Positions 1-64,000 of a stretch of DNA of 64,000 nucleotides are shown piece after piece (position 1 is the stretch's first letter; every line of letters starts with the position of its first letter). Origin of the DNA: Theobroma cacao (taxonomy: Eukaryota > Streptophyta > Magnoliopsida > Malvales > Malvaceae); NCBI RefSeq assembly GCF_000208745.1, contig NC_030852.1, positions 26,335,471 to 26,399,470 on the forward strand, in the 5' to 3' direction. The notes under the pieces were generated by a model that saw only the letters and a program-made list of their open reading frames with translations, made no database searches and had not been told where the DNA came from. The position numbers and the translations under genes are program-made.

Positions 1-2905
1 CAAAATCCATTTGATAATTTTATAAAGTGTTTGAGATCAGACAATGGTAAAAAATTTGAATTCATTGATTTTTACAATAAAAATGGAATTGTTCATCAAC
101 TATCCTGCATTGGTACACCACAACATAATGGTGTTGTGGAAAGAAAACACCAACATATTCTAGCTGTGGCAAAAGCTTTAAGAATTTAGTCAAATGTTCC
201 ACTTAGCTTCTAGAGGGATGCAGTTTTAACTACTATACATATAATAAATAGAGTACCAACCAGAGTTTTATAAAACAAGTCACCATATGAAATACTTTTC
301 AAAAAGCCTCCTTCATTCAACCACTTCAACGTATTAAGATGTTTATGTTTGTTTCCACACAAACACAGCATAGAAGAAGTTTGATAACAGAGCTAGTAAG
401 TGTGTTTTTATAGGGCATCCAAACCATGTCAAAGGGTACAAAATATATGATCTTAAAGCACAAAAAGTACTAGTATCCAGAGATGTTTTTCATGAGGATC
501 CTTTTCCTTTCCACTCTTTAAAGCATGACAAATAAGATATTACATTTCATCAAACACGTAGTATACATGTTACTTTTTTTGACATTTTTGATTCAAATCT
601 TGCAAATTCACATTTCCTTGACCAAACTCAAGTTGAATTGTGTCCTAATGAGTCTTCACCAACTGTAGAACAGCTTTCCACATCAATAAATGATGAAATT
701 TCTCAAAATTCATCACTTGGTAGTAGTGTGCCTGATAATGACAGTACTAATCAACCTAAAACAAACCATACCATTGATTCAATTCAGCCAATTAGGAGAA
801 GTATAAGAATGAAAAGCATACCAAAGTACCTAGAAGCATATCAGATATATCTACCTTCTCATACTAGTATCGTTAGCTCACATCCTATATCCAAATTCAT
901 TTCTCTTCATAATCTGCCACCAAAACATAAAGCATTCACTATATCATTGTCAAACATACAAGACTTTACATCTTATCATCAAGCAATGACTCATTCACAC
1001 TGAAGAGATGCAATGGTAGTTGAATTAAAAGCTTTGGAAGAAAATGACACTTGGAGTGTAGTACCATTACTTGTTAATTATCACACTGTTGGTTGTAAAT
1101 GGGTGTATAAGACCAAGTTGAATGAAAAAGGTGAAGTAGAAAGGTACAAAGCAAGATTGTTACCAAAGGGTACAGTCAAGTAGTTGGTTTTGACTATTAA
1201 GAAACCTTTAGCCTTGGGGCTAAACAATCTACAATGAGGATTTTCTTTGCACTTGCAGCTGTAAACAACTGGATGCTAACTCAGCAACATGTAAACAATG
1301 CATTTTTATATGGAGATTTAAATTAAGAAGTTTTCATGGAGCTGCATGAGGGATAAATAGTTAAGAGGGAATATCCTAATGGATCAAAGTTATCATGTAA
1401 ACTCCACAAATCTTTGTATGGGTTCAAGCAAGCTTTAAGGCAATGGAATGCTAAATTGACATCATCCATTATCCATTATGGATTCAAACAATCGTTATCA
1501 GACTATTCATTGTTCATTATGAACACAACTGATGGTGATTTTGAAGCTTTGCTAACATATGTTGATGACATTCTAATTGGCAACACCTCTGCTCAAGCTG
1601 TAGCTATAGTCAAGGAACACTTGAGTTCACAATTTTAGCTTAAGGATCTAGGCACAATAAAATATTTCCTTGGTTTTGAGATAACAAGATCACCACAAGG
1701 AATTTCAATATATCAGAGAAAGTACACACTTGATTTGCTAGAAAAACATGGCCCATTTAGAACTAAGCTTGTGTCAACACCTATTGATTACAATGTAAAG
1801 TTAAAAAAAGTAAGCAAAGAAGATGAGTTAGCAAATCCCCCAAAGTATAGACAGTTGGTTGGAAAGCTTCTTTATTTGGCATTTACAAGGCCTGACATAT
1901 CCTATGCAATGCAAACTTTAGCTCAGTTCATGGACAAGCCAACACATGAGCATTATACAACAACTTGTAAGGTACTAAAGTACTTAAAGACAACACTTGG
2001 TTAGGGGATTTTAATGAAAGCAAAATTTGATTTGAGGATTTCAGTATATTGTGATAGTGACTGGACAGGTTGTCCTAATACCAACAAGTCTATCACTAGC
2101 TATTGTGTGTTCATTGGAAAGTTACTAGTAAGCTCGAATCCAAGAAACAATAAGTGGTAGCTCGAAGTTTAACTAAAGTAGAGAGTAGATCAATGACAAC
2201 CACATGTTGTGAGGTAATCTGGATAAAAAGCTTGCTTAATGATTTTGGAATTAAACACAAAGGTACAATAAAGCTTCACTGTGATAATCAGTCATCCATC
2301 TATAACAACAGAAATCCAATTTTTCATAAAAAGAAAAAACATATAGAGATTGATTGTCATTTTATCTGAGGAAAGATTTTGAATGGTATGATTGAACCAA
2401 TTTATGTACCAACAGAATTACAAGTTGTAGATGCATTCACTAAGACTTTGCAACTTGGACAGTTTCAAAGATTATTATGCAAGATGAACATTCACAACGT
2501 TTATGGTTCCTCTTAAAGGGGAGTATCAACCAAGAACATCAACTCAGATCATGAAGAACAAGGACTCAAGCAGCAATGAAATAAGTACAGCAGACTCTCT
2601 GCATATAAGGACTGAAGCTGCTTTGTAAATAGCAAAGGGAATAAGGTTGAAAAGCACCGTCTCGTCACCAGACAAAAAAAGAAAAAAAGAAAAAAAAGAC
2701 ACGAAGTGCACCATTTCATAATTATAAAGCGGCACTACTTTAGCTTGATTCAAAGACACTGTTAATCATTCTTTAAATGATAGTTAGTTGGTTAATTATA
2801 TTAGTTAGGCTTTTTTATCCCTTTCTTATTCTTTTGTAAAGACTCTATATATAAGGCCCTCCTTTGTACATTTTATGATGATGAATGAATCAATCATTCC
2901 CAAAC
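1..2905 (+). mobile_element. Ty1/copia LTR retrotransposon, decayed 3' part
   Basis: The window opens inside the integrase core: RSDNG near 37-51 and PQHNGVVERKH near 118-150 are typical copia integrase motifs. Reverse transcriptase follows, with NNAFLYGDL near 1294-1323, SLYGFKQA near 1411-1434 and the catalytic YVDD at 1558-1569. The motif RPDISYA lies near 1889-1910 and RNase H-like sequence runs to about 2370. The order integrase, RT, RNase H is that of copia, not gypsy. Stop codons interrupt every domain (for example near 187, 1198 and 1325) and frames shift, so the element is dead. A polypurine tract at about 2514-2522 precedes the 3' LTR. The 5' LTR and gag lie outside the window. Confidence 0.93.
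2524..2905 (+). repeat. Probable 3' LTR of the copia element
   Basis: The segment begins just after the purine-rich AAAGGGGAG tract and carries a promoter-like TATATATAAGG at about 2846-2856. It seems to end near CCCAAACA at about 2905. The 5' LTR is not in the window, so the ends are inferred from the polypurine tract and the position of the TATA motif. The expected leading TG appears as TA, which fits decay. Confidence 0.55.
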
Positions 2906-3617
2906 ATGCTTTGCACTATCTCTCTCTTTTCATCAAAGCAAGCGTAGATAAGCTTAATTCTTTTACCTTACTTGGCAGCATGGCTAATTGTTCTTTGGAC
3001 TCTTGCCTTAATGCATCCATACATCACCTTACATTGTCCGTAGAGAATTTTCCCTTTAAAATTTATTTGAAGAATGGTAGAGAATTTTCCCTTTAAAAGA
3101 AAATGACAATCGAAGCAAGGCTTTTCTAATGATTTCTGTTTTATTTCTTACTCGAGTTCGAATAATTAATCGGGTATCCACATATATAAATAAAGTAAAA
3201 TCGAGTATTTAATGGGTTTAGGTATTTAACAAGTAGTGTTTAGGGAGTTTGGGTACTGATTTGGCTAATAATTTTAAATTTAATTTGGTATTTATAGGGT
3301 TCTCGTATCTTATCAAATAATAAAATTCGAGATAAAATATTTCAAAAATAACATGTATCCTACTAATTGACATCTTTAGTTTTGAATTTAGAAAAATAAT
3401 AAGTTAATAATCAAAGTTAAATATCTACACTCGTATTACACAATTTTTTACAAAACAAAAAATTACCAACCAAATTAGTTGGTGACACTTAAGATTCTCA
3501 ATAACTATAATGAAACATTATAATATAAGTTGTGCTTACCGAATATGATTATAAACTAGTTAAAATTTAAGATTAATATGCTATTAAATTTAAGTATAGT
3601 ATTTAAAAAAATCTCTT
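2906..3617. other. Intergenic, no gene seen
   Basis: No gene-like ORF is present. A short direct duplication of AGAGAATTTTCCCTTTAAAA occurs near 3041-3062 and 3079-3098. The rest is AT-rich sequence without recognisable structure. Confidence 0.5.
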
Positions 3618-4025
3618 AATTATTTAAAAAATTTTAAATAAATTTTTATTTTTTATTACATTCAATCAAGTCTCAGTATTTTTATTTTGAATTAAATAAA
3701 TTTTTATATTTTTATTTTAAATCAAATAATCTTTTATAACATATGGTTAATTTAGTTAGACTATCAATTGTTATTATATATCACATGACATGAATGTATT
3801 ATGTTGACATATTATAATAAATAATTACATGATATGATGATATAATCACTTTTCATATCAATGTTATGTCAGTATCATATTAATATAAAATAACAAGTGA
3901 TATTTTGATTAATAATAATTATTTAATTATTAATTATAAAAATTTATTTAATTTAAATAAAATATATAAATTTAATTAAATAAAATAAAAAGTAAAAATT
4001 TATTTAAATGTTTTAAAAAATTCAA
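3618..4025. mobile_element. AT-rich MITE-like element, copy A
   Basis: The stretch starts with TTTTAAATAAATTTTTATTT and ends with its imperfect reverse complement near 3985-4020, giving terminal inverted repeats of about 40 bp. The interior is similar along its length to 9836-10150 downstream of the Atos-like gene, in the same orientation: both have TCAATCAAG near the start and a TTAATTATTAATTATAAAA-like block near the end. I could not fix a target-site duplication because the flanks are low complexity, so the superfamily is unknown. Confidence 0.6.
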
Positions 4026-4842
4026 AATTTTTTTTGAATATTATACCTAAAATTTATGGTATCAGTACACATTAGCTTTGTTGTAGTAATGAAGAGTGCT
4101 AAAACCTTGTCCCATAAAGCAAAAGAAGGAAAAATAAAAACGCGGGAGTCATAAGGAAACGTAGCAGACAGGAAGTGGAGGATTAAGCCAAGGCGTAATG
4201 GCGGTATAGCTAGAGGTAGAGCCCGCCTAGGGAGGCTGGCATCCAAAGTTGACACGTCGTGACATTAAACTAACACGAAGAAAACAACGTAGATAAAGAC
4301 ATGTAAGAAAAAAAAAAAAAAAAAGGAGAGCCACAAGCTCGCAACTTGAACCAAAAACGCCTAATAAGAAAAACCCAAAGCCAAAACTAAAAGGAGAGGA
4401 GCATGTGAGTTTTGCCAAGATGTCGTTTTAAAGAAAAAAAAAATTATAGCCAGCCAAGAAAATTTCAGTTAACTGATGACACACATTTCTTTTCTCTTTT
4501 TTTTTTTTCCAATTTTGGGAGGCTTAGAACAATTCACCAACACTGTACACAGGAAAAAGAACAATGATTACGATTAGATATTGCTGTAGAAACAGATATC
4601 AGGTATAGAAAGACAGATAGGTAAGAGAGAGAGAGAGAGCCTTTACATGGAAATGCGAAGAGCCGCAAAGAGAGCTGAAGAGAGTAGAAAGAGAAGGAAG
4701 AAGAAAAAGCGGTTCTTGGAATAAGAAAAAGAGATTTGGGTTTCTGATTCTTTTGCTGTCTCTTTGTGTTTTAGATTGGTTGGTTTGAGTTTTGAGCTGG
4801 GTTCTGCTCCATTTTTATGTTTGATGATCAGGAACTTTACTG
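4026..4842 (+). promoter_or_regulatory. Promoter region and first leader exon of the Atos-like gene
   Basis: This stretch has no ORF of interest. It carries an (AG)n microsatellite at 4624-4639 and purine-rich leader-like sequence, then the likely end of a first untranslated exon at about 4842 before GTGCGTTT. Transcription start is not determined. The call rests on its position upstream of the coding exon at 6011 and on a good 3' splice site at 5614-5615. Confidence 0.4.
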
Positions 4843-5615
4843 GTGCGTTTTCTTATTGATTTTTCGGTTATGTGCTTTTCATTTATTTTAGATGGGAATT
4901 TTGAAGTTTTGGCTTTTATAGTTTTCGATTCCATATCTTCTTCAAAGTTGGATTTTTGAAGCTGTGTAGTGCTCTGAATGATCATTTATTTGATTGGTCT
5001 AGAAGGTGGAGAGAAGAAAGAATTGAATACTTTCTGATTCTTTTATCTGGTCAAATTGATGAAAGTTTTTGATTGTCATAAATCTCTTCATCTGAATGGA
5101 AGCAATCAACATAATCTAAACCAATAGTATGATTGGGTTTTGTTGTGGCTTAATAGAGTTCCTTTCGAGAGAATCCGTGCTTTCAAGGAATGCTCTTTCT
5201 GATTGTGTAAAGGGTGGAGGAACTGATTTGGGGTTTAGATTTCTTCTTATTAACATTGCTTTGATCATGTTGCTGGTGATTGCATTGTTGTTGAATTATT
5301 TGTTCTGTTGGAGTTGCGTACAAGTAACGTTGAAGCTTTTCAGTTCTAACTGGGTTTGGGAGTTTGACAAGCAGAATTGATCTTGTTTCTCTTCTTGTCA
5401 AATTAAAAAATAGTTTCTCTTCTTGGGGGTATCTACTTCTCTATTGTTCCTTATGGTAAAAGATTTTATTCTGACCATTTCCTGTTTATTCTTAGCTTCT
5501 TGTCTATAGAAGCTTGAAATCAAGATAGGAGGTGACAAATTCCATATATATAAATTAAAGTCTCTATTCTCGCATTTTCTTCCATCACTGGTTGATTGTT
5601 GGAATGTTATTGCAG
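4843..5615 (+). other. Probable 5'-leader intron of the Atos-like gene
   Basis: A candidate donor (TG|GTGCGT at 4843) and a strong pyrimidine-rich acceptor (TATTGCAG ending at 5615) would remove 773 bases of T-rich sequence between two untranslated exons. T-rich leader introns are common in plants. The splice is inferred; no transcript is available. Confidence 0.45.
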
Positions 5616-5616
5616 G

Positions 5617-5751
5617 ATGGTATATTGGAGTATCGAAAAGCCTGAGCCAGAGCTACCTATTTCTCTTTCCTTGCCAGGCTGCCAGGATGAAAGTAGATAT
5701 GGTGATTTGCCCTTCTGTTCAGATAGGGAATTCAGCTGCACAATTCGGTGA
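5617..5751 (+). CDS. Upstream ORF (44 codons) in the leader of the Atos-like gene
   Basis: An ATG lies one base after the leader-intron acceptor and opens a 44-codon frame beginning MVYWSIEKPEPELP, ending with TGA at 5749-5751. That is about 260 bases before the main start at 6011. Several more ATGs follow between it and the main start. If the leader exon is as inferred, this would be the first ORF a scanning ribosome meets and could dampen translation of the main protein. The peptide has no family I recognise, and it could be chance. Confidence 0.35.
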   Translation: MVYWSIEKPEPELPISLSLPGCQDESRYGDLPFCSDREFSCTIR

Positions 5752-6010
5752 AATAGGTGCTGTTGAAATGGGGGTGGATTTAGTTTATAGATAACGATAC
5801 TTATGCCATGTATTTACAAATGCAGTAGCCAAGATTGCTTCTTTTCATCTGTGAAAGTTTATTAGTTTGATAAACACCGGGCAAAATGAATTTCATTGTT
5901 TCTTTAGTAAGTTAAGCATTAATGCACATAAGGAATCCAGTGCACAAGAGTTGATAATAAAATAACTAAAAGAAGAGCTCTCTTTAAAATTTCAAAGGAG
6001 GATATTTAAA

Positions 6011-9000
6011 ATGGGCTTGCCTCAAGTTTCCTCCAGTGGTATTGCCGAGGAAGTGGCTGCATCGCTGAGCACATTTGTGCAGACCCCACACAGAATTGTT
6101 GGTGTGAGCAGCTGTGATTTAATAGGGGTGCAGGGAGGAATCCTAGGAAATCGAATTCAGGTGGATTTGCCACGCTCTTCATTTGGAGATTTGCAAAGAA
6201 AAACCACAGGGGAGCATCCAAAGGATCCTGAGACTTTGAATGTGAATAAAGATGGTAGATCCAACATTTATAGGCTGAAGATTGGCACTATGGAACAAAA
6301 TGGCTGGCTCGCCCATAAAAGTGGACATAATATTCAGAAACCTGTTCCTCGAATTCTTGGTTTTGAAACAAGGGCATTGCATTCTCCAGTTGATGTGTTC
6401 AATGGAGTCCAAACTTCATCCACTGTTGTTAGCATCACCAGTAATGCAGCTGAGTCTAATGGCTCACTAGCAAGGAAGCGCTTATTGTCTCCTTTGAGTG
6501 GAATGCTCTGCCCTGATGAATTTAATGGTGATGCTTTGGATATTGGTGGTGGTATCAACCAAAGTGGTTTTGGCAGTGGAACTGAGAACTGCAGTATTTA
6601 TGTGTCACAAGAGCATAAAAAGGCTCATATTGGCAACTCTAGCTCTTTAGACGCTGCAGTCTGGTCGACATCTTGTTTTCCAGAATGGAAGAATTCTCCA
6701 GATGATAATTGTGGAGCAAACTCAATGTTCCTCTCTGATGGCCCTCTGCTAAAGAATAAGGAGCTGAAATCTGACAATCATTTTGTACCTACTACCCCAG
6801 GGCTCAATTATTCTGGGGAAACAAATAAAAAAAGGTACCAAACACTGGCTATAGCAATACCCGTTAAGAAGGCAGCCTCACCTCCCTTGTCTTTGTCTCC
6901 TCTTGGTCCAAAATTTACTGAAAGAATAAAACATGCTAAAGGATGCAGGGATGTGGCAGAAAAACTAGATGATGATTATATGACCTTCAAGGATATGGAG
7001 CAGTCTCTTAATGGAATGGTATCAGTACAGACAGATAAGGATTTTAGGTTGTCAAGTAAATCATTTCGTCATTTTGAAGATTTGCAGAATAGGTTTGATC
7101 CATGTTCTCCTGAGCTTACCTCTGCCGTTGGTCCTAAAACTGGCAAATTAGTTAGAAGTCTTAGTGGACACTCTGTCAGAAGGTCCTTGGTTGGTTCATT
7201 TGAGGAGTCACTGTTATCTGGTCGGTTGTTATCTGGAAAAGTTAGTCAGGTTAGCAAAATTTTTGTAATGTAAGGTGCTATTCATGTTTGATCCCAAGAC
7301 TTCTCCTAGACCAACAATTAATTTTAACTTTTTTATTTTTTCTTGTATGCAGAAAATTGATGGCTTCCTCGCAGTTCTCAGTATCACTGGGGGGAATTTC
7401 TCCCCACAATCACAGAAACTTCCATTCACAGTAACTAGTGTTGATGGAGATAACTACTTGCTCTATTATTCATCAATAGATCTTGCTAGGCATATCTCAA
7501 CAAACAAGTGTAGGGGCTCAAAAATGAAAAGGAGCTTGAGCATGGATGATTCACAAGCTGAAAACCGCCGCCTTCGCGTGCCCATGAAGGGGCGGATACA
7601 ATTGGTAATGCTAGCTTAGCAGCAACCCCTTTGTCGTCAATCATTCACCACATCTGTCATTTTATTGCAAAATGTTATCAGTTAATGGCCATTTGATGAT
7701 GCCTCAATGATTTGAAGTCACAGTTTTATGCTTTTAAGTTTTGTGTGATACTGTATGCGTTTTTAGGCACATTGCCTTTCAGAGGTATATTGCATGCTAT
7801 TTGATGTTGTTAACTGCTAATTTATAAGTGTTGCCTAGGGGTCATTATATACGCTTATATTTACAACAGTTACTGGTTGGTTGTATAGCCCAACAGTCAT
7901 GAATAACTGCAGACTGAATTGGTATCCACAGGTGTTAAGCAATCCAGAAAAGACACCCATTCACACCTTCCTTTGTAACTATGATCTGACTGACATGCCT
8001 GCTGGTACAAAGGTATATCTGGATTAGAAATACATAACCTTGTAATTGTCAGTTCCAGAATTATTAAAACTTTGCTATTATTAACTGATTCTCTATAATG
8101 ACCCTTCTCTCTCTTGCTGGCACTTTATGCATGTTTCAACAGACATTTCTGCGCCAAAGGATTACTTTGGCACCTGCTGCCGCAACTAATATACCAGGGA
8201 AAGAAAGACATCAAAGTTCGGAGGTTAAATATGATGTCAAAGCATCTCCCATCCAGAATATAAATAATTCTTCTCCATTTAGCGGAAAATTTCATACTAC
8301 CAGATATCCTGATCAGAATATGAAAGATATAGAATGTGAAACTGCCGGACGTGTTGGGAACCTAGACAATGATTCCAGTGGTTTGAACATTAGTGAACTT
8401 ATACAAACTGACAAAGACAACAGCCCATTAAATGCTGGCAATGTAAATTTAAACAAATTTGTACATAGCTCATCAAGGGTCAATGAGAATACTATTGGTA
8501 CTGGTGTTCTGCGCTATGCTCTTCATGTCCGTTTTTTGTGCCCTTCCCCCAAGAAATGTTCAAAGTCTGTCCGAAGGTGCAAATCTGATCCTCTGTCTGA
8601 GCCAGCGGGAACCATGAACATTGACAGGGAGAGACGCTTCTACTTGTATAGTGATATGAGGGTGGTTTTCCCACAGCGCCATTCAGATGCGGATGAGGGT
8701 CAGGTATATAAATATTGCGTGCATGGGTGTGTGCAGTCCTAGTACTACTTAAGTGCTTCAAGCTTCATTTTGTTTTCTGGCATTTATTTTGTTTTCAGCA
8801 TGCATTGCAGTACCTTATTGGATATAGGACAAATTTCTGTTTTCCATCTTCATCAATCAAAATGTGAAGATTTAGAAGATTTTGACATATTCCTTTAAGT
8901 TTTACATTTGGAAGAAAATAGCTTAGAATTGACTTACTGATTTTGCTGATAGCCATCCAGCTAAACATTAAGCATATAGGCTCCATTTGTTACACAGAAA

Positions 9001-9355
9001 GAAATTAATTGACTGATGATTGAGGTTTTGTGATGCTATGATCTTGTCTGATAAACAATGAAGGCTAAAGGAATCCGGCGGAGGCATTGCTTCCCTCACT
9101 CAATAAAAGACCTTCCCTTATTTCTTGAATTTGAGGATATAAGTTTTCTCGAAACATCCATTTCTGCTGCTATCACCAGAGTTGAGGAATCTTAATGCTT
9201 CTATATTTGTTTCTGAACATGAATTTGCTCATGGATGATGAGATCTCTAGCCTGAATTCGATTCTCACTGTGCCTAATGAGATACATTTACGTTGCAGTT
9301 ACATGTGGAGTATGATTTTCCATCAAATCCAAAGTACTTTGACATCAGCAGCTAA
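6011..9355 (+). CDS. Atos/FAM214-like protein (DUF4210 and Chromosome_seg domains)
   Basis: Five coding exons, all joined in phase 0: 6011-7249, 7353-7604, 7932-8012, 8143-8703 and 9299-9355, giving 729 aa. Residues 1 to about 480 are low-complexity and probably disordered. The conserved Atos (DUF4210) block spans about 490-535: PMKGRIQL, then [13 protein letters not shown] and DMPAGTKTFLRQ across three exons. The C-terminal block (about 646-729) has [28 protein letters not shown] and, in the last short exon, [17 protein letters not shown]. This domain pair defines the conserved eukaryotic Atos/FAM214 family. Fly Atossa is a nuclear regulator of gene expression in migrating macrophages; the plant role is not known to me. 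The start is the first ATG of the long exon. Its leader probably contains an intron and uORFs. Confidence 0.88.
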
Positions 9356-9835
9356 AATGGCCCATGGGTTCTCTTCCCTAAACTGCCGGTTAACATTTCT
9401 GTACGTATCTGTAAATGCAGTTTCTCTCATTTATCCGTTTGAGTCTGATGGGGGCAATAACCCCATTTCTTTGTACATAATTTTTGTTTTTATATTTGAA
9501 TAATTCAATAATTAGACAATTTCATTTATTGAATCATCATGATCTTTTTTTTTTCCCACTCTTCTTGTTCTTGTCAATAGATCAAAGCCAAAAATTAACA
9601 GTATTAATTTACCAGTGCAAAGAACATCCTTTCTTGTGATAATGGGAGAAAGAAAGAGTATCATGATTTCACAATCAGTAATGACTTTGTCCATTTTTAT
9701 CAAAAACCCACCATGGGGCCTACTAGCAGCAACAGATTATTTGCTGGTTCTTCCCATTTGACATCCTGTGTTCTTGTCTGAAATCTGATAACCATTTAGT
9801 CAGACTTGAATTATTCTAATTATTTTGATATAATA
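9356..9835. other. 3' flank of the Atos-like gene
   Basis: This holds the likely 3' UTR of the preceding gene, with AATAA-like signals near 9500, followed by T-rich sequence. I see no further gene. Confidence 0.4.
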
Positions 9836-10150
9836 TTTTAAAAAATTTAAATAAATCTTTATATTTTAATTGTGTTCAATCAAGTTTTTATATTTTCATT
9901 TCGAAACAAATAAGTTTTGTTAATTGTTATTTTATGTTACATGTTATTAACGTGATATGTTAATATATCATAATTGATTATGGCTTGATATCATGATATA
10001 TTTTATCTTCTACGTCAAATGCCATGTTAGTACTATCTTAATATAAAATGATAAGTAATATTTTAATTAATGATAATTAGTTAATCATTAATCATAAAAG
10101 TGTATTTAATCTAAAGTATAAATACAGAGACTTAATTAAACCTAATAAAT
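9836..10150. mobile_element. AT-rich MITE-like element, copy B
   Basis: Similar along its length and in the same orientation to 3618-4025. Shared features are the TTTAAATAAAT start, GTTCAATCAAG, a CATGTTATTAACGTGATATG-type middle, and a TTAATCATTAATCATAAAA block near the end. The right terminal repeat is degenerate or missing. The two copies bracket the Atos-like gene. Confidence 0.55.
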
Positions 10151-13100
10151 TTTTTTTTTGAATTTTCTTATATATTTTACAAATTTATTTGATCATTGTG
10201 TCAAAATAATTTTAAAAAATATTTTTTTCTTTATTATACATAGATATAAGAAAAATAGTGTTTTGAATTTGTATTTTAATCTTTTTTGAAAGGAGAACAG
10301 CAATGGATTAGTCAAACTTGAAAATAACTTTGGAGTAGTTGTAGAATTTAGGAGGATGGACGTTCAAACAGCTACAGCTAGACAAATGAGTCTGGAAAGC
10401 TTTTCCTCCGCAGCTTGTCCCACAGATGGCAAGTTCCTCACGTTCATTCAACTTTTCCTACTTTCAAGCCAATTAGGTCAAAACAATTTCCTCCTCAAAT
10501 TCAATTAAAAATGATTCCCCGTCCATAGACATGGCATTCAATTTCCATGTTCACTTTGGACAATTTCGAGCAATGGTATGGGCCATGAAGTGGAAAAGAG
10601 CTCTCAGTTTGGCATAGCAACAGATGATGGAGTCTGTCAGAACTGGGAACCATGTTTCGCAAATTGCCTCTTACCTCTGGGAAAAGGAATCCCTATCCAC
10701 CAACCAAACACAGACGTCTATCGCTAGCAAATGTTCATTATTATTCGTAACTAAACCTTACATCTACTCCACGTGGGGTCTAGCTAGGAATTTTCAGTTT
10801 GTAGACGAAAAGAAACTCAGCTGAATTCAAATATCTTTTATTTATTTTTGTTGGTTTCACGGTGTGAAAGCAGTGAAAGGTTACCTCTTGATGCCGTCTA
10901 TGGATGAACGCGTTCTGGGCTCAAAATTTCGTAATGGACCAGTCAGCTGTTGGACATATTGAATTATCGTTTTCAACCGTCCTTTTCGCTCATCATTGTC
11001 CTGCATCTGTTGACGTTTAGGGTCATGGTTAGGTCCATCGTCAACAAAATTATTTACATGCAACTTTTTGGAGCTTTATCACCTTTTACATATTGTCCTA
11101 GTTGCTTCATTCTGCCCCATGGGAAAAGATCCTGTCAAGAAAAACTCAACCAGAAACCCTTCTTTTTTTCAACGGAGGAGAAGGAAGATTCAAACCTACT
11201 TTTTTAATTAAATTCTCACAGGATGCAAATTTTCCCCAAAATGGCAGAATTTACATGGGCTTTTATTGGCTAAATGAAGACTGAAAAGTATACCAACCAT
11301 GCTAGTTTTATGGGATGTTGGCTGTGTAATTAAGAGATGGTTAGCCATGACATTGATAGCAAAAGTGATTCCTAGAAACTATAGGATTGGTGCTACTTGA
11401 CTTTAAAATCTCGAGTAACACTTGCAATTAAGAGTCCTACATATGGTTTATCAAACTAATAATTCACAATTTAATTAGAATTAATCAGGATCCAGCAACA
11501 TAATTACCAGTGAAACACCTGATCCTATATAGAAGATTTTGCTAGCAGCTGTTCCTAGGTAGTATATATATTTTTGCTAGGCCATTTTCTACGATGAGTT
11601 CTGTCCATTTTCTATGAATTGTTGTGATACATATCTTCAGACAAAACAATATATGACCATGCTACATTCCTCATAAACATGCATTTTGGACATCATTGAT
11701 ATATGTGAATACAATATCCGTGGAGCAAAATCTTGAAAAACAAGTGGATATGGATTATGGAAGTTAAGACTTCTTGTCTCGAACCACTGTCGGGAGGATA
11801 AGGTTGAACTTAGTTCAGTTTGGATTTGGTACAATAAGGAGATATATATATTTAGTTCAGTTCGGATATGGATTATGGAAGGTATAACTTGAAAGCTTCT
11901 ATTAGCTAATTGCATTTGCATGCGTCAAGTTAAGACTTGAGGAGGATGGGTATATGGCAGAAAGATGAGGCTAAGGATACCTCAAGTAAAAGTCATTTGA
12001 ACGAGACACAATCAACTATTGATAAGCAAGAAACAAAGAGATAGAAAGAAAGAGAGATTGCTTGACAAGGACTTCTGCTACTTATAACAGAACGTACTCC
12101 TATGCAACAAAGGAAAGGCAGACAGTTTGTATACAAATAACCCGAAAGTGAATGCCTGACCTTCTCAATTACTACCGGTTTGTTTTCTAGTCTCTTGGAG
12201 ACGTGTCGTGTCAATCTCCTTTCTGGAAAAGCCAGCCTTCTTTTCTGCAATCTTGGAAAATTAGATGAAATTTGCATGAATTTGAGCAATTTCTTTACAA
12301 CACTTTAAACTATTGAACTCTGGCGACTTTGGGTATACATATATGGAGCATGTGCAGAGTGATCAAAGGTAAATTTTGCATATTATTTTATCTGAAACAT
12401 GTTAAATCAATTGGAAAGAAGATATCCTCTTTTCTGTTGAAACAAGTTTTCGGAGTTTCAGTTTTAATTAATGTTCTTTTTCCAAATGAATGGAAGACAT
12501 TAATTCATGGATGCATGGAAGGTATACATTCAATTGTGAATAATATATATATATTTATTTATTTATTTATTTTCATTTATATTATCAATCATTACCAAAT
12601 TCACAGTTTTTATTTCGAAAATTTTAAATATTCATAAAATACTTAGTTATATTTACAAACAAAAAGAAAATATCGACAGAGATATCATGTTTTTTTAAGT
12701 AAAACAGAATTTAGATTTCAAAAAAGAAAAAAAAATAAAAAAGGGGCAGATTTATCAAAAATAAAAAATAAAAATTAAGCTTCACATGCTACTAGCATTA
12801 GTTCCGTAATCCATAATTAGAGAGATTTAACTTCTCATGTAAGGGCACTGAAAGCTCTTAAACTTCCTTGTGGGTGCGTACTTCCATTCTATACCTTCAA
12901 GTGGAGGAAGCTTAGAGATGCTTAGTAGTAAAGTCGTGAGTAATTAGACCTCTTTTTCCGCACTAAAGCCTTTATGAAATGCAGCCAAATATAATTTAAG
13001 GATTTTGTATGGATCTCAAGAGAAAGTTTGTTGTATTTAGAGCATCTGGAAGACTGGGATATCAGTTACCGAGTTCAAGTCAAATCCTCAATTTTTCATT

Positions 13101-13619
13101 TTTTCTTTGGATAAAACAAATGGGTGAAATGAAGCAAAGAACAATGCCGAGTACCAGACTGCCAAATGTGTTACAAGTTCTTTGTTTGTAGAAGCTTGCT
13201 TTTATTAAATGATGGGACAGCAGCATTGTCCATTGCCCCAGAAACCACTCAAATACGTTTCAAAATTATTTTACATACAATCCAAATCACAGGCTTTCAT
13301 TATGTTTACGTCTTCTCTCTGTAGTATCTGATATTGATAACCTAGTCCACTCACTACCCGAATGTTTAGCCTGTTTCCAGGAAAATTTTGCCAGTCAAAA
13401 TCAGCTAATGGCCGATATTGGTGGCAACTCTTATCAGTCCAAACTCTGTACCCAATTTCCAAGAATTTAGCCAGCTTTATTTATTTTATTTTTTTAGAAA
13501 AAAAAATGTGTGTTCTAGACTGAAAGTTGAGACACCACCGTTTTCGGCGCTTAAGCAGATCATCAAATATATTATAGTTGTGAGTTGTGACATTGAAAGA
13601 TTCCTCACTTTCTTTCTTC
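10151..13619. other. Intergenic, no supported gene
   Basis: ORFs here are short and resemble no family I know. A directly repeated GATATGGATTATGGAAG occurs near 11746-11762 and 11866-11882, with TTTAGTTCAGTTCGGAT-type copies between. A (TTTA)n/(AT)n microsatellite lies near 12541-12572. The last 100 bases form the CASP-like gene's core promoter. Confidence 0.45.
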
Positions 13620-13627
13620 TATAAATA
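13620..13627 (+). promoter_or_regulatory. TATA box of the CASP-like gene
   Basis: TATAAATA sits 110 bases upstream of the ATG at 13738, which is the spacing expected for a plant gene with a leader of about 80 bases. Confidence 0.65.
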
Positions 13628-13737
13628 CCCTCCTTAGCTTCACTTCCGTTTTCCTATAACAGTTACGTCTACTATTTGCTTTAGCATTTACCTTCCCTGT
13701 TTTCTTCTCTGTATTTTGTTCTGTTTCTTGCAACGCA

Positions 13738-14500
13738 ATGGAAAGCATTGAAGCCAAGTTTCCAGAAAACCCATCTCTCAAAACACACAAACTTGTCCTT
13801 GGAGCACAAATTTGTTTGAGAATTGTGGCGATTGCGACCGCATTGGCTGCCACATGGGTGATGCTCACTTCCAAGCAAACAGTTATGGTTTTTGGCATAC
13901 CATTCGATGCTCGATATAGCTATTCTTCTGCTTTCAAGTAAGAAAAGGAGAGACTCAATATAACAAATAAAATTCATGCTACAAAATTTTAGAGCTCGTT
14001 TTTTTGTTGTATGTGAAACTGCCCGAGTGCTAAATCCTCCATTTTTTCAGGTTCTTCGCCTTTGCAAATGCCTTTGCATGTGGCTTCACTGTTCTCTCCT
14101 TGTTGTTTGTGTTCTTCTTCAGCCGCCGTGGCCTGACTCCTGCTAACTACTTCTTATTGTTCCTGCACGATTTGGTATTGTCGGCTTTATACAAATCCAC
14201 AAAATAATATATTTAGCAACAGGTTTTTGTTCACCAAGATGTTTGATAATTAATATTCCGGGTGCTTGGCCATGGCAGTTGATGATGTCGCTGGCGCTTT
14301 CCGGTGTGGCGGCTGGGACTGCAATCGGATACGTAGGCCGCTTCGGTAACATCCATGCTGGTTGGTTGCAAATCTGCGACCGTTTGGGCAAATTCTGCCA
14401 CAAGGTGACCGCTTCCTTGATATTCTCTTATCTGTCAGTCCTATGCTTGCTGGTTCTTACCATCATCTCCGCTAGCAAGTCTAGACAAATTAAGGTTTAG
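13738..14500 (+). CDS. CASP-like membrane protein (subfamily 1 type)
   Basis: Three exons, 13738-13937, 14051-14174 and 14279-14500, join to a 181-aa protein. Four hydrophobic helices are visible at about 20-44, 68-92, 104-124 and 154-174, with short cytosolic ends, as in the CASP/MARVEL-related family. Signature stretches are LRIVAIATALAATWVM in helix 1 and FFAFANAFACGFTVLSLL in helix 2. The last loop has GNIHAGWLQICD and a paired cysteine (FCHKV). CASP proteins scaffold the Casparian strip in the root endodermis; CASP-like members sit in the plasma membrane with mostly unknown roles. Length, three-exon layout and motifs fit CASPL1, perhaps CASPL1F. A TATA box lies at 13620. Confidence 0.9.
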
Positions 14501-17500
14501 AACTCCTTAATTTGGGTTGACAGACAGATGAGATGAGAGACGGGCGACCATGACGATGACTCAATTCGCATTTCTACAAACTTTGTTTACTCTTCAGTGG
14601 GAAAGGAAACTAATTAAACTTTCCTTTTTACTATCTTTCCTTGCCATCTGTTGTAACAAATACAACGATGATATGGTAGGTACATGTTGATCTTGAAATT
14701 CGAAATTTAGTAAATGGATGGATGGCTTTAAATTCCTTAATAAGAGAGTGGGGAATATATGGAATTAGAAACCAGTTTGGCACAACACCTATAATTTGTA
14801 AGAATACCATATGTGGGCCATTGTTTGAGTAGCTAGGAAATGTCAGGCTTAGACTTGGTACGCTACTAAACTAGTGACTGACATAAATAATAAGGAAAAA
14901 GAAAAGGTTGGATAAGTAACTCCACTCACCCCAAGCGATTGAAATGGAAAGATGATCTACGAAAAGTTTGCCTCTCTCATCCAGCTTCCTCCCGACTTTT
15001 GCTATCAAGGATGACCTTTTCCGTTTCTTTTCCCTTCTATGATACTCTCCACATTATAAAGTATTTAATACATGCTTCATAACTTGATAATCACAAAAGT
15101 TTGAGAAAATTTTTTATATTGATTACTAACCCAACTCTTCTCCTTTATCCTAGCTAGCTACCCAACATTAAAAAGGGAAACTCTCGACGTCCATACATAT
15201 ACATACATGCATATAAATAAGTAGAGAACATTGCCATCCTCAATTTCATTTTTTAAAATTTTAAAAGCCAAAGAGGAAAATAAACGCCTGATTTCACCAG
15301 CAACTTGGGTAAAAAGAATAACACCTTTCTTCTAAACAAAGATGGTTGAAAATTGCCTGCTCAAGTATTTGTAACTTCTTCCGTTATTTGTTTTATTCTC
15401 TCATCTATCTCCCTGATCTTCATGGGGGGTGGTCTGGCTGTGCGAGAGGGATGACAAATGTGGAGAGCCCAATCTTTTAAGCACAAGACAGGGTGAATTC
15501 CATCAAACCCACTTTTCAGGATCCAGACTCATTTATGATTTTCGTACTTCTCAGAAGCGGGCTGGGGCTTGTGGAACAGAACGTGGCCAGGGGCAGGGCT
15601 CCAAGTTAGAGGCACCAATGTTTTGAAGTCCAACAAATGCCACCAAGGGTAGGAATCAGTCCTCAGTTGGTTTATTAGCTTATTTAAGAAAAGTAGGGTT
15701 GATTTTGGTAAATACCAAGTACAATTGTTTACATAATAATTTAAAGTAACCTTCTCCAATCCCCAACATGAGAGTATTCCTCTAATACAATGGGTCTTAT
15801 AAGTAACTATTTTCATTCTTATAATATATTTTTGCTTTCCTCTTGTTATTGTGTTCTTATGCAAGAGCGACTAACTGTGACTTGAAATCTCTTTTTCTTA
15901 GTCTCAATTTGCAATGAACCCCTTGGTATGCTAATATCACAGAAGCTTCCTTCAACACCTTTTTTTGTTTTCCGCCAACCATTACCATATCCATATTGAT
16001 TATTGAACTATCCTCTTATAGTGTTTCCACATGGCGTAGAAGGCAAAGGCGTCCCTCTCTTTGCCATTTCACAGGCCTTTAATCCAATAATACTATACAA
16101 TATCGACAACCCAAATTGCTCCATCCTTCATCTCTAAGTTTGAACAGCTAAGCACGCTTGTGCATTTTCTTCCCACTGTTCATAATACTACTACTTTCCT
16201 CCAAATGATTGTTTATTCTTTCTTTCCTTAAAGTCGGCATTGATAAATTTTTAGCATTCCTTCTACAACAAGGTTCAATATTAAAAAAGATAGATTCTCT
16301 ATGTAAACAGATAAAATCTAATGGATCACCAAATTCTACGGTTCACCAGACACACAGCTGTGTATTTCCGTGCCCCTTTGCCATAGGCAGGAAGGTTTCA
16401 ACCAAGCAGGTTTCACAACCTCTCCCGACCCCTTCCTTTTCCTTTTATCCAACAAGAATCCATCAATATACGGGCTAAGTCAATTTTGCAAACAACTTTA
16501 GGTAGGTGCTTACCTGTTAAGGTAACAGCCAGCAGAAGATTGCGAAAGAGGCGTAACATGGAACAAATGCACATGGTCAAGAACAAATGCACGTGGTTTA
16601 TACCCACCATTATATGGATATAACATCAGCCAGACATCCAAAGAACTAAACAAAACTATTTTTCAAAATAAACTGTGATAATATAGTTTTGCTAATTATA
16701 TACAGGAATTGAATGAGAAGGATTGACAATGATGGAGTAGATCCTTCGGGGACCCCAGAATATTGACAGCAGAAGATTTAGAAGAGAGCTGGAAAGAGGA
16801 AGTGCTTGCCTGTTTAGGCAAGGATCAGTAGAAGTTTGCAGTGGTTGGAGAACATGGACGGAGACTAAACTTAGAACAAATGCAGCCACATCCTTGCACA
16901 CAAAACACACTCACTAAATTGGCTTGCAATGATTAGCAAATTCACTCCTGTAAGGCCTATGTCTAGCAGTGAAACGAGCTACTCCTTGTGGAATGAAAAA
17001 AAACCAAAATTTAGTTTCCCTGATGCAAACTCTTACTGAAATTTCTGAGCATCCTACACTGGCAGAAAATGGTTAATTGGTGTATCAAACACCTAAGAAA
17101 TGAGAAAAGAAAGCAACCAGCTAGCAGAGTCAATATAATATAACTTAATTCAGTTAGGACTCAGTCATCATCAACAACCTCTTTGTGAAGTCAATAAAAA
17201 CTCCAGAAAATCGTAAAAACAGAAACATGAGGTTCATACATGACAGAGCTGCAAAATGCGAAATCATTGAATTTTGGGTAATAAAAATTGAACACCGCTC
17301 TAATTAGGTCACCAAACCAAGATTATGTCTCTACACTAAAAAGAAAGTTTTCTCCACAAGCAATTACACTAAAGATATACTCTAACTCTAAACAAATCAA
17401 CATCCACTACGAACAAGAAAACTAAATAAAATAACAAGAAATCAAAGTAAAAACACAACTATTGTACATACAGTTAAATGCCCCCATTTTGTAGATATCT

Positions 17501-17507
17501 TCCGTTG
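14501..17507. other. Intergenic between convergent CASP-like and ARM genes
   Basis: This holds the 3' ends of the convergent neighbours. ORFs at 15429-15626 (plus) and 16692-16910 (minus) are short and unrecognised. I see no tRNA, miRNA or transposon with clear ends. A CAGCAGAAGAT motif occurs twice, near 16531 and 16777, without further similarity. Confidence 0.45.
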
Positions 17508-19160
17508 CTATGGTCTGGCGAAAACACCCCAAATCTTACCCCTACCAAGACTCTCCAATAGCTTCTTAGCCCCTTCAACATTCATCTCAACCAGTTTCTG
17601 CAAGTACACACAAGCACCAGCAGCAACCATTTGCTTCCTACATTTCTTAGAATGTACAAGCTCTGACAAGATCAAAACAGGGTATTTTTTATCCAAATTC
17701 TGTATCAAAGGATCCAATAACTGCACCGCATTTACTATTCCTCTTTCATCCTTTTGAAAAACCTTTCTGTTACCGGCGTACAACATGAGCGTGGACAGTG
17801 CCATTGCAGCAGCTTCTTTTTCTTCAACAGCCTTGCCGTCCATCATTTTAATCAATGCCACGGTACAACCACATTCACCCATTTCTTTCCTTGTTTTCGA
17901 GTTAAACCCAAGCTCATAAACAGCTCTAGCAGCAGCAATTCTTACCCCTAAAACCCCACAGTTCAAAACAGCCACGAGCCTGGCAACGAAACCATCAGCA
18001 ACCAGAGCTTCTGCTATAGGGGAACAAGAAGCTAAGCGCCTAACTAACTCAACCGCAACTTCAAGACTTTTTGGGTTTGGAGATGAATCCCAGAAATTCT
18101 TCAAACATTCAATCCCACCTTCCTTAACGATCAAAAGCCTCAAATTTTCATCATCAGAAACCAAATTACACAAACACCCAATCGAATTTTCTTGTGCTAA
18201 GGCAGTCCCTGAAGCAGCAAGCCCGATTAAAACAAAAACCGCGTTTTCTTCAATAAAATTCTCTTTAATTTCATCAACAGAAGCTAAGTTTTTCAAAACC
18301 CCGGCTGCAAAAGCTTGAGAACCCGGTGTGCCAGCTTGGCAAATCTCTAAGAGAGACGAAATCCCACCTCTGGAACCAATTGCTCTGGCGTTTTCTTTTG
18401 AAAAACTTAAAGCTTGTAAAGCAATGCAAGCTTTTTCCTTTGCGAAACCGCTTCCGGATTCAAGAACTCGAAGCAGATGGTTCAAAAGCAACAGACCTTC
18501 AGCGATCAACACGTGTTTGCTTGACTCCACCGTTGAGACCCTCGAGATGGCGGCGACAGTCTTTTCTTTCATTTCTAAAGAGCTCGAATCCAGTAAGCGC
18601 ACGAGCACGGGAACCACACCCTGCGCCACGGCTATCATCACGTTTTTGTCGTCCTCTTGGAGTAATCCTAAAAGCGAGTCCATGGCCGAGTTTTTAGACT
18701 CGGTGGTTCCGATTTGTAACCGAGTAATCAAGTTTCTAGACTCGACTCGTACGGCTTCTTTCTTTGACGAAGAAGTTGAGACGGCGCCGTCTTGGAGCAC
18801 TCCACTCCGAATCAAAATCTCGCTATCTTTGATATGTCGATCTAGTTTAGCCAAAACGGCGTCGATGTCGCTCTGGGTCTTGAGTTTTCCCTCAGTCAAA
18901 TCGGCGAGCTGACATTTCTGGGAAAGCGAGACGGCGTCGTTCAAGGTTTGGGTGATGGAATAAAGTAGGTCGACGGCGAGAGGGTTAGAGGAAGAAGCGG
19001 GAAAGTCGGAGAAGTCAGCGAGTTGAGCCTGGAGACCAGAAAGCTTGGATTTGATCAAAGCCCATTTGCCTTTGAAATTGTTGATGTTTGGGATTTGTTC
19101 CGAAAGGGAAGCCAAAAGATGATTCGAAAGAGAAATCGGGTCGTTTTCTGGTACTTTCAT
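17508..19160 (-). CDS. Armadillo (ARM) repeat protein, intronless
   Basis: A single 550-codon ORF on the minus strand. Residues 1 to about 140 form a helical N-terminal region. From about 150 to the end the protein is a run of 40-42-residue ARM repeats, for example RNLITRLQIGTTESKNSAMD, then VVPVLVRLLDSS, GGISSLLEICQ and GCTVALIKMMDG, each followed by helix-forming ALxxL-type segments. It lacks a U-box, F-box or kinase domain, so it is not a PUB E3 ligase. It resembles the intronless Arabidopsis ARM protein At5g50900 (from memory). ARM solenoids bind other proteins; the partner is unknown. The start is supported by an ATG well placed after a long untranslated stretch with stops in frame. Confidence 0.9.
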   Translation of the reverse strand: MKVPENDPISLSNHLLASLSEQIPNINNFKGKWALIKSKLSGLQAQLADFSDFPASSSNPLAVDLLYSITQTLNDAVSLSQKCQLADLTEGKLKTQSDIDAVLAKLDRHIKDSEILIRSGVLQDGAVSTSSSKKEAVRVESRNLITRLQIGTTESKNSAMDSLLGLLQEDDKNVMIAVAQGVVPVLVRLLDSSSLEMKEKTVAAISRVSTVESSKHVLIAEGLLLLNHLLRVLESGSGFAKEKACIALQALSFSKENARAIGSRGGISSLLEICQAGTPGSQAFAAGVLKNLASVDEIKENFIEENAVFVLIGLAASGTALAQENSIGCLCNLVSDDENLRLLIVKEGGIECLKNFWDSSPNPKSLEVAVELVRRLASCSPIAEALVADGFVARLVAVLNCGVLGVRIAAARAVYELGFNSKTRKEMGECGCTVALIKMMDGKAVEEKEAAAMALSTLMLYAGNRKVFQKDERGIVNAVQLLDPLIQNLDKKYPVLILSELVHSKKCRKQMVAAGACVYLQKLVEMNVEGAKKLLESLGRGKIWGVFARP

Positions 19161-22153
19161 GGTGGCTCTGCTCAGACCGATTTTTCCCTCGCTTTTTATT
19201 TTTCTTTCCTGATTTTCTGTTCTGCTGATTAGAAAGTTTGTGCAGTGAAAGAGAGGAAAAAAGGAAAACAGTGCATAAAATCTAAAAGCAGAGAAAAAGA
19301 AAAGACTTTAGGGTTCAGAGTCTACGACTCTAGAGAGAGTGTCAAGAGTGTTGGGAAACGACGGAGCCGAGATGTACTGGAGGAGATATACTGTGAGAGA
19401 TGGGAGGCGTTGTTGAGTATCAGACGCAATTCAGAAGCGTGAAAACACGGGCTTTTGACTTGTACATTATTGGAATTTGGAATGGATGGACGATTATTAA
19501 TAGGATTAATTGCGGTTCCCGCCGGCAGTAAAATTATATCCCTACACTACTTCCATTATTGTGCTAGGCTCTATATTATAAGGACGACGTTGTATTTAAA
19601 GATTTTAAATGGTGTTGTGATTGCCTAATGTTTATAGGTGAAACACTTGACTTGATATTAAAGTGTTTTTTTTTTCGTTTCTATTAAGGAATTTAAACAA
19701 GGGAATTAAAGATGGATGGGGATTTGTTGGATCATGAAATTAATGCAAATAAATTCATAAGTTCAAACCATGGTTTTGAATTTGAATCATTGCTTCAAAT
19801 GCATAATGTTTACCTTAAATGAGGATTTTTTTTTTTGAAATTGGGTTCATCATGAAATAAATTTCATTGTTTTCTCAAACTAATAAATTTTGAACTAAGT
19901 AATTGTTGTCTATTTTCCTTTCACAACCTAATAGACAAACATCATGTCCATTGGTAGTACTATATTTAATTAATACATTATTTATTAGAACATGATATTA
20001 TTCTATGTGATCATCTATATCCCACTTGTCTATCTCAAATGTTTTTAACATGCAATTAGTGACATTTGCTTGATTCCACTGCTACTATTATTTACGTCCG
20101 TCCCTCCATTTGATAAAAAGTGCTTTCTTTTTGTTTGATAGTATTTTGGAAGAGGTTCAAGCAAAAATGCTGTTACTAACCCAAAATAATAATAATAAAA
20201 ACCATTATTTTATGTTTCCCACCAAAAAGACCGAGTCAAAAGGGGAAGAGACGCTGGATGGGAGAGTGGAATACACGGCACAACAAAATCGAGAGATAAT
20301 AAAGGGTGAGGAGGTTTCTGTGATGATTGGAAATTGAGCCGAAAAGGAAAGCAGTCAGAGACACAGAATCGGAGGGCTGAGAGAAATTCAAAGACTTAAA
20401 GCGGTGGGATCCAGCCCTTTCCAAGTAAATACCCTATCTGCCCTTTCTTTTATTTTATTGCAAATGACAGGTCGGACAGCGAATTTTCCTATTCTCAGTC
20501 ACATCAACTTTCATTTTTACTGTCACAGCCCTTTTACGATCGTCAGATGGTCCTACCAACCATTATCTACCTTGAGTGATGATTAATTTCTGACTCGGTG
20601 GGCCTTGACGAAGTTATAAATGTCTTTGGGGCCCATTAACATTTGTTCATGGGCTTGGATTCGTGCGTATCAACTACACCAGCCGACGGATCAGCAGCTT
20701 CTTCGGTTTTGTAGTTTGACTAGATTGGAAATTCATGCAGCAATATTGAATTTTTTAACCCATTATTTGAAATTAGAAGAATTACATTTATTAAGTTTAG
20801 CATCAAAATCAGGTCGGTATCTCATTAAACTCTGGACAAATAGAAAATTTCAATTCTAATTTAACAAATGCATTCTCATTCTCATCCTAACTGAAAAGTC
20901 TATGCTGATTTCATGCTAAAAAGAATTATTTATAATTAATTAATGTGTTAGTCTTTTGCTTTGCTCAATAACGGCATTAATAATTTGGTGCATAATTTAA
21001 CAACTTTGGTTATTAAAGCATAAATAAGCAAGTTTTGAAGTGACAGGATACATCCTAAAAGCAGTTGAGAGGAGAGTTGACAATTTGGGTTTTCTAAGTA
21101 GTAACTTATAAAATAATTTTCATCAAGTCAAATGTTGGAGACTTTTTTTGTATGCAAAGTCGTGAAATTGGTGGGCATCTTCCTATGCAGAGATATAGCA
21201 AAACAAAGACGATGACTTGGTCAAGCTGCTAGACATCTGCACGGTCGAGAATTTTTACGGCATTTTTATTCAGTTATTCATGCTAAGGGTTGGAGAAGTA
21301 GAAAATCTATTATTATATTACTAATATATATACTCATATACCATTAAATAGAGACCTTAAGCATTATTTAAAGACAGATATATGATTAAATAATATATTT
21401 AAAATATTTAATTATCATATAATTGATACAATCATATGTGAATTTTTTAGTTAAAAATGTATCTATAAACTATTCGTTCTTGATAATAAAAAATAAAAAT
21501 ATATAATTAATTATAATAGAAATGTTCAAATTGATTTAAAAAATTTTTTTCTTCCAAAAAAAATTAACTCTTTTATTTTTATATGGTAAATGCAATACGC
21601 TTAAAATCTTGCTTAAATAAATTAAAAAAAATCATTTTATATCATATTATTGTTTTTATAATTTCAAAAAAGAAAAAGAATGAAATTGAATAATGTGTAA
21701 TATAAAAATAATATACTTGATTAAATAAAATATAATAGGATTAAATAATATATTTGAAATATTTACTTACTTTACACATAACATACTTATCTTATAAGAA
21801 GTGATACAATGCATAAAAATCATATATATTCTTAACTTTATTTTTTTGTTAAGTAGAATGATTTAGTCTAAACATTAGGAACCAATTTTTTTTATAAAAT
21901 AAGGCATAAATTTATCATTAAACAAAATCTTTCAGTACTAAGTTCATCTTTTGTCTTACATTTCTTTCTATCAACAATATATAAAAGTGAACTCTTAAAG
22001 AAACTAAATTGTGCTAGTGTTGATTTGTAAGCATTGGGCCATGACAATAATGACAGCCCAATAATGCATCATCCACGTTTTGGTTTGGTCTATGTCATGT
22101 GGGAGAAGTTGGGAGGAGTTGGTTTCTTGTCATATCAAAGGCAACTAAATCAT
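19161..22153. other. ARM gene promoter, then gene-poor AT-rich sequence
   Basis: 19161 to about 19450 is the likely leader and promoter of the minus-strand ARM gene (purine-rich on the plus strand). 19500-22150 has no convincing gene. An imperfect direct duplication of AT-rich sequence is visible: GATTAAATAATATATTT begins near 21384 and again near 21741, each followed by TGATACAAT within 100 bases. Confidence 0.45.
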
Positions 22154-22156
22154 TTA

Positions 22157-23243
22157 TGGCACGTTTGGTATGGTACGGTGAATAGCTATGCTATTCCTCC
22201 TCTATTCCCGGTCATTTTCTATTCCTTCGTTTGGTACTAAATTGAAATCCGAAATAGTAATTTCGCAGGAATAAAAATTCTGTCAAATAGGTTAAAAGTC
22301 AGTAATAGCTATTCCCTTTCCCCTCCCCAGTAATAGCTATTCCATGGCTCATGGAATAGCTTTCAAATATATAATGATCAAAATAGCCCTTATAACCTAA
22401 AAATATTACAACCCTATACCTATAAATACTTTTTTTTCTCTCATTTTCCCTTTTCTTTCTCTCTCTTCTCCCTCTCTCATTCTCTCTCTAACTGGAACTC
22501 AACACCGGCGACGGCGGCGGCAACGGCGGTGACGGCGACGGCAGCAATCGAATATGATCGGAAAACGTCGATCTAGTCCTTTCCGACAATATTGAACAGA
22601 GATCCAGCCAGATCTGGCACTCAAAGGCCAGATCTGACCGCGGGAAGTAACGGATCTGGTGCTTACCAACTAGATCTCACAGTTGGATCTGGCACTCCAC
22701 GGCCAGATGGTGCGCCAGATCGGCGTTTTGTTACACCGGTTGCCTTTCCGGCGACCGGCCCATGAAAAAAAAAGGCAAAAATAGAATAAAAAAGAATAAA
22801 TTATTTGTAAAATTTAAAATATNTTTTTAATGAGTATAAATAAAAATAAAAATAAAAATTATTAATATTTTAATCAAAATAATATTAATTTATACATAAA
22901 ATATTATTAATTAAAATATAAGTAATTAAATTATATTAAAATATTGATATTTAAATTATTAATATTTTAATTAATTATAAATTATTAATATTTAAAAAAT
23001 AAAATAAAAAATAATTATATATAATAAAGGGTATTTTTATCTTTTTATTTTCTATTCCTTTCTTATTCCAAAGCTATTGTTACCAACCAAACACTGTAAT
23101 AAGTCATAATAATTATTCCTACTCTATTTCATTCATCATACCAAATTACATAATACTTATTTTATTCTATTCCCACCTCATTTTATTTCCACGTAATAAT
23201 TATTCTATTCTATTTCTATTTATTTCGTGAACCAAACGTGCTG
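22157..23243. mobile_element. PIF/Harbinger-type non-autonomous DNA transposon (1,087 bp)
   Basis: The ends are TGGCACGTTTGGT and ACCAAACGTGCTG, which pair over 11 of 13 bases as terminal inverted repeats. Both sides are flanked by TTA (22154-22156 and 23244-23246), the three-base duplication used by PIF/Harbinger elements. Subterminal regions are rich in ATTCTATTC-type motifs in opposite orientations. No transposase ORF exists, so it must move in trans if at all. The centre (about 22420-22765) is strikingly different: a TATAAATA at 22421, a CT-rich tract, then GC-rich sequence with GGCGACGGCGG repeats and AGATCTGGCACTC modules spaced 75 bp apart (22610 and 22685). An N occurs at 22823. Confidence 0.82.
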
Positions 23244-23246
23244 TTA

Positions 23247-24537
23247 AGGGAAGAAAACGTAGTAATAGCATTGCTTATTTTAAGCAGTCAGACGGTGTCG
23301 GCAATGGGTGCAGAGGTACAATGATTAGGCAATGATGTATTATACTATCCCCCGCCGGTGCTATTATCTTTTATTAAAAATTTTAAAAGAAAAAATATGG
23401 GAAGGAAATGGCCATTCTGAGAAGCCCTCGTGTTTCCGGTTTGGGCCAACAAGAGCTAAAAGTGAAAACCTTCGTTGTTCCCATAATCTCAGCAATCAGA
23501 TCAAATCATCCTAATCACTCGTCTTGTCATCCTTAGGCCTAAAGTAAAAATCCAATTCAATTTCACGCCTTATATGTATCTATTCCCTTTTATTTATTTT
23601 TGAATAATAATTAATATAAAAAATACCAATATTTTTTAATTGTTTATCAAAAATTAATTCAATTATAATTGCAAGGGTTTATATATAAAAGATAATTAGC
23701 ATTTTAATTATATATAATATTAATTTTTAAATTATGTTATACAATTAGAATTAAAAAATTCATTCAATACAATTAGAATTTAAGGAAAATACTCTATGTA
23801 ATTAGAATTTTTATATATTTACAAATTAAATAAATCTTATTAATATAATTAAAAATATTTAAAATAATAATTTAGAAATACCATAAATAAATATGATTTG
23901 TTTAATATCTATTTATTTAGTCATGTTCATGTATTAGATAATTATGTTTAGTACACAATTAAGACTAGTTTATTGATTTATATAAATATTAATATTTTTA
24001 TAATGATTCAGATTTATTGATGTTGAATTTTATTATATTTGATAAATATTATAATATTTATAATTTTTATTATAAATTAAAATAACAAAATTATATTTTA
24101 ATTGTATTTTAATTGTGTTATAAGTCATATAAATTTTAATTGTATTAATTGTGTAAATAAATCTTATCGTGCCATGTCGTATAAAATTTAACCTGATATA
24201 TTTAATAAATATATTAATCATGCCATGTTACAAAATTATTAAACATAACAATATATGTATTTTATTAATAAATCATATCATTTTCATATTTATCTAAATA
24301 ATTCTACTTTATTAGAAGTCCTTGTTCACGTCAAGTTTGAGGGCCAGCTCATATTTCTTATTTTTTGTTTTCTTCATCTTTAAATGATGGAAAGGCTTCA
24401 CGAGAAATGATAACGTTATCAAGAGTACGCCTATTAACCACAAAAGCACATTGGTTTTCTGTGTTCAGGAGACTTCTTTAGAAATAACCTTCTAAACAGA
24501 GTTGCAGAGTCTTACTGGCCCAAAGGGAGAGGCCAAT
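23247..24537. other. Very AT-rich intergenic sequence
   Basis: About 23580-24300 is extremely AT-rich with no ORF of note. Short ATCATGCCATG and TCGTGCCATG motifs near 24160-24230 hint at an old repeat, but I cannot define its ends. Confidence 0.4.
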
Positions 24538-24726
24538 TCAGGCCCTTTCTGTTCTGGTATCAGCCACATTTACCTTGATACTGCTCCAAAATCTTTGAAA
24601 GAATATTCCACTGAAGCCATGAGGATATGGTACTTCATAAGCAACTAGTTGAGGAACTTTTTTAACTAGAAATGCATTCATTTCCTGTGTTACCACCTGA
24701 GGAACGTGATCAAGCACTGTACCCAA
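24538..24726 (-). mobile_element. LINE (L1-type) reverse-transcriptase fragment
   Basis: The minus-strand translation contains VTQEMNAFLVKKVPQ followed by HGFSGIFFQRFWSSIK. This resembles the plant L1 RT start, where a VTxEMNxxLxxP-type stretch leads to a PDGFxxxFFQxFW motif. Only about 60 codons remain, the intervening spacer is shortened, and no other LINE domain is seen nearby. It is a short relic; the match is by eye. Confidence 0.5.
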
Positions 24727-25875
24727 TCGACATTTGAAGTTTATTTAATAATGGTATTTCTAATGTTTACATGCCTACATTAGTTGGGTCGTAGGATTGC
24801 CCTACTCTGCTCCCAACTTAAGAAATACAAGCAGTATTAACGAGGACATAAAAAGAAGAATGTGGCTTGTTGGCTTGGCAAGCAGAGATACGTCAATCCA
24901 CTTTTCAAGTTACAACAATACCTTGATATTCCATATGAGAACCCAAAGGGTATAAAGTCGTATGCAAGTGAAGGATTGATAGGTGTTGCTGGGGCGGTAC
25001 TTTTGAACCCAAGAAGCTTGGAATAATGAAAAGAGATTGCCAAAAATTATGCCACGTATTTGAAAACCAGAAGTTGAAAGAGTCAAATGATGCGATGTTG
25101 ACACGCATTTGAGTCAAATTGGAACAAATTAATAAAGCTTTATTGATTCGGGTAATGGACATTGAAAGGCTTTTGACATTTATCATTGATATTGGAATTA
25201 AGCGAATGTTATTCGCTGATAAAAAATCCCTAAAAAGGGACGTCAAGAGCTGACTTTGAACCCACCCTGTTTTTTGTTCAAAGACAAACATCCATCAGAC
25301 TCTGACTTTCGTCACTGAATTCAGAATCGCAGCTTTTGTCCTTCTTCTTTACTTGAGGGATAAAAATTACTCTTCAAATAGTAAGGGAATGCTAACGTGG
25401 CAATGAACTTGGAGCTTAAGGCCTAAACATGCTGGAACAACTAAAACATGAGAATCATTAAACATCGTTTTCACCCTTTGAAAGTCTTTGAAGGTCAAAT
25501 GAACTGATTCAGTGCAAGTTGCTTAACCAACATGTCCCATGGACATTGCTAGAGGGCTAAGATTTTTCCCTTTCTTGCTCAGTTCCTTTCTTTTTAATAA
25601 TATTTCTTCCTGGTACTCTGTTTGACCTCAAATTAAGGGTGATTTTCAATCATGCTGGACGGTAGTGAAAACAACAGATATAGCCAGAACGAACGTTGAT
25701 GATATGGTTGGACCTTTAAATTCATTGGAATATATTCTGTCATGTCCACGTTTGGTGGTTGAATTTTGCGATGTGATGACAAATAAAGCTAAGGATAAGG
25801 GGAAATACAAAGGCTTAGCGCAAGGAAGCTAATTTTGCAGCAATTGGAATCCAATTTCTTTTCACTTGTCAATGG
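24727..25875. other. Intergenic region and MIR169 promoter
   Basis: No recognised gene. An ORF at 24905-25291 (minus, 128 codons) has no family I know. The last several hundred bases are the likely promoter of the microRNA gene downstream. Confidence 0.4.
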
Positions 25876-25885
25876 CTATAAATAG
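25876..25885 (+). promoter_or_regulatory. TATA box of the MIR169 gene
   Basis: CTATAAATAG lies 105 bases upstream of the mature miR169 sequence and about 65 bases before the base of the hairpin. This is the usual arrangement for a plant Pol II MIR gene, with transcription expected to start near 25910. Confidence 0.75.
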
Positions 25886-25948
25886 AGCTTTCTCAATGCT
25901 TGATTGTGCATATCCAACACCCAAGTAGCAAATTGAGGGAGGAAGAGC

Positions 25949-26124
25949 GGTCTTGTATGGAGATTAAGAGTCTTGTTGGGTAGCCAAGGATGACTTGCCT
26001 ATATCCAAAAAGGATTTTGAGGAAAGAAAAGCTGAATCTGATAAATCTCATCAGAGTCCTTTTAATGGTTTCTGGGCAGTCTCCTTTGGCTATCCTGACT
26101 GGCTCTTATCTTTCATGCTTGACC
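25949..26124 (+). ncRNA. MIR169: MIR169 microRNA precursor
   Basis: TAGCCAAGGATGACTTGCCT at 25981-26000 matches the conserved miR169 family, in the variant with 5' T and a TGCCTA end. The opposite arm at about 26075-26094 (GGGCAGTCTCCTTTGGCTA) pairs with it as the star strand, with small bulges. The stem continues below: 25950-25971 pairs with about 26101-26122 (CTCTTAATC/CTCTTATC, ATACAAGACC/ATGCTTGACC). The precursor is about 176 nt, with a loop of about 70 nt holding a secondary hairpin. The mature strand is on the 5' arm, as usual for MIR169. miR169 directs cleavage of NF-YA transcription-factor mRNAs and acts in drought, nitrogen and phosphate responses. No second MIR169 hairpin is visible nearby, although the family is often clustered. 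Confidence 0.92.
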
Positions 26125-28620
26125 TACATCTCTTCCATGCATAAAAAAAAAAAAAAAATCAATGCAAGTTCCTAGAAGTTTCCAAATATGTGTTATCTAA
26201 AAGCATGTACCATGCCCCCGTCAGGCATAAAAAGTATTGAGTTTGAGCTTCAAATTTTGCTTAGAGCCCTTATTTATTCGTTCTTTGAGGTGAATTGGGT
26301 GAAGGATATATGGGTAGGAAAAATTAATTATCAAGTGCTTTAATAGAGGTCTTTAATTTCAGTCTCATTAGTGATGGATGGTAACCTTGTGTCAGAATAA
26401 TGCCTACTGCTCACACTGCATTATACTCTTGTTTGCATAGTATGATTTAACCAAGGGATTGCTGTGGGGTTTAATAATGGGGTCCATTACTTAAAAAGGG
26501 CTTGAGATTCTTTTCGTTAATTATTATTTGCTTCTTATATTGCACTAAAAGAAGGCAAAAAGTCTTCGCAAAATTACTAATTAAGTTACATTCCTAGCAA
26601 CAATATGTATAAATAGTAATTAAACTACATTATTAGCTGTTGATGTGCTGCACTCTTACCCGCCTCCATGTCTCATGTCTACAAACTCGAACTTTTAGCA
26701 ATCACTAAATTGTCCACAGTAAATCGATTTTAAACTGGCTTAAGAAAGAGAGATTGGGAGGCAGAAGGGATCATCCCCCTCCCTTTATTTCAAATCATTT
26801 TTCATCTATTGAGGTTCAATATCTTGAGTCTGTGTTTGGTTTTTTGCAGGTAGCATATTCAAATCACGGTCTTCCATTGGGTATATATCTTTGCTGATTG
26901 AATTCCCAGAGGACAAATTTGAACGGGTAAACTCTTATTGGAACTTAATCTGTTGAATATGTCTAATCGTGTCGAATTTACTGATATTTTCTCCATTCAA
27001 TCATTTATCATGGTGACCCAAATTTCAGGCAGAGGTAAGGATTGTTCTTGCCATTTTCTAAATGTTGTTTCAGGCTTCATGTATTAGATATCCTCTTTAA
27101 ATATTTCTTATCCATATGACGAAACGACCTGTGGCCTACAAGCTAGCGTTTCCCTTATCTTTGGAGTAGAAGTGTCTTGTTCATTATTGGTTTTAGATGC
27201 TACTTTAACAAGAACCATAAACTGGATCACTGAAACAAAATGATTGCATGAGTGGTTCAGTTTCTTGCCATGTTTTACATAAAATAAAGTTAATTGGTCT
27301 AATGCTTGTTGAAAAAGGGCCAACTGAATTTATTGAAACTCGAAAGGACAATAAACTTTCAGATTTATAACATCATAATGAACTTATTGTGAGGGAGAGT
27401 TTTTCCTAGTAAAAAGGAAGTTTTTCTATAAATTTACTTCCTTCTCTGCTTCACTTTTCTTCCTTCCATTGTGCAGAGTTTATTGACAAATCATGGGCTT
27501 CAGGTTTCTGTCATCTCCATTGTTGTTCTGTTGGCCTACCTAGTTGCTTCACCACCTTCAAAACCAGCCGCTGCCAACTGCCAAGGGAAGCAAGAACTAG
27601 ATTTCACCTTGGAGACTGAAGGAGCCCATTTGTTTTCCAAAGAAGGGCCTCTGCTTTTTCGTAGAGTAGCTCTTGAGCTTGGGACCAGACCTTTCAAATT
27701 TGTTTCATTTAAGGTTTAACCAGAATATTTGATGTACACCTAACAATATTTATGAGTTACCATCGACCATTATTGAGCAACATTTTTTGTCCTAGGTTCA
27801 ACTTTATGGCATTTATTATCAGCTAACAAACAAAAAGGATAGCAGATAATGATTTTCCTAATCGGAAGCTTAGCAAATTCTCGGTTTGGCAAGGATTTGA
27901 ATAAGGTTCATGGCTTTTCGTTAACTGTGATTTATGTGTCTGAAACAACATCCAACTAACCTATTCTCTTAATAGAAATGTTGTTCTACTGCTTTTAATA
28001 TATATATTGGTTAATTAGGTGGGACAATTAAGCAGGAGACAAATGTAGGTTTTCGCTTTGGAAGCATATAGGGGTGCAAAGAGATTGAAATGTCGATATT
28101 TCCATCGTGGGACAGTGTGTTTTGCAGGTTAGGCATGTTCAATACAAAAAAATTTGGTGCATGGATAACCTTAATTAAATAAAGACAAGAGGATAAATTA
28201 TATATGATCTTGTATCTCTCACAAAGTCAAAGAACAAAGTTCAAAGGAAAAATAATCAGAAAAGGTCTGGCCCAGTCCATTAAAGGCCTTTTGCCCTTTG
28301 ATTAGAATTTTCTTAACCTAAACCCATTATATTTAGTCGAGAAAATTCCTCTTGCCGCGATTTTCCCTTGTTTTCTACAAAACAAGCGAATCGTCCATCT
28401 CTCAAAACCAGAAGTCAAAATTCTTTTCTTTCTTTCTTTTTAATGTTTGGAAGTTGAAAATTATATCGTGGAAGAGAGACTGGTCAATTCAATTCTCTCT
28501 CTCTCTCCCTCCTGGTGAAGTTCTTCTTTGAATCTCTGTGATCTCATTTTCTCTCTCATTTCAAGCATAAATTAATAAATAAAATCTTTAAAAATTCTCA
28601 TTTCCAGATCTAAATTATAG
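26125..28620. other. Downstream of MIR169 and upstream of LCB2
   Basis: An ORF at 27471-27719 (plus, 82 codons) contains a hydrophobic segment (SVISIVVLLAYLVA) and is preceded by an acceptor-like TTGTGCAG. I recognise no family and would not call it a gene. It could be part of a spliced primary transcript. A CT microsatellite at about 28494-28507 belongs to the LCB2 promoter or leader. Confidence 0.4.
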
Positions 28621-28700
28621 TTTGGTTTCCCCTTAATTTGGTGAAGAGAGATAAAAAGAGAAAGGAGACAGAGAGATTAAAAAAGCTTCGAAAGGAAAAA

Positions 28701-31700
28701 ATGATCACAATTCCGTATTTGACCGCTTTAACCACCTACTTCAGCTATGGCCTTCTCTTCGCGTTTGGCCAATTCCGTGATTTCTTCAGGAAAATCTTTG
28801 ATTGGTGGCATGCCAGCAATCTCCAGGTTCTTTTTTTTTTCTTTCTTATTATTTGTTTTTCATTTTTTAGAATAATAGTATCGCCATTATCAGAATATAT
28901 TTTGTTTGAAAATTGCGTTGATAGAAGAGAGTTGCGTGACGATTTTTTTTTTTTGGTATTATGTAGGGATATGCTCCGATCTGTTTAGGACTTGAAGATT
29001 TCTACTTTCGACGCTTGTATCATCGCATTCAGGTATTTTCTTTTTCTTAAATGATTTCTTGATTCATTTAAGTTTCCTGGAGATGTCTGAAGACAAATTA
29101 TCAAATTAAGCTTTAATAGAGATAATTTCACTCGAGAAATTAAATGCTTGAATCCTAAGTTTGGTTCCTAATCGTAATTTATTAATCCGTTATGCGTAGA
29201 AGCACTTAAATGTTGTTCATTTTGTATCTTTGAAGATCAAGGTAGCTCCATTTTGATCCTAGACGGTCTTTTGTGCAATTTCTTCCTATGTAACTTGTAC
29301 ATGACTGTCTGTTGCGTAATAATGCTGGTAACATGTTTTAAATTTTCACCTCTGTAGGATTGTTTTGGAAGACCGATATCAAGTGCTCCTGATGCATGGT
29401 TTGATGTTGTTGAGCCCTACTCCAATGACAATAATAAAACAATGAAGTGAGTCCTCTGTTATGCTTTCACTTTTCAATCCTATGTCAAGCTCACTTTCAT
29501 TTATTCTACAACAGTTTTCTGTATATTCTGACTTTGTCTTGTTATTGCATTTACACAATATTCAAAAGAAAATTTGGCATCTGATCATTGCTCACTTCTT
29601 AGGTGAATGATTGAGATAAAAAGCTTGATTGCTAAATATTGATGTCACAAGCTTATGTTGATTAATTTTCCTGATTTGCATCTCTTACAGGCGAACTGAC
29701 AAGATAAATAGGTGTCTGAACTTGGGATCATACAATTATCTTGGCTTTGCGGCATCTGATGAATATTGCACACCCCGTGTAATTGATTCATTAAATAGAT
29801 TTTCAGCAAGTACCTGTAGTACTCGCGTTGATGGAGGTGTACTTTTTAATTCTGCCTTGCAGTCCATCTGGTTACATTCCTGGTTATCTGAAATCGTCCA
29901 CTGCCTTTTCCCCACCAGGAACTACGACAGTGCATAAAGAACTGGAGGAATGTGTTGCAAACTTTGTTGGGAAGCCAGCTGCTATAGTCTTTGGCATGGG
30001 CTATGTGACAAACTCTGCTATCCTTCCTGTCCTAATGGGAAAGGTATGAACTCAATGGTAGCATGAGCGTTCTTCATGTAAAATGTTTATATCTAAACTT
30101 TTTTTTGGTCATTGCTCTGTGACTATTGTCATTGTTATTTTTCTTTGCATGTATCTACAGGGAGGGTTGATTATTAGTGATTCATTAAACCACAACTCAA
30201 TTGTCAATGGTGCTCGAGGCTCAGGAGCTACTATCCGAGTTTTTCAACATAATAGTAAGTTGTATGTGGTATTTTAAACTGAATTAATTAATTAACTGAC
30301 TTATCACTATGCTGATATAAATAAATCACTTTTGTCTTTTTAATTGTAGCACCTTCTCATTTGGAGAAAGTTCTCAGAGAACAAATCGCTGAGGGACAGC
30401 CCAGGACACATAGACCGTGGAAGAAGATAATTGTTGTTGTGGAGGGTATTTATAGTATGGAAGGCGAACTTTGTAAACTTCCTGAGATTGTTGCAATATG
30501 CAAGAAGTATAAGGTGATGCAGTTAATATAATAATCATGTTCTCCTGATAATTCATTCTGGGTTGTCCTAAAAGTAATCTGCCCTTGTCTTTTTTTTTTT
30601 GGCGCTTGGTTAATGATCAAGTAATAATGGGAAAGAAAAGAAAAATCATTGTAACAACTGCTAAAAGCTAAATGAGGTTGAGTTACCTTAACCCATAAAC
30701 ATGAATACTATGTATGTCTTGTTTTCTAATGATTTCCTCTCATTTTTTTTTTTTTCCAACAACTTTATAATGTATTTTCAGCCATAATGTTTTATTTCTT
30801 TAACTGAAAGTTGTGTCTATTTCCCATTTGTTTCAGGCATATGTTTATTTGGACGAGGCTCACAGCATTGGGGCAGTTGGGAAAACAGGAAGAGGAGTAT
30901 GTGAGCTCTTAGGAGTGGATACTGCTGATGTGGATATCATGATGGGAACTTTTACAAAATCTTTTGGGTCTTGTGGTGGTTATATTGCTGGATCCAAGGT
31001 TTGTTGCTTTTGCTAATCGCTAACTTTCCTGGATCTTTTAAAGTCGCCTTGCACTGTTGTCATTTTTGTAATGTTCCATTTGTAGTTTAGCTTGATATGT
31101 CTGGTATCAGTTACTGGAGGGTTTCTATAGTGTGATGATGGCTGGTGATTTCTTTGATTGGGTGTGAAAATGCTGGATTGGATTAAAAGATATATATGTT
31201 GATATGCAATATAAGTCTAGGTGGATAGAGTAGAGCTTAGGTTTGCTGTTTGTCCCCCGTGATTATGTATAGGACTGGGTGGACTGTTCTTGCTGCTGCT
31301 TTTGTTCTTTTGAGGCAGGGATGATTCTTTTGAATGCCTGATCATGGGTCCATTACAGGGGCTATTGGTAAAATATGCCCAGTCATAAGGGAGGTATGTT
31401 GACCAATATCCTCTGTTTTTTAAGTTCATGTTCTGTGGCCTGTGTTCCCACAAAGGGATTTCCTGCTCCCTTATTTTAATGAATTCCTTTTCTCTGCTCT
31501 TCAAGAGAAAAAAAAAGTTTAGCTTGGTTCTGTCGATCATCCTTCTACAAATCTTGTAACTAACTTGTTCCCATGTCAATTTCAGGAACTTATACAATAT
31601 CTCAAGTACACTTGTCCTGCTCATCTATATGCAACATCAATATCGCCTCCAGCTGCACGGCAAATTATATCTGCAATAAAGGTTATTCTTGGAGAGGATG

Positions 31701-33184
31701 GTTCTAGTAGAGGTATGATGTTTTCTCCTTCTAAGACTGTTGAACTTCCATTGTGATTTCACATTTGGATCTTCAAATCTTTTTGTCATGACTTGAGGCT
31801 TTTTTGTGTAATATTTAGGGGCTCAAAAACTTGCAAGGATACGTGAGAATAGCAACTTTTTCAGGTCAGAGCTGCAAAAGATGGGATTTGAGGTTCTTGG
31901 AGATAATGATTCTACTGTGATGCCTATAATGCTTTACAATCCAGCAAAGATCCCGGCATTTTCCCGAGAGTGCCTCAAACAAAATGTGAGATTAAAGCCA
32001 ATTTCAGCTGTCCTTTTAACTTATTTGGACAGTATAGTTCTGCCATTCATCATATTTATTTTCACAGTGCATGTATCTCTCTGTCTAGTGTGTACTGACC
32101 AGTTGCTGAAAATGTAATCATGCTGTATCAGATTGCTGTTGTTACAGTTGCTTTCCCTGCCACCCCACTACTTTTGGCCAGGGCACGTATCTGTATATCT
32201 GCCGCACATACTAAGGAAGACCTTCTTAAAGCCTTGGAGGTAATTATTGGCTCTCTGCTTCCTTCTGCCCTACTCTATTGCCTTGGTTTAGACCTAGCAA
32301 TTCGTATTTTCGTGTCTTAAACGTGTCAGACACGTTTAGACACACGTTAACGTTAAACACGAACACAACACGTTTAATATTCGTGTCTTAAATTTAAAAC
32401 ACGTATACGTATACATTTAATACACGTGTAACACGATACAAAACGATTTACACGTTTTATACGTTTATTAAACGTGTCAATATACGATAGGACACGATTA
32501 AAAATACATTTAACATGATTAACACGTTTAACATGATTAAATAAAAATATTTATAATTAAATATAATTTTATTATTTAAATTTAAAATTTATAATTATAA
32601 AAATAATTATAAAAAATAATAATAATATCAAATATAATAAAATTTAATATAAATAATATACATAAAATTCATTATTATATATAAAGTTAAAATACACATC
32701 AAATAATTATTAAAAATTATTTATATAAAATTAAAATAGTTTTTAACTTTTAATGTTTAATAGGGTAATAAACATGTCATGTATACACGTTTAAACACGT
32801 ATATATGTTTAAACACGATAACACAATTAAGTAAACGTGTTTGACACGTTAAGATACGAAAATTTTCGTGTCTTAACGTGTCAGACACGATTAGACACGA
32901 AACACGTTAAGGGTAAACTCAAAACTTGTTTAATCCGTGTCTTTTTGCGTCGTGTTAACGTGTCGTGTTCAAAAATATCAGGTCTACCTTGATTATAATG
33001 TGGATTAGAAACTGCTACTGGAGTGATCAATTAGTGTGCACAAGGTGATGGTTTCAAGGGTTAATTGTAATTGCTTTCTTCATGACAGGTTATCAGTGAG
33101 GTCGGGGATATGGTGGGCATAAAATACTTCCCTGCAGAGCCTAAGAAACTGGAGCAGGGGAAAGACACAATCAAGTTGGAGTGA
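28701..33184 (+). CDS. LCB2: Serine palmitoyltransferase catalytic subunit LCB2
   Basis: Twelve exons (28701-28826, 28967-29032, 29358-29446, 29691-29836, 29919-30043, 30161-30254, 30350-30513, 30837-30998, 31586-31712, 31819-31985, 32132-32239, 33089-33184) join to 489 aa, the length I recall for Arabidopsis LCB2. With LCB1 in the ER membrane, LCB2 condenses serine and palmitoyl-CoA to 3-ketosphinganine, the first step of sphingolipid synthesis. A membrane helix lies near residues 4-24. Fold-type-I PLP signatures are STRVDGG, the DEAHS motif around residues 276-280, and GTFTKSFG with the PLP-binding lysine at about 311. The ATG used follows purine-rich leader sequence. The last intron (32240-33088) carries a hAT element. 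Intron 4 is only 82 bp. Confidence 0.97.
32289..32986. mobile_element. Non-autonomous hAT element in the last LCB2 intron (698 bp)
   Basis: The ends are TAGACCT and AGGTCTA (perfect 7-bp inverted repeats), with imperfect pairing continuing inward. They are flanked by CCTTGGTT (32281-32288) and CCTTGATT (32987-32994), an 8-bp duplication with one mismatch, diagnostic of hAT. Both subterminal regions are dense in CGTGTC/GACACG motifs in both orientations and can fold back on each other. The middle (about 32540-32750) is almost pure A/T. There is no transposase ORF. It makes this intron 849 bp long without touching the splice sites. Confidence 0.85.
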
Positions 33185-34454
33185 AAGGTTGAAAAGTTGC
33201 TTGGAATTGCTTCCCGTCTGTAGATTTTATCTAACAAGTGATTCTTCTTCAGCGGTCACTCGTTTGTAGTCCCAATAGCCCCGGTATCCTAAGGTTCCTA
33301 CGTTTTGTGGTTTGCGCATGATATTCTTGGGATTTTCGCTACTTAATGTATAGGTGCTAATTTAATTCATTTCATTGTATGATCATTTTCTCCTTCCCAA
33401 CCCGCGACAAGTCTCATCTTTGAAGTAGAAATAGGAGACCTCAAGACAACGAAAACAGGCTTCACCATCAACTTCTACATTATCAGCAAACTTTTCCAAT
33501 TTTTCTTTCTATAGAAAATATTTTGACAGAGTATCGGTCTCTTGTCCCTCTCATCATACATTGCTCATTCTTTCTTTTATCTGAAGAAAGATGCTAGGTT
33601 CGCATCACACGAATAAGGGAGCAAGTTAACCCCCGAGTCATTTGCAACTTAAAACACAGTTGGCCACGCAGATCAAGCCAATATCTAGTAATCCATAAAT
33701 TACGGACAGGTCAAGGTCAAGGTCAGTCAACCATTGACAGTGTGTAAGCGAAAGATATTGGCTAAAATGCAGTCGAGTTGAGAGTGTAATCGAATCATTA
33801 AATAAACTAAGAAAAATCATCATCTGCCAAAAGAATAATTTAGATGATTATGATCGGCTCACTAACAAATTTACAGCAAATTTTATTACATGCACAAGCA
33901 CATGAAGAAGGAAATTCCTTTGAGGCAAGAATTTTGTTACTGGACTCGAGAAACATTGATGCACGGCGTCTCCTTTCATGTTTTGGCTAGCCTCAGCCTA
34001 CTCCATTCATTGGCTCCCATTGGCACTTGCGTACAATTGGAGCTATACTACTTTGCCAAGCCACTATGCAGGAACCAGTTTTAACACTGCCTCACCAAGA
34101 TGGAGATTTATGGACAATTTCCTGTCAACACATAATCCTTATATGTTTATGTTTTTTATATATGCTACAACAATGCCAGAACCATTCATGCCTGCATCTC
34201 ATTCCCAATTCTAGACAATTGCACATGAAAGAACCCAATGAATATAACAAGAAACAATCATGCATATGCTCCTAAAACAGATCCACCAAAACTGGATTTG
34301 GCTTTAATTAATTCAAATCATGAGCTATATGCTTGACAAATCCCTCAATATGGGCAGCTACATCACACTGGCAAACAATTCATCATAGAAGAACAATAAG
34401 CATGAGAGGTTGGACTTCAAAGTCCAGGGATAATTCACACAACTATAAATATAA
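33185..34454. other. LCB2 3' UTR and intergenic sequence
   Basis: The first 200-250 bases are the likely 3' UTR of LCB2. The remainder shows no gene. ORFs at 33890-34275 are short and overlap one another in different frames. Confidence 0.45.
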
Positions 34455-34463
34455 AATTATCAA

Positions 34464-36073
34464 GGGTAAATACTCGTACCTCCCTAACTTTAGATCATAA
34501 TTCACCCTAGATTCATCAGTATTGAAAATGAACACTTCACCCCAATAATATATATATATATCATTAGACATATACATCCTACCGTTAATGTTTTTGGCTT
34601 TTCAATAATACGTCACAAACTTTATAACCATTTTACCCTTCTGTGTACTGTTCATCTTCTCCAATGGAAATACAATTCTCATGGAATTTGTACCAGGACT
34701 TAGCTTCCATTGGGCATCTAATATCTCAAGACTCAATTGATATCTCAAGACTCAATTGATATCTCAAGACTCAGTTGGATATTCATCCTTCAACCAGAAT
34801 TATCATTAAAATCAAACCACAAATGCAATTTGATGAGACCTCAATTATCGGACAAATCAAACCAACAAGAACAAGAACAATGACTAAAACAATTGAATCA
34901 ACCAAACAAATCCCCCAACCCAAACTCGTAATCCCACTCTCCAAAAACCAAAACCCCAGATTTTCAGAGTCTTTCATTTTCCCACAGTTAAAACTTTAAA
35001 TCAACCCAACAACAATGACTTTTTTTTTTAAAGCTGGGTATGTATTGCTATAAAAATAATTACCAAAAATGTCTACTGGAAGAAAGATACATAATAAATT
35101 CTTCACCTCAACACTGGACAATACAAACTCAGTATCACAACCAGAACAACATTTTGCCTTATCAGTCCTCTATACAAAAACTCAACCTACCATACACCCA
35201 AAAACCCAGATCAAAACAAAAGCATAGTCCCGAGATTAACCTAAAACCAACAATAATGAATATCTAAGTAGCTGTTGTTGCTCTTTTTCAAGTAACCGGA
35301 AAAAGAGGGACAAGCCTAGACTCTGAATCTCACTTCATAGATGTCGGTGACAGATGTTAAGTGCCAAAGAAGGGAAGTCAAGAATGCTAGGGGAAAGTTT
35401 TTCAGGTTTTCGGAGATAAAACCCAGAATTGTATGAGCCAAAATTTGGGTTCAACAATTTGGTCTTGAGGTTCTTGGGAAAGCTTCTTCGCTTGTAAAGC
35501 CTGAACCCAGAATTTTACTTGTTTTTGGGATGGATTTGATGGGAGGGATGTGGGTTAGGTTCAGAATGTGGGTTCTTGGCAGTAGTGGGTTAGTGCTTAA
35601 TCAAAGTGTTGCCAAATGTTTTGCTTGATTACCCGAAGCTTTGAAGTTAACTAACAAATTGGTAGAAAATCCTTGATAGAAATATATAAAGAAATGCTGC
35701 AGAGTCTTGTCAACCATTCTAAACAAACAAAATGATTGCTCCAAAACACAACACAACAATTTAACTAAGTTAATAAAATCAAAGTGAAAATCCAAAGTCA
35801 CTCAAGTTTAATACTTCGTCTGGCATCTAAATGGTTACTCTTGTAACAAAAAAAAAAACTGCAGAATTGGTTCTTCCAAGAAGAACAAGAGAGTTTGAAA
35901 GTTCAAGGTGAATTTTTTTGACATTTTTAACTTTTTAATTTTATGGGTATTTTAGTAATTTTATAAAATCCGTTAACGGTATTTAAGATTTTGGGGCGGA
36001 GTGTCCATTTTTAATACTAATGGACCTGGAGTGAATTATGATAAAAAGTTGGGGAGGTAGGAGTAATTTACCC
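34464..36073. mobile_element. Mutator-like element (non-autonomous MULE, 1,610 bp)
   Basis: The two ends form imperfect inverted repeats of about 82 bp, beginning GGGTAAATACTCGTACCTCCC on the left and GGGTAAATTACTCCTACCTCCC read inward on the right, both ending in an ACCCCAA/GCCCCAA-type block. A perfect 9-bp target-site duplication AATTATCAA flanks it (34455-34463 and 36074-36082), the hallmark of Mutator elements. The 1.4-kb interior has no transposase. It contains a 19-bp triple tandem repeat at 34721 and non-repetitive sequence of unknown origin, with short ORFs at 34775-34999 and 35040-35267. Confidence 0.88.
34721..34777 (+). repeat. Three tandem copies of a 19-bp unit inside the MULE
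   Basis: The unit ATATCTCAAGACTCAATTG starts at 34721, 34740 and 34759. The third copy differs by one base (CAGTTG). Confidence 0.9.
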
Positions 36074-36082
36074 AATTATCAA

Positions 36083-37471
36083 TGATCTATTCAGAAAAAG
36101 TTTCAGAAAGAGGTAGGACTTGGATTTCCTTCTCACCCCAACAATAGCTTAAAACTCAATTTCTTAATATTTAACACATATGCACATGACCACATAAGCT
36201 AAGTTCTTCAAGATTACTCTTCTCTTCGGTAATACCTATCCTCAATTCATCAAGTCACGCAATACAAAAATACAATAGAGTTAAAGAAGCACTTGGACAT
36301 GTAATCCCTTCTGCACCAACTCCTATTTTGTTTGTTTGTTTTTTCTTTCCCTCCATCTTGCCAAGTTCTTTAATAACTAGAATATACTTGACAAAATCAC
36401 TAAGTAATGTGAGGGACTTAATGGAATACAAAAAATATATTAACTCATGTAGCATACAAAAATGGCTACACCTTTTTCTCAGACTCACTGTTTCAGAAGC
36501 ACATATATTAGCAAGGCGTGCCCAGGACAAGAGAGAAGGAAAAATTTCTAATGGTCAAATTAGAAGCAGATATCCATACCACAAAGAAAAATTATGATGT
36601 CTTCTGCATATTGAAACCTTCAAGAATATGAGCATTGGGAATGAATGTTGAGGTGACTGGCACTAGGTATCTGATTGCAGCAACTAAACATTTACATTAC
36701 CATGATAAAACAAAAGCCCACTAAACACCAAAGGGCAATTCAGGCAAACAGAAACTCAAACGTCATCATTGATCCTAAAACACAATTTGCATAGTGAGAG
36801 GTAACCTCTGGATGACTAAGATAAAGTACTTTAGATGTTAATACATATATTCCCAAAGAGATGCACAAAGAGCACAAAACTAACAGATGGAGTGCAAATA
36901 TCTACAGCCAGTCCATAGTAATTCAAAATAAACAGTTACAAGAGTTTCCTCTTAACAACTTCTTAAAATAAGAGTCTTCAATAACCAGAGTAAAGAAACA
37001 CCTCTTGAGTGATAGCTGCAACTGTCAGTATGAATTCACCATGATAATCACAATACAAAGCAGTTCCATATTATCTAATTGTGAGAATAATTTCCATTTC
37101 ATAATCATAACGAATGAGAAAACCATAAGAATATGCTTGAAATTGCCTTATTTTGTTAAGCACTTTCCTTTAACCAAAAGAAAAGCTGATATTCCCTCTT
37201 TGTTTTTCATTAAGGTTCTCAACAATAGTAAGCACTACTTTAACGAAAGCACCATAAGCACAATGCACTGCAAAAAATCTGCACCAGACTAAAATTCATA
37301 TAGTGCAACATAAAAAGAAAAAAAAAAACACTAACAAAGGAACCTACTCATTCTCCTACCACCACTACATTAAAAGAAAGGTAACATAAAAGCTAATAAG
37401 GTTCAAACTCTTACATTGCCATGGCTGATAAGTTTCTCCTTTCAAAAACCCTATAACCATCATGAAAAACC
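36083..37471. other. Intergenic, 3' side of the SAM gene
   Basis: No gene is supported. Overlapping plus- and minus-strand ORFs at 36255-36597 resemble nothing I know. The segment next to 37471 is the likely 3' UTR of the minus-strand SAM gene. Confidence 0.45.
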
Positions 37472-38428
37472 TCAGGAAAAGCCTTTCCCAAGCTTCTGGA
37501 TCGCACAAAACATTTTCCTTCTAGAACCAACTGCATTTATTCCCATATCCTTCAAATCTTCCAATGTTAACAAAGGCAAAACCTCATCATCCACTTCATG
37601 GATCTCGAAAACCGGGGCATACCTTCCTAACCCCAAACTGTTCAACCATATCCTAACCCCATCTTCCCCACACTGCCGAATGTCGGTATCAGACGGCCCA
37701 GATAACTCCACCCCGTCCGAAACCCTAGTCCGAATTGGTCTCCTTTGACTACTCCCATGATAAAGAACTTCCCTTTCACTGCCATCGACACCCAGATTAT
37801 CCAACGAATGAATCGGACTCCGCTCTTTCATGGGGCTTTCGGAGTTCTCCATGTCGAAATCATCGTTATCTTCTCCGGCACTGTATTTGTCCTCTGTTTC
37901 CACATTATTGTTGTTAGCGTTGTTTTTGCTGCCGTTGATGCTGATGTTTCCGCCCCCTCCGCCGCCGGAATCGTCGATTTTGGAAACCCAATTGGATCGG
38001 ACCCTTTTCGTTGCGGAGCCCCGTTTCTTGAAATCTTTGACTCTCCAGCTACCAATAGCGACGCTATCTAAATTGCTGTTATTGTTGTTAGCATCCCTTT
38101 CGTCATCGAAGGTTTCGTTGTTGGTGTTGAAGTCAGTGCTGAGATTGGTTAGAGCGCGAGTTTTGGACGATTTAGTACTTGCAGCGGCGACAGAGGGATT
38201 TAAGGAATGATGGGGTTGGTGTTTCCATTGCTTGACGCCGGCCGCGGCGGCGGCGGAAGAGGACGAGGGTCTTCGAATATGAGAATCGTAGGGTTGGTCG
38301 CCGCCGATGTCGCCTAATCGAACGCTGGGACGTCTCTGGCGTTTCGATCCAACGGTCTCAGATGAAGCCACCACGAGGGGTCCGACGACGCCGTTTAGCT
38401 GACCGTCCGATGGGTTTATATCCGCCAT
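37472..38428 (-). CDS. SAM (sterile alpha motif) domain protein
   Basis: A single 318-codon minus-strand exon. The N-terminal 250 residues are low complexity: KRQRRPSVRLGDIGGD near 29-44, alanine and asparagine runs, a six-glycine run, and a basic patch (VKDFKKRGSATKRVRS) that may be a nuclear localisation signal. Residues 255-318 form a C-terminal SAM domain: VRIWLNSLGLGRYAPVFEI, then LLTLEDLKDMGI and RRKMFCAIQKL, which give the five-helix pattern. SAM domains mediate protein-protein contacts or polymerisation. The architecture matches a plant family with members such as At3g48800, At5g23680 and At3g07170 (from memory), of unknown function. It lies between LCB2 and SIA2. Confidence 0.9.
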   Translation of the reverse strand: MADINPSDGQLNGVVGPLVVASSETVGSKRQRRPSVRLGDIGGDQPYDSHIRRPSSSSAAAAAGVKQWKHQPHHSLNPSVAAASTKSSKTRALTNLSTDFNTNNETFDDERDANNNNSNLDSVAIGSWRVKDFKKRGSATKRVRSNWVSKIDDSGGGGGGNISINGSKNNANNNNVETEDKYSAGEDNDDFDMENSESPMKERSPIHSLDNLGVDGSEREVLYHGSSQRRPIRTRVSDGVELSGPSDTDIRQCGEDGVRIWLNSLGLGRYAPVFEIHEVDDEVLPLLTLEDLKDMGINAVGSRRKMFCAIQKLGKGFS

Positions 38429-39805
38429 TTTTATTTTTCTAGGCTTTTTCTATTATTTTTTTTCTGGGTTTGTTCTATTTGTGAAGAAAGTGAGGAAGGC
38501 AAAGTTGTGATAAAAGAAGGTGGCTTTTGGATGGAGAGAGAGAGAGAGTGAAGTAAATGAAGCGAGGAGAAGAAAAGAGAAAGGAAGAGAGAGTGGAATT
38601 GGAGTGTGTCAATTGAGATGTTGGGTTAGTGACGCGTGTCCCCTTTTCCTACCGAAAGGGAACAAAAGGTTTTCCAGATTTTCAATATTATTTCAAGTCG
38701 TTGGAGTAATTGATTTTCAGATGAGGAAATTGTATGCGGCAACATATTATGGTCTCGAGGACCATATAATAACAAAGCAAAGAGGATGTACTATAAATTC
38801 TGTATTCAACATGTTTTGATTAGTAAAAAAGACAGTCAAAGCATTAAAAAAACTATCCTATTTATTATACAAGTTTTGGTCCTATACTCATATTAATGCT
38901 AATAAAATGAGAAAAGTTAAGAGGACAAAAGAATTATGACTATTTAGCTAAATTAATGATGCGAGTATGTATCAAAATTTACATATCTCCTTTCCAGAAA
39001 TCATTGATACTTAATGCAACCAATGTTGATTCACACACAAAATTCAGAAGAAAGCCTGATTCTATATGTCAACTAAATGGGGCCATAGCCCTTAGCCTAC
39101 TAACTAGCAATCAATGACTTTGCCAAAGACAAGATGAGACTTCAGTAATTCCAGCCAAAGGGTCATCCAGAATCAACACGCTATAGACACTAGAAAGTTA
39201 TTACTCATTATGCCTAGGAATTTCAACCATTTAAAAAGGTCCGAATGAAAAATTGCTGTGCCACATACCGACCTGCTCCTCAGCACATGTACTATTAATG
39301 CTTTTTGTCTACATTCTCACAAGAAATTTCTAGTGCAAGTTGTGATTTGCGAATCTGTTGTCAACCCTGACTTCTGACTCTTTTGCTTCGTTTGAGTTTC
39401 ATGGAAAAATTTTAGGCACCAAGCTAATGATAGACATGCTAGAAAGTCAACTGTATGCCTTATGAAATGGGTAAAGCGTCTACATCAGAATCTCATGAAT
39501 TCATAAATACAATGTAGACCCTATTAGCACTGAAAAATAACAATGAACCTACGCATGAAACCTTGCAAAACTGACTTTCTAATCTACACTTGCTTTTCGA
39601 CTGAAGGGAGCTTTCAAAAGGCAATGCAGCCTGAAAGCTTTCACTCCCAAAATGAATCTTTTAAGATGAGTATGCTAGTTGCGGCTGCTTCAAGTGTAGC
39701 CCAAAGTGGCCTCCGTTTTTTCAGTCTTTAATTTGTCTCTGTGAACTATATCCAGCAATAGTTTCACAGTTAGGAAGGTCAAGATCAAGCGCGGTTACCA
39801 ACGAT
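38429..39805. other. SAM gene leader/promoter and SIA2 3' flank
   Basis: About 38429-38600 is the likely 5' UTR of the SAM gene (CT-rich on the minus strand, with a GA microsatellite near 38531). About 39600-39805 is the likely 3' UTR of the sialyltransferase-like gene. Nothing else is recognised. Confidence 0.45.
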
Positions 39806-42800
39806 TCAATCAACTGGGACTGTGCAAAGCTGACCATGTCCAGGACTGTGCTCTAAAGGATACATGGTTGTGCCTTTCACAAATTTTTGATGGTCAACAG
39901 CAGCCTTTCTGAGCTTAGAGACCGACAAATGTTTCCTTTTAACTTGCTTCTTTATTTTTGAGCACGAACCAAGCAGGTCTTCAGATCCTGCTCCAACCCT
40001 CCTACAGAAATAAGAAATTGCATTTATTACATCTTCAGGAACACAGCTTTAAGCTGGAACAGAGTAGTTTTCATTATATCATATGTTATCTAATGCACTG
40101 CACTAAAAACTCTACTAACACCAACTTTCAAAAAAAAAACTCCACTAACACTGGTGACCACTACAGTGAGATTTCTTGTGGTGAGATCCAATGAGATCTT
40201 GCCAATAACTATAATGGTCACTGATTAACACCATACAAGATTCAGGTGACCACTACAGTGAGATTTCTTGTGGTGAGATCCAATGAGATCTTACCAACAC
40301 CTGTAATGGTCACTAATTAACACCATACAAGATTCTTGAGCAACAATATGCCAATATAGGCAAAACTAAAGGTTTTACATAATTAGTACCTGTTTGTGCA
40401 ACTTCTAAGTATGGGTGTCAATGAACCAAGCCGAGCCAAGCATCACCTTGTTTGTGCTTGGATCAGCTAAATTTTTACAATCTTGTACATGAGCAGAGTT
40501 TTATTCAAGTTTCAAAAATTTTGTTTGAATTTGGCTCAATTAATTTAGCAGAGCGCAAGCTACTAATGAGCTTGTAGAAAAAGCACGATAAAAATGGGTC
40601 TTTGAGCTCACAAATGGTAGACTCAAGGTCAATGGACAATGCCACGGCTCACTTGTGATCCTGCACATTGAGTACCCCTGACAACCATTGGCTTATGGAG
40701 GAGAAGGGCAGGACTTTGTCTATAGAGCACAAGGACCACCCACTCACATTTTGTCATCAGATGTGGGATGGCAGGATAAAATGACTGGAAAGGAGATTTT
40801 GTTCTCTTTCTCAAGTCTTAATATCACAAATGACCACTGTTGGACCACATAAAAAGTTCCCCTACAACAATTATTTTTCAAAAAAGGGTTTTGCTACTGA
40901 GTGCCCTGAGGACATTCTTTAAGATCACTGTATTAAGTACTGCATTTAAGACAAGAATATTACTCTAAATAGTAATTTAACTAACCCTAAAGAGTGCTCT
41001 TACAGCACTCTTTAGCAAAAACCTTCAAAAGATTATGTATGACTTTAATATAGGTAATATTTACTTTTCAATGATGTAAATATTAAATTATATTTTGAAC
41101 TTTATTGAAAGATATTAAAGCTTAAAAATAATGATGTTAAAAAGAATTAAACAAACACTTATCAAGCTTTTTATCAAACTTTGTGATGAACAGCTTATCG
41201 AACTTGTCCGTGAACATAAAAGAGCCATGCTTACCTACGTTCAAACTCAGTTCATTATTAATCAAGCTTAAAGATATCGTTTGAACTTATTTGTTAAGTT
41301 TCATAAACAAACCTAAACGAGCTTTAACCAAACTTGTTCACAAGCTGCTCATTGAACATATTAGTTCACTTACACCTCCACTTCTAAGCAGTTGTCTACC
41401 TCGAAAAGCTAATAATGAGCCAAATAGGTTTTTCAAAAGAGCAACTTCTAGCTTTTATAAAAGCTGCAAATGAACTTTTAGAAGCAACTTGGATCATGGA
41501 AAACCGACTTCAGCAGCAAATAACCCATAACAAGAGCAATAATATCTTTGTTTTATATTATCTTAAGGTCAGATCAGATGTTCTCAAACATTCTTTGTGT
41601 GCTAAGAGTGATTATCGCATGCAAGTCTCCGCAACCATGAGCATGTCTTATGTATTAGTAGACCCTTGTAAAACCTAATTATTGAGTTAACTTCTGGGTC
41701 CAACTTGCCAATAGTTGTGCATGTGATTGCCCGCATGATACATAAGGTGGATAATACAGCCTCAGACTTATCACCCAGTATTAATTACCATATGATGAAA
41801 AAGGAAATAATAAAAGATTGTTACCTCAACAATTTTTCTGATGCAATTCTAGCAGCTCTTATGGCACTACGACTTGGCAGCCACTTCACCACTCGGCTGG
41901 AATCAGCTCGCATTGGAGAATGGATTTTAATAAGCTTAACAATACCAAATGCAAATTTGTCAAAGATAATGATTTCTCTAGGCTAATTAGGATAGGACTG
42001 CAGTAACATCATGAAAAAGAGAGAATTCGTACTCTTCCAACTAATAGTCACATAAGGAGAACTTCTCTTATTATTAACTCCATGACAGAACTCATGTAAT
42101 AATTTCAATATAAAGAGGGAGGGAGAGGGAGAGAAAGCATACACCCAAACATTCCATCATCTGGTAGTAAGCCCTGCCATGCAAAGGTGTATGGCCTTTC
42201 CGAGATTCTGAGAAATATCTAGTCCTAGGAGAACATCATGAAGGTCCTCTTTGTCAGGTAAGCACAATTAAATTGTTAAGTTGCAGGGAAAGATAGTTAG
42301 AAGGAACAATACCATTCTTTATAGCCTGGATCCACTGTGAAACCATACATATCTACCGAATCACATACAGAGAGAGCAAATTCAAGAGCCTTGAGCCCAG
42401 TACCTTTTGCAGCTGAACCAAAGGATGCACCTAGCATGAGATATACGGGATTTCTTATTGGAATTTCCTGCGTATGAAAACAACAAAAAAGTTTATGAAG
42501 TTTTTGTCAAAAGAAAAAAAAAAAGTGGCAGCAAAGGGGAAAAGAGCATGTTGCTAAAAATTCCATCTTTCAGTCTTTCAGACATCAATATTTTAAAGAA
42601 CAGTTTCCTATAGGATTTTTTTTTTTTGAAAAATGTGGTTGAGCAGTCAATTTTGCATAAGAAGCTCCACAGTTTTTACAGGAAAAAAGACACATTCGTT
42701 TACATCATTTTGATCAATAAATGCAGGAAGAGGGGGGGTTGAGAAAATGTAATAACAATGACGGGCAATCCACCTACAGATAAAAGGATCAACATTTTCC

Positions 42801-44865
42801 AAACCAATGCAATGTTAAATCATAGGTGTGTTGTGCGTTAGCATTTGCATGTGTACATATGTGTGTTAAGAAAAACTACTGTTGCTGTATATAACAGCTG
42901 TTTCAACAAGAAGTACTAGTTTGAAGAAAAATCAAAACCACAGAAAGGAACTAGATGGAAACAATATACTAACCCGAATCATCTGGCTCATAATGTCATG
43001 AATTGTAGTTTTTATTATCAAGACCTCCTGCCTTGTTTCTGTAAAATCCATATATTTAGCATGCTTCTATGACTATGAAAGTATAATAAGTAAACAACAA
43101 GTGGGAAAATTCCAATACCATCCAATTCCACAACTTTATCCAGAGCTTTGGCAGATCCTCTATTAAGAAGCCGGAATGAACTTTTTTTGCCCACATATTC
43201 AGTATAGTTCTGCAATAGAACATTTAACATATGGAAAAATTGTGAGAAAAATTATTAGAAAGAACCAAGTGAAAGAAAAAAAGGAAAGCCAAAGTTAACC
43301 TCAATTGGGGCACCATTCTCTCTAATGACAACATCATAGCTATCTATCTCCTTCCCAAACCTTGTTTTCAGAAGATCTCCGGAGTTGCCAATAACAGCAC
43401 ACCGAGCAAACTGCCTTGGAACATAAGGTGGTGTTTCAGGGAGGACAAGTGAAAGCTTCTCCATACATAAAGCTTTATTTTTACAGTGGTTCCTGCAATA
43501 CAGAAACAAACTCCATAAAACTTTTGCAGCTGTAGTTTATCTCAGAAGCACATACTAATAATCTGCACATCAAGTATCTCTAAGTAAAACATCCAGACCA
43601 AAAACCGCATATGAGATTCTATTTGAAATATAAAAGTAAATTTAGCTTTTGAGTAATGTCATATGTGCAGAAATTAGATGTTCTCTGAATCCTAAAAAGA
43701 GTGGCATCTGAATTCTGATGGAAAAAATTTATATCATCCATCTTTCTTCAGGAATGTAATGTATATGAGCAGCAACGTCATATTCTCTGTCTTAAACTTA
43801 TCAGATGTAGCAGTTATGTCATTATATTCTCTTTCATAACCTTATCAGATGCTATTGATGCAAACACCGTGTAGAAGCAACTACTCATATATTTTAGTCA
43901 CCAAAAAGAGTACTCACAGTAGCACTCCTTTATTAATCCTGCGCCATGCATACTCCTCCCACCCATTTGGTAAAGCATCAAGGAACTCCCTAGTGAGTAT
44001 TGTAGTGCTATTCCTCACCTAAACAATCAACTCACTAAATAACAAATCAACAATAAAGAAATAAAACAAATCTTAAATAAGCAACATTATACGGGAAAAA
44101 CTTAAACCAAATTGGAGAAACAAATCACCACACTCACCTGTTCCCACGTGGCCACCGCTTCACAAAGATTAAACTCAAAGGATAAACCTTCAACTTCTCC
44201 AGTGTTAGGATCCCTCTGTTTACATGATTACATATATGAATTTCAAACAACAATTCCAATGGAGAGAACTAAATTTCTGGAATCTAAAAATAAATTCATA
44301 GAATTGTTAAAGCAGACACATACCCATTTGGAGTCAGTGTCACTAGGATAGGTTAGTGTTACTTGGCAATAATCTTTACCACTTATAGCTTGTAAACCTA
44401 ATCCGTTTGCACTCTGAATGAATTATCAAATACACCAAATCAAACCATTAAGAAGAATAGAAAAAAATAACATAATCAAACTAGATTTCTTATATACAAC
44501 ATTAATTCAACAAGAATTTTTTTTTTTAAAATAAAATGACAGTACCCAAGTTAAGATTATTGAAGTGAACAAGCAATAGTTAGAATACGAAGAGAAAAGA
44601 AAAAGTAGACTGACCACACACTTCTTGAAACCACTTTGCAGAGATTGCAATGCTTCCCAATCTTCACCTGACGGTTGATGATTCTCATCTACAAACAATA
44701 ACAATGAAAATAAACCCCAAAAAGTTTTTTTTTAAAAGAAAAAAAGAAGTAAGGAAGTATGTATATTAAATACGCACAACGATTGGAGAGTCCAGTGATG
44801 TAAATGAGAATGGCTGCCACCCCAGAAAACAAAGCTACTAAAAGACCCAACTGCAAAATCCTCAT
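39806..44865 (-). CDS. SIA2: Sialyltransferase-like protein, GT29 family (SIA2 type)
   Basis: Twelve minus-strand exons (44865-44778, 44688-44615, 44413-44324, 44215-44138, 44018-43918, 43492-43300, 43209-43119, 43038-42974, 42467-42313, 42224-42143, 41934-41825, 40001-39806) join to 440 aa, the length I recall for Arabidopsis SIA2 (At3g48820). Residues 5-25 form a type II signal anchor, as in Golgi glycosyltransferases. Sialylmotif L spans about 173-215 ([25 protein letters not shown]). Sialylmotif S spans about 268-305 ([28 protein letters not shown]). A later [14 protein letters not shown] stretch covers the motif III/VS region. Plants lack clear sialic acid; SIA1/SIA2 are linked to pollen-tube growth and suggested to act on Kdo/Dha-type sugars of pectin. 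The last intron is 1.8 kb and full of transposons. Confidence 0.95.
40153..40336. repeat. 92-bp tandem duplication in the last SIA2 intron
   Basis: Two adjacent copies (40153-40244 and 40245-40336) both begin GGTGACCACTACAGTGAG and end ACACCATACAAGATTC, with only a few differences between them. Confidence 0.9.
40410..41380. mobile_element. Non-autonomous hAT element in the last SIA2 intron (971 bp)
   Basis: The left end is TATGGGTGTCAATGAAC and the right end, read inward, is TGGAGGTGTAAGTGAAC, an imperfect hAT-like terminal repeat. A perfect 8-bp duplication CTTCTAAG flanks it (40402-40409 and 41381-41388). Subterminal regions repeat AGCTTG/CAAGCT and GAAC/GTTC motifs. A smaller element (40886-41023) is inserted inside; without it the hAT copy would be about 824 bp. 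No transposase ORF is present. Confidence 0.85.
40886..41023. mobile_element. 138-bp MITE with 9-bp duplication, nested in the hAT element
   Basis: The ends GGGTTTTGCTACTGAGTGC and, read inward from the right, GGTTTTTGCTAAAGAGTGC are inverted repeats of about 38 bp with mismatches. The flanks TTCAAAAAA (40877-40885) and TTCAAAAGA (41024-41032) form a 9-bp duplication with one mismatch, suggesting Mutator-type insertion. Nesting shows it is younger than the surrounding hAT copy. Confidence 0.8.
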
Positions 44866-45596
44866 TTAAATGGGATTTGAGGGACGATTATGGAAAATAT
44901 TGGCTTTCCAAGTTTATTTGATGGATGACAGATTCAGTATGGATCTGAGTAAGCAACCGGATCGATTTTCTAGAGCTAACGAAGAGTGAGAAAAAGAAGA
45001 AGTGAAGGACAGAACAAAATGCGTGGTGTACTCTACATGCCGCGTATTGGATTTTTTTTTTTCTTTTCATATTTTAGTAGGCTGAAACAATAGGAGAGGC
45101 CCAAATGGAATTGAGGCAGGCTGTCTTTGGGTCTTGAGCCCAGCTCCCCACTGTTCAAATGGACCGAAATTGGGTGACTAATAAATTTAATAGCCACGAC
45201 CACTACTTAACTAAAAGCCCATTTATTGTTACATGAGTCCAAACCTTTCTCCTGTGGGCTGTGAGGCAAATAGCCATAGGATAGAATTTCTTCTGCTTCT
45301 TCTTCTTTGTTATCCTTTCCACACCTCTATTTCTCTAGGGATGTGCACAAGTTGGCATTACATTATCTGAATATGAATTATGTTCTAAAAAAATAAAAAA
45401 AATAGCATTCCTCTGCCCTTATTCTAACAGTGCCTTTTTCCCCCTATTCTTCTGCCATATTTTGTAGGGTAAACGCTACATTTTTCTTTTCCAATAAACA
45501 CCATTAGGTAAAATGACCACCACTCTAAAATAGTACACAAGATAGTTAGTTTAATGGGGTATTAGGTAAAACTTCTAGATTATGCATATACGGTGA
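44866..45596. other. SIA2 promoter region and intergenic sequence
   Basis: About 44866-45060 is the likely leader and promoter of the minus-strand SIA2 gene. The rest has no recognisable gene. Confidence 0.45.
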
Positions 45597-45858
45597 GTCA
45601 AACTTTTTCCTTTTTTTGACCTTTTGGTATAAGATAAGAAACATAAAGAGATAATTCATTGTCATGGTACTGGACCACCGAAATTTCTGTACAAGACAAG
45701 AAACATAATAGGTCGACTTCACTGATTTCATGTGCTAACAAGTGTAGTCCCCTATGATGGAGGGATGGGCACTGCAGAGCCTCCGGGTAAAGCCTAGGAA
45801 GCAACTACTACGCTTTCATTGCTCAGGCTTAAATCCCCTTCGCAATTAATCTGCTACC
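45597..45858 (+). repeat. Diverged direct repeat, copy 1
   Basis: Similar to 46391-46620. Shared blocks in order are GTCAAACT, a TTCATT(G/T)TCATGGT stretch, TGGACCACC, CGACTTC(A/G)C(T/C)GATTTCATGTGCT, GGGATGGGCA, GCTCAGG and CCTTCGCAATTAATC. The two copies are about 790 bp apart. Confidence 0.75.
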
Positions 45859-46390
45859 AGCTACGAGCTTTCTCCATTTTGTGATTTGTAAATAAGCTTT
45901 CAGTTTTCTGCAAAATGTCACCAAAAATTTTTTTTTTAAAAAAAAAACGTCGCCCTCTTTGAAAAATGCCAATACCATAGTTGGTTTCGATTTTATCAAA
46001 TCTAAATTCTAATCTAACATTGCGTATTCGCCAGTTATGGCTACTCGCTCTACGCCACTTGCCACTTTATGGGTATACTTGATGTGCCTAGCCGAAGGCC
46101 TAGAATTAGAAAGGGAAAAGCCCAACTTAGATTGGTAGGTTTTATCATGTTTTTATGGTTGAGTTGGAAAAAATTAAAGGCAATATACTCGATGGACCTT
46201 TGTTCATCGATCCCCCTCGACGAGTAATATGGACCAGAGAGTTACATTTTATGTTTGGTATGACATCCTAATCTAACTTATTTATTAAAATTAAAGTCAT
46301 TTTAATAAATCTTTGTATTGACATATATGACTTAATGTTATATAAACAGCGATAATATATGTGAATTATAATGGTATATTTTACGTATGG

Positions 46391-46620
46391 GTCAAACTCC
46401 TTTCAATGCAAGACAGGAATAATTTAGAGAATTCATTTTCATGGTGTTGGACCACCTATATTCCTTGATCACCCGTCAAATATTTGACTGCAAGGCCGAC
46501 TTCGCCGATTTCATGTGCTTGCATGTGTAATTCTCTCGAAGGGATGGGCATCGGGCAGCACAGGAAGCAAAAGTTTGGATGCTCAGGGTTACGTCTCCTT
46601 CGCAATTAATCCGCTAGTTG
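46391..46620 (+). repeat. Diverged direct repeat, copy 2
   Basis: Partner of 45597-45858, with the same ordered blocks and many substitutions and small indels. Neither copy has a long ORF. Confidence 0.75.
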
Positions 46621-49600
46621 TCAATTCTTTTCCAGGCACTGTCTGCTACATTCAATGTTACGAACAAAAACAGTCCTTGTAGGATGAATCTCATCACCGT
46701 TCGTTTTCCATTTGGATTTCGTTGTTGAGCTAGCCCATCATGTTGGCAACGACTGACCTTCCCGTCAGCATTTTCATCTTTTTGATGTCTATTTCAGTCT
46801 AAAAGCATCATGGAAAATGGCAAAATGCTCCTGTTCAATAGGGTTAGTAGCATTTCTCATGTACTTATCAACTAGGAAAGATGCACCTAAATTGGGTGGC
46901 GCAGTCTAAACCTAAACCCTTTATTGTGACCTCTGTTTACTTTCGGTGGACTCCTACTGCCCAAATGAACCTGGTTCTATGGTACGGGTACCAACTGCCG
47001 CCACAGCCTAACCAGCCAAAGGCCACTGACAGCACTCTTAAAAGTTTCCGATTTAATTAGCCCTACTCCTAATAAGATGGCAAAAGTTGATCTAACCCTT
47101 AGGCTGCAATAATGGTAAGACTTATCGAACCAAGACCCACACCACAGAGCCGATTGCAGTTATAAGCCACCCTTAGTGGCCCAGTTGCTCATGGCCCTAA
47201 AGCCTAAAAGCCTAATTTCAGTAATCCTGTTGGAATCGTACCGTGTGAAGGGGACCATGAATCCATGATGTTGTTCTCCAGGAAGCTTGCAGAGAAATGT
47301 TTTTTCTTGGAGTTTAATGGTTACAAATTAAATTAAACACTCCGTGATATCTACGCTTTTACATACATTCATCTTCTGGTCAGAATCAGACATCCCATGA
47401 TACTCCAAGGTCGACAATTGTTCAGGTTGCGGTCCCAGTCTACTTGTTGTATTGTTTCATGTAGCTAGATAACAAATGATGAGAGCAATTGGGGGAGCTT
47501 CTTATTTCCCCATTTACAGTTGGGAACCTTGAGTTCTAAAGATAAAGGGATAAAACAAAGCCCAGTTGAGATTGCTGATTGGTTTTGCTTCAATCCAAAT
47601 GCAACGCACGTATCCAGGAAAACAAGAACAAAAAATCTGTAGATATGTTACTTGTTAGGAAAGAAAAATTTTAAATCGAATAACAACAGCCCTTTGGCAT
47701 CCTTACACTTGTGTGCTTGGACAAATTGGCAAGTTGGACAGAGATGCCTGCATGAATTGTATAGCAAAGGCCAAACATTGTCAAGTGTTCATTGAGGTCA
47801 AATGGACAAGTGTCAATTTGCTCTTGGGGTCGACCTAATTCGACAAGAATCAAGTTCACCTGTACTCTGATTAATCCATTTTTGGCAGGTGTTTAACATT
47901 ATGACTAGTTATAAAATACATATACATATATATATATATATCTGTATGGTCTGATCTAGATGTTTTCATTTATTGATTATTAAAGAGATCTAACTGTGGA
48001 ACAGACAAAAATCCAACAAAGTCAAAAATTTAGACATGGTTTTGGATACACTTGTGCCTCAGGATTCGATTAATAAGCGGCAGAAGGTGGCATTTGGTCT
48101 TACCAAGTAGTAGTAACTAATTTCTTGATGAGGTTCATGACTTCCAAAGGTTCATGAACTCCTCCTTCTATATGTTTTTCTTTCTTTCCTGTTGACCTTT
48201 ATTCTCACGTCTAGGATAAGGTCTCTGCTATTTATTCTTTTTCCTTAAATTTAATCTTCACGTTAGCACATTTTAAATGATGTGACCTTTAAATGAAAAG
48301 TGACAATAATTGACTGAAACTTATTTAATGATAAATATATGTATTTTTTTATTTATTTTGAATTACTTTAATTCTCTTTTTTTAAAATAAAAAATATACT
48401 TAAAAAAAGAGGCATAAGAAGCGAAAACAATTAACAACATTGAACATTCAAATAGAATAACATATCATTTAATTCAATAATTAATGATAAGATTTGAATC
48501 TTCCCTTCACGTAAGAAAAAAAAGAAAAGAAAAGAAAATTGTCGTTGTCATTTACTTCAAACAAAAAAAAATGCCGACATTAAGCATCTTTTAGGTCGAC
48601 ATGGAAGCATTTTTATGTATATGGATTTTGTTAGGGAGTTAAAAACCAGGAATGGAAACAAGAGGAATAGAGAACAGTCTTTGTGCTTTATCGAACAGAA
48701 TAGAAGATTGCAGGGGTGACCCCAGCCAAGATTTTGTAGAGGGACATCGTAGGTTTTTGTCAAAGATTAGCCCTATAATTACATAATTATCATAATTATA
48801 AGCATGGAAGTGAAGTAGCTAAAGTCATGAAAAGATAACCACTTTCCTTTTATGAAATTCAACCAATAGATCAGAAAAGAGAAGCATTGAGCATGCAGCT
48901 TTGCCAATAAGTCTTTAACATTTGGAGACAACAAAATTTTCAAGATTCTCTTTTGACACAGTTGCCACCATGTTTTTTAATTTTTACAATAAAGCCAAAC
49001 TCTATCATATATTCATGATACTAATAATATATCTCTTTTTTTTTTAATTCTTCTTTTATTCATTTTGCATAATTTTGGAAATTTATATATGGTATGGTAC
49101 AAGATTCATAATTTTGCCTGATACTAATAAATTTGGCTTTCATATTTTATCCACTTACTTAAGGTTTTGTTTAATTGTTATTTGTGTAACTTCACATTTG
49201 CATCTTGTTTTTTCAAAACTAATTATTTGTATAAAGTAAAATCAAATAATAAAAGAAATCTATTTATGGAAATGTAACATTAATATAACTATATCATATT
49301 AAAAATAAAATCATAGTACTACATAATTAATTTTATCGTTGAAAACTTTTTTATATAATTTTAAAAATGTGAACATATTTTTTCTTTTTATACAAAAGCA
49401 AAAAGTAAATAATAAAACTAATAATTAAACCAATAACTCAACTTAATTTTTGTGTGAGCAATTAATTAGAGTTTGTTCCGAGTTACTTAATTTTACTAGA
49501 AAACTAAATTTGTAAAGTTTCTTATTACCTATGGATTTAATCCATTCAAAGATTTCAAGTTTCTCCGCGTCTCAAATTTATTAATGTTAATAGAAATTCT

Positions 49601-49989
49601 CTTTTTTTTACAAATTCGTGTTTCTAAAAAATGTATAAACCTCAACGTTTATACTTTAAAATTGTATTTCAAAGGTCTTGAATTCAGATCTCAAAATGAT
49701 AGAGATGAGATAAAGAAGAGTTTTTTTTTTTTTTTGTATAACTTGAAAAAAAAAAACTCTACAAATATGTGTCTCTTTGGACCTACAAAACTGTCTTATA
49801 TTTTACAGAATTCCAAATATATGGATATATTTTATTTTTCAAAATTAATTTTCATGGTTAAAGAGCATGAAAAGCAGGCTATACCTCAGAGAAGAATATG
49901 AAACAAGTGGGATCAAGAATGATACCAGTCCATTTATTTGGACAGCCCTCGCCTTGCAAACAAATATAATAGATAAAGACATCTCCATA
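46621..49989. other. Intergenic, no supported gene
   Basis: A minus-strand ORF at 47671-47859 (62 codons) is unrecognised. A TA microsatellite lies near 47921-47941. 48240-49900 is AT-rich. I see no gene or bounded transposon. Confidence 0.45.
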
Positions 49990-50079
49990 TATTAAATCAA
50001 TGTCGCCTTCCATCTTCTTCAATTCATGCTTCTCTCACTCTCTCTTCTGTATAGATAGTAGACAAAAGAGACAAGGCAA

Positions 50080-50280
50080 TTCAATGGGGAAGGGACCGTG
50101 CCATGCGGGCTTGCTCCTCTACTCGACTATTAACAAGTGAAGCCCCTGGTGGACCCCCGACCCCATTTGGCCGCAACCAGAGGCTGCACCGTCCCAACCA
50201 TCGAGAGCTGAGGCTGGTCCCTCCCTTCCTCCCCTCCCCAAAGTGGGCCACTGCCCATTGGGGTTGATAATGAATAATGA
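50080..50280. other. GC-rich island with inverted complementarity
   Basis: A 200-bp stretch with far more G and C than its surroundings and no ORF of note. AATGGGGAAGGGACC near 50083-50097 is roughly complementary to GGTCCCTCCCTTCCTCCCC near 50216-50234 and to CCCATTGGGG near 50255, so a long imperfect hairpin is possible. It matches no microRNA I know. It may be a non-coding RNA gene or a leader exon. Confidence 0.35.
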
Positions 50281-51182
50281 ATGTGATAATCCCCGTTCTT
50301 ATCTTTTAGCTAAAAGAACAAAAGAAGAATCGAATCGAACTAGTGAAGATTTTGATTAAATCCGATTGTTAGGCTCTTGGTTATTTTATTGTGAATTCAG
50401 CCAAAACAGCCGGAGACACGTCCCCGAAGTGTTTTCTGTCGTGTTTCCGATGTTTCCGGGAAGGACTGGTTGTTTTCAACTTCACATTTACATAACTAGC
50501 TAGCTAGGGTAAAAGAACTTGATTAAATTGTACACTAGCTAACAAAATTTCTGCACTGCTAGGATCGTCTATTTATCACTGGGTCTTTCCATGGTGTTCT
50601 TTGCTTAGCTCTAAACAGATGTAGATACTTGAAAAATATAAAATGATTGAAATTAAAAAGGAAAGCAAAAGTAGAATTGATTTCACCAAGTCGATATAAC
50701 AAGTTATCTTCAGAGTGCTATCAAAGATTATTACAATTGATTGTACCACTTAAGTAAAATTTTTCTTCTATCATTTTTTTAAGTTCAATGGAGTAAGGGT
50801 ATATATTTGACCTACTAATTTTAGATAACTTTTGTATATTGTCTGTTCACCACAATATGACACCTTATTATTAAATAAAGATACAATTGTATAATAACTT
50901 AAAATTAATTATTAAAAAAAATTTAATGTTTAATCAAATAAAAAATAATTTTTTTCATAGATAATAAAATTTTTAACAAACAAGAAATGTCTATCCAGAA
51001 CAAAATAAAAAGCAATAAAAATCTCAAGAAAGATGTTCTGATTGAATTCATCTTTGTTTTTTATCCCCTTACCTTCAATCTTGATCCCCAAATTAGTTAT
51101 CTGTTTTGAATTATCATATTTGATTCCTGGATATCATAGCCAATGATTCACATAGTTGAGGCAGGAAATTATTCTATAAGTC
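50281..51182. other. Intergenic AT-rich sequence with a foldback-family half copy
   Basis: About 50785-50880 resembles one arm of the foldback at 51618-51850, sharing a TATATTTGA start, a TGTATATTGTC/TGTATACATTGC block, TTCACCACA and ATATGACA. No gene is seen. Confidence 0.4.
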
Positions 51183-51540
51183 ATGTACAAAGAGAAAAAA
51201 AATTTTGAGAGAAGCGTGGAAGAGAAGAACAAAGAGGGATTTGGGAGAAGTCTTTGGACAAAAAAAAAAGAAGAACAAGAGAGGGGTTTAAGAGAAGCCT
51301 GTAAAACAAATTTACTTTTTTATTTGATTGGAAAGAAGCATGGAAGAGAAGAGAGGGTGTTTGTGAGAAGCCAGGAAAAAAAAGAGGGTTTTGAGAGAAG
51401 CTTGTGAAAAAGATTATCTTTTTTATCTGATTTGAGAGAAGGGTACCAAGAGAAGAACAAAGAGGGGCTTGAGAAAAGCATGTGAAAAAGAAGAACTAGA
51501 GACAGTTTGAGAGAAGCCTATGAAAAGATTTTATTCTTTA
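51183..51540 (+). repeat. Degenerate purine-rich tandem repeats (GAGAGAAGC modules)
   Basis: Six or more modules of the form TTGAGAGAAGC, then a variable GTGGAAGAGAAGAACAAAGAGG, occur with irregular spacing. A TTTACTTTTTTATTTGATT-like block interrupts them twice. The repeat leaves a frame open at 51183-51407, giving a lysine/glutamate-rich peptide; I regard that ORF as a by-product of the repeat. Confidence 0.7.
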
Positions 51541-51617
51541 TTTAATTAAGAATTAAAATTTTTTAAATATTTATTTTCCAATCCATATGGAAATTTTATC
51601 ATTGGTTAATAATGAGA

Positions 51618-51850
51618 GTTTATATTTGATACACTAATCATGTATACATTGCTAGCTCACCACATGTTGTTATCTCATCAATAAGGTAAAATTAAAAATC
51701 TTTCCCTCTCTTAATATTAAAGTTTAAGCTTTTAAGAAAAAATATTTAAGCTTAAGTCTCTAAAAATTTTTAATTTTACCTCATTAATGAAATGACAGCA
51801 TTTGGTGAGCTTATAATGTATTATATACTGTCAACGTATCAAATATAAAT
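51618..51850. mobile_element. Foldback (MITE-like) element of about 233 bp
   Basis: Left arm GTTTATATTTGATAC, right arm GTATCAAATATAAAT. The arms remain complementary for about 100 bp, including GGTAAAATTAAAAAT and ATTTTTAATTTTACC. Half-copies of the family occur near 50785-50880 and 52610-52710. No clear target duplication is visible. Confidence 0.7.
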
Positions 51851-51856
51851 CTTAAG

Positions 51857-52582
51857 GCAGCATTTGGTACCTTACAATACAATTTGATTAAGTAATATAA
51901 TTGTAGAAAAAATAACATTACAGTATTTGGTATATAAGTAAAATAATAATTAAAATGTAAAAAAGATAATATTACAGTATTTGGTTTACAAGCACCTTAA
52001 TAGGAATGTAAAGTCAATTTTCATAATTACTTCTATTTATTAAAATGAAAGTTTGATATACTTATATTTTTTATTGTTAATTTTTATATAATATCATCTT
52101 TTAAATATATTTTAATGTCATATATTTTATTTTTATTTCTTTTTATAGTCTTATATATTTTATTTTTATTTTTAATATAATTTTTTATATTATATATTTT
52201 ATTTTAATTTTTTCCTTTAAAGGATAATATAAATTTTATAAACAGCCACCATCCGCCATCCAATAAAAAATGACTGTTAAGAGTAACAAAAAGACAACCT
52301 TCAAAATCTATATAAAAAAACAAATTCTAAAATTATAAAATATATTTAACAAAGTAACAAAATTAAAAGGTAAAATGTATTTAATAATATTACAAAGTGC
52401 AATGTAATATGATTATATTGGTTTTAGACTATAATCACATTACATGCATTAATTTTATACCACAATCACATTACATTCATTAGTTGTTATATGATTGCAT
52501 TATAATTTTATATTGCAGTAGTTTGTTACAAAACTAACACTACAATATAATTAAATTAAGCACATTGTAAGGCATATGCTCT
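51857..52582. mobile_element. Candidate non-autonomous DNA element of about 726 bp
   Basis: Ends AGCATTTGGTACCTTACAAT (51859-51878) and, read inward, AGCATATGCCTTACAAT (52580-52564) are similar inverted repeats. The GCATTTGGTA start is reminiscent of Harbinger-type ends. Subterminal repeats (ATTACAGTATTTGGT on the left, ATCACATTACAT on the right) support an element. I could not find a target duplication. Confidence 0.5.
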
Positions 52583-54828
52583 CACTTTTCTCATATTAAA
52601 CGTTATCTAATAATGAAGTGACATATTGTGGTAAATTAGTAGTGTGTAGAGGCTATACACTGTCAGTGTATTAAGGTTATACACTCTCAATGTTTTAAAT
52701 ATAAACGCAAAATAAAATATATTATCAGGATGAAAAAACAAAGAGAAAGAAGAAGAGCCAAACTCTCTTTTCCAAATTTCCAACTTTGGTAATGCAACTT
52801 CTCGGGGTGAGAGAAAATGCAACAAAAGTATAGTTGAAGGAACGGGAGAAAATGGGGAAGAAATGACGAAAGGAAATGAAGGAAGAAAGGGAGAAAACGG
52901 AAAGGAAGATGAGGAAATCAAGAAGAAAGGACGATGGAGAGAAGAAAATTAAGAAGAGAAAAACAAGATGGGAAAGAGGAAATCGAGGGAGGAGGGGAGA
53001 GATCGACAATGACAAAACAGAAATGCAGAGTTTTCGTTGTTAAGAGGAGAAGGTGGAGTCAAAGGGGGATGTTGGTGTGCAATGAAAATCAAGGGAGGAA
53101 GGAGGGGAGCGTCGAAGAATTTTAGTGGTGCTAATTGAGAAGGAAAAATTCCTCGAAATTAAAAATTTTAACCCTAAACCATTCTTGACAAAATTTTATT
53201 GGAAAAAATTTTACAAATATAAAATTAGTGATAAATCCAATTCTTTTAATATATTATACATGAAAGAAATATTTCAAATCGATAATACTACGTAAAGAGC
53301 ATTTCCAATAGAATTTTTTGTTAAAAAATTTCTCGTCAAATTGATTGATTTGGTATGAACGCCAAATTAATCGATTGGGCATCAAATCTTTACTGAAGTC
53401 GAATTTTTGACAAAATTAAATTCATCAAAAATATATCTAAAATATAAAAAATAACTTTGATAAAAAAAATTGATTAAAAATTCATAGATAAAGATACACT
53501 TCTAACGAAATCAATTCTATAAAAAATTTGTAGATAAAATTATAAATTCGACGAAATCAATTCCATCAAAAAATACTTATTTTATTTTAAGTGAATAATT
53601 TTATTAATTTTATGTAACAAAAGAAGTACAATAATATGTTTTTTCTCCACCCTATCCTTTATCACTTTACCTTGACTAAATTGACATTGATAAGCCATCT
53701 TAATTCTTAATTACATAATAATCTTGATCCACATAAGCTCGTGATAAAGAAATTCATTGTAATATTTGCTTTGGAGCATTACGCCTTACCGACTCCTATA
53801 GAGATGGAATATCACGTTCCATCAACTGAAAAGATGAAATAAGTCTCCCTTCTTTTTTTCACAATTTCTTTCTGTTTTGTTTTGTTTGAGATCAAGCTTT
53901 TGATGCCGTGCCCATGCGCCCTTGTTTTCATTGTTTTGATTGGGGTTGAAATCCGGAGAATGAATCTTGCTTTTTGTCAGTTCTATCTATAAAAGTTGAT
54001 GATTTTTTTGAACAGTGTAGGCAATTATATCAGTCGGTCAATACTTCAACACAATCGTAATTATTTTCTCAATTAATGATGGAAAATCTACTTATATCAA
54101 ACTCTAAACAATAATTGAGACACTATTTATAACCAGATCATCGTCTTTGCTTAATAGCACAAGAATAAGTTGAAATCACAAAATATCTCGAAGTCAAATT
54201 TCTCAATTCTTTGTATAAAAACACTGTTTGATATTCTATTCCTTTAGTCAAATCATTTTAATTTCATGCGTCCGCACACACAGCTTGTATTTTAACGCAA
54301 AGGCATCATCTCTATTTATCCACTAAAATGCAAGATATAAAGTAAAGAAAAATTATACTACTATTTAAATTAGTATAAACTATAAACAATGTTAATATTG
54401 TTACTTTAAATACAAATTAATTAAACATTAATCCGGAATAAATTCGTCGCTTGACTTTGGTGTTAGAGCAATCATGAGAAAATTCGAATTCCAAAAGAAA
54501 CCATTGTTAATTTGTTCTATATTTATTGTTCGATATTATATCCGAATATATTATATAACAATATATACTAAAAAATGAATTTCAAAGGTTATTTTATATT
54601 TAATAAACACAATACTAACTAATAAAAGGACTCCACTTTAACATATTAACTTTTATCAATGCGTCATTATTTAATACCTTGTCTCAAGTGCACTATGTTT
54701 TAATGCAAAGCATCTTCCTATGATATTGATTTAAATTTGACCTATCTTGCTCATATAATGGATGTACTATCAAAATATGAAAAGAAACTATGTTCGAGGA
54801 AATTTCTCTTATGAGCTAAATTAATGCT
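52583..54828. other. Intergenic, no supported gene
   Basis: Overlapping ORFs at 52607-53125 are by-products of a purine-rich stretch (GGAAGAAAGG-type). 53290-53600 contains repeated ATCAATTC/AATTGATT and CGACGAAAT motifs that may be a decayed transposon starting GAGCATTTCCAATAG. No gene is recognised. Confidence 0.4.
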
Positions 54829-55161
54829 TCAATTTTCATAACAAGCTCTGATGTCTTCTACATATGATTTGTCACCAGCAATAGGATACATGGTCAATAT
54901 CAGGGCTACATTCAGGTACTCATGGTTTAACAAGAGATGGCAAATAATGTGCCTGCATTCACATATATGTGGTGTAGGAATACTTTCAATTTCTTTTATA
55001 NTCATATTAATATATATATATAATATTTCCAAGGGGATCCAATTATTAAAAGTCAATTTCCATAATCTATGGTAATTAAGATTTCTTAGTCGGCCAAAGG
55101 ACAAGCTTACAAATTTTGAAGTGGCCACGCATTGTTGTCTGTTGGCCAACATTATAGACAC
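54829..55161 (-). other. Unrecognised ORF interrupted by an N
   Basis: A minus-strand frame of up to 110 codons spans an unresolved base at 55001. The C-terminal 50 residues (HICECRHIICHLLLNHEYLN, then ILTMYPIAGD and YVEDIRACYEN) look more protein-like than the shadow ORFs around it. I recognise no family. It may be an exon of a decayed gene or chance. Confidence 0.2.
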
Positions 55162-58100
55162 GCCATTAATTAAGATTAAACAGAAACCAAAATCTTATGT
55201 ATATAAATAAATATGCATTCCCATTGACATGTAGCTTTTATTAGTTTCTTTTTGTGGTCATTCATGAAATGGGAACGCGACAATACAAAAACCATTAAAC
55301 CACGATGAAAAGATTTTTAGCATGGCCATATGACCTATGAAGGTCTCCACACAGACATAAGTAAAAGAAAAGCTGATGGGTTACTTCTTTACTGGCAGTC
55401 ATGTCCCCTTCATGATTTTGATGGGTCATGCATGTACCGCATCATGATGATAACACCAAAACAACGACAAAAAAGTGAATGAAGGAAGTCTCTCCAGGTT
55501 TTCTCACGTGGCTCCTGCGTAAAAACAGATGGAGAGAAAATTAGCTTATACCTTGCTTGAGTCGCTTCATCAATTTGGGGACAATACTAATTAAAATCAT
55601 TTTTTCTCTTTTTGGTTGTTTCTTTTCTTCTATACCTAACCTAAAACATTTATTTCGTGAATGTTTGACAGGTGTCAAGCTGGTAGCCTGGCGTGCTTGT
55701 TGCTTTACCATGCAAGGTTCCTTTTTTATATGCAAAGTTTTCCTGTTATTTTTTTCCCCCTGGCTTTGTCTTCTTGATCTTCGCGACTTTATGTAAACCT
55801 GCAGTGATCGATCTCTGTTGTTTGGATGAAGACTTGTCATAGAAAGGACCGAAGATTCAAGACAAATGCTTTTGCTTGCAAGTTCGGGAGACATTCCAAA
55901 GTGTTCCATAGCAAGGAGACACTAACGGTAGTGAAAGGAGCAAACTAACTATGTTGGAATTTACATTCCAATTATCAAAGGAGTTGGAGAAATCTAAACA
56001 ATCTATTTTTGTTTGACCTCAATTAGAATTAAATAGATGAAATGAGTCAAAATCCTAATTACTTAGTATAGTCTTTCGGTGATATATTAAAACTTGAAAT
56101 TATAAATTGATGAAAATTTTTCTTCAAATGAGAAGCTTTAAGGAAACATTGCCTCCGTTACTATAATTCAAGTAAAAAAAATGGCACTGAGTATGTAAAT
56201 AAACTTCTTGGGACTCATCAAAAGCTTAATATGTCCTATTGGTATTAATAAGAAATCACATCAGTTGAATAATGATGTTTCATTAAAGGGAGATAAGGAA
56301 TATAAACTAAAGGAAGAGGAGCATCTAAACATTTGTCTCATTAATTGGTACATGATTTCTATACCTAAAATGTGTGGTTTAAATCTCTTTTCGTTCAATT
56401 ATAAAAGAAGAACATTCTCATGGTAATATATAGTAATACACAATAAATGTTGCTCATATATAGTTAATTTATTATATGTTGTGAGAAGATACTACGAATT
56501 AAGCACAAAAATTATGTCCAAGTTTTTTTTGTGACTTTAGCTATATATACGAATCTAATAATACAATACTTTTCTATGATTCAAAGCATAAGATAAGTGT
56601 TGAAGAATTAAAGACAACCAAGGATGCGACAAGGGGAGAAAGGTTCTTTGGGTCCATCCATTGGAAGCATCTTCATAAATTATAAATTATAAATTATAAA
56701 TCATAATTTTATTCTCTTAATTTAAATCTGAAATTCATAAATTTTATGGCCAAATCACAAGAAATAGAGAGAGTAACGGTGGAATCACTAGCTTAAATTT
56801 TTTTTTCCAAATGCTTCAATTTGTTTTTGTGGAATCACTAGTTACTTACCTTTTTGCTTCATCAAAATTACTATTAAACAAAAAGAATAGCTGAAAACAA
56901 AATTATAATTATTTAAAAGTAAACAAATTGGTAAAAAAATGCAATATTAATTTAAAAGAGAAAAGTTATTCCCTTTGCTGTCAATAAAAGTTAAACATTT
57001 CATTGCTAATTCTTCTAAAGTATTGCTTAGTTTTTCTTAAAAATGTAATTTTTTTTTTATTTCTGGAAACAAAAAATTAAAAAAGTAATAAAAGTAACAA
57101 TTATAGAAGGTGTTATTTTGTCCAAAACTTTCAAAATTTTACTCTCATTGCAATATATATTTTCAATAATCAACACAATAAAAGCAATGTTTTACAGAAA
57201 AAATTAATTCTAAAATAATTGAATTCATTTTAAAATTGTACTAAAATAATATTATATCGGTCTCACTTAAATATTTATATTATATAGTATTCATCTCCTT
57301 GAGTTAAATCTTGGCTCCTCCCTGATCATGATATCAAAAACTACCATCACTTCATTTCAAGATATAAAGGTAAAAGAGACAAATTGGGGTAGCTAGAGAT
57401 ATGCTTTTCTTCATTATACATATGTAAATATTTACTTAGATAAAAAGGTGTCAATATCTTCTTTTATTAAGATCAATTTTGAAAAAAAAAAAAAGAGAGA
57501 TTTGCACTTAAGTATTTAATTTAATGGTAAAATATATATATCTCTTACTCAAAAAATTAAATTCCAATAATTCTTCTTTTAAAAGTCGTATTTAATTAAA
57601 AAAAAGAAAACTGAAATTAACATTTTAACCTAAAAATAGGTGTACATATCATCAGATTAAACAGCAAAGTGTTACTCAAGTGTCAATATTATTGATTACT
57701 TCCATGTTTAGAATCAGATTCATAGTTTTATGCACTTACTCTTATATATATCTATTCTATATATGTAGGTCATTGGACAAGGCATATACATAAAATCGTA
57801 ACATCACAGGGAACCTGTTTTATTCTATGATTGACCAGCCCAATATTTTTATCAATTGGCGAGAGGATAGCTTCTACGTCGAATCTAACTTTTCATTCAG
57901 GCAATGCATTAATAGTACGATGGCTGGAATCTGGAAGAAATTAATTAATTAAAGCAATGTAACCTAATTAATGGCGACAATTCCGGTACTGTTTTTATAC
58001 ACCGGAAAATGATATTGCCGGGGGTTTTAATTACGACTAATCAACAAAGGGACCCAAAAATTAACTTAAAAGAAAATTTGAAGAACATGAGGGACCCTGG

Positions 58101-61100
58101 AAACCAATTTGATCAGTAGGTGAGCTTACAAATGTGTGGAGGATGGAATCTGTATGCTAATATAAGAACCCCTTATCCAGATGACAACACTTTCCTCTTC
58201 TGGAGACAGTTAACAGCTTTGATTTGAGAAACATCTGATTTTACTTAAAAAAACAGTGACAGCAGCCAGGATATGATGATCAGTTGTCATCTGAAAAAAT
58301 AAATAAGTTTTTTTGTTTCTTTAAAGAGCCAATTGGCAAATATGTGACGGTCCGTCCAGCTTTGGAAAGAAATTAAATTTTAGTGGGCTACCCATCTTGC
58401 ATTTATTGGTTACCAATCATTTTAAGAATTGAATCATCGTTATCAGCTTGATGTTGTATATGAAAGAAGAAATATATATATATATATATTTTCTCATGTC
58501 TTGCTTTCTTTTTTAAACGTTATCTTCGTTGCAATGAAAGAGTAGAAAGGTGTTTCAGAGGGATAAACATAAAAGGAAATGAAATTCAAAGTGTAAAAAG
58601 ATCAGACGAAGCAAGCTGCGTCTAGAGCTGAGAATTTTCTTTCACTTTTTCCAGATGGGACTTGAAATGCTGAATAACGATCCAACTTTGTTCTTTGTTT
58701 CCTTGCAGCATTTAGAAAAGTTGAGCCACTCCTGCAAGAATTAAGGCATGTGGGTCAGTGTTAAAAACAGGTGGAACACTCGAACCACATGGATTGTCCG
58801 CATCTACAACAGTGGAACCTAACACTCAACCAAAAAAAAAGACAGAGAACTGTTTAGTTACTGGGGTCATACAGAGGATGGTGATAATTGGGAACTACAT
58901 GGTTGTTCCAGTAAGTTTGATTTTCAATCAAATTTCTCGTCCAATCAGGTTGTTCTATAGCTCACTTTTTAATACTATCATATATGGGGCCTGGAAAATA
59001 ATTGCCAGACTCACCCTTGGTGTAAGGGGCCCCTAAATCTCCATCTTATTAGGGATTAATTAACTTGAATGCTTTAATCAAATCACTTTTTTTAGTCATT
59101 GTGATGCTCATTCTGGGGGGGACCTATGGTTTTGTGTTTTGTACTTAATTTCCTGCTTAATCAAATCATAATGCAATCATTAGAAATACAATCCAGTTAC
59201 CTTGGTAGGTTTTTCACATAACAGAAGAATTAAAAATGTTTAAAGTTAGCCAAATGGCAAGTTCCAAAGTCTTGTCACCAAAAATAAAGAATTCTATTAC
59301 ATTTGCTTTCAATAGTTTGAGGGAACTTTACGGAAAGCCTAAAATCTTTATCCTAAAATCTTTAATCAAATCACTAAAATTAAGACAGTTATAACTTGAC
59401 TTTCTTTTCATGGAGTTTTGCAAGGACAACCAAGTCAATGGTTTTTGCTGTTACTCCTTAATCCAGAGTTTTGATTGTTGTCATTATTTTTATAATTTTT
59501 TGGGTATATTTATTCTGGTAACAATCTCAAATCAGGATCACCACTTTTTTTCTAATTCCATGACCATTATAGTTTGACTGCCTAGCTTTCATTCTTTCCT
59601 CACCCTTTGAAAATAAAATTCCCATGTTCTTCTAAATTCTCCCCACAATATTCTCCTTCTCAACTAAAAACCAAATATTCCAATACAAACGAATTGCATG
59701 CCTGAAAATCTGCCACTCCATCCCGTGGAATAAAATCAGTAAACAAAAATCACTAAAAAATAGATGTGATTAAGCCAAATTATCTCCCCCAAATATAGAA
59801 TTTTTTTTTTTGTGTGTGTGTGTAGGTCATCATTCTTCTATGGCCATCATCAGTCAATGAAAAAAAAAATTCTGGTGCTTTGGACAGTAAAAACATGTTA
59901 TCTTCAGAATACTGTTGATCCATATCCAGAGATGCTGTGGCTATATATTTGGACATTGTAAATGAAAAAAGGCTAACATTGTTTCTGAATTTGTTGGAAT
60001 TAAAGGATTTATTAATTTTGAATATTTGTGTAGGAAATGTGATGAGTGTTTTGGAAGAAAGAGCAATTATTAATTGGCACTGTTAGGAAGAGGAAAAGCA
60101 AACAAGTGGCTAATACTTGGATCAGATTTGCACGGGAAAAAGCAAGCCTCTGCGACTGCATTTAGATGCTCTGTGTACAACCGTTACGAAAGGGTGGGTA
60201 GGGGGGGAAATCATCTCATTAATAAAACACAGCCCCCATAAATGCTGAAACACAAGAAGATTCCTCATTGAGTTGCAGAACCGGTCACATCCACCTCTGG
60301 ACCACAACCTACCTAGCTATATCTTACTTTAATGTCCACTGTCCAGTTTAATTCTCAAGGGTGGGCTGATATTTGTTTTGACGTTTTCTTCTCGGGGTTA
60401 ATCACCTTCTTAATTGTACTATTTAATTATTCATTTTGATTAGTCATATTCTCTATAGTTGAAATAAAATAAAGAAATATAACCATCCCTCAAAGTTTCA
60501 ATTGTGAATTTATTAATCATAGATAAAATCAAAGGTACCGGAGGAAATAAGACGGCGGTAAAAATAACTGTAATAACAGAATAACTGTAACAACAGGAAA
60601 GAAACTTTATAAGGTCGACCTTTATACTACTACATAATTAAAAAAAATAAAAGGGTTCTTTTTTTCTAAGCTAAAACAGTAAACAGGCGTAGGGTCTACG
60701 AATTTGTGCATGGGTGACTTAGGGGAGTCAAAATCGACAGGAACAGGGGATCTACAAAAAGATCTGGTCTTATTTGGTCGGTTATATCTGTCCTTTGTGT
60801 TCTTCCTCCATTGATGTTGCTGCCCTTTATTCATGTTCAGATGCTGCTTAATTTACTCGGTTGGACTTGGAACTAGAGCTTTAGGGAGAAGCCCCCTCCA
60901 CTTGAGCTGATACTAGCTAGAAAAAGAGAAGCCTTGTTTTGATTCTCCTTTTCCTGGTGGTTTCCTTTTCTCTAGTTTTGGTTGGTTTTGGTATCTCCCT
61001 TTGCAAGCTAGCTGGATAAGATAAATCCACAAAAAAAGAGCAAAAATCAGGAAAAAGAGTACATAAAAGAAAATTATATGTGAATGCAGTAAATTTCTTG

Positions 61101-61210
61101 TTGATAAATTAACATGTAAGTTTTTTTTTTATATAAATATTTTATTGCATGAAAGACAGGACATGAGGGCTTACTACCAGATGTTTGTAGGGCAGCTCTC
61201 CGTATTAAAA
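55162..61210. other. Intergenic, 3' side of bHLH137
   Basis: About 6 kb without a convincing gene. ORFs at 55541-55909, 58758-59036 and 60622-60834 are short and unrecognised. TA microsatellites occur near 58470-58490 and 61436-61456 (the latter in a bHLH137 intron), and a GT tract near 59811-59824. The last few hundred bases are the probable 3' UTR of bHLH137. Confidence 0.45.
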
Positions 61211-63267
61211 TTAATGGAAACAACACAAGTTGTCGTTGAGCCCAGATGAATTCAGAAATTTTTGTCTTTGGTCCTCCACATCCCACAATAGACTACCATT
61301 ATCCTGAAAAAGATGTGTTGTCAAATAGTTGGAATATATATTTTTTTATTATTAAATATAGTATTTTCTTTTGTAATCTACTTACTACTATACTACTACT
61401 TATGGCACACAAAAATGTTAAAACAAATAAAGTATATGTATATATATGTATATACCTGAGAGAAGACATTGGGCCTCTGCCCCTGCTGAAGTAAAAGTGC
61501 AGCTGAAGCATCCAGAAGAGGATAGTTATTAGCTGGGACAAAGGTGGTGGTGGTTGTATCAGCAAAAGCTGTAGGCTGAGTGGGGTTGCATTGTTGCAGA
61601 GATGGCAGTGGTGATGCTATACTACCGTTCACTCTCTAAAATAATTATGTCAGAGACAAAGATTTCATTGGCTTTTGTAATGAATCACGGCTATAAGAAG
61701 AACATATAAACAACTTAAAAAAAATTTCCTTTTTATCCCATGTTTTCTTACCTCTGGTCTGACCATCAATGCTTCCAGGTCCACTCCAAAGTCATAGAAC
61801 ATGGGATTCACAGAAGCAAGCTTCATTGAGAGAAACTGAAGACATGACAACGGAAAAAATATATTATTGCTTTGGTCTTACATTAGAGGAATGAGTTAAC
61901 TAGTTGGATTACAAATGTAAACACTTGTTTATTGTACCTCTACTTGATTTTGTAGGGACTGAACATAATTGATAATTTCATCCAACATAAGGGCCTTTCC
62001 AGTTACCTATTATCATGCATAACCACATGAAAGCTGTCAGAAATGTACTGTGTCGATCTATTACCCAAATGAACTGAAGCAATTGCATTATTTTCCTGTG
62101 AAAGACAAAGTCAAGACAAATGTACTGCACCGCACCTTGTCACACCCTGGAACAAGACGCTGCAATATCTTCATCCTCTCACTGATTTTCTCTCTTCTTA
62201 CCTGCAATCCATTTGGAGATATAACCAACAAGATATAAATAATAGGTCGGCATGATAAAGTTGTAATCCACAGTTCCTTATGATTAAAAATAATGGCTAT
62301 TAGGTGGGGGTATAATAGTAAACCAAAGTTTCGTACTTTATTTCAGTCCAAGGGTTTTTAACGTCAAATGATGATGGTAGCCGAACACGGGACTAGCTTG
62401 GTCCCATCGTTCACACACCCTCCCTAGGCGATGGGATTGACCCAGCAGGGGCTGAGGGCTGAGCCCAGCTCCTGCAAAAGCCTGGGATTCTAACTCTCTA
62501 ACCCCTAAACATTGACTAACTAGAAAAAGAAAAAACAGTGGTGCGGTACCCTTTCTGCTAGACTGTGGCTGTCTGTTGCTTGACCCCTCCTGGCTCTTAC
62601 ATGAATGTAGCCTGTTGGAGGCTCTTCAGTGGCTTTCTTTTGATCCTTCTTATCAGCTTTTGACTCTTTCTTTTCATTTTTCAGGACATCATTGCGCTTC
62701 CTTTGCTTCTTGCTTTTCCCTTCCTTTGCATCCTAATGGAAATAAAACACGAAAATTTGGACACACAGCCGGATAAATTGAAAATCAATTTAAAAAACCA
62801 ATCATCGAAAAGCCGAAGAATCTTGTCTAAATTAAAACCAGCATGCACATGTAATTTGTAAGTTGTTGAATATACATGGGTTTCAAGCAGTATACCTTAG
62901 ATTGAGCGGAATTCAAGGTAGTCCTACTTCTGGTCTTCCTTTTCCTGTCTGTGAGAGTCACATTCTGAGTGACTTGCTCGCCGCTTTCAAGCTTATCCAC
63001 CACAGTTGAGTCGTCAGTGCTCTGTTTTTTGGTCACAGAAGGCTCATTATCGCTATGAGCAAGCTTCGAGCTGTGATCAAGACAGCTGCTTTCATGGAAC
63101 TTAGGGTCAAGAGGGGACTCCTGGATAGGCTCGGGTGGGTAAAATTGAGAGAAACAATTGGAGTTGATGTTTCCTTCCTCCATAAAGCCAGAAACTTTGG
63201 TGGGGGTGTTGGGCAAGAAAATGGAGTCAAGAAGAAAAGGGTGAGGTTGGAATGAAAAGGCTGCCAT
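61211..63267 (-). CDS. bHLH137: bHLH transcription factor bHLH137
   Basis: Seven minus-strand exons, all phase 0 (63267-62896, 62732-62550, 62201-62136, 62006-61938, 61835-61752, 61635-61456, 61303-61211), join to 348 aa. After an acidic, serine-rich N-terminus and a lysine-rich linker, the bHLH spans about 175-232: [58 protein letters not shown]. The basic region keeps His180, Glu184 and Arg188, the set that reads E-box/G-box DNA (CANNTG). The C-terminal [17 protein letters not shown] stretch and length match bHLH137 (At5g50915) of the BEE/CIB-type group, linked to gibberellin and brassinosteroid growth responses. Start: an in-frame ATG exists 14 codons upstream at 63309, but family members begin MA(A/T)FSxF. 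A GC-rich repeat-like insert lies in intron 2. Confidence 0.93.
62340..62520. repeat. GC-rich, hairpin-forming insert in bHLH137 intron 2
   Basis: Within the 347-bp intron, CCCATCG near 62403 pairs with CGATGGG near 62428, and GGGCTGAG and CTGAGCCC motifs alternate near 62450-62467. The composition is unlike the surrounding AT-rich intron. It may be a short interspersed repeat; I could not define its ends. Confidence 0.35.
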
Positions 63268-63420
63268 ATGGGGAAGCGGTTTTTGCAATTCAAACAGAGG
63301 AAAATGCAAGGTTTCAAGAAAGTGATGGGAGAGACAGAGGCTGAGAGAGCTGATGATACTTGAAGGCAGCCAGAAGTAGCAGTCAAGAAAAGTGGGTCTA
63401 TGACGATCAAAAATGCCAAG

Positions 63421-63432
63421 GTTTATATAAAC
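63421..63432 (-). promoter_or_regulatory. TATA box of bHLH137
   Basis: The palindromic GTTTATATAAAC lies about 155 bases upstream of the chosen ATG (63267) on the minus strand, a plausible core-promoter position. Confidence 0.6.
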
Positions 63433-63436
63433 ATCA

Positions 63437-63478
63437 GGAGAGAGAAGAGAAGAGAAGAGAGAGAGAGAGAGAGAGAGA
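63437..63478. repeat. (GA)n microsatellite in the bHLH137 promoter
   Basis: GAGAGAAGAGAAGAGAAGAG followed by a pure GA run lies just upstream of the TATA box. GA/CT tracts bound by BBR/BPC factors are common in plant promoters; any role here is inference. Confidence 0.8.
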
Positions 63479-64000
63479 CGACAGACTCATTAAAATTCAA
63501 GTAAAAAACTTTCCTACCTCATTCCCATGCAATGTCTGTATATTTGACTGGTCTTATCTCCGTCACCACCCCTCTCTTAGATAAATAGTTCAAAAAAACA
63601 TGAAAACTGAACAACAAAACAACAGCCCAAAAAGGTAAATGTGAATTTTTTAGATACAGTGCATGTAATTAAGAAAGTGAGATACTAGCTAGAGTTAATA
63701 AAGATATAATTTAAAATTATGTTTGACACCACAATCACAATCTTCTAACCCCTCCAGGTTTCTAGTTCAGAGTAGTAAGAAAGATTTTGTTTTTATTTTT
63801 CCCTCTTTTGTAGTAGTAATTTATTTTAGGTTAAAATGTCAGTGATTCAGTATTTCAGAAATACTATACCTATTCTTTCTGTGCTGTATAATGATAGTCC
63901 ATGACAGTGATTTGGCAAACTTTCTTCAGAGAAATTAATTACTTATGCTGTTGAGAAATCAACAATATTGTCAAGCTTACTTGTCAGTCTGATAAAAAAA
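63479..64000. other. bHLH137 upstream region
   Basis: Upstream promoter sequence of bHLH137. No gene is seen to the end of the window. Confidence 0.5.

What the first reader, a model, noticed from the sequence alone, without database searches (positions are those of the whole stretch)
25876..26124. MIR169 locus with its own TATA box
Seen: a 19-20-nt match to miR169 on the 5' arm, a star strand at about 26075-26094 and a stem extending about 30 bp below the duplex, 65 bases downstream of CTATAAATAG. Known: miR169 targets NF-YA mRNAs. The precursor has an unusually long loop region (about 70 nt with its own hairpin). No protein-coding call would reveal this gene.
Basis: partly seen in the sequence, partly recalled or inferred. 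Interest (0 to 1): 0.75.

Follow-up and report, generated by a model that had tools for sequence, protein, structure and literature searches.

The report
Ordinary cacao MIR169 microRNA gene
This is one of some twenty copies of a well-known plant microRNA gene in the cacao genome, probably read from its own short promoter and predicted to silence NF-YA transcription-factor genes; it is ordinary, apart from a database model that matches its opposite strand.

Summary
In the cacao genome (species), window 25949-26124 (+) folds into one long hairpin (-79.2 kcal/mol, z -7.2) with a 21-nt miR169 on the 5' arm (25981-26001) and a computed star at exactly 26075-26094. It passes Rfam's cut-off for MIR169_2. 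Nine clade loci, the window included, share the hairpin, with compensatory changes in 10 of 49 pairs. The TATA box at 25876-25885 is conserved: TATAAATA stands 81-102 nt above the precursor in 6 of 9 clade loci; within 300 nt it occurs in sense at 10 of 22 MIR169 loci and in antisense at 0 of 22. Six of seven NF-YA genes carry a matching site; 0 of 300 shuffled miRNAs matched any. The loop is longish but not exceptional: 3 of 20 other loci have longer precursors. A trap: Rfam MIR169_5 scores higher (81.5 bits) on the MINUS strand, and all 8 of its genome matches lie antisense to a canonical miR169, so that model probably describes the reverse complement. Fold, promoter and targets favour plus. 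No small-RNA reads could be checked. Verdict: a genuine, ordinary MIR169 member.

The parts
25876..25885 (+). TATA box CTATAAATAG, core promoter
   Evidence: Only copy in window; TATAAATA 81-102 nt upstream of the precursor in 6 of 9 clade loci, sense strand only.
25905..25916 (+). expected transcription start, about 30 nt below the TATA box
   Evidence: Inference from TATA spacing; maize pri-miRNAs have TATA-like motifs at -23 to -28 (PMC2773440, passages). Not measured.
25949..25980 (+). 5' side of the lower stem; 25959-25980 is the segment that could give a lower-stem small RNA
   Evidence: 26 pairs below the duplex in the MFE fold; helix kept in 9 clade loci; Arabidopsis miR169m.2 and like RNAs come from near the hairpin base (PMC2945783, passages).
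25981..26001 (+). mature miR169, TAGCCAAGGATGACTTGCCTA
   Evidence: Sequence; Rfam MIR169_2; mean pairwise identity 0.913 across 9 clade loci against 0.225 in the loop.
26002..26074 (+). loop region with upper stem
   Evidence: Fold.
26075..26094 (+). miR169 star, GGCAGTCTCCTTTGGCTATC
   Evidence: 2-nt overhang rule applied to the MFE fold; one T longer than Arabidopsis miR169i.1* GGCAGTCTCCTTGGCTATC as printed in PMC2945783.
26095..26124 (+). 3' side of the lower stem
   Evidence: Fold and consensus structure.
25961..26112 (-). antisense match to Rfam MIR169_5, judged a wrong-strand model hit
   Evidence: 81.5 bits; all 8 RF00865 matches listed for the genome lie antisense to the canonical miR169 of that place.

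Best explanation
A MIR169 gene on the plus strand, of the clade whose mature form is TAGCC...CCTR and whose star is GGCAGTCTCC(T)TTGGCTA. RNA polymerase II most likely starts about 30 nt below the TATA box at 25876, giving a short leader before the hairpin (inferred). DCL1 most likely cuts from the base towards the loop in about 21-nt steps, releasing miR169 at 25981-26001 (inferred from the long conserved lower stem and the published mode for miR169). The miRNA then guides cleavage of NF-YA mRNAs in their 3' part (sites shown by sequence, cleavage not shown).
For: Hairpin z -7.17 and Rfam MIR169_2 above cut-off. Nine clade loci share the helix, with compensatory changes in 10 of 49 pairs; identity 0.913 in the miRNA, 0.225 in the loop. 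Plus strand: the window's precursor folds at -66.2 sense against -46.4 antisense; sense better in 18 of 21 loci; 165 G-U pairs against 20 A-C mismatches in sense folds. TATAAATA within 300 nt upstream at 10 of 22 loci in sense, 0 of 22 in antisense; in the narrower interval 66-115 nt, 6 of 9 clade loci against 0.04 expected. Penalties of 3-5 in 6 of 7 NF-YA genes on the gene's own strand; 0 of 300 shuffled miRNAs reach 5 in any gene. Sequential base-to-loop processing of ath-miR169b, and miR169 listed among families with a conserved mode: PMC8688358 (passages).
Against: No expression, small-RNA or degradome data were available. One NF-YA gene (C6:278256) has no site in the stretch examined (best 8.5). 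The window's miRNA is not the best-fitting family member for any of the six targets: other members score 1-2.5 there, so it may be redundant. Three of 21 loci fold slightly better on the antisense strand, one of them in this clade (C9:32363541). The interval behind the 0.04 expectation was chosen after I had seen the distances, and the loci are related, so the TATA boxes are not independent events; one search repeats the count with wide intervals but without an expectation. The covariation term of the consensus fold is small (-0.96 of -50.12).
Confidence: 0.93

Rival explanations
1. The minus strand is the gene, or a second gene: an antisense MIR169_5-type precursor whose 5' arm gives UAGCCAAAGGAGACUGCCCAG, as Rfam's higher-scoring match would suggest.
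For: 81.5 bits on the minus strand, the best of the 8 RF00865 matches listed for the genome. The minus strand still folds better than shuffles, z -3.42, 1 of 200 shuffles as good. Reverse-complement miRNAs are reported in plants: 59 candidates in ten species, among them RC-zma-MIR169d, RC-osa-MIR169c and RC-osa-MIR169q, with none in a control of 1,000 random antisense sequences per plant (PMC3479107, passages and section 5).
Against: All 8 RF00865 matches are antisense to canonical miR169, and the model's 3' arm GGCAAGuCAUCCUUGGCUA is the exact complement of canonical miR169. RC-osa-MIR169q yields the sequence of osa-miR169h-m, so that rice entry may itself be the reversed one. TATAAATA within 500 nt: 0 of 9 clade loci in antisense. 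The predicted antisense miRNA has no NF-YA site better than 8.0. Weaker fold.
Confidence: 0.05
2. A decayed or retroposed MIR169 copy that is no longer transcribed.
For: A run of 16 A at 26143-26158 directly after the hairpin, and TCAATGC at both 25893-25899 and 26159-26165, as a target-site duplication might look. The star has one T more than its paralogs.
Against: The TATA block lies upstream of the would-be insertion and is shared with the C2:13395147 paralog (23 nt at 91%, E 0.019; alignment), so the promoter came along and this is more likely a DNA-level duplicate. The mature sequence is intact.
Confidence: 0.03

Closest known systems
Arabidopsis MIR169i/MIR169m (miR169 h-n type)
   Same: Mature sequence 20 of 21 identical; star identical but for one extra T; Arabidopsis miR169i.2-5p and miR169m.2 come from the same precursors, the latter from near the hairpin base (sequences and passages in PMC2945783).
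   Different: Precursors not aligned here beyond these printed small RNAs; no reads seen for cacao.
Rfam RF00645 MIR169_2
   Same: Matches on the plus strand at 61.9 bits, above cut-off.
   Different: Mid-range: 14th of the 36 genome matches listed; longer loop than the model.
Rfam RF00865 MIR169_5 / osa-MIR169q
   Same: Full-length match, 81.5 bits.
   Different: Matches the opposite strand, here and at all 8 places listed. That osa-MIR169q belongs to this Rfam family is recalled, not checked.
Sorghum miR169r/s antisense pair and MIR169-bHLH linkage (Calvino and Messing 2013, doi 10.1093/gbe/evt015; content recalled, paper not held; citation seen in a reference list)
   Same: A bHLH gene lies about 36 kb downstream in this window, and the antisense strand can form a hairpin.
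   Different: Antisense expression untested here; linkage in other species not tested here.

Membership tests
MIR169 | Mature sequence of the miR169 family on the 5' arm | tested here: met
   25981-26001; Rfam MIR169_2.
MIR169 | Single stem-loop with miRNA and star in opposite arms, 2-nt 3' overhangs, few mismatches | tested here: met
   three unpaired miR positions; the 20-nt star is read off by the overhang rule, so the overhang itself is assumed.
MIR169 | Precise excision seen in small-RNA reads | not testable with these tools
   No small-RNA data held.
MIR169 | Targets NF-YA mRNAs | tested here: met
   By complementarity only: 6 of 7 NF-YA genes, penalty 3-5; 0 of 300 shuffles. Cleavage not tested.
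MIR169 | Structure conserved in relatives | tested here: met
   10 of 49 consensus pairs with compensatory change in 9 clade loci of the same genome; other species not compared.
Antisense MIR169_5 gene (minus strand) | Own core promoter on the minus strand | tested here: not met
   TATAAATA in antisense within 500 nt: 0 of 9 clade loci; TATAWA in the mirrored 66-115 nt interval: 0 of 9. A TATA-less or distant start is not excluded.
Antisense MIR169_5 gene (minus strand) | Minus-strand miRNA expressed | not testable with these tools
   No reads held.

The most novel reading that the evidence does not exclude
The locus works in both directions: besides canonical miR169 from the plus strand, the minus strand is sometimes transcribed and gives a second, differently targeted miRNA (UAGCCAAAGGAGACUGCCCAG), making this clade a set of sense-antisense miRNA pairs shared by cacao and the grasses.
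Probability: 0.06. Interest if true: 0.45.

Novelty: already known. Interest (0 to 1): 0.2.

Why it matters
It confirms that a reader of raw sequence found a real-looking non-coding gene with exact arm coordinates. The practical lesson is about annotation: at 7 of the 8 cacao places matched by both Rfam models, the antisense MIR169_5 match has more bits than the sense MIR169_2 match (by E-value at 1 of 8), and at one place only the antisense match passes its cut-off. Any pipeline that ranks by bits would put such genes on the wrong strand.

Tried and rejected
Retroposed copy (poly-A and short direct repeat): rejected because the conserved TATA block lies outside the would-be insert.

Unusually long loop: rejected.

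A second, sequence-constrained miRNA in the lower stem: considered because rice has miR169i-5p.2 (name in PMC3734165, passages) and Arabidopsis miR169m.2. The segment just below the miRNA is less conserved between clade loci (0.668) than the base of the stem (0.758), so it looks kept for structure. Such products are in any case already in print.

Shared gene neighbourhood among paralogous MIR169 loci: in the 80 kb fetched at C2, C4 and C9, window reading frames gave four matches only, two transposon-like by eye and two in the MIR169 hairpin itself; a wider search was not possible. Genome-wide searches for target sites outside NF-YA and for bHLH paralogs did not complete.

Whether this exact locus already bears a tcc-MIR169 name could not be checked: one held paper contains the word tcc-miR169 (search listing only); that miRBase lists cacao MIR169 entries is recalled.

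Full report
What and where. The window comes from Theobroma cacao: the ARM-repeat protein at 17508-19157 (-) is 100% identical to a T. cacao protein, and the genome held is 324.85 Mb in 431 contigs with the window at C3:26335471-26399470. The species rests on that one protein; the next best, Herrania, is 97% identical. Neighbours named by tests: the ARM/DUF7032 gene, a SAM-domain gene at 37472-38449 (-), an aminotransferase-domain exon at 31812-32117 (+) and a bHLH gene on the minus strand at about 61.9-63.4 kb. The hairpin overlaps none of these.

Observation. The fold is far better than shuffles (z -7.17, 0 of 200). Rfam finds MIR169_2 on the plus strand (61.9 bits, cut-off 50, E 4.3e-15) and, with more bits, MIR169_5 on the minus strand (81.5, cut-off 44, E 9.8e-15).

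Family in the genome. The RF00645 search listed 36 matches (a lower bound by the tool's own note), which I grouped by hand into 22 distinct loci. Fourteen of the 36 are second matches on the other strand of the same hairpin, so a match on both strands is common in this family. Twenty-one loci were used. The 22nd (C9:252604, 38.5 bits, below cut-off) was given no locus of its own and left out there; its DNA lies in L013, and one search shows that it folds poorly (-29.4 sense, -24.1 antisense) and has a damaged mature sequence. Nine loci form a clade by their TAGCC- or AAGCC-type mature sequences, flank similarity and star: the window, C2:13395147, C4:2833903 and C4:2834145, and five at C9:32.356-32.369 Mb. 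No tree was built. Their alignment gives a consensus hairpin of 49 pairs, 10 with compensatory changes; mean pairwise identity is 0.913 in the miRNA, 0.724 over the star side, 0.668-0.758 in the lower stem, 0.225 in the loop.

Which strand. Three tests point to plus. (1) Folding: sense better in 18 of 21 loci; in sense folds 165 G-U pairs against 20 A-C mismatches, in antisense folds 65 against 22; for the nine clade loci I add up 56 against 7 in sense. Exceptions: C6:2712505, C9:22446424, C9:32363541. In three more clade loci (C9:32361027, C2:13395147, C9:32355937) the difference is under 2 kcal/mol. (2) Promoter: TATAAATA 81-102 nt upstream in 6 of 9 clade loci; within 300 nt, 10 of 22 loci in sense (the 6 plus 4 of 13 others, at 116-134 nt) and 0 of 22 in antisense. 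In the interval 66-115 nt, chosen after seeing the distances, the expectation for the clade was 0.04; the looser TATAWA gives 7 of 9 and 2 of 12 in sense (0.42 and 0.65 expected) and none in antisense. The alignment shows CTATAAATA(G/C)AG in the window, C2, C4:2833903 and C9:32358006, with little else conserved upstream. C4:2834145 has its nearest TATAAATA at 333 nt, which is the box 91 nt above C4:2833903, so the two are probably one transcript (inference). (3) Targets: the PF02045 search gave 14 exon matches that I paired into seven NF-YA genes. Six have a site with penalty 3-5 for the window's miR169 on the gene's strand, downstream of the NF-YA domain, best at C5:9438233 (3.0); C6:278256 has none (8.5). 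Other family members fit each of the six better than the window's. The antisense miRNA scores 8.0 or worse everywhere. No shuffled miRNA (0 of 300) reached 5 in any gene.

The Rfam trap. RF00865 matches the cacao genome at 8 places listed, all over cut-off, and each lies on the strand opposite to the canonical miR169 of that locus; the ninth clade locus, C2:13395147, is not among them. By bits MIR169_5 beats MIR169_2 at 7 of the 8, by E-value at 1 of 8; at C9:32355937 only MIR169_5 passes its cut-off. The model's 3' arm reads as the complement of canonical miR169. Shao and colleagues report that the reverse complement of osa-MIR169q gives the sequence of osa-miR169h-m and depends on DCL1 (PMC3479107; passages and section 5); they read such cases as reverse-complementary miRNAs and say that they cannot tell which locus acts on the NF-Y targets. 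My reading, that the MIR169_5 model and rice entries of the osa-MIR169q kind are written on the antisense strand, is an inference; that osa-MIR169q is in the RF00865 seed is recalled. One library search for RF00865 found one paper, listing only; I do not know whether the strand issue is in print elsewhere.

Mechanism. Plant MIR genes commonly carry TATA boxes (83% of maize pri-miRNAs; PMC2773440, passages). Here the box ends 63 nt above the first pair of the hairpin, so the leader should be short. The lower stem is long (26 pairs in the window) and conserved. ath-miR169b is processed sequentially from base to loop and miR169 is among 14 families with conserved modes in at least three species (PMC8688358, passages); Arabidopsis MIR169m gives small RNAs from near the hairpin base (PMC2945783, passages). 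I infer the same here. A miR169 isoform with particular NF-YA targets is known in Arabidopsis (PMC11885863, passages).

Verdict. A gene of a thoroughly known kind, correctly read. The strand trap is the only point worth passing on.

Noticed in passing
C9:32355937-32369348 (L017, L018, L019, L021, L028) and C4:2833903-2834271 (L007, L012): Clusters of five and two MIR169 genes of the same clade; one of the five (C9:32355937) is in opposite orientation, and the C4 pair seems to share one TATA box.
   Followed up: partly
the 8 RF00865 matches in the genome (L053-L060): Rfam MIR169_5 matches only the strand opposite to canonical miR169, which suggests a model built on the reverse complement.
   Followed up: partly
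window 61900-63490 (-): bHLH transcription-factor gene (HLH domain E 1.7e-08 on hand-joined exon pieces) about 36 kb from the MIR169; MIR169-bHLH linkage has been described in other plants (recalled).
   Followed up: partly
window 26143-26165 and 25893-25899: Run of 16 A just after the hairpin followed by TCAATGC, which also occurs just below the TATA box; probably chance.
   Followed up: partly
window 536-2004 (+): Open frames that look by eye like pieces of a Copia-type polyprotein; no Pfam hit at 0.001 for the 121-aa piece, similar piece in L049 at C9.
   Followed up: no
NF-YA gene at C6:278256-278524 (L034, L043): The only one of seven NF-YA genes without a miR169 site in the stretch examined.
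   Followed up: no
C9:252604-252711 (in L013, 1279-1386): Degenerate MIR169-like copy with a damaged mature sequence and poor fold, but with TATAAATA 122 nt upstream.
   Followed up: partly
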